This document shows, piece by piece, positions 1 through 44,948 of a stretch of 44,948 nucleotides of DNA. Position 1 is the first letter of the stretch. Each line of letters starts with the position of its first letter. Made by a program: the position numbers and the translations under genes. Origin of the DNA: Planctomycetota bacterium (GTDB taxonomy: Bacteria; Planctomycetota; Planctomycetia; Planctomycetales; Planctomycetaceae); contig QWQG01000075.1 of assembly GCA_003670925.1 (NCBI GenBank), positions 1 through 44,948 on the forward strand, read 5' to 3'. A model generated the notes under the pieces. It ran no database searches, was not told where the DNA came from, and worked only from the letters and a program-made list of their open reading frames with translations.

Positions 1-828
1 GTAGATGCACGTGGTCGATCGCGCTTCCGGACAGCGCACAAGTCCGCCAGTTAATCTCGAAGCCTCCGGCCCCTCCACCGCCAGCACAATCGCACAGCAG
101 TCAATGAGTTCGCCACTCTTGAGTCGCACGCGATCACCATCACCTAGTGAATCCACAGGAGCCGACAGACGGAGCATCGATTGAGATAGCTCAGCCCCCA
201 GTTGCTTTGGGATTGCGCCCATGCCTTGCTGTGGTAATGAAGCATCCCCGATCGCAAAAATTCTGAACAAAAATCTGAAGAACCTACTCGAGGTTGCTAG
301 ATCGCTCTCAAGAAAAACTCCAGAAAACCACGGCCGAAAGAAACGGTCCACCATGTCTGACGAAAGCCCACACGTTGTGCGGAGATAATCATACGTTGTC
401 GATTCAGGCTCCTCCCACAACTCTTCGGGGGATGTGTGCGTGACGTGCCAACGAAGTTTTGCTAGTTTCAGACGATCAGAAAATGTTCCGATCCCATTGC
501 ACGCCGTGGACCACAATTTCGTCGGCCGCCGCCACGGATCGCTCATCTCAACCATTCGCCCCTGCGTCCGAATCAACGCCCCAGGTTCAAAGTTGTGCAG
601 ACAGAGTCCGTGGTAATCAAGTTGCACGGCTGCTTCCGGATAAGCAGTCTGGAGAACCTGAAATCCGCGATCGAGAAGAAAGCCATCCACATGGTCTGTC
701 CTCACCCGGCCTCCAATGTCGTCTTGAGCCTCGAGCACGATGACGTCGCGATGTTGTTTCAGTAATTCGCGCGCGCAGCATAAACCTGAAAGTCCTGCGC
801 CGATCACAACCACAGGCTTGGCCTTCAT
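1..828 (-). CDS. FAD-dependent amine oxidase-like protein (C-terminus beyond window)
   Basis: Reading the minus strand from the ATG at 828 gives 276 open codons that run off the left edge, so the C-terminal part is missing. The N-terminus (MKAKPVVVIGAGLSGLCCAR) is a Rossmann dinucleotide-binding motif, followed by an acidic end of strand 2 (VLEAQDDIGGRVRT), the classic FAD-binding GG-R signature of flavin amine oxidases and CrtI-like enzymes. The next part, DGFLLDRGFQVLQTAYPEA, is typical of a bacterial group of uncharacterised NAD(P)/FAD oxidoreductases. The substrate is unknown. It lies 51 bases downstream of the DUF2867-type SDR on the same strand and is probably co-transcribed. By family it could also be called protoporphyrinogen-oxidase-like or phytoene-desaturase-like; I have no evidence for either activity. 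Confidence 0.88.
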   Translation of the reverse strand, partial: MKAKPVVVIGAGLSGLCCARELLKQHRDVIVLEAQDDIGGRVRTDHVDGFLLDRGFQVLQTAYPEAAVQLDYHGLCLHNFEPGALIRTQGRMVEMSDPWRRPTKLWSTACNGIGTFSDRLKLAKLRWHVTHTSPEELWEEPESTTYDYLRTTCGLSSDMVDRFFRPWFSGVFLESDLATSSRFFRFLFRIFAIGDASLPQQGMGAIPKQLGAELSQSMLRLSAPVDSLGDGDRVRLKSGELIDCCAIVLAVEGPEASRLTGGLVRCPEARSTTCIY

Positions 829-879
829 CGATGGCCTTTCCGTGGACGCCAGCATCGCATGATCGCTAAACTTCGTCTG

Positions 880-2364
880 TCAATGCGAAGCATCAGCGGT
901 CTCTGCAGCCAGCGAGATGTTTCGAAGCATGCCAGCAAATACACATTGATGCAGCGGATAAATTCCGTACCAGTACAGAATCCCCAAGAGTCCCAAGGGA
1001 TCAAAAATCGCTGTCTGGCGGATTGTGCTGCCTTCGTGTGTGGGAGTCACTTCAAATTCAAGCCACGCCCGTCCGGGCACTTTCATCTCCGCGTACAGGC
1101 GCAGCCGACGGCCTGGTTCGTACAACTCGACACGCCAAAAATCTAGAGAATCACCAACCCGCAGCGTTTGCTCATCTCGACGCCCACGCCTGACACCTAC
1201 TCCGCCAACCAGCAGATCGATAAATCCTCGAACTGTCCACAGCCAATTTCCGTAATACCAGCCGGTTCGACCGCCGATTTGGCGAATTGGCCCGAAGGCC
1301 TGCTCCGCGGGGACAGAGACCAAGCTTGTCCGTGAATCGACGAGTCGAGAACCGAACCGACTGCCTCCCCAAGAGCGGACCTCACCCGCTGATGAAAGTG
1401 CGTCTGACCATCGTGTGGCCGCAAATTCACAATCTTCGTTAAGGATCGCCCGCGCAATGGCCTCCCGAAATGTTCGCGGACGAACGGCAAATGAGGTTGC
1501 TGCAAGGTTGTTCGAAATCAGTGTTGGGTTACGCAGACTTTCGACCAATTTTCGACCAACCCGCGCGTACAGCGGAGTCACCAAGCCCAGCCATAGACTA
1601 GAAAGATATGGGGTCAGAAATGGCACAGGAATCATCCAACGCGTCAGCCCTCTTTGCCGAGCATACTCCTGCATGATCTGACCGTATGAGACTTGATCGG
1701 GCCCGCCTATTTCAAAGACCTGTGATCCCGATGTCGGGAAATCTAGGACTGCAATCAGATATGCCAGTAAGTCTTCGATTGCAATCGGCTGAGCCTGCAC
1801 ATGCACCCAGCGAGGGCAAATCATCACGGGCAGACGCTCCACCAACGCCCGAATCATCTCAAATGATAAACTCCCTGAGCCGATCACAATCGATGCGCGA
1901 AATTCAATCACCTGCGCATGATGAGCGCGGAGCGCATCGCCTGTCTCTTGACGACTGCGGAGATGCTTCGACAGTTCATGATCCGGATTTCCAAGACCTC
2001 CAAGGTAAATGATCCTGTGGACTCCAGCTAGCGTGGCAGCCTCCGCGAAATTAGATGCAGCAATCCGATCCTGTTCCTCAAAATCCCCCTCCGCCCCCAT
2101 CGAATGCACAAGATAATAAGCCGTCTCAACGCCATCAAAAACGGTCTTGAGCGAATCGCGGTTCAACACGTCTCCAGCGACAATCTCAGTGGTTGCCGAA
2201 CGCCGGTCTTCCAATGCCTCTGGCCGGCGGGTCAAGCAACGAACCTGCACCTTTTGCTTTTGTAAAAGTGTTAACAATCGGCCGCCGACGTAGCCCGTCC
2301 CGCCTGTCAGGAGAGTACGTTTTCCGCTCTCACCAATGCTTAGATTTTCCATAAACCTCGACAT
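880..2364 (-). CDS. SDR-family NAD(P)-binding protein with C-terminal DUF2867 domain
   Basis: About 494 residues. The N-terminal half is an extended SDR/NmrA-like Rossmann fold: TLLTGGTGYVGGRLL near the start, then VAGDVLNRDSL and VETAYYLVHSM. The C-terminal half (from about residue 330) matches the DUF2867 pattern, with FGPIRQIGGRTGWYYGNWLW, the LRVGDSLDFWRVE core and a final hydrophobic FDPLGLLGILYWYGIYPLHQ segment. The family is common in bacteria but its substrate is unknown. The longest frame begins with TTG at 2370; ATG codons at 2364 and 2352 are better starts, and 2352 has GAGG four bases upstream. The gene is probably transcribed with the FAD oxidoreductase that follows it. Confidence 0.9.
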   Translation of the reverse strand: MSRFMENLSIGESGKRTLLTGGTGYVGGRLLTLLQKQKVQVRCLTRRPEALEDRRSATTEIVAGDVLNRDSLKTVFDGVETAYYLVHSMGAEGDFEEQDRIAASNFAEAATLAGVHRIIYLGGLGNPDHELSKHLRSRQETGDALRAHHAQVIEFRASIVIGSGSLSFEMIRALVERLPVMICPRWVHVQAQPIAIEDLLAYLIAVLDFPTSGSQVFEIGGPDQVSYGQIMQEYARQRGLTRWMIPVPFLTPYLSSLWLGLVTPLYARVGRKLVESLRNPTLISNNLAATSFAVRPRTFREAIARAILNEDCEFAATRWSDALSSAGEVRSWGGSRFGSRLVDSRTSLVSVPAEQAFGPIRQIGGRTGWYYGNWLWTVRGFIDLLVGGVGVRRGRRDEQTLRVGDSLDFWRVELYEPGRRLRLYAEMKVPGRAWLEFEVTPTHEGSTIRQTAIFDPLGLLGILYWYGIYPLHQCVFAGMLRNISLAAETADASH

Positions 2365-2515
2365 CCTCAACGTACGCTCTGAACAGAGGTCACCCGGACA
2401 GGGTCGTCGTCATCCCAGTAAGCCGCCACGCCTTGAATTTACGTTAAGAGCTTCGAAGTTTCGGGCGACAAACTGGAATCACAATCCTGTGGAAAGCTGA
2501 ATCAGAGTGCTCGTC

Positions 2516-2725
2516 TCATTTGGCCTGAACACTTTTCGCCTCGGTGCGGATTTTCATTGTTCCACTCAGCACCCATTCGGCATGCTCAGCCTGTGGCCCG
2601 GTGCCGCTCGGCACCTTCACATGCAGATCAGCAAACTCGTAGGTAATCTCTGCGTTTCGTCCCGTCAGTCGATCATAAATTCCGATTGCGAGTTCGGGCC
2701 AGTTCGTGGTCTGTTCAGTCGTCAT
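2516..2725 (-). CDS. Small soluble hypothetical protein (69 aa)
   Basis: A 69-residue frame with ATG start (MTTEQTTNWPELAIGIYDRL). There is no signal peptide or membrane segment. The composition is protein-like: an acidic helix first, then alternating strands (NAEITYEFADLHVKVP, then AEWVLSGTMKIRTEA), which suggests a small beta-rich fold. I do not recognise a named family. It lies about 150 bases upstream of the SDR gene on the same strand and may belong to the same transcript. It is accepted as a gene because of its protein-like composition and the lack of a competing frame. Confidence 0.6.
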   Translation of the reverse strand: MTTEQTTNWPELAIGIYDRLTGRNAEITYEFADLHVKVPSGTGPQAEHAEWVLSGTMKIRTEAKSVQAK

Positions 2726-2818
2726 TTCATAAGTCCAGTAAGCGAGAAAAATATCCGTAAGTTACGCCAATTCACAGTGACTGTCTTCAGTTTTTTGTGG
2801 TCCGGTCAAAGTTCACAC

Positions 2819-2926
2819 TCACTCGTCGGAACGGTCACTGACAATCAAAGAAATAAATGTTGATGTGAGCGCGATGGCAAACACAGCACAACCCACAGAA
2901 AAAATGAGCAGGTCGTTATTTGGCAT
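2819..2926 (-). CDS. Tiny single-pass membrane protein (35 aa)
   Basis: The frame starts MPNNDLLIFSVGCAVFAIAL and ends DRSDE at a TGA. One hydrophobic helix covers about residues 6 to 29, with an acidic tail. Its ATG lies inside the end of the upstream membrane-protein gene (11-base overlap), which implies translational coupling. Function unknown. Confidence rests on the overlap, the clean membrane helix and the pairing with another small membrane protein. Confidence 0.55.
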   Translation of the reverse strand: MPNNDLLIFSVGCAVFAIALTSTFISLIVSDRSDE

Positions 2927-3095
2927 GATGAGAACTCCCCAGAAGCAGAGTCCCAAAGCTCAGGATCGACGGCACCCATAGGCCCACAAACATCCCCTCA
3001 TCCTTGCTCCCCGTGAACCAGAGCGAAATCGAGAACACAAAGGATGCTCCTGCAGCGACGACGAATCCCAGTTTCGCCAGTTTTTTCTTGCTCAT
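2916..3095 (-). CDS. Small two-helix membrane protein (59 aa)
   Basis: The start chosen is the ATG at 3095 (MSKKKLAKLGFVVAAGASFV), preceded on the minus strand by GGGGACTGGAG, a good ribosome-binding site. A longer frame starting upstream has no such site. The protein has a lysine-rich N-terminus and two hydrophobic segments (about residues 9-27 and 34-53) separated by TGSKDEG. The family is not recognised. The gene overlaps the 35-residue membrane protein gene and probably forms a two-subunit micro-operon with it. Confidence 0.65.
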   Translation of the reverse strand: MSKKKLAKLGFVVAAGASFVFSISLWFTGSKDEGMFVGLWVPSILSFGTLLLGSSHHAK

Positions 3096-3831
3096 CTCCA
3101 GTCCCCTTATCCGATAACCCTGAATGATCAATACCACAATTCGTTCATAACGTTCACGGTCTGCAAACCGTGAGGCAGATCGATTGTTAACGCAGGTTTG
3201 AGATTTTCCGAGGGCTACATCTGTCCGCGGTTGATCCCAAATGGGGCTCAAGCATGCCGCATTTCCTCTTGTGTTGTGCCACGATCATAAACACGAGCCC
3301 GCTTTTTGGCATTTTTTATTTTTCGCCTAGTTTCTCGTTATGTCTCCTCCGCCGTCTGCGATCTCCCTCGCGAGATCCTACCTCATGAACGTTTTTAAAA
3401 TCGGCCACTTAGGTTCGGAGTAAATTGGATCCACGTCATCCGCTGCAGGCTTTTGGTTGATTTTGCGACCCTCAATTTTTTCTCGACGCGGATGCCGGCC
3501 GACATGCCTTTTTGGAGCCGTGGCAATTCATCTCTGAGCAATCACAGTTCATGCAACAATGTCGCTCGCATTCAATGAGTCTCTGAGCGATGAATCTGGA
3601 TCGGAAGGCTTTTGTGTTTTTTCGCACGAGCCATGATCTATGAGGATCGCCATGATGACTAAATCGTTGATTGACCTGACGGCCATCAAAGGGGCCGTGC
3701 GGGCGATTCTCTGATCTTTGGGTGAGAACCCGGATCGCGAGACGCTCTTGGACACCCGGCAAGTCGAGCCGAACTGATGTTTCTGAACAGATCTGCCGAA
3801 CTGATTCCGAAAACAGGTCCGGTTCAACGGT
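3096..3831. other. Intergenic, no supported gene
   Basis: No convincing coding frame was found on either strand. The minus-strand frames between 3472 and 3866 are rich in Ser, Arg, Cys and His without conserved motifs and overlap each other. The stretch around 3300-3340 is AT-rich (runs of T) and could hold the promoter of the small membrane-protein pair, but I cannot place the -35 and -10 boxes with confidence. Confidence 0.5.
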
Positions 3832-4203
3832 TTAGTAAACGTGCAACCGAGAATTGGGAAATCCAAACAGCCGCAGCAGCCAAGAATTGCCTTGTCGTCC
3901 GATCGTCAGCAACCTCCGCCGTGGGGTCCGCAGAATGACAGTCAACCCAACCGTCGCGAGCGCGGAAGAAATTGTCACGAGCCAGCCCCGTACGGCAGTG
4001 AGTGAACCAAGATTCCTCGCCATCTTCACCGCCACTGCCACAGACGGGATTTCGACCACAATGTTGCTTCCCTGCCCCCTGATGAACATCTGCTCACCGC
4101 CGATCTCGACGACAAGATCAGCTTCCACGAAGAGCATTCGATCGATCGTCACGGGCGTGCTGCCTTGCGAGTCGTGACACGAATTGCGCCTTCCAATTTC
4201 CAT
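3832..4203 (-). CDS. Hypothetical protein (123 aa) with one hydrophobic segment
   Basis: ATG at 4203 preceded on the minus strand by GGAG about 8 bases away. The sequence reads as a real protein: a beta-rich N-terminal half (FVEADLVVEIGGEQMFIRG, then SNIVVEIPSVAVAVKMARN), a hydrophobic helix (RGWLVTISSALATVGLTVIL) and a basic tail (RTPRRRLLTIGRQG). This fits a small membrane-associated protein. I recognise no family and assign no function. It is transcribed away from the SOUL-family gene. Confidence 0.5.
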   Translation of the reverse strand: MEIGRRNSCHDSQGSTPVTIDRMLFVEADLVVEIGGEQMFIRGQGSNIVVEIPSVAVAVKMARNLGSLTAVRGWLVTISSALATVGLTVILRTPRRRLLTIGRQGNSWLLRLFGFPNSRLHVY

Positions 4204-4712
4204 ATCTCGCGCTCCGCTTTTGCGTCCTTAATTCTCGGGGACGCCGATTTCTAGGTCTTGAAAATGGTAGGGAATTTTGGAATTTATCTCCGTCCGAGGG
4301 GAATCGAAACGAATTGCTAATTCCGGCCGTGTTTTCGTCGTGCTGCTGTCTGGCTTTCAAGCTTTCCGCGCTGTGTTAGTCGCGTGTCAACTTTGGATTG
4401 TCACCTCACACTCTAGACATGGCAAACGGCATGGCCACGAAACTGTCTTGGGGAAAGGAAACCGGGAATCGCCGGGAAAGTCATGAGCCGACGGCGCGTG
4501 CTCCATTGGCTTTCCGATCGTAATTTTCCAAGTTGGCAAGAGCCGACAGGATTGTCCGTTAAGACTCGAGGCCCGCGACGGAACATGTGGCACGGAGGCG
4601 GCCATAAACTCCTGTGAATTGCCCTTTCTCAGCTTGGTCGCGATGTTTCATTGGTTTCCGCAACTCGCGCCATGAACTGTTATCGATGAATCTCAAACTG
4701 ACCGGAGCGAAG
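4204..4712. other. Intergenic between divergent genes
   Basis: About 500 bases without a supported gene, between the unknown minus-strand gene and the SOUL-family gene. The short frames at 4277-4486 (plus) and 4387-4605 (minus) are shadows of each other with no recognisable domain. Promoters for both flanking genes should be here but could not be located. Confidence 0.4.
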
Positions 4713-5285
4713 ATGGTCTATGCAGCCATCCTGATTCTCCTGCTGACGCTCATCGTTGGCTGGAAACTCACGGCTCGCTCGTCGTACGAGTCCGCCGATT
4801 ACAGCGTGCTTGAATCAGACGGCCCGCTTGAGGTGCGTGCATACCCAGATTTGATGCTCGTCACAACCGGGATGAAGTCACGAGGCAACAATGGTAGTTT
4901 CGGAAGGCTGTTTAGGTATATCAGTGGCGGAAACGACATGGCCGTGAAGGTCGCGATGACAACTCCCGTTTTTATGGAACCCGAAGGCAGGGACACCGAG
5001 GGTCAAATGGGATTTGTCGTTCCAGTCAACGTCGCTGCAAACCAAATTCCAAATCCGACCGACGGGGCAGTTCAAATTCAAAAACGCGCCGGAGGTCGAT
5101 TTGGCGTGATTCGCTTCTCCGGAGAAATGGGCGGGGCAACAATGGCTGCAAACGAAGAGAAACTTCGGCAGTGGATTACCGCCCGCGGGTTCACCGCAAG
5201 TGAGAGCGTCGAGTTCGCAGGCTATGATCCGCCGTGGACTCCAAATCCTTTCCGAAGAAATGAAATTCTGATTCGCTTGCACTGA
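4713..5285 (+). CDS. SOUL heme-binding family protein, membrane-anchored
   Basis: About 190 residues from the ATG at 4713, which has GGAG a few bases upstream; ATG codons at 4686 and 4614 are in frame but lack a good site. An N-terminal hydrophobic helix (MVYAAILILLLTLIVGWKLT) is followed by the SOUL/HEBP pattern: YSVLESDGPLEVRAYPDLML, FGRLFRYISGGN, the strongly conserved VAMTTPVFME, then FVVPVN and a C-terminal DPPWTPNPFRRNEILIRL. SOUL proteins bind heme or porphyrins, although many bacterial members are uncharacterised. The anchor suggests a periplasmic or membrane-surface location. The family assignment is secure; the ligand is not. Confidence 0.9.
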   Translation: MVYAAILILLLTLIVGWKLTARSSYESADYSVLESDGPLEVRAYPDLMLVTTGMKSRGNNGSFGRLFRYISGGNDMAVKVAMTTPVFMEPEGRDTEGQMGFVVPVNVAANQIPNPTDGAVQIQKRAGGRFGVIRFSGEMGGATMAANEEKLRQWITARGFTASESVEFAGYDPPWTPNPFRRNEILIRLH

Positions 5286-5438
5286 GCGATCGAAGAATCA
5301 GGTTGGTCCTGCTGACCAAGCGCTGAGCCGTTGTGGATCGTGGGATTCACAGGAATTCTGCATCTGCGATGTGCAAGTGGCTGTAGAAAGTAACTGGCCC
5401 CAAAAAATTGCCTGTCTGATAATTTGTAACAGTCCGTG

Positions 5439-5469
5439 AAAAATTAGCGTCTCTCAGGAATTTAGACGC
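5439..5469 (-). terminator. Possible rho-independent terminator of the FabZ-like gene
   Basis: On the minus strand a 6-bp stem (GCGTCT / AGACGC, arms at 5464-5469 and 5447-5452) with an 11-base loop is followed by TAATTTTTC. The loop-side arm overlaps the stop codon of the FabZ-like gene. The stem is short, so this is a moderate call. Confidence 0.45.
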
Positions 5470-5971
5470 TTTCCTGATCACCTTGCAAAGTTCTAGCCAA
5501 GATGTTGGCCAGTTGAAAACTGTTATTCATGATCAGCTTGCCGTCCAATAAAATGCGGCCTTTGAATTCGAAGATTTCACCCACTTGATCCATTAACTCC
5601 ACATGCGTGTGCAGTGTCTGGCCTGGTCGCGCAAAGCCGCGGAACCGCGCCCCCTTCAACCTCACCAAGACCCCTAGCGCGTACTCGTTAAAAAATGGGT
5701 CGTGCGTGTCGAACTCTTGCATCGGATTGAATCTGGCTGCCAGCAAAATTCCGGCAGATTGAGTCGTCATTTCCTGCAGCATGGCACCGGGCACAATTGG
5801 AGATCCAGGAAAATGCCCGGCAAGGAAGTATTCGTCGCCTGACACATGCGTGGATGTTTGGATTGCCCGTTCGCCGATCGCGTGGATGGAACCGATCATT
5901 AAATACGGATGCCGGTGATGCAAGTAATCTTGGACGTTTGCGAAATTGTGCTCGTATACCGGGGCGTTCAT
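5462..5971 (-). CDS. FabZ-like hotdog dehydratase
   Basis: About 169 residues from the ATG at 5971, which is preceded by AGGAAAG seven bases away; a GTG start at 6025 is possible but weaker. The sequence has the FabZ pattern: HHRHPYLMIGSI, then AGHFPGSPIVPGAMLQE. The catalytic His (H53) and Glu (E67) are 14 residues apart, as in FabZ. The family dehydrates 3-hydroxyacyl-ACP in fatty acid synthesis, but the rest diverges from housekeeping FabZ and the gene stands alone, away from fab genes, so it may act on another acyl thioester. Position next to the carotenoid block could mean supply of an acyl group; that is inference. Confidence 0.85.
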   Translation of the reverse strand: MNAPVYEHNFANVQDYLHHRHPYLMIGSIHAIGERAIQTSTHVSGDEYFLAGHFPGSPIVPGAMLQEMTTQSAGILLAARFNPMQEFDTHDPFFNEYALGVLVRLKGARFRGFARPGQTLHTHVELMDQVGEIFEFKGRILLDGKLIMNNSFQLANILARTLQGDQESV

Positions 5972-6210
5972 ACCGCGTCTTTCCTTTGTGACTTGATAAT
6001 CGGACAGAGGAATTTTAGTTGGCACTTAAAAATTAGCGAGCCATTCGATCGCAGGAACGCCGCGCACCACTTCAAATTGGAACGCACTTTTTGATCGCGA
6101 CCGATTAAAAAAAAACTGGGCATATTCAAAAGTTAGGTTTTGGCCGTTATGGATAACGTGAGATTGCGGTTTTGCCGAGTAATTTTCAATTTTTTTTGGA
6201 GGTCAAATTG

Positions 6211-7317
6211 ATGAGCCCAGGAAGAGCGCGACTGCTGACGGGGACTTCCTGCGTGGGAACGCTGGTGATTTTGGCGATTGGCATGCTGTGCTGGGATGTT
6301 TCACGATCTGTCTTTCCCACATCAGCGGCGAGTGCTACCACGGAATACCTTTCTGTTTTGGCTTTTTTCACAGGGGCTGCGGGTGTGCTGCTACCCTTCG
6401 ATCTCATCGGAGGGCTTGCGATTCCGGCTGCCTTCGAATCACGACCGCCACGGTTGAGATTTTGGGTGAGGCAATGGTTTCGATCGGTTGGGATTCAGTC
6501 TCTGTTCTTTTCGTTGACTTTATTTCTTTATTTGCAGATTGGCCGCGCGATTGGGGCACCGTGGCTGGTTGCAATGTTTGCAGTGCTCCAGACGACTCTG
6601 GTCGCCGGGCAGGAACTCCTGTGGCAGGCTCTGACTGCCAATTGGACCGGAGCGGCACACAGAGAGCGGACGCAGGTTGTGCCTCATTCCGATGAACGAT
6701 TTATGGGAGGTATTGCTGGATTACCCGGATTTGAAACGATTCTGGTACCTCGTGCTTGGGGTTTACGGCTGCGGCCGGCTTCTCTGGTCACGATTGTGAA
6801 CAGACGACGAGCGGCGGTGACGTGCGGCGGGAGGTCGCGAGGAATTCTCTGCGCGATGTGTTGGAACATCTCGGGGTTCACGCTGTGCATCATCGCGGCG
6901 GGTACATCCGTTCAATCCGTCGCAGACATTGTCTCCGTCTATCTGTGGTTCCTGCTGTTTTCATTTGCAGGTCTGCTCATCTTGCCTGTGCTGAATCGAC
7001 AGAGTGTGTTCGCTCTCGATCAACATTTCTCAAACGCCCACAGTCATCTGGAGTTACGTGAAGCAATCACTGATGTGGATCGAATCACCGATCAGGATCC
7101 CACGCGCTCTCCCTCGGCTGAATCCGTCTTCCAGCCGATTCCGTGCTCAGAACGACGGTCAAGGTCTCTGGAGACAGCGGGATCCGGCCACGTCATCGCA
7201 TGGAATATCGCCCGGACAGCGTTATTTCTGAGTTGGGCGTATGGAGGGCCTTTAGCCCGTGCCGTTCACTCCAATGTTGGCCGCACGGAACTCTGGGCCA
7301 TGATGCCGACTGATTGA
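6211..7317 (+). CDS. Multi-pass membrane protein of unknown function preceding the carotenoid genes
   Basis: About 368 residues from the ATG at 6211, chosen because of a strong GGAGGT site 7 bases upstream. Hydrophobic segments lie near the N-terminus (TCVGTLVILAIGMLCW-like), at AFFTGAAGVLLPFDLIGGLA, at SLFFSLTLFLYLQIG, and twice in the second half (FTLCIIAAGTSVQSV region, then VYLWFLLFSFAGLLILPVL). A central soluble region, DERFMGGIAGLPGFETILVP, and a tail, LDRITDQDPTRS-like then VFQPIPCSERR, look conserved rather than random. There is no HExxH or other catalytic signature I can see. A 350-base gap separates it from the synthase gene, so it may or may not be in the same operon. Function not assigned. 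Confidence 0.7.
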   Translation: MSPGRARLLTGTSCVGTLVILAIGMLCWDVSRSVFPTSAASATTEYLSVLAFFTGAAGVLLPFDLIGGLAIPAAFESRPPRLRFWVRQWFRSVGIQSLFFSLTLFLYLQIGRAIGAPWLVAMFAVLQTTLVAGQELLWQALTANWTGAAHRERTQVVPHSDERFMGGIAGLPGFETILVPRAWGLRLRPASLVTIVNRRRAAVTCGGRSRGILCAMCWNISGFTLCIIAAGTSVQSVADIVSVYLWFLLFSFAGLLILPVLNRQSVFALDQHFSNAHSHLELREAITDVDRITDQDPTRSPSAESVFQPIPCSERRSRSLETAGSGHVIAWNIARTALFLSWAYGGPLARAVHSNVGRTELWAMMPTD

Positions 7318-7667
7318 TCCGGGCTCGACGACAAGGTGTCCATTGCCCCGCAAAAATCCTTCAGGGGGGCCGCTGGCGACCGCTGTTGCTGCGGTGACAA
7401 AATCCCTGAAACCAACAACCATTCATCGCGGCATTTTTCCCGGGCCACGTTCCTCACCGCACTTGCACTTGTGGATCACCATGCAACGCCTAAAATACAG
7501 GCAGAGTGCTTTCATCTCCGCGCCGTCTCAAGTCAGACAATTCGCGAGTTGCATGCTTCCGCTTGTAGGCAGAAAACGTGATCCTCGACAACTGACGCTG
7601 CTTGGCGGACTCATTTCCGACCGCGTGGATTATCAATCTCGGAGTTCTTCAACGATTGTTGCGGGGT
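7318..7667. other. Gap between the membrane protein and the synthase gene
   Basis: About 350 bases with two overlapping plus-strand frames (from 7336 and 7343) that have no protein-like features. It may carry a promoter or leader for the carotenoid operon. I see no clear hairpin or promoter box. Confidence 0.4.
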
Positions 7668-8627
7668 GTGGACACCGTGGTACAAACATTGACGGCCATC
7701 GATCAGCAGCAGGATGACGACAGGTTTCTAGACGAGTTGCTTCAGGGAACCAGTCGCACGTTCGCATTGGCGATTCCATTACTAACTGCTCAGCGACGCC
7801 GCCAGATCGGTCTTAGCTATCTGCTCTTTCGCGTCGCCGACAGCATTGAGGACGCCCCTAAAGGTGATGCGACGACGAAAATCGCATTACTCACTGAGAT
7901 GAAAACATACCTAAACAGAATCGCTGTCGGCAGTCCTCAGGAGCGGGAATCTTCGAGCAATTCTGCGGTGTGTATACGAGGTTTATGGCCTCCAGAGAGC
8001 CCAACGGAAGGACTTTTGCTGCAGCTTCCGAGGCTAATGGTGCTGTTTGATGAATTGCCACCTTCCGTGGCACACGAGATTCAGAGAGCATTATCTTCGA
8101 CGCTCAGTGGCATGATTCGTGTTATCGATGCCTCGCAGAGTTCTCGTGACCAGATTCAAATTCAGACTGTAGGTGACCTACGTCTTTACTGTTATGCGGT
8201 CGCTGGTGTTGTGGGTGAGTTACTGACGGATATTTTCGTGATGCATCATCCCCTTGGGGTTGCCGTGCACAACGAACTGAGGCAACTTTCCGTCGGCTTT
8301 GGCGAGTTCCTCCAGCTCACCAATATCCTCAAAGATGCCGATCGTGACGCCACGAGTGGCCGCGTCTTTATTCCGTGCGGGACCTCCCGCGAAAGCATTT
8401 TTCAATTAGCACATGCCGCGCAAGAAGACGCTTTGCTGTACATCCGCCTCCTAGAAAAGCACAATTTCCCGATGGACGTCCAGTTCTTCTGTCGCTTTAT
8501 TTGTTTTCTCGCGGATGGTTCACTCAGCAGACTTCGAAGCCACGGGGTTGGTAGCAAACTCACTCGAGACGAGGTCCTGCGAATTCTGGCGGCTGTAAAA
8601 TTGGAATCGGGCGTTCTGCCGGTCTAG
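7668..8627 (+). CDS. Squalene/phytoene synthase-family enzyme (CrtM/SQS-like)
   Basis: Head-to-head prenyl synthase. Both aspartate-rich motifs are present: VADSIED (D58, E61, D62) and LKDADRD (D223, D225, D227), with the family signatures GTSRTFALAIPLL near the N-terminus, YCYAVAGVVGELLTDIF and LTNILKD before the second motif. The family joins two farnesyl (or geranylgeranyl) diphosphates; with the downstream CrtN/AldH/CrtP set a C30 product is likely. The VAGVVGELL and NILKD segments look more like squalene synthase than like HpnC/HpnD. No ATG start exists in frame after the stop at 7593: candidates are TTG 7602, GTG 7668 and GTG 7677. I chose GTG 7668, which leaves about 28 residues before the conserved SRTFALAI. 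Confidence 0.9.
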   Translation: MDTVVQTLTAIDQQQDDDRFLDELLQGTSRTFALAIPLLTAQRRRQIGLSYLLFRVADSIEDAPKGDATTKIALLTEMKTYLNRIAVGSPQERESSSNSAVCIRGLWPPESPTEGLLLQLPRLMVLFDELPPSVAHEIQRALSSTLSGMIRVIDASQSSRDQIQIQTVGDLRLYCYAVAGVVGELLTDIFVMHHPLGVAVHNELRQLSVGFGEFLQLTNILKDADRDATSGRVFIPCGTSRESIFQLAHAAQEDALLYIRLLEKHNFPMDVQFFCRFICFLADGSLSRLRSHGVGSKLTRDEVLRILAAVKLESGVLPV

Positions 8628-8752
8628 TCAGCAGCGGCGAGGCACCGGAGCAGTTTATTTTTTCCACAGCGAGGACTCGCATTGTGTGAGTTTTGGGGAA
8701 TCGGCATAATCTGCCATTCACGATCAATTCCCCGAAGGTAACAGGAAACGCG

Positions 8753-10321
8753 ATGACAAGGATGTCAGCGAACAGGAAAAAAGTTTGTATTGTGGGCGCT
8801 GGTCCAGGTGGATTAGCAAATGCCATGTTGATGGCGCAGGCTGGAGCGGAAGTGACTTTGTTCGAGCGCGCGGAACGCGTGGGCGGACGATGCTCGGCCA
8901 TTGAAGCCAATGGATTCCGTTTTGACACCGGTCCCACTTTTTTTCTGTATCCTCGGGTGCTGGAAGAGATTTTTCGATCTGTCGGGCGTGATCTTTGGCG
9001 GGACGTGCCAATGACGCGTCTGGATCCACAGTACCGTCTCGAATTTGGGGCTGGTGGGCGTATTGATGCCACGCCAGATATTGGGCGGATGCGTTCTGAG
9101 ATCGCGCGGATCTCACCCCACGATGCCGCATCGTTCGAACGCTTCATCATCGAGAACCGGGCAAAGTTAGCGCGGTTTCGTCCGATTCTGGAATCGCCGT
9201 TCAGCAGTGTATTGGATCTGTTGCGCCCCTCGGTGCTCAAAGCAGCGCCGTGGCTTCGTCCGTGGCGGTCCGTGGCCGACGATTTGCAGAAGCACTTCTC
9301 AGATCCGCGGCTGATCACAGCATTCTCCTTCCAGTCGAAGTATCTGGGAATGTCACCGTTTCAGTGTCCCAGTCTGTTCACAATCCTTGCTTTTCTGGAA
9401 TACGAGTACGGGGTCTTTCATCCGACAGGAGGTTGTGCAGCGGTCAGTGAAAAAATGGCGGATGTTGCGCGCGACATGGGAGTTGACATCCGGCTGAGTG
9501 AACCTGTGGAGCAGTTGCATTTTGATGGCAGAAAAGCCGTAGGTCTCCGATCCCACACCGGCAATCATGAGTTTGATGCACTGGTGATTAACGCGGACTT
9601 TGCGAATGCCATGCAGCAGCTAGTTCCGGATCGCCTTCGCCGACGATGGAACAATCGCCGGCTGGAACGCAGTAAGTACTCATGTTCCACGTTCATGATG
9701 TATCTCGGCATCGACGGACGATATGACGATTTGCCGCATCACACGATCTACATTGCCCAAGACTACGAAAAAAATCTGGACGAGATCGATCGCCTCAAGA
9801 TTCTGTCTGAGGACCCATCGTTCTACGTGCAAAATGCCGGTGTCACGGATAACACACTTGCACCGCGCGGCATGAGTACATTGTATGTGCTTGTCCCGGT
9901 CGCACATCAGGCACCGAATATTGACTGGACCAAGCAGAGTCAAGCATTTCGGGCTCAGGTCCTCCGTCAGCTCAAAAAAATTGGCTTGCATGATGTCGAA
10001 GATCGGATTCGCTTCGAGAAAATAGTCACGCCGGACGACTGGCAAAACACGTATCAGATCTTTCGCGGAGCCACGTTCAATTTGGCGCACAATCTTGGGC
10101 AGATGCTCCATTTGCGGCCGCACAACCAGTATGACGATCTGAAGCAAGTGTATCTGGTTGGGGGCGGAACTCACCCGGGAAGCGGTCTGCCCGTGATCTA
10201 TGAATCGGCACGGATTTCCGCGCGGATGATGTGTGATTCTTTGCGACTTCGGTATCCGGAATTTGCAGCAATTCCGGTGAACCAACGCGATAGTGACGGG
10301 CCGTTGCGGAGGGCTGCCTGA
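8753..10321 (+). CDS. crtN: Carotenoid desaturase, CrtI/CrtN family
   Basis: About 522 residues from the ATG at 8753, which has AGGAA just upstream (a longer TTG frame from 8693 is less likely). The N-terminal FAD motif is VCIVGAGPGGLANAM with FERAERVGGRCSAIE. The middle has FRFDTGPTFFLYP, typical of CrtI/CrtN, and the C-terminus has YLVGGGTHPGSGLPVIYESA, the family signature for FAD binding. It should introduce double bonds into squalene or dehydrosqualene. Its stop codon overlaps the ATG of the aldehyde dehydrogenase by one base (TGATG). Whether this or the second paralogue is the CrtN desaturase, rather than the CrtP oxidase, cannot be settled by eye; the symbol is tentative. Confidence 0.87.
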   Translation: MTRMSANRKKVCIVGAGPGGLANAMLMAQAGAEVTLFERAERVGGRCSAIEANGFRFDTGPTFFLYPRVLEEIFRSVGRDLWRDVPMTRLDPQYRLEFGAGGRIDATPDIGRMRSEIARISPHDAASFERFIIENRAKLARFRPILESPFSSVLDLLRPSVLKAAPWLRPWRSVADDLQKHFSDPRLITAFSFQSKYLGMSPFQCPSLFTILAFLEYEYGVFHPTGGCAAVSEKMADVARDMGVDIRLSEPVEQLHFDGRKAVGLRSHTGNHEFDALVINADFANAMQQLVPDRLRRRWNNRRLERSKYSCSTFMMYLGIDGRYDDLPHHTIYIAQDYEKNLDEIDRLKILSEDPSFYVQNAGVTDNTLAPRGMSTLYVLVPVAHQAPNIDWTKQSQAFRAQVLRQLKKIGLHDVEDRIRFEKIVTPDDWQNTYQIFRGATFNLAHNLGQMLHLRPHNQYDDLKQVYLVGGGTHPGSGLPVIYESARISARMMCDSLRLRYPEFAAIPVNQRDSDGPLRRAA

Positions 10322-11982
10322 TGAGATTTTTCGACGGCACGACGGCGTGTGGTGGGTTAGCAAAAACGTCGCCCCCAGCGTCGCAAGCGCCCAAGATTCC
10401 CAGGATATCTGCCCCAACGCCCAGTGGCACAGCAGGGCGTGTTTCGGCAACATTGCGGCTGCATGCTGCTGAGACTGCAAGCACAGAGCACTCTGGAGAC
10501 ACATGTTTTCTGGACGTCGTGGAACGTACGCTGTGTCAGGCACGAGCGGCACAGTCCACCTGGGCCACGCGAACTTTGCTTGACCGACTTAGAATTCTAA
10601 AAACGCTTCGCCAAAAGATTGCCGCGAATCCGCGCAACCTTGCGGCAGATGTTTCGCGTCTCAAGCTGTCCGAAACCCTTGCTGCCGAAGTTTTGCCGCT
10701 CCTTGATGCCTGTCGATTTTTAGAAATCGAAGCCCCGCGTATTCTGAAAGAAAACCAGCTTGGCACCAGAGCACGTCCCATGTGGCTTTGGGGAACTCGT
10801 GTGACTCTGCGGCCAGAACCGCTTGGTGTCGTGCTGATTATTGGTCCAGCAAACTACCCACTAATGTTGCCGGGAATTCAGATTCTGCAAGCGGTGTCGG
10901 CAGGCAATGCGGTTTTAATCAAGCCCGGTACAAATGGAACTGCGGCAATTCAGACGCTCGTAGATCTGGCGGCCGCGAGCGGTCTGCCGGCCGATCTGAT
11001 TCAGATTCTTCCGGAAGATCCCCTTGTCGCAGTGACTGCGATGCGCTGTGGAGTCGATAAAGTGTTTTTAACCGGGGCTGTGACAACGGGACGCGCGGTG
11101 CGTCGCGAGCTAGCCGACGCAGGAACTCCTGCGGTAATGGAACTCTCAGGGTGTGATGCCGTTTTCATTCTAGACGACGCCGATCCTGAATTGGCAAGCG
11201 ATTGCCTCCTGTTTGGATTGACGCTCAATCAGAGTCAGACCTGTATGGCTCCTCGCCGAGTCTTCGCCAGCGATCAGATGGTCGATCGGGTTCTTTTGCT
11301 CGTACAGAAAAAAATCGCAGCTCGGGAGGGGATCGATACTATTGTGCGGGGCGAGGCGGCACGCACGGCGATTGAAAAGATTCAGGATGCCGTCACCGCC
11401 GGAGCGAAACTCCAATCAGGTCAGATCAACTTCAGCAGCGGCTCCCCGGAATTGCGGGGAGTGGTAGTCCTAGATGAAGTGACGATTGAGATGGCCGTCA
11501 CGCGGTCAGATCTCTTTGCACCAGTACTGTCCTTTTTGCGCGTCCGCTCAGAAGAACAAGCGTTGCGGGATCACCTAAAGTGTCCATATGCCTTGAGTGC
11601 GACTGTCTTTGGGTCACAGGCCCGCAGTCTGGTATTTGCGCGAAAAATCCATGCGGGCTGTGTGGTGATCAACGACATGATCGTGCCAACCGCGGACCCA
11701 CGTGTGCCGTTTGGCGGGCGGGGCCAAAGCGGGCATGGAATGACACGCGGTGAGGCGGGTCTGCTTGAGATGACACAACTAAAGACCATCGTATCGACGC
11801 GACGCTGGTTCAAGCCGCATCTTCAAACGCCAACACCGGTGGATGCGGATGTGCTTGAACAATTGATTCGAATCGAGCACGCTGCCGGAGTCTGGCAGAT
11901 GCTCACTGCGGTTCCACAGATGATCAAGACCACGCTTGCTCAGTTAAAATTTCGAAAAACTCTGGGAGAACGAAAACCATGA
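10321..11982 (+). CDS. aldH: Aldehyde dehydrogenase, carotenoid-type (AldH)
   Basis: A 553-residue ALDH. The catalytic pair is present: general base E274 in VMELSGCDA and nucleophile C308 in NQSQTCMAPRR, with the usual 34-residue spacing. The cofactor region includes IIGPANYPLMLPG and NAVLIKPGTNG, and FLTGAVTTGR precedes the Glu. In staphyloxanthin synthesis the matching step oxidises 4,4'-diaponeurosporenal to the acid, and placement between two CrtN-like genes supports that role. The first 60 or so residues (Ala, Pro, Ser, Thr-rich) are an extension not seen in standard ALDHs. The ATG overlaps the previous stop and the 3' end overlaps the next ATG by four bases (ATGA), so it sits in a tight operon. 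Confidence 0.9.
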   Translation: MRFFDGTTACGGLAKTSPPASQAPKIPRISAPTPSGTAGRVSATLRLHAAETASTEHSGDTCFLDVVERTLCQARAAQSTWATRTLLDRLRILKTLRQKIAANPRNLAADVSRLKLSETLAAEVLPLLDACRFLEIEAPRILKENQLGTRARPMWLWGTRVTLRPEPLGVVLIIGPANYPLMLPGIQILQAVSAGNAVLIKPGTNGTAAIQTLVDLAAASGLPADLIQILPEDPLVAVTAMRCGVDKVFLTGAVTTGRAVRRELADAGTPAVMELSGCDAVFILDDADPELASDCLLFGLTLNQSQTCMAPRRVFASDQMVDRVLLLVQKKIAAREGIDTIVRGEAARTAIEKIQDAVTAGAKLQSGQINFSSGSPELRGVVVLDEVTIEMAVTRSDLFAPVLSFLRVRSEEQALRDHLKCPYALSATVFGSQARSLVFARKIHAGCVVINDMIVPTADPRVPFGGRGQSGHGMTRGEAGLLEMTQLKTIVSTRRWFKPHLQTPTPVDADVLEQLIRIEHAAGVWQMLTAVPQMIKTTLAQLKFRKTLGERKP

Positions 11983-13538
11983 AGGCAAAATTAGATATCG
12001 TCGTTGTGGGCAGCGGACTTGGTGGATTGGCAACGGCTTGTACTTTGGCCGGACGCGGTTATGCAGTCACCGTGGTCGAAAAAAATGCATGGCTGGGCGG
12101 CAAAGCCGCGTTACTGGAGGACAGCGGCTATCGCTTCGACATGGGCCCCACGATTCTGACATTGCCATCCGTCCTGCGTCGCGTATTTACGGAGGCCGGA
12201 AAATCTCTGGAAGACTATCTCCAAATGAAACGTTTGGATCCTCAATGGCGATGCTTCTTTGATGATGGCACGCAGTTCGATCTCGTGGAATCGTTGCCAA
12301 AAATGAAAGACAGGCTGCAGGAATTCACAGGCTCTGATCGGACGGGCAACGGATACGAAAAATTCATGGGGATCTCCCGGCAACTGGACGAAGTCTCCAA
12401 TCGCTTTTTTTTCTGGAAAAGCGTCGGCGGGATCGCAGACACGATGGATTTTAAGCGGTCATTTTCTTGGAATGTCCTGCGTGATGTTCTGAGTCTGCGA
12501 TTTGGGAGAACAGTCGCCGGATTGGTGCGTTCGCATATTCCTGATCACCGAATTGCGCAGATGATTGATCATTTTACGCAGTATGTTGGATCATCGCCAG
12601 AAGCCTCGCCAGCCGTCTTGTGCGGCATCGCACACATGCAGACGAACGAAGGGATCTGGTATCCGATGGGCGGCACGCGAGCCGTCCCGGAGGCTCTTGT
12701 GCGCTTAGGGCGGGAACTAGGCGTGCGATACATCACGGGGCAGCAAGTAATGTCGATTGATTCACAATCAGGGCATGTCACGGGCGTTACGTTGCACGAT
12801 GGCACTTCGTTGCAAGCAGCCACTGTTGTCTCCAATTCTGACTGTGTGCGAACTTGCCAAGAACTGCTGCCACCGAAGGTTGCCGCACGATTGATGTCCC
12901 GGCGAAAATTCGAAGCCGCTTGTTCTGGTGTTGTGCTCTACTTAGGGTTGCGGAAAAAGTACGACCACATCCTGCATCACAATTTTGCGTTCAGCAAGGA
13001 TCCACACGTGGAATTTCAGCAGATCTACCAGCAAGGCGAGCCAGCAGCCGATCCGACATGCTATGTCTGCGCACCATCACTTTCGGGAGATCAAGTCGCC
13101 CCGGGTGACGGCGAAGCGTTGTATGTGCTCGTCCATACTCCGTATCTCAGAAAACACCATGACTGGAAACGCATGTTGCCTGCCTATCGGAACGTGATCA
13201 TCAACAAGCTCAAATCCACAGCAGGCATGGAAGACATCGAAGATCGGATCGAAGTGGAACATTCGCTGACGCCCGCTGACATCCATACGCGGTATCACGT
13301 TTTGAACGGAGCCATCTACGGTCTGGCGAGCCATGGACGATTTATGGGTGCATTTAAACCCGCGAATCGAGTCACCGAACTCAAAGGACTGTATCTTGCA
13401 GGCGGATCTGCACATCCCGGTCCTGGCATGCCGATGGTCATGATGTCCGGTTGGATCGCAGCAGACACGGTGGATCAGGATCTCCGCAAGAGTCCGTCCT
13501 TGCAAGACAAGTCCCCGAAAGCAAAGGCCGCAGCCTGA
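11979..13538 (+). CDS. crtP: Second CrtI/CrtN/CrtP-family FAD enzyme (candidate carotenoid oxidase)
   Basis: 519 residues with the FAD motif IVVVGSGLGGLATACTLAG and VVEKNAWLGGKAALLE, the GYRFDMGPTILTLPSVL signature, and the C-terminal GLYLAGGSAHPGPGMPMVMM. It is a paralogue of the gene two upstream, and both flank the aldehyde dehydrogenase. In the staphyloxanthin route one such paralogue desaturates (CrtN) and the other oxidises a terminal methyl group to the aldehyde (CrtP). By context one of the two probably has that oxidase role; which one is uncertain. The start overlaps the AldH stop (ATGA). Confidence 0.87.
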   Translation: MKAKLDIVVVGSGLGGLATACTLAGRGYAVTVVEKNAWLGGKAALLEDSGYRFDMGPTILTLPSVLRRVFTEAGKSLEDYLQMKRLDPQWRCFFDDGTQFDLVESLPKMKDRLQEFTGSDRTGNGYEKFMGISRQLDEVSNRFFFWKSVGGIADTMDFKRSFSWNVLRDVLSLRFGRTVAGLVRSHIPDHRIAQMIDHFTQYVGSSPEASPAVLCGIAHMQTNEGIWYPMGGTRAVPEALVRLGRELGVRYITGQQVMSIDSQSGHVTGVTLHDGTSLQAATVVSNSDCVRTCQELLPPKVAARLMSRRKFEAACSGVVLYLGLRKKYDHILHHNFAFSKDPHVEFQQIYQQGEPAADPTCYVCAPSLSGDQVAPGDGEALYVLVHTPYLRKHHDWKRMLPAYRNVIINKLKSTAGMEDIEDRIEVEHSLTPADIHTRYHVLNGAIYGLASHGRFMGAFKPANRVTELKGLYLAGGSAHPGPGMPMVMMSGWIAADTVDQDLRKSPSLQDKSPKAKAAA

Positions 13539-13565
13539 AGAGACAGATTTGACGAGGAATCGCCC

Positions 13566-14384
13566 ATGATTTCAGCACAGATATCTCTGTTCTCTCGAAT
13601 CCTGAATTGGGGATTTCGACGTTACGTCCGTCGATTCGTCAGACAAAACTTTAACGCGGTGCGCGTTGCCGGACAAAAACATTTGTCGCATTTGCCGCCA
13701 GGCCCTTTCGTGTGCTTTGTCAATCATCCCGGGTGGTGGGATCCAATGACCGTTGTATTGCTGACGGATCAATTGTTTCCGGGCCGCCGCTTCGCCGCAC
13801 CGATGGATGCTGAGGCGCTCAAACGCTATCCAACACTGGGACATCTTGGCTTCTTTCCCATCGCGCGAGACAGCGTCGCAGGAGCAAAGGAGTTTTTGAA
13901 AACCGGTCAGACGCTGTTGAAGTCAGCAGACACGATTATGTGGCTCAGTCCCACCGGAAAATTCAACGATGTGCGAGAGGCAACGCCATTCATGCAAGGT
14001 CTGGGTCATCTAGTGGAGCGGAATTTTGCGGGTTCCTTGTTTCCCATGGCAATTGAATACACGTTTTGGAATGAACGCTCACCCGAACTTTTGGTCCAGT
14101 TTGGGGCTCCGATCGACCGCTCCTCGCTCCCGTTAGAACGCGAACAAAGAACACGCATGCTAGAAGAGAGCCTTGCTCAAACTCAGGCATCTTTAGCGCA
14201 GCTTTCGATTGCGCGAGACCCGTCCGCTTTCACCACCGTGATGATCGGGAAAAGTGGGATCGGTGGCGTTTATGATGCGGGCCGAAGGCTGATGGCGTGG
14301 GTTCAAGGCAAGCGTTTTCAAGGACGGCACAGCGATGAAAAATTACTCCGCGGCACCGTCGCAAATGGAGAAGTCACATGCTAA
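13566..14384 (+). CDS. PlsC-like acyltransferase (CrtO-like role)
   Basis: 272 residues of the lysophospholipid-acyltransferase fold. The HX4D catalytic motif is NHPGWWDP (H54, D59). The usual PEGT block is replaced by SPTGKFNDVR (S128-R137), a variant. The reading frame begins at ATG 13566 with GAGGAATCGCCC upstream. In a staphyloxanthin-type pathway an acyltransferase esterifies the glucosyl carotenoid with a fatty acid. The S. aureus CrtO is a different type of membrane acyltransferase, so this would be a functional analogue. Its end overlaps the glycosyltransferase by seven bases, which supports coupled action. Confidence 0.8.
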   Translation: MISAQISLFSRILNWGFRRYVRRFVRQNFNAVRVAGQKHLSHLPPGPFVCFVNHPGWWDPMTVVLLTDQLFPGRRFAAPMDAEALKRYPTLGHLGFFPIARDSVAGAKEFLKTGQTLLKSADTIMWLSPTGKFNDVREATPFMQGLGHLVERNFAGSLFPMAIEYTFWNERSPELLVQFGAPIDRSSLPLEREQRTRMLEESLAQTQASLAQLSIARDPSAFTTVMIGKSGIGGVYDAGRRLMAWVQGKRFQGRHSDEKLLRGTVANGEVTC

Positions 14385-15583
14385 CGGTTGCGATCACGGG
14401 ACTGGTCTGGGCGACATTGAGTGCGACGATCTGTATGTCTGGCTTGTTTCTTCTCAATCTACTTTTTTTCAGCAAGGCCCCGACTGCCATTGGCCGCCTT
14501 ACGAAAGACCGCGCGACCGGAATCAGGTATCCCGGCGAGGTGCATGGCGACGCAGGCTGGCTGCAAGTTTCCGTCCTGATCCCCGCGCGAAATGAAGCCC
14601 TGCGGATTGGCCCACTGCTCGATTCAGTGTTGAGTAGCGAAGGCGTTCGCTGTGAAATCTGGGTCCTTGATGACGAAAGCCAAGACGGAACAGAGGGGAT
14701 TGTCCTGAACTATTCCTCCGCTCATGCCCATGTGCGCCTCATCCGAGGCAAGCCAGTTCCCGCAGGCTGGAGCGGCAAACAGTTTGCATGTTGGCAATTG
14801 GCTCAGCACGCCTCATTTCCAGAACTTGTTTTTCTGGATGCTGACGTGGCACTCGCGCCGGATGCACTGCGTCGAGCAGTTCTGTTGAGACAACAGACCG
14901 GGGCAGACTTATTAAGCGGATTTCCTCATCAGCGAGTTGGCACGCTGGGCGAACAATTACTCATTCCTTTAATCCATGTGGTTCTATTGTGCTTTCTGCC
15001 GTTTGGTTTAATGCGATGGAGTCGTCTGACAGGGGCCGCAGCGGGATGCGGCCAGTTCTTCATCACCACCAAGCAAGCGTATGAAATCAGCGGTGGTCAC
15101 AGTGCAATTCGTCAGTCGTTGCATGATGGCATTCTGCTGCCGCGTGCATATCGACGCGCGGGCCTGATCACAGATTTGTTCGATGCTTCGGATCTAGCAA
15201 GTTGTCGCATGTACACTTCGTTCGCTGAAACATGGTCCGGTTTGCTCAAGAACGCAGGAGAAGGATTTGCGAAGATGCCCCTGCTCCCGTTCATGACAAC
15301 CCTGATGCTCCTCGCATTTGTCTCGCCAGTCCTGTGTCTCATAGCAGCCGCAGGCGGGTGGATTAACAGTGACCTTCAGCTTCCGATCGTAACCGCCGGG
15401 GTGTTGAGTTATCTACCTCGAATCGTCTGCTGCTGGCGGTTTGATCGAGCGTGGCTAGCCTGTCTACTGAATCCGACCGCGATCATGCTGTTTCTCATGA
15501 TTCAGTGGACGGCGCTGTTGCGAAAACAACTCGGCAAAAGTATTCAATGGCGGCAGCGCAGTTATGAAATCGCCACCTCATGA
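14378..15583 (+). CDS. crtQ: Family 2 glycosyltransferase (CrtQ-like)
   Basis: 401 residues. An N-terminal hydrophobic helix is followed by a GT2 domain: SVLIPARNEALRI, VLDDESQDGTE (D98, D99), a DxD metal motif FLDADVAL (D154, D156), GCGQFFI and a catalytic-region LHDGILLPRAY. Three or more C-terminal hydrophobic segments (about residues 305-385) make it a membrane-bound processive-type fold. The CrtQ glycosyltransferase of staphyloxanthin synthesis glucosylates the terminal carboxyl. It starts inside the end of the acyltransferase gene and its stop overlaps the ABC ATPase start. Confidence 0.83.
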   Translation: MLTVAITGLVWATLSATICMSGLFLLNLLFFSKAPTAIGRLTKDRATGIRYPGEVHGDAGWLQVSVLIPARNEALRIGPLLDSVLSSEGVRCEIWVLDDESQDGTEGIVLNYSSAHAHVRLIRGKPVPAGWSGKQFACWQLAQHASFPELVFLDADVALAPDALRRAVLLRQQTGADLLSGFPHQRVGTLGEQLLIPLIHVVLLCFLPFGLMRWSRLTGAAAGCGQFFITTKQAYEISGGHSAIRQSLHDGILLPRAYRRAGLITDLFDASDLASCRMYTSFAETWSGLLKNAGEGFAKMPLLPFMTTLMLLAFVSPVLCLIAAAGGWINSDLQLPIVTAGVLSYLPRIVCCWRFDRAWLACLLNPTAIMLFLMIQWTALLRKQLGKSIQWRQRSYEIATS

Positions 15584-16503
15584 CAGAGCCACCATCACCC
15601 ATTCTGACATTGAACAACGTGCGGAAAAAGTATCGAGGCTGCGAAGCGCTCAAGGGCATTTCACTTCAGTTATTTCCGGGAGAGTTGTTAGGATTCTTTG
15701 GCCCGAATGGTGCCGGAAAAACGACCATGATTCGTTGCATTAGCGGCTTATTGAAGCCGGATTCCGGACAGATCCGGATGCAGGTCTCCGCAAACTCAGA
15801 TGCCACCAAAACAGCCCGCCTCGGATTGGTTCCTCAGAATCTAGCCGTGTATCACGATTTGACAGTGCAGCAAAACTTGGAAGTTTTCGGTCGCTTGGAA
15901 GGTGTCACGGGGCGACCGCTCCAGACGCGAATTGCGGAAGTTTTGGACTGGGCTGCGTTGAAAGACCGGACTCGATCACTGGTCAAAACGTTGTCCGGCG
16001 GAATGCAGCGAAGATTGAACATCGCCTGTAGCGTGCTGCATCGACCATCCGTCCTCCTGCTGGATGAACCCACTGTCGGCGTCGATCCGCAGAGTCGGGA
16101 ACGCATCTATACCATGCTGGATGATCTCACAGCGCAGGGAGCTGCAGTGCTGCTGACGACGCATCAACTAGACGAAGTCGAAACACGATGCCATCGAATT
16201 ATGGTGATCGATCATGGCACGATCGTAGCAGACGGAAAACTTCCCGATCTGGTCCGCCAGACGATCGGCAGACCGCATCGGGTCTTTGTGCGCTTTGACC
16301 AGCCGTATCATCAGGAACTGGCGGCGTTTTCATTCGACGAACACCGCACAAGTGCGATGTGTCCAATTGATTCAATGCAGGAACTGCCTCAGGTTCTGGC
16401 CGTGCTAAAGCAACTCGATCGCGAGCCGAGCCAGATTGATGTTCGTAGTTTTGGTCTACAGGATGTCTTTCTGGCATTGACCGGAAGGAGTCTTCGGGAA
16501 TGA
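15580..16503 (+). CDS. ABC transporter ATP-binding protein
   Basis: 307 residues. Walker A is GPNGAGKTT (residues 41-49), the signature is LSGGMQRR and Walker B is VLLLDEPTVGVD. The family pattern is that of DrrA/CcmA-type exporters, with a C-terminal extension of about 80 residues containing VFLALTGRSLRE, the typical end of this group. It overlaps the glycosyltransferase stop (ATGA) and the permease start (four bases). By context it drives an exporter for a carotenoid product or related lipid; that is inference. Confidence 0.9.
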   Translation: MTEPPSPILTLNNVRKKYRGCEALKGISLQLFPGELLGFFGPNGAGKTTMIRCISGLLKPDSGQIRMQVSANSDATKTARLGLVPQNLAVYHDLTVQQNLEVFGRLEGVTGRPLQTRIAEVLDWAALKDRTRSLVKTLSGGMQRRLNIACSVLHRPSVLLLDEPTVGVDPQSRERIYTMLDDLTAQGAAVLLTTHQLDEVETRCHRIMVIDHGTIVADGKLPDLVRQTIGRPHRVFVRFDQPYHQELAAFSFDEHRTSAMCPIDSMQELPQVLAVLKQLDREPSQIDVRSFGLQDVFLALTGRSLRE

Positions 16504-17957
16504 TCCTGACGATCCTACGTATCATGTACCTTCGCCTCCGCAACAATCCCTTGGAGTTGCTGCTGGTATTCGTCATGCCTGTCATCTTTTTCAGCATCTT
16601 CGCCGCGATCTTTAGTAACGGGATCGCCACTGGCAGTGACAAGCAACTGCGAATGGCTGTGGTGTGCGCTGAGCAAACGCCAGTGGGAACGGAATTGCGG
16701 GAATTTCTCGAAGCAAATTCGTCACTGCAATGCACTTCATTAAACGACAACTTAAGCACACAGCGTCTGAATGACGTGACTGTCTCGTCGCTCATTCGCG
16801 ACGCGCAAAACTCGGGTCGCTACGACCTCGTCATCAAGTTGCCGTGCGACATCCCGAGTGACACAACACACGCTCCGGTGCAAGTGACTTTAGTGACCGA
16901 CGGACACAACTCAATGGCAGTCGCGATGGTCTCTTCGATTGTGAAAGCCTTTTTCTCGCAAAAGCAGGCGCGGGCCTTCGCCGCGAAACTCTTGAGACCG
17001 CAGACGAATGAGAATGGCACCGTCGAAGTTGCGGCCGAAACGTCGTCACCGGGCACGCTCGCTGGCCTTGAGATGCAGAAATCTAACGATAGTTCGTTCT
17101 TTCATGCAGCCAAGACTCCCTCCGATTTTTTTTCTGAATCACAGATTCAGCAACTGATGACGACTGACGAATACGGCGTGATTCGAGTTGGAGAGATGGC
17201 TGCCGTTGTTCCTAGCCGTTGGGCTCTGCAAAAATCGGTGGATCTCACTCAACCTCAATCATTGAACGCAGTGCATCAGAAGGTGCCTGCACCCTTTGAG
17301 ATAGATGACGACGTAAGCCTTGTTGTCGAGAACCCACAGGCCATGAGTCAGGAGAACCCCCGCATCGCCATGTATGCGGCGGGCATTGCCGTGCTGTTTC
17401 TGTTGTTCTCGGCGACCGGGAATGCCGCTGCTTTACTTGAAGAGGAGGAATCTGGAACGCTGGATCGAATCCTCGTCAGTAAAGCCGGATTGTTCCACAT
17501 CATTAGTGGCAAGTGGCTCGGAATTCTCCTCCTGGGCTGTGTCCAGATCAGCGTCATGTTTCTGTGGGCAGAAGTGATCTTTCGGATTCAGTTATGGCAG
17601 CATCTCGATGGATTTGCCGTCATGACAATCTGCACGGCTGCTGCAACGTCGAGCTTTGCCATGCTGCTGGCAACCGTGTGCAAGTCACGAGCTCAATTGA
17701 ATGCCGCATCTGTGGTCATCATCCTCAGTATGTCGGCCGTTGGGGGGAGTATGATCCCTCGATTTGTCATGAGCGACCAAATGCAGGAGATTGGCAAATG
17801 GACCTTCAACGCTTGGGCCTTGGACGGTTATCAAAAAGTCTTTTGGTACCAGTCACCCGTGTCCAGCCTTCAGACGGAAGTCATGGTGCTCCTCGGAAGC
17901 GCCGTCGTACTTGGGATGTTGACATTGATATTTTCCCAACGCTGGAAGCATGGATAA
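16500..17957 (+). CDS. ABC-2 type permease with large extracytoplasmic domain
   Basis: 485 residues. One helix near the N-terminus (LLLVFVMPVIFFSIFAAIFS, about 16-40) is followed by roughly 240 residues of soluble, Ser/Thr-rich sequence. After this come at least five more helices, starting at MYAAGIAVLFLLFSATGNAA, with the ABC-2 pattern EEEESGTLDRILVSKAG between them and ending near ALDGYQKVFWYQSP. The large loop after helix 1 is typical of the YhhJ/DrrB-like group. It forms the transporter with the ATPase gene just upstream. Substrate not shown by sequence. Confidence 0.87.
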   Translation: MILTILRIMYLRLRNNPLELLLVFVMPVIFFSIFAAIFSNGIATGSDKQLRMAVVCAEQTPVGTELREFLEANSSLQCTSLNDNLSTQRLNDVTVSSLIRDAQNSGRYDLVIKLPCDIPSDTTHAPVQVTLVTDGHNSMAVAMVSSIVKAFFSQKQARAFAAKLLRPQTNENGTVEVAAETSSPGTLAGLEMQKSNDSSFFHAAKTPSDFFSESQIQQLMTTDEYGVIRVGEMAAVVPSRWALQKSVDLTQPQSLNAVHQKVPAPFEIDDDVSLVVENPQAMSQENPRIAMYAAGIAVLFLLFSATGNAAALLEEEESGTLDRILVSKAGLFHIISGKWLGILLLGCVQISVMFLWAEVIFRIQLWQHLDGFAVMTICTAAATSSFAMLLATVCKSRAQLNAASVVIILSMSAVGGSMIPRFVMSDQMQEIGKWTFNAWALDGYQKVFWYQSPVSSLQTEVMVLLGSAVVLGMLTLIFSQRWKHG

Positions 17958-17973
17958 CCCAGAGGGTATCTGT

Positions 17974-18531
17974 ATGAAAAGAATGAATCCCGTCGTGGCG
18001 TTACTCATCATCACCGCCCTCGCCAGCGGATTTCTGCTGCTCCAAGATTCAATGCTCCTCCAGCCTCCCGAATCAGGCCCGATGTGGCAGCAACCCCTGA
18101 CCTTACTGCCAAAGACTTTGCCGCCGACCGTCGACTCTGTGGCATCAGCGATTCCTGTCGCACAAGAAGTAGCCTTCAGCGTCAAGGGGCTAAATCCGAG
18201 AGCATCGAGCGTTTATGTCGCGGTCTTTGAAGCTGAGGCAGGCTTTCCATACCCAGAACTCTCCAGCCAGACGACGGTCGTTTCGGCAACGGAAGAGCAG
18301 GTCCGATTCTGGCTCACACTTCCCCAAAATCAGCCAGTCGCGATCGCCATTTTTCAGGACATTGATGGAAACGGCAAGCTGTCAAAAAATGCGATCGGTA
18401 TTCCAGCCGAGCCTTACGGTTTCTCGAACAACGCCCGAGGACTTCTAGGACCACCCGCATTTAGTCAGGCAGTTTTAATCATCAGGGCAGATCGTGATCT
18501 GGTTAAACCCATCGAGATTAAAGTTCGATAA
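17974..18531 (+). CDS. DUF2141 exported protein
   Basis: About 185 residues. Two in-frame ATGs exist: 17950, overlapping the permease stop by eight bases, and 17974, preceded by AGAGGG about eight bases away; I favour 17974. The N-terminus (MKRMNPVVALLIITALASGF) is a signal peptide or anchor. The rest fits DUF2141: VYVAVFEAEAGFPYP, then VAIAIFQDIDGNGKLSKN, IGIPAEPYGFSNNARGLLGP and PAFSQAVLII. The Asp-Gly-Asn repeats resemble a calcium-binding loop. The family's function is unknown, but I recall such genes often sitting beside carotenoid genes. Here it closes the operon after the exporter, suggesting a periplasmic partner of product export. Confidence 0.85.
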   Translation: MKRMNPVVALLIITALASGFLLLQDSMLLQPPESGPMWQQPLTLLPKTLPPTVDSVASAIPVAQEVAFSVKGLNPRASSVYVAVFEAEAGFPYPELSSQTTVVSATEEQVRFWLTLPQNQPVAIAIFQDIDGNGKLSKNAIGIPAEPYGFSNNARGLLGPPAFSQAVLIIRADRDLVKPIEIKVR

Positions 18532-18779
18532 TTTCGGTCTCCTGCGCGCCGCAATTACCATTCAACAGGAAAAGCCGCCTACCGATTCATGCCCCTTGAT
18601 GACGCGAGTCAAGTGCAGAAGAAGTGACTCAGTCACCGAAAACAACCTTCCTGCCGAATAACCCAGCATTCAAAAGTTGTGCGACCACGAGGATTCTTGT
18701 ACAACCCAAAGCTGCGACGATCGCGAAGTCACAAGACGAGTTGAAAATCCCGCCCCTCCTATTCGGATCACTCAAAGCC

Positions 18780-20060
18780 ATGTTTGTCACCCGCTATCTG
18801 ATCGCCGTTTGTTTTTTTGGAGGTGCCATTAGCGCGGAATCATCAGAGTCAGACAACGACTGGCCTCGCTGGCGCGGACCGCAGGACAGTGGCAGTATCG
18901 AGTTTGGTAGTTATCCGGTGCAGCTCGATGCTGCCCACGTGTTATGGCAAGCTCCGTTGCCAGGGAAAGGATGTTCAACTCCGATCGTGTGGCAGCAGAC
19001 CATCTATCTGACGGCTCCGATCAACGGCAACGATGGGTTGCTGTCATTCGACTGGGCCGGGAAACAGCGTTGGCAGGCGACATTCGGCCAAGAAAAAGCC
19101 GGTAAGCACCGTAATGGTTCAGGCAGCAACGCATCTCCGGTAACCGATGGCGAAGCGTTATTTGTCTATTTTAAGAGTGGCACATTGGCGGCGGTGAACC
19201 TCGATGGATCGGTCCGCTGGCAGACGAATCTCGTCGCTCAATTTGGAGAGGACACCTTGTATTGGGACCACGGGACTTCACCGGTGCTGACGGACAAACA
19301 TGTTGTCATCGCACGGATGCATCATGGCGAATCTTGGCTTGCGGCATTTGACAAAACGAATGGCGACATGGTCTGGAAGGTCGCCCGCAATTATGAGACG
19401 CCACAGGAGGGCGATCACGGCTATGCCACACCGCTTGTGATTCAGCATGCGGGCAAGCAGGCTCTTTTAGTCTGGGGTGCTCAGCATCTGACGATTCATA
19501 ACACGGTGGACGGAAGCGTCCTGTGGTCGTGCGGAAATTTCAATCCAGAAGCAGATAAGTTGTGGCCCTCTATCTCCACGCCTGTGATTGTGGGTGACAT
19601 GGCCATTATTGCTTTTGGGCGCAATGATCGCGGTAAACCTCGGCTGCATGGAATTCACCTTGGCGGCAGCGGCGACGTCACAGACACGAACCACGTTTGG
19701 AAACGTGACGACGTTGGGACTTTTGTACCAAGCCCCGTGGCTTACAAGGGGCGAGTTTATCTGGTCCGGGATGGGGGTGAGGTTGAATGCCTCGATCCCG
19801 CGACAGGCAAAACGCTCTGGAGCGATGCTTTGCCACTAAACCGGGCCAACTATTATGCATCACCGTTGATTGCAAATGGCATTCTTTACGCCCCGCGCGA
19901 GGACGGTGTGGTGTTTGTGGCCAGCGTCGCAGACGACAAATTCAAGCTGCTTTCCGAGAACGACATGGCAGAGCCGGTGATTGGATCTCCGGTGCCGGCA
20001 TCGAATCACCTGTTCATTCGTGGTGAGAAACACTTGTTTTGCCTGACGACAGCACCGTAG
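18780..20060 (+). CDS. PQQ-like beta-propeller repeat protein, secreted
   Basis: About 426 residues from the ATG at 18780, which begins a signal peptide (MFVTRYLIAVCFFGGAISAE); a longer frame from 18624 has no such feature. Multiple propeller blades are visible, each with the SFDWAGKQRWQATF or NLDGSVRWQTNL pattern (a Gly/Asp turn then a Trp), and the common planctomycete start DWPRWRGPQDSG. These proteins are exported and frequently bind other proteins; most are not true quinoproteins. It starts about 250 bases after the carotenoid operon on the same strand and is probably separate. Confidence 0.88.
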   Translation: MFVTRYLIAVCFFGGAISAESSESDNDWPRWRGPQDSGSIEFGSYPVQLDAAHVLWQAPLPGKGCSTPIVWQQTIYLTAPINGNDGLLSFDWAGKQRWQATFGQEKAGKHRNGSGSNASPVTDGEALFVYFKSGTLAAVNLDGSVRWQTNLVAQFGEDTLYWDHGTSPVLTDKHVVIARMHHGESWLAAFDKTNGDMVWKVARNYETPQEGDHGYATPLVIQHAGKQALLVWGAQHLTIHNTVDGSVLWSCGNFNPEADKLWPSISTPVIVGDMAIIAFGRNDRGKPRLHGIHLGGSGDVTDTNHVWKRDDVGTFVPSPVAYKGRVYLVRDGGEVECLDPATGKTLWSDALPLNRANYYASPLIANGILYAPREDGVVFVASVADDKFKLLSENDMAEPVIGSPVPASNHLFIRGEKHLFCLTTAP

Positions 20061-20245
20061 CCTAATTGCATGGCAAATTTAGGGTGCTTGATGCGTTATG
20101 GTGCCAGTTTGAAGCACAGTGGCTTGCGGACCAGTTGTTATCGAAATCGCTTCGGGCACGAATTCAATCCGGGGGCGGCAGAAGCCCAGACGGTAAGAAA
20201 TTAGGTACCGACCACATTCGGAAAGAAATCGCGAGAGAACGTTCA

Positions 20246-20677
20246 ATGAATAACCCTTGGTTGGAATCGCCATCCGCGCTTGAGATGGCTTGGTTGCAGG
20301 TACGAATGGCGTGGCAGTCCGTCAAGAACACTCGACTGGATCAGGAAAAGAAAGACGTGATCGCGGGCCTTCTCCGGCACTATCGATCAACGGGCCAGCC
20401 AGACCGATTGCGTTCTGAATTTGAACAGGTTCTGCTCAGGCTGCAGGAAGAACACGAATTGCGAGTCAAGGAACTCGGGCGGGAAGGAAGGCGAGTTGCC
20501 AAGCAGGTGAATAACATCATTCAGGTGATTCGCGACACGAACGAGGCCAGAATGCAGCATTGCCGCGAGAAAGTTGAAGAGACACCGGCGATCATCGCTG
20601 ACTGGAAAGAAGTTATGGACCTTTTATTTAGTCATCCTCAGCCAGGTGCCGAAGTATCAACCGCCGGAACAAGCTGA
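20246..20677 (+). CDS. Hypothetical helical protein (143 aa)
   Basis: From the ATG at 20246, with GAGAGAACG upstream; an earlier frame from 20066 is unlikely. The protein is strongly helical and charged: a Trp-rich N-terminus (NPWLESPSALEMAWLQVRMA), then a long segment from about residue 37 to 120 with many Glu, Arg and Lys residues at heptad-like spacing, which could be a coiled coil. There is no signal peptide and no recognised family. Confidence 0.6.
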   Translation: MNNPWLESPSALEMAWLQVRMAWQSVKNTRLDQEKKDVIAGLLRHYRSTGQPDRLRSEFEQVLLRLQEEHELRVKELGREGRRVAKQVNNIIQVIRDTNEARMQHCREKVEETPAIIADWKEVMDLLFSHPQPGAEVSTAGTS

Positions 20678-20734
20678 ATCTCTGGCCTCCTGCCGAACAC
20701 GGTTCTTCGCAAAATTCCGTGGCGATCGATAATT

Positions 20735-20757
20735 TTCTCCGTGTCTTTCGGTGGCGA
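20735..20757. repeat. Possible copy of a dispersed intergenic element (low confidence)
   Basis: The stretch TCTCCGTGTCTTTCGGTGG resembles the tract CTCTGTGTCTTCCGTGG near 35038. Such sequences are scattered through many environmental bacterial genomes and often give spurious reading frames. Only two approximate copies are seen in this window, so this is tentative. Confidence 0.3.
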
Positions 20758-20863
20758 TTGAGAAGCGGATGACGGCCGCATATCTCACAGTTCGCCAGAA
20801 ACTTGGTCCTAAGTCTGGGATGCCTAAGCATGCGGCGGCGCGGCACGAATTGAGATCGGGACC

Positions 20864-21175
20864 TCAAATCACATCGATAACTTCCGTGTACAGAAACTGA
20901 ACTCCACCGGTCGCATAGTTCGGAACGTCTGCCACCGCAGCTTGGCCTTCCGGTGAGGCCAGCAACGCCTCGAACTCTTCTTTCGATTCCATGTAGAGAT
21001 CCGCAACGTAGTAGAACGGCGAGGGGCTGCCATCAGGTGTCGTGGTGACCTTGCCAATAGTCCACTTTCTGAGTCCCTTCATCTTCTTTGCGATTGGGAT
21101 GTGAACTTCACGATAATGTCGATCAAACGCTTCGGGATCCGTGGGGTGTCCGTACAGCACGAGCAATCTGATCAT
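20864..21175 (-). CDS. EthD-family small protein
   Basis: 103 residues from the ATG at 21175 (AAGGTG upstream). The pattern is that of the EthD dimeric alpha-beta barrel: MIRLLVLYGHPTDPEAFDRH, then YREVHIPIAKKMKGLRKWTI and a second-half FYYVADLYMESKEEFEALLA. EthD proteins are of unknown mechanism; some support degradation of ethers or aromatic compounds. No partner gene is adjacent. Confidence 0.85.
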   Translation of the reverse strand: MIRLLVLYGHPTDPEAFDRHYREVHIPIAKKMKGLRKWTIGKVTTTPDGSPSPFYYVADLYMESKEEFEALLASPEGQAAVADVPNYATGGVQFLYTEVIDVI

Positions 21176-21371
21176 GATTATGCACCTTTTGGGAACAGCC
21201 GACTACCGAGGCACGAATTGTACCTTACCATCGCTTTATAGCAATTTGTGGCCACACAAGAAATGGCCCCACCTTGAACAGGTTGAACGGATCTTCATCA
21301 CGCGCGTCCCGAAATATGGGTCTTTCCCACCGTGGGCAATCTTGCCATGCGAGAAGGAACCTTCAAGTCCC

Positions 21372-21803
21372 TCACTGACGACCACGGTAGACACGGAGCA
21401 AAATCAAGCTAAACGGAATGAGCCACATCAGATCATTGATGGGGATCAGGTACAGCACCCTCCTCGACACGTCGCCCTGATGAACGCTCCAGGCCATGCC
21501 GATCGGGCCGAGCGATTTTGAGAGCAGGCCGATCAAGATGATCGCCCAGTGCTGCACTGGATTCGTCGAGGCGATCGCATAGCCGATGCCAAACAGCACG
21601 ATCACGAAGCCTATTCCCTGCCACAGAAATATCTCAACTGGCGGCTGAGCGAATCCGTAGACGAACGAAGCCCGCACGGGCCACGCGACGATAAATACGC
21701 CCCAGATGAAGCATTGCAGTCCGGCGAGGAGCAATGCGATGCGTTGCCACCGTGGCGTGCGGCTCCCAAGTTGTGATTCCGGCGAAGGAACAGCGGTAGT
21801 CAA
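21372..21803 (-). CDS. Small membrane protein coupled to the TIGR01777 epimerase
   Basis: About 143 residues with four hydrophobic helices (IALLLAGLQCFIWGVFIVAW, LWQGIGFVIVLFGIGYAIA, WAIILIGLLSKSLGPIGMAW and LMWLIPFSLILL). There is no ATG near the N-terminus. The start chosen is the TTG at 21803, which overlaps the epimerase stop as TTGA, with GGAG about 11 bases before it. A TTG at 21824 is also possible. The family is not recognised. Coupling suggests a function tied to the epimerase. Confidence 0.7.
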   Translation of the reverse strand: MTTAVPSPESQLGSRTPRWQRIALLLAGLQCFIWGVFIVAWPVRASFVYGFAQPPVEIFLWQGIGFVIVLFGIGYAIASTNPVQHWAIILIGLLSKSLGPIGMAWSVHQGDVSRRVLYLIPINDLMWLIPFSLILLRVYRGRQ

Positions 21804-22711
21804 GAGATTTCTTGCTCCAGACAACCAACCAGTTCTGGATAATGAAACTCAAACCCCTGTTCCTTCAACTTCTTTGGAGTCACCCTCGTACTGGCCAGCA
21901 GCAGTTCATTCGCCATCTCGCCCAGCACAAGTTTCGCCGCAAATGCCGGCATTGGAAAGAGTGTCGGCCTGTGCAAAGCCCGCCCCATGCCTTTCGTAAA
22001 ATCGTAGTTTGTCATCGAATTCGGACTGACCGCATTGACCGGTCCCTGAACTGAATCACGCTCAATGCAGAACGCGATGATTCGCACCAGATCGTGCAGG
22101 CCGATCCAGCTCCAGTATTGTTTTCCTGACCCGATGATTCCGCCAGCGCCCAGCTTAAACGGCAGGAGCATCTTTGCCAGTGCGCCGCCTTTCGAGCTAA
22201 GAACCACCCCGATTCGCACGATAGCAACTCGCAGTCCCAGTTCCGTCGCTGCCTGAGCCTCTTGTTCCCATTCGCGACAGACGTCTGCCAGAAATCCTTT
22301 TCCAGCAACTGCATCTTCGTCCAAAACCGTGTCACCACGTTCGCCGTAAAAGCCGATTGCTGATGCGCAGACGAGTGTCTTCGGACGGCGGCTAACGGCC
22401 GCGATCGACTTTACCAAACTTCGCGTTCCTTCCACGCGACTTCGGCGAATGCGATCCTTCAAGGCTGCTGTCCAGCGTCCAGCAGCAATGTTTTCCCCAG
22501 CCAAATGGACGACCGTATCAACAGTCTCCAGCCGAGAAGGATCAGTCACGCCTCTGAGAGGATCCCAAATGATGCTGCCTTGATTTGATTCAGATGGCTG
22601 CCGCGTGATGCTGACCGGATGATGTCCGGATTCCCTTAACCCAGCCGCCAATGCCGCCCCAACCATTCCTGATGCACCAGTGATTGCCACCGTTTGTTTT
22701 ACGTGTGTCAT
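21800..22711 (-). CDS. TIGR01777-family epimerase/SDR
   Basis: 303 residues of the extended SDR fold: TVAITGASGMVGAALAAGL near the N-terminus, then VDTVVHLAGENIAAGRWTAA, RPKTLVCASAIGFYGERGD and SWIGLHDLVRIIAFCIE. The C-terminal DUF1731-like region includes VTPKKLKEQGFEFHYPEL. This is the TIGR01777 family, widely conserved but with unclear substrate. It is translationally coupled to the small membrane protein that follows. Confidence 0.9.
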   Translation of the reverse strand: MTHVKQTVAITGASGMVGAALAAGLRESGHHPVSITRQPSESNQGSIIWDPLRGVTDPSRLETVDTVVHLAGENIAAGRWTAALKDRIRRSRVEGTRSLVKSIAAVSRRPKTLVCASAIGFYGERGDTVLDEDAVAGKGFLADVCREWEQEAQAATELGLRVAIVRIGVVLSSKGGALAKMLLPFKLGAGGIIGSGKQYWSWIGLHDLVRIIAFCIERDSVQGPVNAVSPNSMTNYDFTKGMGRALHRPTLFPMPAFAAKLVLGEMANELLLASTRVTPKKLKEQGFEFHYPELVGCLEQEIS

Positions 22712-23245
22712 CTCAAATCTTCCGTATCTGAATTCGTGGTAGCTTGCTGTTGATTGAGTCAGGAACGTTGAAATTACCGCCGCATCAGTCGTGACGCAGC
22801 ATCGCCTTGTTGCTTTCGTGATTCTGAGCCCTCTTCGTCATCTCAACAGCCGGCCGGCGTACCGGCTCATAGCCAAAATCGACCACAATTCGACTGACAC
22901 CCAGCGGCTGATCGTCAAATTGGACGCTGATTCCTAGACCAGCCCGTAGTTCACACGTCGCACGGTGCCGGTACTATAGTTTGGGTTCCCCAAAAGACGA
23001 GTAGTTCTCATAAAATGACCATAGCGACAATGAGAAAGTCGCGGTCCAAATCACGTATCTAGCGGGAAAATCCCCGAAAGTCGCCCATTCAATTGCTGCT
23101 TTTGGCAAAACGCGTAGGATCTTCGTGTGGGGTCGAAGGGGGTGCCTGCCACCCAGCAGTCCCAAGATTGTGTTCCGAGGTGACTCCCGCGTCAATTTGT
23201 TGGCTTACCGCACCTGCGGTCGGGCATTCACGGTGAACGTTCGCC
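22712..23245. other. Intergenic between divergent genes
   Basis: About 530 bases between the epimerase (minus) and the PSCyt1 gene (plus). I see no gene. A minus-strand frame at 22974-23195 has no recognised features. Promoters for both sides must be here. Confidence 0.4.
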
Positions 23246-25897
23246 ATGACTATCAAATTACCAAAATCAGTGCTTACCGGATTCCGGCGCGTCGTCGCTG
23301 CTGCGATTTTCGTGCTATTCTCGGCATTGCCGCATGCTGCCGTGGCTGATGATGCCGAAGATTTTTTTGAGCAGCACATTCGTCCGTTGCTGCTAGAAAA
23401 ATGCATCGAATGCCATGGCCCGACCAAACAGGAGAACAGGATTCGGCTTGATCGGCGTGACGATGTGCTGCAGGGCAGGGTGGGTGATACCTTGCTGGTC
23501 AACTTGGCAACTCCGAACGAGAGTCGCTTGTTGAAGGTGCTCCATTATGCGGAAGACGACATCCAGATGCCGCCTTCCGGAAAACTCGCCGATGAGCAAC
23601 TTGCGTACGTCCAAGAATGGATCATGAGCGGAGCCGTCTGGCCAGAGTCGTCCGACCTTGAAGGCGCAGCCAAACGCCGTGCAGAACGGTGGCGAGACCA
23701 TTGGGCATTCATTCCGCCTGCGATGCCCGACTTGTCTGCTGTGGCTGCGGACGAAAATCCGCTCGATCATTTCGTAAAAGCTCAGTTGGCCTCGAAGAAA
23801 CTGACGCTGTCTCCGGCCGCATCACCTCGAGTTTTTGTCCGACGCCTATCTTCTGCGTTACTGGGGCTGCCGCCGGAATTGACCGATCTGGCAGAAGCCG
23901 AGGCGGCGGTCGCCAACGGAACTCTGAAAGCATGGAAAACTGTGTATATAGACCGCTTGCTGGCTTCGCCTCATTTCGGCGAACGCTGGGGTCGATACTG
24001 GCTGGACATTTCCCGGTACGCGGACACAAAAGGCTATGTGTTTACTGAAGATCGTGAATACCCGGACGCATGGCGATTTCGCGAGTGGGTGATCAAGGCT
24101 CTGAACGCGGATATGCCTTATGATGAATTTCTCAAACGCCAACTGTCTGCGGATCGCATGCCTGGTTCCGACGATCCGGCACAATTGGCCGCGATGGGAT
24201 ACCTGACACTGGGCCGCCGATTTCTAAATAATACCCATGACATTATCGATGACCGCATTGACGTTGTGACGCGGGGTATGCTGGGACTCACCGCGACATG
24301 TGCTCGTTGCCATGATCATAAATTCGATCCGATCCCCACCGCAGACTATTACGCACTTTATGGCGTTTTTGCGTCATCCGATGAGCCAAAGAACGAGCCA
24401 TCGACGCTGCGACTTGTCGACCGGCCCAGTCCGGTTGAGCCCGTAATTTTTCAGCGAGGCAGTCCGGGTAATCCCGGGGTTGCTGTTCCGCGGCGATTCC
24501 TGACCGCCCTCTCTGCACCCGATGCGCCCGCGTTTTCAGACGGCAGCGGAAGACTTGAATTGGCGACTGCAATCGCAAGTCGCAATAACCCACTCACCGG
24601 GCGCGTAGCTGTGAATCGGGTGTGGATGCATCTGTTTGATCGCGGGCTGGTCGCTTCGCCTAGTGACTTCGGTGTGCGAACGGATCCGCCAAAAAATCCT
24701 GAATTGCTCAATTATCTTACACTCAGTTTTATGGATAATCAGTGGTCACTCAAGTCGCTGATTCGACAAATCGTCACGTCGGAGACATGGCAGCAAAGTT
24801 CAGACCGTCGCGTCGATGCCGAAGCCGTTGATCCCGAAAATCGTTTGTTTGCACGCATGAACCGCACGCGACTCGATTTCGAAGGGCAACGTGATGCCGT
24901 CCTCGCGGTCGCTGGACGACTTGATCCAACAATCGGCGGCACGTCGGTAGATGTGACAACGGATACTGATACCGGACGACGCACGATCTATGCCCGCATC
25001 GATCGGCAGAATTTCCCTAGTCTGTTTCGGACGTTCGACGTTGCCAGTCCCGACGCCCATGCGGCGAAGAGGTTTCAGACGACGGTCCCGCAGCAGGCAT
25101 TGTTCCAGTTAAACAGTCCGTTCATCATGGATCGCGCAACTGAGATATCTCAGGCCACAAAGTCGGCGGAGACTTCCGGCGATCCGACGGCACGGATTCG
25201 CCTGCTCTTTCAGGCTGTGCTCCGGCGACAACCCACGCTGATCGAGATTGAACAATCTCTGGCATATGTGACGCAACTTCAGACCGAACAGCAGGACTCG
25301 ACCGGCCCGGTAGGCTGGCGCTATGGTTATGGAACAATGGACGAAGCCAATCAGACAGTCACCGCGTTCTCCGAATTTCCGTCGATGAAAGACGGAATAT
25401 TTCAGGGCGGAGAAAAAATGCCCGACGAGAAACTCGGCTGGACGTCCTTGAATCGTCGCGGCGGACATCCCGGCGGCACATTGTCCTTGTGTGCGATTCG
25501 CCGCTGGACGGCGGATTCTGACTGCCGCATCTTCGTGAACTGCGTTGTTGTGCATCCCAAAGAAGAAGGTGATGGCGTCCGCTGCCGGATCGTGACCCCC
25601 GAACGCGGCGTGATGGCAGATGCAACTGCTCATAACTCAACTGAATCGGCATCCGTTGAAGCATTCGACGTCAAGGCCGGGCAGAATATCGACTTTGTCA
25701 TCGATTGCCGAACTCATGAAGCACACGACTCATTCCAGTCAAAGATCAGGATCACGCAATTTGTCGGTAAGAAGATGCAACGCACCTGGAAGTCGGACGA
25801 TGACTTTCGCGACAGTGTAGGTGCCGGCAGGCTAAGTGCATGGGCCCAATTGGCTCAGACTTTGCTGCTGACCAACGAATTTATCTTTGTGGATTAA
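23246..25897 (+). CDS. PSCyt1/DUF1549/DUF1553 protein (planctomycete cytochrome-type)
   Basis: 883 residues with a signal peptide (hydrophobic to about residue 33, ending HAAVADDAEDFF). The PSCyt1 domain follows, with a covalent-heme motif CIECH at residues 53-57. A DUF1549 (PSCyt2) domain spans about 170-370 and contains a second CxxCH, CARCHDHKFDPI. The DUF1553 (PSD1) domain starts at about residue 430, with LTGRVAVNRVWMHLFDRGLV as its signature. Such proteins are abundant in Planctomycetota, are exported and are of unknown role, possibly electron transfer linked to polysaccharide use. The stop is followed four bases later by the DUF1501 gene, an arrangement typical of these families. Confidence 0.93.
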   Translation: MTIKLPKSVLTGFRRVVAAAIFVLFSALPHAAVADDAEDFFEQHIRPLLLEKCIECHGPTKQENRIRLDRRDDVLQGRVGDTLLVNLATPNESRLLKVLHYAEDDIQMPPSGKLADEQLAYVQEWIMSGAVWPESSDLEGAAKRRAERWRDHWAFIPPAMPDLSAVAADENPLDHFVKAQLASKKLTLSPAASPRVFVRRLSSALLGLPPELTDLAEAEAAVANGTLKAWKTVYIDRLLASPHFGERWGRYWLDISRYADTKGYVFTEDREYPDAWRFREWVIKALNADMPYDEFLKRQLSADRMPGSDDPAQLAAMGYLTLGRRFLNNTHDIIDDRIDVVTRGMLGLTATCARCHDHKFDPIPTADYYALYGVFASSDEPKNEPSTLRLVDRPSPVEPVIFQRGSPGNPGVAVPRRFLTALSAPDAPAFSDGSGRLELATAIASRNNPLTGRVAVNRVWMHLFDRGLVASPSDFGVRTDPPKNPELLNYLTLSFMDNQWSLKSLIRQIVTSETWQQSSDRRVDAEAVDPENRLFARMNRTRLDFEGQRDAVLAVAGRLDPTIGGTSVDVTTDTDTGRRTIYARIDRQNFPSLFRTFDVASPDAHAAKRFQTTVPQQALFQLNSPFIMDRATEISQATKSAETSGDPTARIRLLFQAVLRRQPTLIEIEQSLAYVTQLQTEQQDSTGPVGWRYGYGTMDEANQTVTAFSEFPSMKDGIFQGGEKMPDEKLGWTSLNRRGGHPGGTLSLCAIRRWTADSDCRIFVNCVVVHPKEEGDGVRCRIVTPERGVMADATAHNSTESASVEAFDVKAGQNIDFVIDCRTHEAHDSFQSKIRITQFVGKKMQRTWKSDDDFRDSVGAGRLSAWAQLAQTLLLTNEFIFVD

Positions 25898-25901
25898 GTT
25901 T

Positions 25902-27356
25902 ATGAATCCGTCGATGCCAGAACCCGACACGTCTCCGATTGCCATCGGTCGCCGCGGAATGCTGACGCGCTGCGGCATGGGCTTTGGCTCAATGGCGCTG
26001 GCTGGGATGCTGAACGCCGATGCAGCGGAATCGGCACTCGGAGCGGAATCGCCGAATCCGATGCTGCCGAAGCCTGCTCAGTTTCCGTCGAAGATTAAAC
26101 ACGTCATTCATCTGTTTATGAACGGCGGGCCTTCGCAGGTGGACACCTTTGATCCGAAACCAGAACTGCAGCGTCGCGGGGGGCAGACGATTTCAGACGG
26201 TAACCTGACCACCGAACGTCCGACCGGTGCGTTGTTCCCGTCGCCTTATCGCTTTCACCGCTATGGCCAAAGCGGCATTGAAGTGAGCGAACTGTTTCCG
26301 CATGTGGCGCAGCACGTGGATGACATGGCCATTATTCGGTCGATGCATGCCGATGTGCCGAACCACGAACCGTCACTTCTGCTGATGAATTGTGGCGAAG
26401 CACGTTTGGTGCGGCCTAGTCTGGGATCGTGGCTGACCTATGGGCTGGGAACTGAGAATCAGAATCTGCCAGCATTTGTGGCCATGTGTCCCGGCGGATA
26501 TCCAATTCAGGAATCACAGAACTGGCAGAGCGGTTTTCTGCCTGGCGTTTATCAAGGAACCTACGTCGACACCAAACATACAGACATCGAAAAGCTGATT
26601 GAGAACATTCGCAACGATCGCATCACGCCGCAAGATCAGTCCCTGCAACTGGGTTTACTGCAAACGCTCAATCGACAGCATCTGGCCGAGCGCCCCGGTG
26701 ACTCACAACTCGAATCACGCATTCATTCCTTCGAACTGGCATTTCGGATGCAGTCTCAGGCCACCGATGCGTTCGACATTTCCCACGAACCCAAACATAT
26801 CCGGGAACTATATGGTGACGGTGTCCAAGCACGGCAGATTCTGATCGCCCGTCGTCTGATCGAACGCGGCGTGCGGTTTGTACAGGTGTGGCACGGCGAA
26901 GGTCAGCCGTGGGATAATCATGACGATATCGAAGTGAACCACCGTCGCCTAGCAAAACAATGCGATCAAGCAATTGGCGCATTGCTGACAGACTTAAAGC
27001 AGCGAGGGCTACTCGAAGAAACACTGGTGATCTGGGGTGGCGAATTTGGCCGCACACCAGTAGTCGAACTTCCTCAGAAAGGCGCAAATGCCGGAAAAAT
27101 CAATGGCCGTGATCATAATCACTGGGGCTTCACGATGTGGATGGCCGGCGGTGGAGTTCGCGGCGGCTACGTCCACGGTGCGACCGACGAATTCGGTTTC
27201 CGGGCCGTTGAGAACAAAGTCCATGTTCACGATCTGCATGCCACGATCATGAAACTCGTCGGCTATGACCATGAAAAATTCACGTACCGCTACGCCGGCC
27301 GCGACTTCCGCCTCACCGACGTGCATGGCAAGGTCGTGGAAGAACTGATCGCGTAG
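25902..27356 (+). CDS. DUF1501 family protein, Tat-exported
   Basis: 484 residues from the ATG at 25902 (MNPSMPEPDTSPIAIGRRGM). The Tat-type signal has RRGML and a hydrophobic stretch (GMGFGSMALAGML). The DUF1501 signature follows: VIHLFMNGGPSQVDTFDPKP, then IRSMHADVPNHEPSL and VIWGGEFGRTPVVELP with RDHNHWGFTMWMAGGG. The family belongs to the alkaline-phosphatase/sulfatase superfamily; its substrate is unknown. It pairs with the PSCyt1 gene immediately upstream. Confidence 0.93.
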   Translation: MNPSMPEPDTSPIAIGRRGMLTRCGMGFGSMALAGMLNADAAESALGAESPNPMLPKPAQFPSKIKHVIHLFMNGGPSQVDTFDPKPELQRRGGQTISDGNLTTERPTGALFPSPYRFHRYGQSGIEVSELFPHVAQHVDDMAIIRSMHADVPNHEPSLLLMNCGEARLVRPSLGSWLTYGLGTENQNLPAFVAMCPGGYPIQESQNWQSGFLPGVYQGTYVDTKHTDIEKLIENIRNDRITPQDQSLQLGLLQTLNRQHLAERPGDSQLESRIHSFELAFRMQSQATDAFDISHEPKHIRELYGDGVQARQILIARRLIERGVRFVQVWHGEGQPWDNHDDIEVNHRRLAKQCDQAIGALLTDLKQRGLLEETLVIWGGEFGRTPVVELPQKGANAGKINGRDHNHWGFTMWMAGGGVRGGYVHGATDEFGFRAVENKVHVHDLHATIMKLVGYDHEKFTYRYAGRDFRLTDVHGKVVEELIA

Positions 27357-27454
27357 GTTAAAACTCCGTCGGCGAGCGGCATGCGTCAGCTTGCCGGTAC
27401 CATCGCATCTAGGATGGACATTCATGTCCGTCGCATGGCCATGAATTGGTTTAC

Positions 27455-27484
27455 GAAAGAAAAACCCGCCACGGAGTGACGGGG
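27455..27484 (-). terminator. Rho-independent terminator of the Gfo/Idh/MocA gene
   Basis: On the minus strand an 8-bp stem with one G-U pair (CCCGTCAC / GTGGCGGG, triloop TCC) is followed directly by TTTTTCTTTC. It lies about 25 bases past the stop of the minus-strand oxidoreductase gene. Confidence 0.8.
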
Positions 27485-27507
27485 CACATTGAATTACCGT
27501 CAGTGCG

Positions 27508-28803
27508 CTATGTCCACGTCCGCGCAGGTCGAGTTCGCAGCCGGTTGGCTTCGTCGTCGTTGACGAATGCTTGGTTGGCCGGGTCAAACGTCAGTTTGCG
27601 TTTGAGGATCCACGACAGGGCTGCGGCATGACAGGCGACGTGTGAATTTCGCATGACTTCCGGATTCGCCACGGTCGGTTGTCGTGACTTCACGCTGTCA
27701 AAGAAGTTTCGGGCGTGCGCGGTGACATCCAGCCCCTTGACCTTTCCTGCGGCATCTTTGAGTTCCCGTCGCAGTGTGTCAGTTGAAACTTCCGTTTCGC
27801 CGCTGTCACCGGTTTCGATCCAGCCTTCGTCCCCGACAAATCGGACGGGACAGGTGCCCAACTTTGTGATCCAGTTGGGACCACGTTCACCAAATGGCGT
27901 CGGCAGAAAGTCGAGAATCAGCTTCACACCGTTCTCGTACATACAGGTGATGCCGGTGTCTGACGGTTCGAATGAAACAGGAGTTGTCTGATCAGCCTTG
28001 TTAGCCCACTGGCAAAGATCGACGGTATGAGCTCCCCAGTCGAGCAATCTCGCCCCGGAATCAAAATCAGAGTATCCACGCCACTTTCCAGTCACATATT
28101 GATTGTTATACGGACGCCACGGAGCTGGCCCAAGCCACATGTTCCAGTCGCACTCCGCTTTGGCAGGGGCATGTTCGCCTGGCAACCAGCTGATGTCCAA
28201 TGTGGGGATGTAGACTGAAGCATAGACGGTGTGCAGCTTGCCAAGTTTTCCACTGTGAGCGAACTCAACGGCCTGCACGAAATTTGGTACGCTTCGGCGT
28301 TGAGTTCCCGCTTGGAAAACACGACCGGTCGCGTTCATTGTTTCTGCCAAGCGTTGACAAAGTTCAATCGTCAGTCCGCAGGGTTTTTCGCTGTAGACGT
28401 CTTTGCCAGCCTTGGCTGCCAGCATCGAAGCATCAGCATGCCAGCGGTCGCCGGTGGCGACCAAAACCGCATCGATATCCTTGCGATCCAGGAGTTCGCG
28501 AAAATCGCCGTAAAGCTTACAGTCAGCAGTGCCGTAATGCTTATCAACGAGCAACTTTCCTGCGTCGCGGCGACTAGCCTGAACATCCGCAATCGCCACA
28601 CACTGCACATCCGCTAACCCTAGCATCGCCGTCAGGTCGTACGTGCAACGTGGCCCGATCCCAATCACCCCCAACGTAATTTTATCACTGGGAGCCACGG
28701 CACCGCCGCGTCCCAAAACATGTGCAGGCAGAATCAGGGGAACTGCTGCGGCCAGTGAAGCCCCTAGGAACTTTCGTCGCGTACTAGCGTGTTTATTCAT
28801 CAT
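27508..28803 (-). CDS. Gfo/Idh/MocA family oxidoreductase, Tat-exported
   Basis: About 431 residues. ATG codons at 28803 and 28800 are adjacent; GGTGAAACT lies just upstream. The Tat signal is STRRKFLGASLAAAVPLIL. The Rossmann domain has ITLGVIGIGPRCTYDL, and the catalytic lysine motif is SEKPCGL. The C-terminal domain carries WNMWLGPAPWRPYNNQYV, typical of planctomycete exported members. The substrate is unknown, perhaps a sugar or sugar derivative. It is divergent from the vapB-like gene. Confidence 0.92.
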   Translation of the reverse strand: MMNKHASTRRKFLGASLAAAVPLILPAHVLGRGGAVAPSDKITLGVIGIGPRCTYDLTAMLGLADVQCVAIADVQASRRDAGKLLVDKHYGTADCKLYGDFRELLDRKDIDAVLVATGDRWHADASMLAAKAGKDVYSEKPCGLTIELCQRLAETMNATGRVFQAGTQRRSVPNFVQAVEFAHSGKLGKLHTVYASVYIPTLDISWLPGEHAPAKAECDWNMWLGPAPWRPYNNQYVTGKWRGYSDFDSGARLLDWGAHTVDLCQWANKADQTTPVSFEPSDTGITCMYENGVKLILDFLPTPFGERGPNWITKLGTCPVRFVGDEGWIETGDSGETEVSTDTLRRELKDAAGKVKGLDVTAHARNFFDSVKSRQPTVANPEVMRNSHVACHAAALSWILKRKLTFDPANQAFVNDDEANRLRTRPARTWT

Positions 28804-29001
28804 AGTTTCACCGTATTTCCTGACACAAAGTGCTGAATTCAAAGCTCTCGGAAGTTTCGTTCTAACCGCACGCCGCCTCAGAATCAAGCGGGTAACGTCG
28901 CGCAAGTATCAGCGAGCAAACTTTATAAAGCCCCAATCCAACAACTTCGGCCAGAATTCGCAACCCGTGAGCAAACAAAAGCTGAGTGACGTCAAATTGA
29001 C

Positions 29002-29017
29002 ATCACATTGATGTGAT
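29002..29017. promoter_or_regulatory. Palindrome with overlapping TTGACA, likely toxin-antitoxin operator
   Basis: ATCACATTGATGTGAT is a perfect 7-bp inverted repeat with a 2-base spacer. The consensus -35 hexamer TTGACA (28997-29002) abuts and overlaps it, and the vapB-like start follows 9 bases after the palindrome. Antitoxins of the ribbon-helix-helix type typically repress their own operon at such sites. Confidence 0.5.
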
Positions 29018-29025
29018 ATCAGAAC

Positions 29026-29196
29026 GTGGTCATAAAAAGCACGCAAAATCGATTGCCTGATGAAGACTATCACCGAGCCAGAAAGCTATGTGACGCACGC
29101 AAAATCTCCCTCGCCGAGTTGGCTCGACGCGGAATCGAGTACATCCTCAGAGTTTATCGTGCGAGCCTCGGCGACGATCTGCACTGGCTGCCGTAG
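29026..29196 (+). CDS. VapB-like ribbon-helix-helix antitoxin (56 aa)
   Basis: GTG at 29026 opens a 56-residue frame. Residues about 10 to 40 fit a ribbon-helix-helix antitoxin: RLPDEDYHRARKLCDARK, then ISLAELARRGIEYILRVY. It is followed by a short tail, SLGDDLHWLP. The frame is intact, but the toxin downstream is not. I judge it a real but probably orphan antitoxin. It would bind its own promoter (palindrome upstream) and, in an intact pair, neutralise a PIN-domain RNase. Confidence 0.6.
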   Translation: MVIKSTQNRLPDEDYHRARKLCDARKISLAELARRGIEYILRVYRASLGDDLHWLP

Positions 29197-29447
29197 TCGT
29201 TATTCAGTCGGATCGGACTCATCCACGCGAGCGGATTATCGGATTTCGATTGGCCAGCCGAGTGCTCCACGACATGCTCTGGAAGCCCGCTGGCAACGCG
29301 AAGTTTAGATTTCGCCGCCTGGACAATCTTGGCTCCGGGCTGACGATGATTCCGCAGGGTGCGACTGAATTCGCGACCGTAAATGTCAAAGATTTTGAAG
29401 GATGGGGATTTCGCAAGGTGTGGAGCCGGATCGATCGAATTGCCTGA
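29197..29447 (+). pseudogene. Decayed VapC (PIN-domain toxin) fragment
   Basis: Directly after the vapB-like stop there is no start codon or N-terminal PIN motif (no DxN near the start). Only the C-terminal part is recognisable: a frame from 29250 ending GATEFATVNVKDFEGWGFRK then VWSRI, which fits the last strand-helix region of PIN toxins (the final acidic residue in NVKDF). The first half, with the catalytic aspartates, is missing, so the protein is probably inactive. Confidence 0.55.
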
Positions 29448-29483
29448 ACGGCTTCGCTGCATTGGTGCAAGTCAGAAACAAAA

Positions 29484-29517
29484 GAAAGGCTCCGCAGCCG
29501 ATACTGCGGAGCCTTTC
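29484..29517. terminator. Bidirectional rho-independent terminator
   Basis: A perfect 14-bp stem (GAAAGGCTCCGCAG / CTGCGGAGCCTTTC) with a 6-base loop. The stem's own A and T ends give short T-runs on both strands. It sits between the EF-G gene (minus, stop at 29555) and the toxin-antitoxin remnant (plus, stop at 29447) and serves both. Confidence 0.85.
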
Positions 29518-29554
29518 ACATTTCCAAGCACGATCACATTTGCTGCAGCATCCA

Positions 29555-31690
29555 TCACCGCGCAGCGGCCTGAGCTTCAAGTTCCTTTTTGCGGCGTTCC
29601 AGAATTTCGTCGCGGAGACCACGCGGAACTTGGCGGTATGCGAGGAATTCCATTGTGAACGTCCCCTTACCTTGCGTCATTGAGCGCAGTTCGTTCGCAT
29701 AGTCGAACATACTGGACAGTGGTGCTTCGGCATTGATGACGCAGACTCCGCCGTTGACTTCCGAACCCGTCACCATACCTCGCTTACTGGAAATGTGCCC
29801 GGTGATCTGGCCTTGGTATTCATCGGGACATTCGATTTCCAGTTTCATGATCGGTTCCTGCAGGGCCATGTCTGCCTTTTTCAGCGTTTCACGCATACAG
29901 CCAATCCCGGCGATCTTGAACGCCATTTCGGACGAGTCAACATCGTGATAGCCGCCGTCCTGCAGTCGCATCCGGACACCCACGACTTCGTATTCACCCA
30001 GCGGTCCTTTGACCAAGCTCAGCTGAAAACCAGCGTCAACCGGCGCGATGAATTCACGTGGAATTCGTCCGCCGCTCACCTCATCGACAAACTCGTAGGC
30101 TGTTTCAAAAGTTTCTGGCAACGGTTCTAGCACACCGACGATATGCGCATACTGGCCGGAACCACCCGACTGTTTCTTGTGCTTGTAGTTGAACTCGACA
30201 GACTTTGTGGGGCATTCGCGATAAGCCACGCGGGGCTCGCCGACGACACACTCGCACTTATACTCGCGTTTGATGCGTTCGACGTAGATTTCTAGATGCA
30301 ACTGACCCATCCCAGCGATCAGTGTCTGCCCGGTTTCTTCATCCGTCAGAACACGGAATGTCGGATCTTCGCGGCGAAATCTTTCCAACGCCTTACTCAG
30401 CTTGTCCGCATCGTCTCGCTTTTTGGGCTCAATGGATAGTCGGATTACGGCCTGAGCGACAAAAATATTCTCGAGCGACAAGTGCTGGCCATCGGCCGTA
30501 AAGGTATCCCCCGAGGCACAATCGACACCGACGATTGAGATGATGTCACCAGCTTCAGCGGAATCAATGTCCTCACGATCATTCGCATGCATTCGCACCA
30601 AACGACCAAAGCGAACGGTACGCCCTGTGCGTGCATTAATGTATGACTGCCCCTTGATAATTTTCCCCTGATAGATGCGCGTGTAAGTCAGCTGACCGAA
30701 ACTTTCGACGACCGTCTTGAAAGCCATAGCCACCATCGGAGCATCGTTAGAATCGCTTAACAGCACGCGGGGATGCTTTCCATCTTCGCCGACCGGCTTA
30801 CTGTAGTCGTTCGCGTACTTATCGCGGTCTGGCGGACATGGTAGAAAACGCACGACGGCATCTAACGCTTCTTGGACACCCTTATCTTTGTAGGCAGTCC
30901 CCATGAGCACTGGTACGATTTGCTGCGCTAGCGTAGCACGTCGAATGACCGCGCGCACCTGATCGACGCTGACTTCGGATTCTTCGAGCAAAGCAGCCAT
31001 TAGATCGTCGTCGTGCAAAGACAACTCTTCCAGCATGTCACGGCGGGCTTTTTCAGCGGCGTCTTTGTATTGCTCAGGAATCGGCTTACGGATGACATCG
31101 CCACCCTTTTCACCTTCAAAGTAGACCGCTTCCATTTTGATCAGATCGACCACGCCTTGGAAATCCGATTCCAGACCCATCGGAATCTGGAGCGGAACAG
31201 CATTACATCGCAATTTGTCTTTCATCGCCGCCATCACCTTGGCCGGATTGGCTCCGATGCGGTCCATCTTATTAATGAAGGCGAGACGAGGAACACCGTA
31301 GCGCCGCATCTGACGGTCTACAGTCAATGACTGGCTTTGCACGCCACCGACTGCGCACAGCACAAGAATCGCTCCGTCCAAGACGCGCAGACTACGCTCG
31401 ACTTCGACCGTAAAATCTACGTGGCCCGGTGTGTCAATAATGTTAATCGGGTATTCGGTGCCCGTCTCTTCATCCTTCCACTGCACGCGCGTCGCAGCGG
31501 ATGTGATCGTAATTCCGCGTTCGCGTTCTAGGTCCATGTGGTCCATCGTTGCGCCGCCGTCGCCACCCTTGACTTCACGGATCTTGTGAATACGTCCAGA
31601 GTAGTACAAAATTCGCTCGGTCAACGTGGTTTTCCCCGAGTCGATGTGGGCCGAAATGCCAATGTTGCGAAGCAGGGAAATGTCAGCCAT
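29555..31690 (-). CDS. fusA: Elongation factor G, spdEFG1/mtEFG1-like
   Basis: 711 residues from the ATG at 31690 (a longer frame reaching 31801 has no support). The GTPase P-loop is AHIDSGKTT (residues 14-22), with the switch region RERGITITSAAT and DTPGHVDF, then NKMDRIG. Domain IV and the C-terminal region GYHDVDSSEMAFKIAG complete an intact EF-G. The Ser in AHIDSGKTT, together with LYYSGRIHKIREVKGGDGG and VLCAVGGVQSQSLTVDRQM, is close to human mitochondrial EF-G1. This identifies the spdEFG1 subfamily of spirochaetes, planctomycetes and related bacteria. The role is ribosomal translocation. Confidence 0.95.
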   Translation of the reverse strand: MADISLLRNIGISAHIDSGKTTLTERILYYSGRIHKIREVKGGDGGATMDHMDLERERGITITSAATRVQWKDEETGTEYPINIIDTPGHVDFTVEVERSLRVLDGAILVLCAVGGVQSQSLTVDRQMRRYGVPRLAFINKMDRIGANPAKVMAAMKDKLRCNAVPLQIPMGLESDFQGVVDLIKMEAVYFEGEKGGDVIRKPIPEQYKDAAEKARRDMLEELSLHDDDLMAALLEESEVSVDQVRAVIRRATLAQQIVPVLMGTAYKDKGVQEALDAVVRFLPCPPDRDKYANDYSKPVGEDGKHPRVLLSDSNDAPMVAMAFKTVVESFGQLTYTRIYQGKIIKGQSYINARTGRTVRFGRLVRMHANDREDIDSAEAGDIISIVGVDCASGDTFTADGQHLSLENIFVAQAVIRLSIEPKKRDDADKLSKALERFRREDPTFRVLTDEETGQTLIAGMGQLHLEIYVERIKREYKCECVVGEPRVAYRECPTKSVEFNYKHKKQSGGSGQYAHIVGVLEPLPETFETAYEFVDEVSGGRIPREFIAPVDAGFQLSLVKGPLGEYEVVGVRMRLQDGGYHDVDSSEMAFKIAGIGCMRETLKKADMALQEPIMKLEIECPDEYQGQITGHISSKRGMVTGSEVNGGVCVINAEAPLSSMFDYANELRSMTQGKGTFTMEFLAYRQVPRGLRDEILERRKKELEAQAAAR

Positions 31691-32397
31691 TGCAGAATGA
31701 TCCTCAACGTAGAAAATGGGTTTGAAACAGATGCAGGAACCGGGGGTACCGCTAGGAATTTTCAACTCACGAAAACTGTCGTCAGTAAAACTGACCATCA
31801 AAAACTGACGAAGTTCGCCTTCTGCGATGCTCAGTGCTTATGTTCCATGCGAAAAACGCACGTAAACTTAACCAGTCCTCTTGAATGTGGTCGCAAAGAC
31901 TCACGTTTCAACAGGCTTGCAGGACAAAATCGACTGCAATCAGGTCAACCATCTCGAACTGCCACTGGCTGTTTCCAACCATGCCGCAGGTAACGATCTG
32001 AGCGAATAACGACAGTAAATCCAGCAAAAACCCACCATCATCAGCGCGCACACTTCTGCATCTTCTCGACTACCGAGTCCGCGGATGGTATCGACGGGAA
32101 TTGGCTTTCGAAAGAGAAAGAGTCGCAAATTCACGGAACTGGGGTTCGTTTTCGGGGACGGGAAAGCCGTCCGGAGCGAATTTCTTTCTTCAAAATAGGG
32201 GCGGGCAGGGGCCACGCTCGCTTACGATCGGCTTGGCGAAAAAGGAAAGCGGGCGAGTCATCGTTGCGGGTAGCGATGACTCGCCCTATGGGAACGCGGG
32301 CTTTTGAGACAGTGCGAGAGGCGTTATTGAGGTAACGGGCTTCGCCAGAATGCTTCCGATCAAGTGATTTGACCCTTAACATTCCCTGCACATGAAG
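31691..32397. other. Intergenic upstream of fusA, no supported gene
   Basis: About 700 bases. The frames here (for example minus 31940-32215) have no recognisable domain. The peptidase terminator lies at 32251-32286. The fusA promoter should be near 31700-31900 but I could not place it. Confidence 0.45.
32251..32286 (-). terminator. Rho-independent terminator of the secreted zincin gene
   Basis: A perfect 13-bp stem (GGGCGAGTCATCG / CGATGACTCGCCC) with a 10-base loop. On the minus strand it is followed by GCTTTCCTTTTTCGCC, a T-rich tract. It is 110 bases past the stop of the peptidase-like gene, which is transcribed toward it. Confidence 0.7.
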
Positions 32398-33840
32398 TCA
32401 GAACAACTTCTTTTGCCCGGGAAATTCAGCCCACTGCGGTGTGCTGCCGAAATTTCCACGTCGATCCCCAGGAAGGAGGACACCATTGACTTCTAATGTT
32501 TTCCCAGTTGAGCCGCCTGCAGACAACCCAGTGTTCGAAAACCTGACAGGGCCCGTGCGTTCCAACTGCCGACGTGGCTCAGCAGCCTGAAGTTGGCCGG
32601 TTTCATTGAGTTCGCGAACACGAATTGTCTGGCTCTGTGAATCGGCAGCTGAACCTTGAAGCAGCAGATCCAATTCGAGATCCACGTCTTCAGGCGATAA
32701 TTCCTGAGATTTCTGATCCGCAAGTTTACGCACTCTCGCGTCGTACAAACGCATAGCCGCGGACGAACTTGGCACCGGTGCAGCAAACGACGCATCCCGA
32801 TCACGCGACGCGGTATCGACGCGTGTCTGATTCTTGGCAGCGTTGCCACCGCGGCCCGTGACACTTGCTTCATGCCTGCGATTGATCTCGTCCACTCCGC
32901 CAGGCTCTGCCCGCTGCGGGTCGGCACTCTGCAGTCGAACTGTTGCGTTGTCCGGCAGGAAGCGTGGCTTCGATAACGGAGACCTCAAAGTCGGCTCCGC
33001 CAAAATCTCCGCCGGTGAGATTGCCTGCGACGCCGGTGCATCCTCCGTCGCCGCCAGCATCTGATCGCGTGGCAATGTCAGTTTCGGCATTCCCGCCAGC
33101 ACCCAGCCCTGCCAATTGCGTTCTAATGATTCAATGCCGTCGTGATCAAAGTTTGTCCGAATGGCGTCTTCCCAAGTTCCGCGTTCACCATCCGAAATAA
33201 ATTCCAGATAGGCCTGACGTCCCTTTTGCTGTACCAAAAAATCTGCGAGTGCATATCCCTGCGCATACAAAGTCAGCATGGGACGCTGACCGCGGGGATA
33301 TTCTTTCATCGTCAACAGATCTCGCAACGAGATCAATTGATGTTTGCTGCGAATCACTTCGTTCAGCAAGGTCAGTTGTTTCAACTGTTCTGAGCGGTGT
33401 TCAAAGAGCGTTGCCGCGCCTTCATCTGCCCAGCGAGGCAGCGGCCGACGAAAATGACAGGCGAAGATCGTGTGATTAATTTCATGCGGCAAGACGGAAT
33501 CTAGAATGCGTTCCAGCGATCCTTGGACTTCCATCCGCCAATTTAGCACTTCGCCGCGCACGAATTGAAATGTGGTCTTGCCACCAGCACCCAACGCACC
33601 CTCGTCAACCGAAATCTTGCAGGGACGACTCCAGTTGGGGAGCGGCTTTCCCAGCCAGAAAATTGCCAGTTGCTGGCGATAAACTTCCGCCGCTTTGCCA
33701 ACCTGTTCGGCAACTTCTGGGCGTTGAGCGGTTACAGCAAAATTAACGGTCTGGTGCGTTGCGGCAGCAGTCGTACGGCTGGCAACCAGCAAACCAAATG
33801 CCAAAACTAGACATCGCAGTGCTCGAGCGTCCATGCTCAT
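32398..33840 (-). CDS. Secreted peptidase-MA-like zincin with disordered C-terminal half
   Basis: 480 residues. A signal peptide occupies about residues 1-26 (cleavage near TTAAATHQ). The catalytic motif HEINH (H119, E120, H123) lies in LPHEINHTIFACH, with E140 in RWADEGAA as the likely third zinc ligand, so it is a gluzincin of the peptidase-MA type. After about residue 280 the sequence is low-complexity and probably disordered, with many Arg, Ser, Gln and Ala residues. Substrate unknown. A terminator follows the gene. Confidence 0.8.
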   Translation of the reverse strand: MSMDARALRCLVLAFGLLVASRTTAAATHQTVNFAVTAQRPEVAEQVGKAAEVYRQQLAIFWLGKPLPNWSRPCKISVDEGALGAGGKTTFQFVRGEVLNWRMEVQGSLERILDSVLPHEINHTIFACHFRRPLPRWADEGAATLFEHRSEQLKQLTLLNEVIRSKHQLISLRDLLTMKEYPRGQRPMLTLYAQGYALADFLVQQKGRQAYLEFISDGERGTWEDAIRTNFDHDGIESLERNWQGWVLAGMPKLTLPRDQMLAATEDAPASQAISPAEILAEPTLRSPLSKPRFLPDNATVRLQSADPQRAEPGGVDEINRRHEASVTGRGGNAAKNQTRVDTASRDRDASFAAPVPSSSAAMRLYDARVRKLADQKSQELSPEDVDLELDLLLQGSAADSQSQTIRVRELNETGQLQAAEPRRQLERTGPVRFSNTGLSAGGSTGKTLEVNGVLLPGDRRGNFGSTPQWAEFPGQKKLF

Positions 33841-34092
33841 CCTGTGCGTCAGTAGAAAAAGAGTTTCCCAGCAACGAATCCTTTCGTTGCTCTATCTCGA
33901 ACCGGCAGCAAATGCCGCACCAGTCCATTCGTTTAATCAAATTTTCTGCTTGCCGCAGAATCGCAATTCGTTTCTGAAAAAGAACTTGCGGCATCCTGCA
34001 ATTATTCCGATGATCTGCCGGGGCAAACATTTGAACTTCGGCAGATTCTGCAGATGTTACATGAATTGTCGATTTTACATCCAGAGCAACAA

Positions 34093-34932
34093 ATGAAAAT
34101 TCGCAAAGCCGTCATCACGGCAGCTGGTGATCATCACGCCAGACTTCCACTCCAGACACTTGTCGATCGCCACGGCGAAATTCGCACATCACTCCGCCTG
34201 ATGCTGGATGAAGTGGCTGATTCAGGAATAGAAGAAGTCGCCATCATTGTTCGCCCCGGACAGCAGAGTCCATACCTCGCCGCTGCAGGGCCTCATGCTT
34301 CGCGACTCGTCTTTTTTGAGCAGTCGAGTCCGCGAGGTTACGGGGATGCAATTCTGCGTGCGCGTGATTTCGCAGCAGGTGAAGCGTTTCTGCATCTCGT
34401 CTCGGATCATCTGTACCTCAGTCGCACCGACCGTTTGTGCGCTCAGCAACTTGTCGAAGCCGCGACAAAACATGAATGCTCTGTGTCGGCAATTCAGCCC
34501 ACGCGTGAGAATGAAGTTGCGTTCTTCGGGACGATCGGCGGAACTCCGCTACCGCAGTCAGACAATCTGTACAACGTCAACACGGTGATCGAAAAGCCGA
34601 CACCCACGATTGCCGAACAGCATCTGATCGTGGCTGGACAGCGGGCGGGGCACTACCTGTGTATGTTTGGCATGCACGTGCTGACGCCGACCGTGCTTAC
34701 GTTGCTGCAAAAGTCACTCGACGCCGCACCTGCCGGATACAACATCGACTTGAGCAGTTCTTTGCATCAACTCGCGCAAGCCGAACGCTATCTCGCGCTT
34801 GAAATCGCGGGATCTCGCTACAACATCAGCGACAAATACGGCCTGTTGCTGGCTCAGTTGGCATTTTCACTGAGTGGCGATGATCGCGACTTAATCCTCA
34901 CCGAACTCGTCAATTTGCTGGCGGTGAAGTAG
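34093..34932 (+). CDS. Sugar-1-phosphate nucleotidyltransferase, GalU/RmlA-like, with altered signature loop
   Basis: About 279 residues from the ATG at 34093 (AGAG upstream; an earlier ATG at 34054 is less likely). The start MKIRKAVITAAGDHHARLPL has the position and AAG of the nucleotide-binding loop, but the canonical GxGTR is replaced by GDHHAR. Other family features remain: EQSSPRGYGDAILRA, LHLVSDHLYLS (where the metal-binding Asp falls), VIEKPTP and GHYLCMFGMHVLTP, then a GalU-like end SDKYGLLLAQLAFSLSGDDR. It precedes the kinase-pyrophosphorylase fusion by 168 bases and probably works in the same pathway. Activity is not certain because of the loop change. Confidence 0.8.
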   Translation: MKIRKAVITAAGDHHARLPLQTLVDRHGEIRTSLRLMLDEVADSGIEEVAIIVRPGQQSPYLAAAGPHASRLVFFEQSSPRGYGDAILRARDFAAGEAFLHLVSDHLYLSRTDRLCAQQLVEAATKHECSVSAIQPTRENEVAFFGTIGGTPLPQSDNLYNVNTVIEKPTPTIAEQHLIVAGQRAGHYLCMFGMHVLTPTVLTLLQKSLDAAPAGYNIDLSSSLHQLAQAERYLALEIAGSRYNISDKYGLLLAQLAFSLSGDDRDLILTELVNLLAVK

Positions 34933-35023
34933 AAACCCAAGTTGCACCACGGAATAGACTGAAGATATGGAAAGGGTAAGAGAAGGCGTCGTTCCTGAAC
35001 TCCCACCATCGTAAAATCCTCTG

Positions 35024-35060
35024 CGATGTTTCAGTGTGCTCTGTGTCTTCCGTGGTTCGC
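35024..35060. repeat. Possible copy of a dispersed intergenic element
   Basis: The stretch CTCTGTGTCTTCCGTGGTTC resembles sequences scattered in many bacterial genomes that on the opposite strand encode TTEDTEHTE-type spurious frames. A related tract is at 20735. It has no coding role. Confidence 0.35.
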
Positions 35061-35100
35061 GAAATGTGATTTCTATAACTCCATGTGAATCTCGAATACA

Positions 35101-38100
35101 ATGCCCAGCCTTCTCTCCATCATCATCTCCGCCGATGCTGCTGTCCGCAATCGATCGCTCGACACAGCGTGCCTGGGCCTGTCACTCGACGAACTGCTGC
35201 GCGAATGCCAGCAACTCGACGAATATCGGCGCGGATGTGACAACCTGTACAATCGCGTCCGCAGTCTCTTTTTCCTCTATGCGATTCATCGCTTCCATCT
35301 GCCGAAGCAGCTTGCTGGCCGTGAGAGCGGACGCATTCCCTATGGCGGCTATGAGCACATGCTCAACCGCCGCTATCCGGAAGCCATTGACGTGTTTCTC
35401 GCGCGGCTTTTGACTGATGGCCCCTCTGTTTCACTCTCCAGCGCGCTGGGCGAAGCGTATCATCGCTTGGCGTTTCAAACGCTGGCGGATCAAGTGCGAC
35501 GCAGCGTGCGCACGGTCCGCGGCAACCAATGGATGTTTCGGACCGGACATCCGGCCGATGTGCCGCTGCGAATCCGTCCCGAGCTGCTGACCATCGACAA
35601 TCACACCAACAGCTTTCCGATCCTCCGGGAACGCACGGCAGTACGCATGGATTTCACGCACAGCGGCTGGAGCGACATCTTCTTCCTCGGCATGGATTAT
35701 CCCGAAGGCGCGAAGGTCATCAATGCGTCGATTGATCTGGCTGTGCGAGGTCGCCACCAGAAACCGGAACCGCCGATTGACTGCAGTCTGCGTGTTATCG
35801 ACGAACCTGTGTTACGCCTCATCAGCATTGATCTCGATGCCAAAGTCGAAATCCATGACATCAATGAAGTATTCGACTTTGGCCGCGACTATCTCGGCCT
35901 CATCAAAGGCGCGGTGATTGCTGCCGGGTTGATTCCGCCCGGCATGGAAGGTTGCGGCGGTAAAATCGCGGACGTGTTTTCGCGTATGATCGGACCCGGC
36001 CTGGGCCTGGAAATCACCAGCCGAGTCAACGATATCCCCAAAGGTTCGCGACTGGCTGTATCCACTAACCTGCTGGGATCTCTGATCTCGATGTGCATGC
36101 GGGCGACGAGCCAGGTTTCTGCACTGAGCGGTCAGCTTGAAGAATCCGATCGTCGCATCGTGGCGGCTCGTGCGATTCTGGGAGAATGGATTGGCGGATC
36201 GGGTGGCGGATGGCAAGATTCCGGCGGCGTGTGGCCAGGCATCAAACTCATTCAGGGTTGTCCAGCCGGTCCAGCTGATCCGGAATACGGCGTGAGCCGT
36301 GGTCGCCTGATGCCACAGCATCATGTATTCACTCAAAAAGAAATCAGCGACGAAACTCGTCGCCGACTGCAGGACAGTCTGGTGCTCGTACACGGCGGCA
36401 TGGCGCAGAACGTCGGGCCCATTCTGGAAATGGTCACCGAAAAATATCTGCTGCGCTGCGGACATGAATGGGCCGCACGGCAGGATGCCATTGGTCTGCT
36501 GGAACAGATCACAACATCGCTCAAGATGGGTGACATCCCGGGCATCGGCCGCGCGACGCAACGCAATTTTGACGAACCGTTGCAGGCCATCATTCCGTGG
36601 TGCAGCAACGCATATACCGAATGCTTGATTCAGGAATGCCAAGCAAAGTATGGCCCACAATTTCATGGATTTTGGATGCTCGGCGGCATGGCGGGCGGCG
36701 GTATGGGATTCATCTTCGATCCCGCGATCCGCGCGGAAGCACAGGGGTGGCTGCAGCCGATGATGCTGGGCGTCAAACGCAGCATGGAAGCCAGCGTGCC
36801 CTTTGCAATGGACCCTGTTGTTTACGACTTTGCCATCAACGACAACGGCACGTGCGCCGAACTGCGTCATGACGGCAGTCTTCCGCAGGGCTATCATGCG
36901 CTGATGGTTCCAGACTGGCTGCGCCGAGGCTTGCAGCAACTCACGCCGATGCAGCGCAGCGAACTGGAGCGCGTCGGCAATGAGTGCCGCGATTCCGTCG
37001 GTGGTGACAATCTGGCATCACGACTGATTCAGCGAATTCTGCCTTCCACGTCAAAAGAGGCGCAGCAGTCGGCGCGTCTGGAAGATCTGCTGCGCGAAAA
37101 TGGTTTTGACCCGATTGCGCACGAGCAACTGCGTGAAGACCTGCGATCCGGTCGCCTCGGAATGTCTCAGAATCGACTGCCGGCATCTGTCACCATCGAA
37201 GATGTTTCCGCAGAAGACGTCATCGAAGCCCGCCGCGATATTCCTGCCCCGGCGATCGAACTTGGCCGCGCGGCGATCGCCAATGGCGAAGTCGGTGTGG
37301 TCTCGCTCGCCGCCGGTGTCGGCAGCCGGTGGACTCAGGGTGCCGGTGTCGTGAAGGCCCTGAATCCGTTCTGCAAAATGGGCGGTCAATGGCGCTCGTT
37401 CTTAGATATTCATTTTGCAAAGACGCGTCAGGTTGGCAAAGAATTCGGGATCTCACCGCTGCATGTCGTCTCATCCGGTTATCTGACGGATCGTCCAATT
37501 CGTAACATGGTGGAGAAACTCAATTCCATGGCGTCCGACTCTCTGCGGCGAAATGCTATTTTTCGTGTCTCCCGTGGTGCGTCAGTCGGCCTCCGCATGG
37601 TTCCGACACTGCGTGACCTGCAGTTTACCTGGGAAGAAGTTGCTCAGCAGGTCCTCGATCAGCAGAAAGAAAAAGTGCGGATCAGTCTCCGGTCCGCATT
37701 GATGAACTGGGCACGCACCGCCGGAGAAGCGGCGGACTACACCGACAATCTGTCTGCACAGTGTATGCACCCGGTCGGCCATTGGTATGAAGTCCCCAAC
37801 ATGCTGCGAAACGGGACGCTGCGACAGATGCTGACGGATCGACCGCAGTTGAAATATCTGATGCTCCACAATATCGATACGCTCGGAGCCAACATCGACG
37901 CCGGCTGCCTCGGCTTGCACATTCAGTCCAATGCCGATCTGTCATTCGAAGTGATCAGCCGTCGGTTAGAAGATCGCGGCGGCGGACTGGCAAAAGTCGA
38001 TGGCCGGGTCCGGCTGGTGGAAGGTCTCGCGATGCCGAGGGAGGAAGATGAATTTCAGTTGTCGTGGTACAACTCACTCACTACATGGATCGACATCGAC

Positions 38101-38427
38101 CGCCTGCTGTCCGTCTTCGGCCTTGACCGCGCAGCCCTGTCAGATCCAAAAGCGATCGCCGTCGCCATCCGTGATCTCGGCCGCCGCATGCCGACTTATA
38201 TCACGCTCAAGGACGTCAAGAAACGCTGGGGCCACGGACAGGAAGACGTGTTCCCGGTGTCGCAGTTCGAGAAACTCTGGGGCGATATGACAGCCCTCTC
38301 CGACGTGAATTGTTCATTCCTCGTCGTCCCCACTCTCCGTGGCCAGCAACTCAAAGACCCCGCCCAACTCGACGGCTGGCTGCGCGACGGTTCTGCGGCA
38401 TATGTGGAGAGTTTGTGCGCGTGGTAG
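35101..38427 (+). CDS. GHMP (fucokinase-like) kinase fused to a UDPGP-type pyrophosphorylase
   Basis: 1108 residues. Residues 1-170 are helical and unassigned. A GHMP-type kinase follows: VRMDFTHSGWSDIF (181-194) corresponds to the fucokinase sugar-binding RVDLAGGWTDTP pattern, DIPKGSRLAVSTNLLGS (from 311) to the IPKGSGLGTSS ATP loop in altered form, and GGGWQDSGGVWPGIK (368-382) to the fucokinase GGGWQDQVGG motif. The C-terminal third is a UDPGP-type fold: LAAGVGSRWTQGAGVVKAL (736-754), HPVGHWYEVPNMLRNGTL (from 890) and HNIDTLGANID (from 923), then GGGLAKVDGR. Bacteroides FKP has the opposite order and a different pyrophosphorylase. The likely role is phosphorylation of a free sugar then NDP-sugar formation, with an unknown substrate. 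Its stop lies in the palindromic element. Confidence 0.85.
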   Translation: MPSLLSIIISADAAVRNRSLDTACLGLSLDELLRECQQLDEYRRGCDNLYNRVRSLFFLYAIHRFHLPKQLAGRESGRIPYGGYEHMLNRRYPEAIDVFLARLLTDGPSVSLSSALGEAYHRLAFQTLADQVRRSVRTVRGNQWMFRTGHPADVPLRIRPELLTIDNHTNSFPILRERTAVRMDFTHSGWSDIFFLGMDYPEGAKVINASIDLAVRGRHQKPEPPIDCSLRVIDEPVLRLISIDLDAKVEIHDINEVFDFGRDYLGLIKGAVIAAGLIPPGMEGCGGKIADVFSRMIGPGLGLEITSRVNDIPKGSRLAVSTNLLGSLISMCMRATSQVSALSGQLEESDRRIVAARAILGEWIGGSGGGWQDSGGVWPGIKLIQGCPAGPADPEYGVSRGRLMPQHHVFTQKEISDETRRRLQDSLVLVHGGMAQNVGPILEMVTEKYLLRCGHEWAARQDAIGLLEQITTSLKMGDIPGIGRATQRNFDEPLQAIIPWCSNAYTECLIQECQAKYGPQFHGFWMLGGMAGGGMGFIFDPAIRAEAQGWLQPMMLGVKRSMEASVPFAMDPVVYDFAINDNGTCAELRHDGSLPQGYHALMVPDWLRRGLQQLTPMQRSELERVGNECRDSVGGDNLASRLIQRILPSTSKEAQQSARLEDLLRENGFDPIAHEQLREDLRSGRLGMSQNRLPASVTIEDVSAEDVIEARRDIPAPAIELGRAAIANGEVGVVSLAAGVGSRWTQGAGVVKALNPFCKMGGQWRSFLDIHFAKTRQVGKEFGISPLHVVSSGYLTDRPIRNMVEKLNSMASDSLRRNAIFRVSRGASVGLRMVPTLRDLQFTWEEVAQQVLDQQKEKVRISLRSALMNWARTAGEAADYTDNLSAQCMHPVGHWYEVPNMLRNGTLRQMLTDRPQLKYLMLHNIDTLGANIDAGCLGLHIQSNADLSFEVISRRLEDRGGGLAKVDGRVRLVEGLAMPREEDEFQLSWYNSLTTWIDIDRLLSVFGLDRAALSDPKAIAVAIRDLGRRMPTYITLKDVKKRWGHGQEDVFPVSQFEKLWGDMTALSDVNCSFLVVPTLRGQQLKDPAQLDGWLRDGSAAYVESLCAW

Positions 38428-38524
38428 GGTGCATGGAACGCACCGATTTCTGTCGCATTGTGCCCGGTGTCACATGAATTATCATGCGCACGTGGTGTGT
38501 TTCGCTGCGCTGCACACACCCTAC
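38424..38524. repeat. Palindromic dispersed element with terminal inverted repeats
   Basis: About 100 bases bounded by GTAGGGTG (38424-38431) and CACCCTAC (38517-38524), an 8-bp perfect terminal inverted repeat. Two inner hairpins are visible: GGTGC...GCACC (38428-38444) and GGTGTGT...ACACACC (38494-38520). The stop codon of the preceding gene is inside its first arm. A related element is at 40578. Confidence 0.6.
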
Positions 38525-38650
38525 TTGCTTCAAACTTATCCGAGGAATACATTTGTGTTAGACATCTCAGGGGCGTGACCACAGTGTGTCGCCTTGTCTG
38601 AGAGTGTGGAGCTTCAACTTAAGTTCATTCCCGATTTCTGAGGATTAACC

Positions 38651-39895
38651 ATGGCTGGAACACTCTTTACGGATGTCAGGATTCTCGATTGCACCGGGGC
38701 CGAACCGTATTCTGGTGAAGTGCTCGTGGAGGCAACACATATCGCGGCTGTCGTTCTTGAGCCTCAACGCTTGTCGCGCGAAGGCGTGGATGTGATCGAT
38801 GGCCGCGGGGCGACGCTCATGCCGGGGTTGATCGAGTCGCATGCCCATCTGAGCATTGACGATGCGGCGGACCTTGTCCAGATCGGGATGATTCCGCCGG
38901 AGGAGACGACGCTGATCGCCGTGCGCAACGCGCGGCTGTACCTCGATTGTGGCATCACCAGTTGCATCAGTGCGGCGTCGGCGAAACCTCGAACCGATGT
39001 TGTCATTCGCAATGCGATCAACAAGGGTGAGATTCCCGGTCCGCGTTTGCTGGCAGCAAGTCCATGGCTGACGGTCACGGGTGGCCTAGGCGATATGCGA
39101 TCGCTGCATATGCCTCAGATGTCGTCGATGGCGATCACTCTCGATGGGCCAGAGGAATTTCGGCGAACCACACGCGAACTTATTCGCGAAGGTGTGGATA
39201 TCATCAAGCTCGTCATTTCCGGCGACACGTTTGTGCCACACGCTCCGTCGCACACAACGGTGATGAGCGAAGCCGAAATCGCCGCCGCTGCAGAAGTTGT
39301 GCACGCGCACGGGAAGCGAATGAGTGCTCACTGTCGCAGTGCAGATTCGGTCAAGCTTGCGGTGAAGCACGGGGTGAAAGTGATCTACCATGCCAACTTC
39401 GCCGACGAAGAAGCAATCGATCTCCTCGAAGCCAACAAGGACTGGGTATTCGTGAGTCCCAATATCGGCTTCACGGCGACGGCGTCGTATGCAGGGGAAA
39501 AGTGGTTCACAGAGGCGCAAGTCCTTGAGTTCGGTTTTCGCGAGGAACTGGCAGGGGCTGCGAAGGGACTCAAAGAGCTGAAGAAACGCGGCATTCGCAT
39601 CCTAGGTGGCGGCGACTATGGCTTCTTCGTCACGCCTCATGGCGAGAACGCCCGTGACCTTGATCATCTCATCCGCTACTGCGACTTCACACCAATGGAA
39701 GCACTGATCACTATGACTAAGCACGGTGGAGCCGCCATGGATTTACCCCATGAGTTGGGACAGATTCAACCAGGGTTCTTTGCCGATCTGCTGCTGGTCG
39801 CAGGTAACCCGCTTGATGATCCGAAAGTACTGCTTGATCGAAACAACCTGCTCGCCGTCATGAAGAACGGCCAGTTCCACAGGCGACCGGTATAA
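38651..39895 (+). CDS. Amidohydrolase (imidazolonepropionase/prolidase-like)
   Basis: 414 residues; the ATG at 38651 has GAGG seven bases upstream. The metal ligands of the amidohydrolase superfamily are all present: H64 and H66 in ESHAHLS, K186 in DIIKLVISG (carbamylated-Lys position), H227 in SAHCRSA, H247 in IYHANF and D322 in GGDYGFF. The pattern fits the subgroup that includes imidazolonepropionase-like and prolidase-type enzymes. There is no signal peptide. The substrate cannot be named. It stands alone between a repeat element and the toxin-antitoxin remnant. Confidence 0.9.
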   Translation: MAGTLFTDVRILDCTGAEPYSGEVLVEATHIAAVVLEPQRLSREGVDVIDGRGATLMPGLIESHAHLSIDDAADLVQIGMIPPEETTLIAVRNARLYLDCGITSCISAASAKPRTDVVIRNAINKGEIPGPRLLAASPWLTVTGGLGDMRSLHMPQMSSMAITLDGPEEFRRTTRELIREGVDIIKLVISGDTFVPHAPSHTTVMSEAEIAAAAEVVHAHGKRMSAHCRSADSVKLAVKHGVKVIYHANFADEEAIDLLEANKDWVFVSPNIGFTATASYAGEKWFTEAQVLEFGFREELAGAAKGLKELKKRGIRILGGGDYGFFVTPHGENARDLDHLIRYCDFTPMEALITMTKHGGAAMDLPHELGQIQPGFFADLLLVAGNPLDDPKVLLDRNNLLAVMKNGQFHRRPV

Positions 39896-39974
39896 GGTTT
39901 CTTCGCGCGCTGGCAACTCGGTGAGCTTTCGGGAGCGGACCACTGAAAAAGGCTCCATGTTTTGTGATCTGAAC

Positions 39975-40040
39975 CAAGCAATCACCCAAGCAATCACCCG
40001 AGCAATCACCCGAGCAATCACCCGAGCAATCACCCGAGCA
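39975..40040. repeat. 12-bp tandem repeat (5.5 copies)
   Basis: Five full units of CRAGCAATCACC plus a half unit. The first two units have CAAGC, the later ones CGAGC. The array ends 104 bases before the hicB start. It is too short and too regular to code; a minus-strand frame across it gives a repeating RVIA tract. Confidence 0.9.
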
Positions 40041-40144
40041 GGCATCGTCCCGACTCGAAAAAGCCTGGTGACAAGATCATCGTCAACCGATAAACTCTCT
40101 GTCATCCCTCGCAATTGCTGTGCACTGATGAAGGAGAAAACGTG

Positions 40145-40363
40145 ATGAAAATGACTGCCGTATTCATGGCTGTGCCGGAAGGATACATCGGATTCGTTGA
40201 AGAATTGCCGGGAGCAAATACTCAGGGTGACACGCTTGACGAGGCGCGAGAGAATCTGAAAGAAGCTGTCTACATGGTGCTTGAAGCGAATCGTGAACTT
40301 GCAGAACGCTCAATTGTGGGCAAAGAAGTTTCGAGAGAGCCTTTCGATCTGACATCACCATGA
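40145..40363 (+). CDS. hicB: HicB-family antitoxin
   Basis: 72 residues from the ATG at 40145 with GAAGGAG upstream. It matches the HicB partial RNase-H fold: FMAVPEGYIGFVEELPGANT, TQGDTLDEARENLKEAVYM and a C-terminal EVSREPFDL. HicB neutralises the HicA RNA-cleaving toxin and may repress its own promoter. Its stop overlaps the hicA start (ATGA), but hicA is broken, so this is an orphan antitoxin, unless it acts on a toxin elsewhere. Confidence 0.88.
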   Translation: MKMTAVFMAVPEGYIGFVEELPGANTQGDTLDEARENLKEAVYMVLEANRELAERSIVGKEVSREPFDLTSP

Positions 40364-40490
40364 AGCGGAGAGATATGATTCAGCACCTTGAACGACACGG
40401 GTGCGAACTGCTGCCGTGCCACGTCATCGCGAGGTCAACGACTTTCTGGTACGCAAGATCAGCAGGGATCTTGGGATTTCGGAACCGTGA
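40360..40490 (+). pseudogene. hicA: HicA toxin inactivated by internal deletion
   Basis: The first 18 codons are clean HicA (MKRRDMIQHLERHGCELL). About 25 codons that should follow, including the catalytic His region, are missing. The C-terminal part (VPRHREVNDFLVRKISRD, then LGISEP and a stop at 40488) resumes in another frame. The 131-base total is not a multiple of three, so no full product can be made. HicA normally cleaves mRNA and tmRNA; this copy should be dead. Confidence 0.85.
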
Positions 40491-40577
40491 GAATCGGAAT
40501 CTACAACCAACACGAAGTGCCGTAAACTGACTCGTGTGTCGGCGGCTCGTACCCACGGCTGGCCAGTTGGTGAATTC

Positions 40578-40653
40578 GTAGGGTGTGACAAGCGGCAGCG
40601 CAGGCACACCATGTCTGTGATTCGAGGTGCCTGCGCGTTGCTTGTCACACCCT
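40578..40653. repeat. Imperfect long inverted repeat, related to the 38424 element
   Basis: The left arm GTAGGGTGTGACAAGC with GCGCAGGCAC (40578-40608) is mirrored by the right arm GGTGCCTGCGCGTTGC with TTGTCACACCC (40626-40653), with a loop of about 17 bases. Like the element at 38424 it begins GTAGGGTG and ends near CACCC. There is no T-run after it, so it is a repeat element rather than a terminator. Confidence 0.65.
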
Positions 40654-40797
40654 GCAGATCGCCCATCGTCAATAATTGGCCGGTCGTGCGCTCGTATGCC
40701 CGGTTCGGTTGCATTGCACGGCACTGGGGTTCACAATCGCAGAGTTGGCTGTGTCTCGCGATTCGACCCAAGTCAGTTTCCTCAGGAGTCCCCCCCA

Positions 40798-42138
40798 GTG
40801 AATCCCTCCCAGAATTCCACGCGCCGTGCGTTCATGCAATCGACTTCCGCCATTGCCGCAGCGCTGTATGTGAGCGGCCTGCCGGCCGCTCCAGCCACTC
40901 AGGAAAAACTTCGCATCGCAGTGATTGGTTGCGGCGGGCGGGGAGGCAGTAATCTGCAATCGGTGTCATCGGAACATATCGCGGCGCTCTGCGATGTGAA
41001 CGCCAACAATCTGAATAAAGCGGCTGAACAGCACACAAAAGCCCGCAGAAACACGGATTTCCGCCGCGTCTTTGATCATCCGCAGGAATTCGATGCAGTG
41101 GTGGTGAGTACGTGCGAACACACGCATGCCTTCGCGACGCTCCCCGCGCTGCAACTGGGTAAACATGTGTACTGCGAAAAACCGCTGACGCACAGTATTT
41201 ATGAAGCCCGCCGAATTCGCGAAGCGGCCGCAACCGCTGGCGTGGCGACTCAGATGGGCACCCAGATTCATGCCGAAAACAATTATCGCCGCGTCGTGGA
41301 ACTTATTCAAACCGGGGCGATCGGAAAAGTTTCCGAATGCCATGTGTGGGTCGGGCGAGCTTGGGGATTGCAATCGCAGGAAGAATCCAAGGCGCACGGG
41401 GATATCGTGTCGGTGCAGGATCGCCCGGCAAACGCAGATCCGATTCCGCCGGAACTGGATTGGGATCTATGGGTGGGACCTGCTCCGGCACGACCTTATA
41501 ACAACGTCTATTTCCCGGGTCCAAAGTGGTATCGCTGGTGGGACTTCGGTAACGGGACGATGTCTGATCTGGGAAGTCACTGGGTTGATCTGCCGTTTTG
41601 GGCATTGAAACTGAAAGCCCCAAAAACCATTGAAGCATTCGGTGGTCCGGCGCACAAGGAGCTCGCTCCGGCATCCATGCACGCGCGTTATGAATACGCA
41701 GCGGAAGGGGATCAACCGGAAGTCGCGTTGACGTGGTATCAGGGCACGCATCGTCCGGAGATTCCCGCTTCGGCCAGCATCGCGGATTGGGAAAGCGGCG
41801 TGTTGTTCATCGGTGACAAGGGAATGCTCGTCTCGGATTATGGACGCTACAAACTATTACCGGAAGAAAACTTCAAAGACTTCAAGCCCCCAGAACCGTT
41901 TATTCCGGCTTCATTGGGGCATCATCAGGAATGGATCCATGCCTGCAAAACAGGCGATCCAACCACATGCAACTTTGAATACGCGGGCTGGCTGACGGAA
42001 GCCAATCATCTCGGAAACGTGGCGTATCGCGTCGGCAAAAAACTGGAATGGAACGCCGCAGAAATGCGCGCCACCAATGCTCCTGAAGCTGACCAGTACA
42101 TTCAACGCGCGTACCGCAAAGGCTGGAGTCTAACGTAG
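40798..42138 (+). CDS. Gfo/Idh/MocA family oxidoreductase, Tat-exported
   Basis: 446 residues from a GTG at 40798 with AGGAG about nine bases upstream. This start gives a Tat signal ([20 protein letters not shown]), which a later ATG would remove. The Rossmann domain has [15 protein letters not shown], the catalytic motif is CEKPLTH and a planctomycete-type [20 protein letters not shown] follows. It is a paralogue of the gene at 27508 but not an adjacent copy. The substrate is unknown. Confidence 0.92.
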
Positions 42139-42256
42139 CTTGAATCTGCGAACTTGGAGGGTGGGCCAGCTCAGGCCACCATTTCACTCTTCTGGTGGGC
42201 TTGCGATCCGCTTGTTTCACCATCCGATTTATGACTATCGAATCGAAAGATCATGC

Positions 42257-42499
42257 ATGCAATCTCGGAATTCTAGGATCGGACTCATTTTATTCACGAT
42301 CTATCTGATCGTGTATGGAGGGTTCGTATTTCTCAATGCGTTTGCGCCTCACCAGATGGAGGCTACACCGATCGCGGGTCTGAACATCGCCGTGCTTTAC
42401 GGATTTGGGCTGATCATCGGAGCCATTCTGCTCTCGGGCCTCTACGGCTTCCTGTGCCGCGAAAAATCTGCGCCGCAAAATAAGGAGCCCCGCGCATGA
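42257..42499 (+). CDS. DUF485-type small membrane subunit
   Basis: 80 residues from the ATG at 42257 (a longer frame from 42140 has no support). Two hydrophobic helices, GLILFTIYLIVYGGFVFLNA and LNIAVLYGFGLIIGAILLSG, fit the DUF485/YjcH family, which accompanies acetate-type sodium symporters. The end overlaps the transporter start by four bases (ATGA), so it is probably its partner subunit. Confidence 0.85.
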   Translation: MQSRNSRIGLILFTIYLIVYGGFVFLNAFAPHQMEATPIAGLNIAVLYGFGLIIGAILLSGLYGFLCREKSAPQNKEPRA

Positions 42500-44454
42500 T
42501 TCACGAACTCTCTTGGAAAGCCGTGATCTTCTTTTCAATCTTCGTGGGCTTCACGCTTGGCCTAAGTTTTTGGCTAGGGCGGAAGGCGAAGTCATCCGAA
42601 GGTTTTTTTGCGGCGCACGGACAAATCCCATGGTTCGTCAACGGAATTGCCTTCGCCGGTGACTACCTGTCTGCGGCCTCGTTTCTTGGCATTTGCGGGA
42701 TGATTGCATTTTACGGATATGACGGATTTCTGTATTCCATCGGTTATCTTGCGGGCTGGATCGTAGCCCTGTTTGTGATTGCCGAACCAATGAAGCGGCT
42801 GGGACGTTTCACATTTGCAGACGCCTTGGATTCGAAGTTTAATTCGCGGGGAATCAAGCTCGCGGCTGGGATCAGCACGCTGGCGGTGAGTATTTTTTAT
42901 CTGATTCCTCAGATGGTCGGTGCCGGTGTGTTAGTGCAGCCTTTGCTGGCATTGCCACATTGGGCGGGTGTGGTTCTGGTAGGGACCATCGTCATCATGA
43001 TCGTCGTCACGGCTGGCATGGTCTCTACAACATGGGTCCAGTTTCTCAAAGGCACGCTGCTGGTTTTTTTCAGTGCCATTCTGACGTGGATGATTTTGCA
43101 GAAGGGCTTCAAGGTCGAAAAAGGCGGCAACGATGGCTACGAATTTCGCACGCTCACGGTCACCGTTGACGACTTAAAAAACAATGATGGAACGCTTGGC
43201 GGACTGCACAACGTTGAAGTCCTGCCAATCCCGGATGGCTGGGAAAAGACCAAGCAGTCGTATGTGCATCTGTTGGATCGTGAGACGCAACACACGACTC
43301 TCTTTCACGTCGTCAAACCGGCCACGGAAGGCGATCTATTGACATTGACGGAAGCTCAGACTGTGACAAAACTGCCGGACGGCGGACGTCTAATTAACGG
43401 ACTTCCGAAAGGAACAGGGCCAGATCAGGCCGTGCTCCATCCGATTGGCTATCTCAAATCATTGCCAGAGGGAAAGTCGGAAACCGGCCCCGTGTCGCCT
43501 CTTGAATTCTTCAGCATTCTGCAACAAAGCGAGGTCGTGCTGTGGAAGAATGAGAAAATCTTGCACGCGGACAAGTCTGAGACGACGGTCTACTATCAGA
43601 AGATTACGCTTGGTTCCCAGGTGCTGCGGCCGGGTGAAACCCCCATCTTCAAGGGAATTCGGAGCGACAAGTTTTCAGACAAAATTAACTTTTTGTCTCT
43701 GATGTTGGCGTTGTTCTGTGGCACTGCGTCGTTGCCGCATATTCTGATTCGCTACTACACCGTGAAAGATGAAAGCAGCGCACGCCGCAGCACGATTGTC
43801 GGGATTGCCAGCATCGGATTCTTCTACGTCCTGACGCTTTACCTTGGGTTAGGGGCCATGACGAGCGGTGCCTTGGATTTGTCCGACGACAACATGGCCG
43901 CTCCGTTGCTGGCGAAAAGCATGAACACTTGGTTGTTCGCGGCGATTTCGGCGATTGCATTCACGACTGTCCTCGGCACCGTGAGCGGACTCATTTTGGC
44001 CTCGGCAGGGGCGGTCGCCCACGATCTTATGGGCAGTGCGTTTGGTTTTCAGATGAGCGATGATGAGAAAGTGCGGGTTGCAAAAATATCGTCTGTGGTA
44101 GTGGGCGCAATTGCGATTGTGCTGGGGATTTTATTTAAGGACATGAACGTGAGCTTCCTTGTGGGCTGGGCCTTCAGTGTCGCAGCCTCGGCAAATCTGC
44201 CATCTTTGGTCATGATTCTGTTCTGGTCTCGCGTCACACGGCAAGGCATCATCACCGCGATTGTCGTTGGCATGGTTTCGTCACTCGGCTGGATTCTGTT
44301 GAGTGCCGAAGCCTTCGAAAAAGTCTACGGTATTGATCTCCTGAAGACTCCCGCCATTGTGCCATTCAGCCAGCCCGGGATTGTCACCATTCCACTTGGT
44401 TTTTTGACGTTGATCGCAGTATCACTGATGACCCCGCGGCGCGAGGAATCGTGA
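42496..44454 (+). CDS. Sodium:solute symporter (ActP-like) with large insertion
   Basis: 652 residues; about 13 hydrophobic helices of the SSS fold. The signature AGDYLSAASFLGICGMIAF is near residue 55. Residues 204-395 form a largely hydrophilic insertion of about 190 residues, with strand-rich sequence (YEFRTLTVTVDDLKNNDG, then VHLLDRETQHTTLFHVV). The helices resume at FLSLMLALFCGTASLPHILI. E. coli ActP is about 550 residues. The family imports acetate or other short carboxylates with sodium. Coupled to the DUF485 gene upstream. Confidence 0.9.
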   Translation: MIHELSWKAVIFFSIFVGFTLGLSFWLGRKAKSSEGFFAAHGQIPWFVNGIAFAGDYLSAASFLGICGMIAFYGYDGFLYSIGYLAGWIVALFVIAEPMKRLGRFTFADALDSKFNSRGIKLAAGISTLAVSIFYLIPQMVGAGVLVQPLLALPHWAGVVLVGTIVIMIVVTAGMVSTTWVQFLKGTLLVFFSAILTWMILQKGFKVEKGGNDGYEFRTLTVTVDDLKNNDGTLGGLHNVEVLPIPDGWEKTKQSYVHLLDRETQHTTLFHVVKPATEGDLLTLTEAQTVTKLPDGGRLINGLPKGTGPDQAVLHPIGYLKSLPEGKSETGPVSPLEFFSILQQSEVVLWKNEKILHADKSETTVYYQKITLGSQVLRPGETPIFKGIRSDKFSDKINFLSLMLALFCGTASLPHILIRYYTVKDESSARRSTIVGIASIGFFYVLTLYLGLGAMTSGALDLSDDNMAAPLLAKSMNTWLFAAISAIAFTTVLGTVSGLILASAGAVAHDLMGSAFGFQMSDDEKVRVAKISSVVVGAIAIVLGILFKDMNVSFLVGWAFSVAASANLPSLVMILFWSRVTRQGIITAIVVGMVSSLGWILLSAEAFEKVYGIDLLKTPAIVPFSQPGIVTIPLGFLTLIAVSLMTPRREES

Positions 44455-44598
44455 TGAACCCGAATAAACACACCTAAAATGCAGGAACATGGGCTTCTGC
44501 GCGATAAATAGGCAACTTCATCTTTACGAACGCCATCTCTGCAGACAGACTCCAGCGACTCAAGGCCTGCCGTATCGACTTTTGTGGAGCACAATATT

Positions 44599-44948
44599 AT
44601 GACGAGATTTCAAAAATCACTTATGATCGGGCTTGGAGTCGCGTTATTTGCGTCCGGTGGTCAAGGCTTTGCTCAGGAAACAGCAGTCCGTGATGACAGT
44701 GGGCAGCCGCTCAACATCGTGTTACGCACGGAAGGTGTTGAGACTCCGTCACCCAGACAGCTTGATTCACAAGTAAAGGACTTTGCCGCAAGTTTGCAGC
44801 ACACCTTCAAAAATTACTTCCCGGGAGTTCAGAGCAAAGTGGAAGTCGCCGTGTTCGCAATTGCCGCTGACGCACAGCAAGGTTCGGAAGGACCTCAACA
44901 TCCGGGACAACCACGTTTTGGTATCTCATTTGACGGACAGCCACCAAC
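44599..44948 (+). CDS. Secreted hypothetical protein (N-terminus only)
   Basis: ATG at 44599 with GGAG nine bases upstream. The first 27 or so residues are a signal peptide (MTRFQKSLMIGLGVALFASG, then GQGFAQETA). The rest of the visible 116 residues (TEGVETPSPRQLDSQVKDFA, then YFPGVQSKVEVAVFAIAADA) has no domain I recognise. The gene runs past the right edge. Confidence 0.7.
   Translation, partial: MTRFQKSLMIGLGVALFASGGQGFAQETAVRDDSGQPLNIVLRTEGVETPSPRQLDSQVKDFAASLQHTFKNYFPGVQSKVEVAVFAIAADAQQGSEGPQHPGQPRFGISFDGQPP

Follow-up and report, generated by a model that had tools for sequence, protein, structure and literature searches.

A putative C30 carotenoid operon of planctomycetes that continues into genes for an ABC-type exporter and a DUF2141 protein

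Nine genes on the forward strand of the window (the whole stretch of 44,948 nucleotides that was analysed) stand in the order SQS-CrtN-AldH-CrtP-AT-GT-ATPase-permease-DUF2141, and this gene content and order are conserved in related genomes. With a probability of about 0.55, we regard the nine genes as one unit, by which a glycosylated and acylated C30 carotenoid acid would be synthesised and transferred across the inner membrane. In the best reading of the last three genes, the exporter would be a pigment floppase and the DUF2141 protein its membrane-anchored periplasmic helper; we infer export, the pigment as its substrate and the outer membrane as its destination. The arrangement bears on how bacterial carotenoids get to their position in the envelope.

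Eight of the genes, all on the + strand, occupy positions 8753-18531: a CrtN-type desaturase (8753..10321; TIGR02734, 529.7 bits, cut-off 238.1), an aldehyde dehydrogenase (AldH, 10321..11982; PF00171, 248 bits), a CrtP-type desaturase/oxidase (11979..13538; TIGR02734, 394.9 bits), an acyltransferase of the lysophospholipid-acyltransferase type (AT, 13566..14384; PF01553, 35.6 bits, cut-off 23), a membrane glycosyltransferase of family 2 with HpnB/CruG likeness (GT, 14378..15583; PF00535, 60.3 bits), an ABC ATPase (15580..16503; PF00005, 112.8 bits), an ABC-2 permease (16500..17957; PF12698, 97.5 bits), and the DUF2141 protein (17974..18531, with an in-frame upstream ATG at 17950; PF09912, 81.2 bits, cut-off 24.4). 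Every gene named in the preliminary description was recovered intact at its place by open reading frames and a Pfam scan, in which the curated cut-offs were exceeded by Amino_oxidase (CrtI type, twice), Aldedh, Acyltransferase, Glycos_transf_2, ABC_tran, ABC2_membrane_3 and DUF2141. From CrtN to DUF2141, neighbouring genes either overlap or stand no more than 27 bases apart: overlaps of 1 base (CrtN-AldH), 4 bases (AldH-CrtP), 7 bases (AT-GT), 4 bases (GT-ATPase) and 4 bases (ATPase-permease), a gap of 27 bases (CrtP-AT), and, between the permease and DUF2141, a gap of 16 bases or an overlap of 8 bases, depending on the ATG (17974 or 17950). The ninth gene, of the squalene/phytoene synthase family (SQS, 7602..8627, +; PF00494, 104 bits; start codon uncertain), lies 125 bases upstream of CrtN and outside the span described previously. 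A sigma-70 promoter scan gave 2 sites versus 6.9 in shuffles, and the Pfam scan detected no RND exporter or Lol-like gene among the genes of 7602-18531.

The best NCBIfam model for SQS was squal_synth (76.9 bits, under the cut-off), and by analogy SQS is the likely C30 backbone enzyme. In the window's own genome, the single match of the HpnD model was this same gene (57.3 bits versus a cut-off of 278.6), in a search that had no positive control (0 of 14 control genomes passed the cut-off and 7 matched below it); squalene is probably supplied here by one SQS-type gene. CrtN and CrtP are both present as separate CrtI-family proteins, and the AldH, GT and AT genes are all within the cluster. The identity of CrtN was 70-93% within the genus and 55-65% to other planctomycete loci, CrtP shared 61.6% identity with the second desaturase encoded by a plasmid operon of Azospirillum brasilense, and GT matched HpnB (125 bits) and CruG (89 bits), both under cut-off. 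The roles of GT and AT in Methylobacterium extorquens (PMC10448405) and of crtNPOQ in A. brasilense (PMC13274349) were established through deletion, and from such enzyme relatives the product is predicted to be a C30 carotenoid. The staphyloxanthin-type route proposed previously agrees with the enzyme classes found; the Methylobacterium pathway to a glycosylated and acylated C30 di-acid, as described in PMC10448405, fits at least as well.

The exporter architecture proposed for the next two genes was borne out by Pfam, by the relatives of the ATPase and by the fold of the permease. The ABC_tran ATPase and the ABC2_membrane_3 permease are adjacent and both above cut-off; the sequence of the ATPase displays what we take to be the Walker A, signature, Walker B and H-loop motifs, and its closest solved relatives by sequence were ABCA7, ABCA4, ABCA1 and ABCA3. 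In the permease model, a single membrane helix precedes a large, variable segment (approximately residues 41-285) that we take as periplasmic and that is poorly modelled (pLDDT <50 over 166-270); a conserved transmembrane core follows. The best fold matches of the core were ceramide-bound ABCH, ABCA lipid exporters and NosFY (ABCH-9C, Z 22.8, 337 aligned, rmsd 13.2; ABCA4, Z 21.9, 241 aligned, rmsd 3.5; NosDFY chain E, Z 21.5, 220 aligned, rmsd 3.0). The pair thus resembles the type V ABC lipid exporters (ABCA1/3/4/7, ABCH-9C, ABCG) and NosFY in ATPase sequence and permease fold, whereas the identity among the fold matches listed was only 7-17%; these fold relatives are mostly eukaryotic, NosFY being bacterial and tied to copper. 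Assignment to the daunorubicin exporter DrrAB (TIGR01188, 235.2 versus 312.45 bits; TIGR01247, 30.2 versus 223.05 bits) or to NodIJ (TIGR01288, 178.6 versus 424 bits; TIGR01291, 19.1 versus 206.65 bits) was not supported, all scores being under cut-off.

For the DUF2141 protein, the model (mean pLDDT 87; domain blocks mostly 93-98) has an N-terminal helix (6-27), a linker and a separate beta-sandwich domain (approximately 61-185), which we read as a membrane-anchored, periplasmic protein. No specific fold relative emerged: no Foldseek match had E <0.001, the VIA rows were common beta sandwiches, and solved sequences searched with a profile yielded 0 matches. In the comparison with a secretin pilotin (2yjl), Z was 8.3 over 90 residues with an rmsd of 2.8, the following rows reaching at most 7.3 and being mostly other beta-sandwich proteins. 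In three Acidobacteriota genomes (G456, G543, G559), AldH, one hydrophobic segment and DUF2141 share a single frame, which may conceal an internal start. A fusion of DUF2141 to CrtP, suspected from open-frame lengths, was discarded after frame reading gave AldH as the partner.

Among 17 relatives of the same genus, CrtP was present in 9, and the exporter and DUF2141 in exactly those 9; the eight genomes without CrtP (two of them only 79% and 61% complete) also lacked this exporter and DUF2141, a closer permease in one of them (G006; E 4.7e-46) falling in a separate clade. Six of the 9 CrtP-bearing relatives carried the complete nine-gene order on a single contig, SQS being retained upstream of CrtN in all six; in the other three, the operon was split by contig ends, with the parts in fitting order. 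The order from CrtN to DUF2141 was whole in three other genera (G173, G191, G229), and in a further genome (G235) CrtP, permease and DUF2141 share a contig, with coordinates that fit the same order. The linkage predicted for related genomes therefore holds in the genus and in three other genera, and it recurs in other phyla (see below). The class-wide sample comprised 297 planctomycete genomes with a completeness of at least 85 (thresholds: CrtP, E 1e-120; permease, E 1e-40; DUF2141, E 1e-3). CrtP was found in 25 of 28 permease genomes versus 98 of 269 without the permease (Fisher p 5e-8) and in 22 of 28 DUF2141 genomes (p 3e-5), and permease and DUF2141 occurred together in 22 genomes (p 1e-22). 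Because Fisher tests take related genomes as independent, counts by genus are more cautious: the permease was accompanied by CrtP in 14/16 genera and DUF2141 in 12/14, and 12 genera had both permease and DUF2141. Six DUF2141 genomes had no CrtP, six permease genomes had no DUF2141, and the three permease genomes without CrtP had either only a C-terminal fragment (G059) or a permease of a separate clade (G269, G311). In one family (f5), CrtP was present in 14/14 permease genomes and 13/13 DUF2141 genomes, and the ABC genes there were never found near CrtP (other contig, or at least 80 kb off). Conservation in the genus and family, together with co-occurrence, rules out chance adjacency of the exporter and DUF2141 to the crt genes.

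As a part of the pigment operon, the exporter is nevertheless optional. This permease was absent from 98 of the 123 CrtP genomes in the class sample, so pigment synthesis does not require it. Of the first 18 CrtP clusters examined in other genera (drawn from 79 genomes; some stretches stop at contig ends), 17 had no such exporter genes alongside; both counts speak against the exporter as a general component of all planctomycete C30 clusters. One genome (G054) had a more distant ABC-2 pair immediately behind CrtP. No sign of a stand-in transporter was seen in a thin test, in which one flanking gene was scanned at 8 of those 18 clusters (ferritin, short-chain dehydrogenase (two), RNA cyclase, protein kinase, metallo-beta-lactamase, PhoD phosphatase, and one unmatched).

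The ABC pair adjoins crt genes in Botrimarina (L136, L152) and in a Planctomycetota MAG (L127), DUF2141 being missing from the Botrimarina genomes. An acidobacterial operon (G385) reads CrtN-AldH-CrtP-AT-GT-ATPase-permease, likewise with DUF2141 missing, and in G322 (L120) the ABC pair and DUF2141 are inside a CrtY-CrtI-CrtB run. The pair is also beside crt genes in G323 (L124) and G539 and, together with DUF2141, in Microvirga ossetica. For Acidobacteriota as a whole, crt genes (C30 and C40 pathways) were beside the permease in 3 of 17 permease genomes, some stretches being short, and at 4 of 20 inspected DUF2141 stretches, with G322 in addition. A Neorhizobium stretch contained the ABC pair and no crt genes, and 6 of the 12 plasmid DUF2141 contexts inspected (out of 37 records) had no crt gene. 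A permease tree was built from 125 stretches minus 14 rows (13 duplicates, and L129, which was too short), with frames longer than 560 residues trimmed to the last 430; at least 7 changes were needed to explain crt linkage, which was scored from crt genes inside the stretch only, so that short-contig rows count as unlinked. In GC-rich loci, some genes were called wrongly by a simple ORF caller that takes the longest frame, and its tables served for coordinates only. The exporter and DUF2141 beside carotenoid genes in other phyla suggest that some bacteria ship pigment across the inner membrane.

Judging from relatives with tested enzymes, SQS would provide the C30 backbone, CrtN would desaturate it, CrtP and AldH would oxidise its ends to carboxyl groups, and GT and AT would attach a sugar and a fatty acid, respectively. 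The polar sugar-acid head would hold the finished pigment on the cytoplasmic side, and the ABC ATPase and permease, as a type V exporter akin to lipid floppases, would carry this head to the periplasmic leaflet. There the DUF2141 protein, with its N-terminal helix in the inner membrane and its beta sandwich in the periplasm, may stabilise, receive or pass on the flipped pigment. A handover towards the outer membrane is conceivable, the final destination being the least certain step.

It is possible, although we lean against it, that the ABC pair is the pigment floppase and DUF2141 is a periplasmic scaffold, sensor or carotenoid end-group enzyme instead of a carrier, acting with or without an exporter. 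DUF2141 occurs in the C30 operons of A. brasilense, Gluconobacter and Palleronia, where no ABC pair was seen, so it is tied to the pigment and not to this exporter alone. The single frames with AldH point the same way, as do its neighbours: a sterol-desaturase-family gene in Sphingomonas, a carotenoid oxygenase in Alisedimentitalea, and crtG in Sphingomonadales (PMC5989583, PMC9241875), a neighbourhood published without explanation of its role (PMC5989583). The tight co-occurrence with the permease in planctomycetes (22/28 each) argues against this reading, as does the position of DUF2141, which follows the permease directly both in the window and in L120 and is close to it at other loci.

An exporter that belongs to the carotenoid programme and carries other cargo (an isoprenoid intermediate that is damaged or in surplus, an apocarotenoid, or a different lipid usefully exported during pigment production) appears unlikely. 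The 4-base overlaps of GT, ATPase and permease in the window, and the ABC genes behind GT in the genus and in G385, fit a finished glycosylated product better. Other cargo would agree with the unsuccessful attempt to delete crt loci from an A. brasilense strain of high flux, for which toxic intermediates were suspected (PMC13274349), with the presence of one ABC module, whose substrate range may be loose, at both C30 glyco-acyl and C40 lycopene-cyclase clusters, and with the many lipophilic compounds transported by the nearest solved relatives. We strongly disfavour general envelope housekeeping, with the exporter and DUF2141 downstream of crt genes by accident. Loci of permease relatives with no crt genes nearby, as in Pirellulaceae and 14 of 17 Acidobacteriota genomes, and crt-free DUF2141 contexts in Ruegeria, Comamonas, Hymenobacter, Azotobacter, Roseomonas and Pseudoalteromonas, would be in keeping with it; the co-occurrence statistics, the linkage repeated in three phyla, the joint absence within the genus and the AldH-DUF2141 frames are not.

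Returning to the pigment floppase with its helper, we tentatively extend it, at somewhat less than even odds, to a module dedicated to carotenoid trafficking. Both C30 and C40 pathways, in no fewer than three phyla, would have recruited it on several occasions, and it would bring the pigment to the outer face of the inner membrane or into the outer membrane. DUF2141 would then serve as a periplasmic domain that handles carotenoids and is anchored where they are synthesised, some bacteria having it in one polypeptide with AldH. To our knowledge, such a module would be the first of its kind. A conserved exporter with a periplasmic partner, linked to crt genes in several phyla, would open the question of carotenoid placement to deletion tests in tractable strains, and the linkage would supply a functional lead for DUF2141. 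The literature searched, as far as its accessible text extends, contained no link of DUF2141 or an ABC pair to C30 operons, and no tested bacterial carotenoid exporter, only transporter genes noted beside carotenoid genes.

The crt operon of Staphylococcus aureus for staphyloxanthin encodes the same enzyme classes as the window and is not known to include a transporter. The squalene-route C30 clusters of M. extorquens, A. brasilense and Planctopirus limnophila share CrtN, CrtP, AldH, AT and GT with the window; the A. brasilense and Limimaricola stretches differ in having no ABC pair, and the Methylobacterium/Azospirillum route makes squalene via HpnCDE (PMC13274349, PMC10448405), versus probably one SQS-type gene here. 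DUF2141 beside crtG in Sphingomonadales is likewise carotenoid-linked, but its context is a C40 hydroxylase, and the text available of those reports mentions no ABC pair (PMC5989583, PMC9241875). In other pathways, an ABC gene of unstated kind adjoins crtZ and crtY in Fulvimarina pelagi, and the cluster of Sphingomonas astaxanthinifaciens has a putative carotenoid transporter gene (PMC4962014). The crt operon of Corynebacterium glutamicum resembles the window in having an exporter gene inside (cg0722), with a co-regulated secreted lipoprotein (cg0726), but cg0722 is of the RND family, with no function assigned to it, and the pigment is C50 (PMC5401885). The aryl polyene/xanthomonadin clusters also combine a pigment pathway with its own inner-membrane exporter and periplasmic helpers, and their product is in the outer membrane; they use RND and Lol-like proteins for a polyketide, whereas the window has an ABC-2 pair and DUF2141 for a putative isoprenoid (PMC8253772).

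All eight genes of the operon at 8753-18531 (+ strand), which encode the desaturase CrtN, an aldehyde dehydrogenase (AldH), the desaturase CrtP, an acyltransferase (AT), a glycosyltransferase (GT), the ABC ATPase, the ABC-2 permease and the DUF2141 protein, scored above the Pfam cut-off, and both desaturases also passed the cut-off of the NCBIfam phytoene desaturase family. The gene junctions ranged from a 7-base overlap to a 27-base gap, and the layout claimed in the preliminary description, with these genes in this order, was confirmed. A squalene/phytoene-synthase gene was assigned by profile match at 7602-8627, 125 bases upstream of CrtN; it presumably encodes the backbone enzyme of the pathway. 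In the source genome (5.78 Mb, in which the window is contig C195), this gene was the sole match to the HpnD model, at 57.3 bits versus a cut-off of 278.6, and thus the route to squalene by way of HpnCDE, known from Planctopirus limnophila and Methylobacterium (PMC10448405, in excerpt), was not seen in the search with the HpnD model alone. Strains deleted for hpnD have been made in tractable planctomycetes such as Stieleria maiorica or P. limnophila (PMC11958385). Upstream of the operon, a 381-residue open frame at 6172-7317 (+), which may not be a gene, had no match in Pfam, in NCBIfam or by tblastn of the CrtP-cluster loci compared.

CrtP was present in 9 of the 17 same-genus genomes, and the same nine carried the permease (E < 1e-90) and DUF2141. 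The remaining eight, two of which are just 79% and 61% complete, had no CrtP, DUF2141 or close permease; they contained only more distant permease relatives, the nearest of which (genome G006, E = 4.7e-46) fell in a separate clade of the tree. The nine-gene order was intact on a single contig in six of the nine CrtP genomes and was broken by contig ends in the other three, with the pieces in the expected order. The CrtN-to-DUF2141 order was retained in genomes G173, G191 and G229, and in G235 the coordinates of CrtP, the permease and DUF2141 were consistent with the operon order. Outside the genus, 17 of the 18 CrtP clusters inspected had no adjoining ABC pair of the window module. The eighteenth, from another genus of the family (genome G054), had directly after CrtP an ABC-2 pair (locus L067, 5126-7358) more distantly related to that of the window, with 36% identity in the ATPase and 28% in the permease, a possible second recruitment.

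Among 297 genomes of the planctomycete class (completeness of at least 85), CrtP was found in 123, the permease subfamily in 28 and DUF2141 likewise in 28; in the controls, DUF2141 occurred in 1 of 14 genomes (Caulobacter vibrioides only). CrtP was present in 25 of the 28 permease genomes versus 98 of the 269 permease-less genomes (p = 5e-8) and in 22 of the 28 DUF2141 genomes (p = 3e-5), and the permease and DUF2141 occurred together in 22 genomes (p = 1e-22; Fisher tests throughout, with related genomes treated as independent). Counted per genus, CrtP accompanied the permease in 14 of 16 genera and DUF2141 in 12 of 14, and the permease and DUF2141 coincided in 12 genera. The permease was found without CrtP in genomes G059, G269 and G311 and without DUF2141 in G122, G157, G222, G269, G311 and G320; CrtP was missing from six DUF2141 genomes, G059 and five members of genus g54, and the permease from the same five g54 genomes and G308. 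In G059, just the last 138 permease residues remain, adjoining DUF2141, an arrangement that resembles the remains of an operon since lost. DUF2141 adjoins an HlyD-type adaptor gene in G079 of genus g54 (locus L201, 7045-7554) and an FtsX-type ABC permease in G308 (locus L200, 7648-8118); these neighbours may be read as different exporters with the same helper, DUF2141.

In the planctomycete family f5, the permease lay at least 80 kb from CrtP or on a different contig in all 14 permease genomes, with some linkage possibly masked by contig ends, and DUF2141 was near the permease in three (G066, G185 and G217). Despite this distance, CrtP was present in 14 of 14 permease genomes and 13 of 13 DUF2141 genomes of the family, and the tie is therefore independent of shared position. 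The only two of the 16 CrtP genomes of f5 without the permease, G264 and G321, also had no DUF2141. An in-frame stop in the CrtP match was seen only in these two genomes, among 124 match rows from 123 genomes; the stops and the absence of the exporter and DUF2141 are perhaps one pathway-decay event, both genomes belonging to one genus. A lone DUF2141 gene was observed in two f5 genomes (L189, 6228-6809, - strand; L192, 5824-6513, + strand), with a dCTP-deaminase-like gene on one side and, on the other, a protein of 539-576 residues without a Pfam match, followed by DUF1570.

Named relatives were drawn from a single scan. One of them, Stieleria sedimenti, carries the ABC pair. In two Botrimarina strains (B. 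hoheduenensis and B. colliarenosi) the ABC pair was oriented towards the crt cluster and DUF2141 was absent, and in a Planctomycetota MAG (L127) CrtN, the ATPase and the permease were consecutive. In Acidobacteriota, the permease was found in 17 of 297 genomes, with adjoining crt genes in three: G322, G385, in which the order CrtN-AldH-CrtP-AT-GT-ATPase-permease matched that of the window, and G539, in which the permease was divergent from CrtB-CrtI-CrtY. The G322 locus (L120, a MAG) carried in one run lycopene cyclase, CrtI, phytoene synthase, ATPase, permease, DUF2141 and an HpnE-like oxidase, with the cyclase and CrtI above the cut-offs and the synthase and oxidase below those of the named models; by its gene content, it is a C40 context. 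In locus L124, the ATPase, permease and DUF2141 were on one strand and a cyclase, desaturase and synthase on the opposite strand. The ATPase and permease appear to share one open frame of 733-804 residues in four Acidobacteriota cases (G557, G604, G519 and L124, 8297-10618). DUF2141 was found in 21 of the 297 Acidobacteriota genomes (19 above the cut-off) and lay inside a C30-type crt cluster in 4 of 20 stretches inspected, drawn from 16 of these 21 genomes; in three of the four (L248, 6746-8632, - strand; L250, 6984-8864, - strand; L253, 4592-6502, + strand), AldH and DUF2141, separated by one hydrophobic segment, shared a single open frame 626-636 codons long.

Permease matches on plasmids came from four records, two of which were inspected: in Microvirga ossetica the permease, ATPase and DUF2141 were beside two desaturases, AT, GT and a synthase gene, and the Neorhizobium stretch contained no crt genes. 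A total of 37 plasmid records contained DUF2141, and one context was inspected for each of 12 genera. Four were C30-type operons (Azospirillum brasilense, Microvirga, Palleronia and Gluconobacter), two adjoined carotenoid-type genes of other kinds (in Sphingomonas a gene of the sterol desaturase family, about 7 kb from a phytoene synthase; in Alisedimentitalea a carotenoid oxygenase), and six had no crt gene within the stretch, including Roseomonas, where LptF/LptG-type permeases and a member of the sterol desaturase family lie within 4 kb. In the A. brasilense records, the DUF2141 gene comes after GT. The C30 locus of Limimaricola had neither the ABC pair nor DUF2141. A permease tree built from 111 rows, 24 of them labelled crt-linked, required at least seven changes of this label by a quick method that gave long-branch warnings.

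The solved sequences nearest to the window ATPase were human ABCA7, ABCA4, ABCA1 and ABCA3, and the single match of the permease profile at E < 0.001 was an insect ABC protein. The permease model (mean pLDDT 67, with a poor middle stretch) matched the folds of a ceramide-bound ABCH exporter, NosDFY, and ABCG and ABCA chains; these predicted relatives are mostly lipophile exporters, and the shared fold indicates no substrate. The DUF2141 model was confident, with a helix at 6-27, a low-confidence linker and a beta sandwich at about 61-185, a common fold by structure comparison; in L120 and L124, the N-terminus resembles a lipoprotein signal, as judged by eye.

The pigment-export interpretation of the preliminary description was partly supported, and its core, which assigns the exporter and DUF2141 to the pigment programme, was strengthened by conservation, co-occurrence and linkage in other lineages; that the pigment is the substrate of the ABC pair, and the outer membrane its destination, we put forward as hypotheses. 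Enzyme roles were assigned from experimentally tested relatives: in excerpts of the respective papers, deletion of GT and AT in M. extorquens alters the final steps to the acyl-glucosyl di-acid (PMC10448405), and crtNPOQ deletion in A. brasilense (strain Sp7) abolishes the pigment, with squalene building up (PMC13274349). The polar head of such a di-acid would be too polar for unaided membrane crossing; the ABC pair would be the obvious candidate flippase, and DUF2141 may assist from the periplasmic side. The occurrence of the ABC pair with a C40 cyclase cluster, with no GT or AT match in the L120 stretch, argues that what its contexts have in common would be the carotenoid as such and not a glycolipid. 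Similarly, the occurrence of DUF2141 in operons that lack the ABC pair, and its sharing of a frame with AldH, speak for a protein that would serve the pigment and not just the transporter.

Literature searches on carotenoid export, judged largely by titles, yielded no study of an ABC transporter that exports carotenoids in bacteria. In the portions of the papers available, DUF2141 is placed beside crtG with its role given as unknown (PMC5989583, PMC9241875), and ABC and other transporter genes adjoining carotenoid genes are mentioned (PMC4962014). DUF2141 is also named in PMC3597751. The crt operon of C. glutamicum likewise contains a transporter gene, there of the RND type (PMC5401885, in part), whereas the window operon contains an ABC-2 pair.
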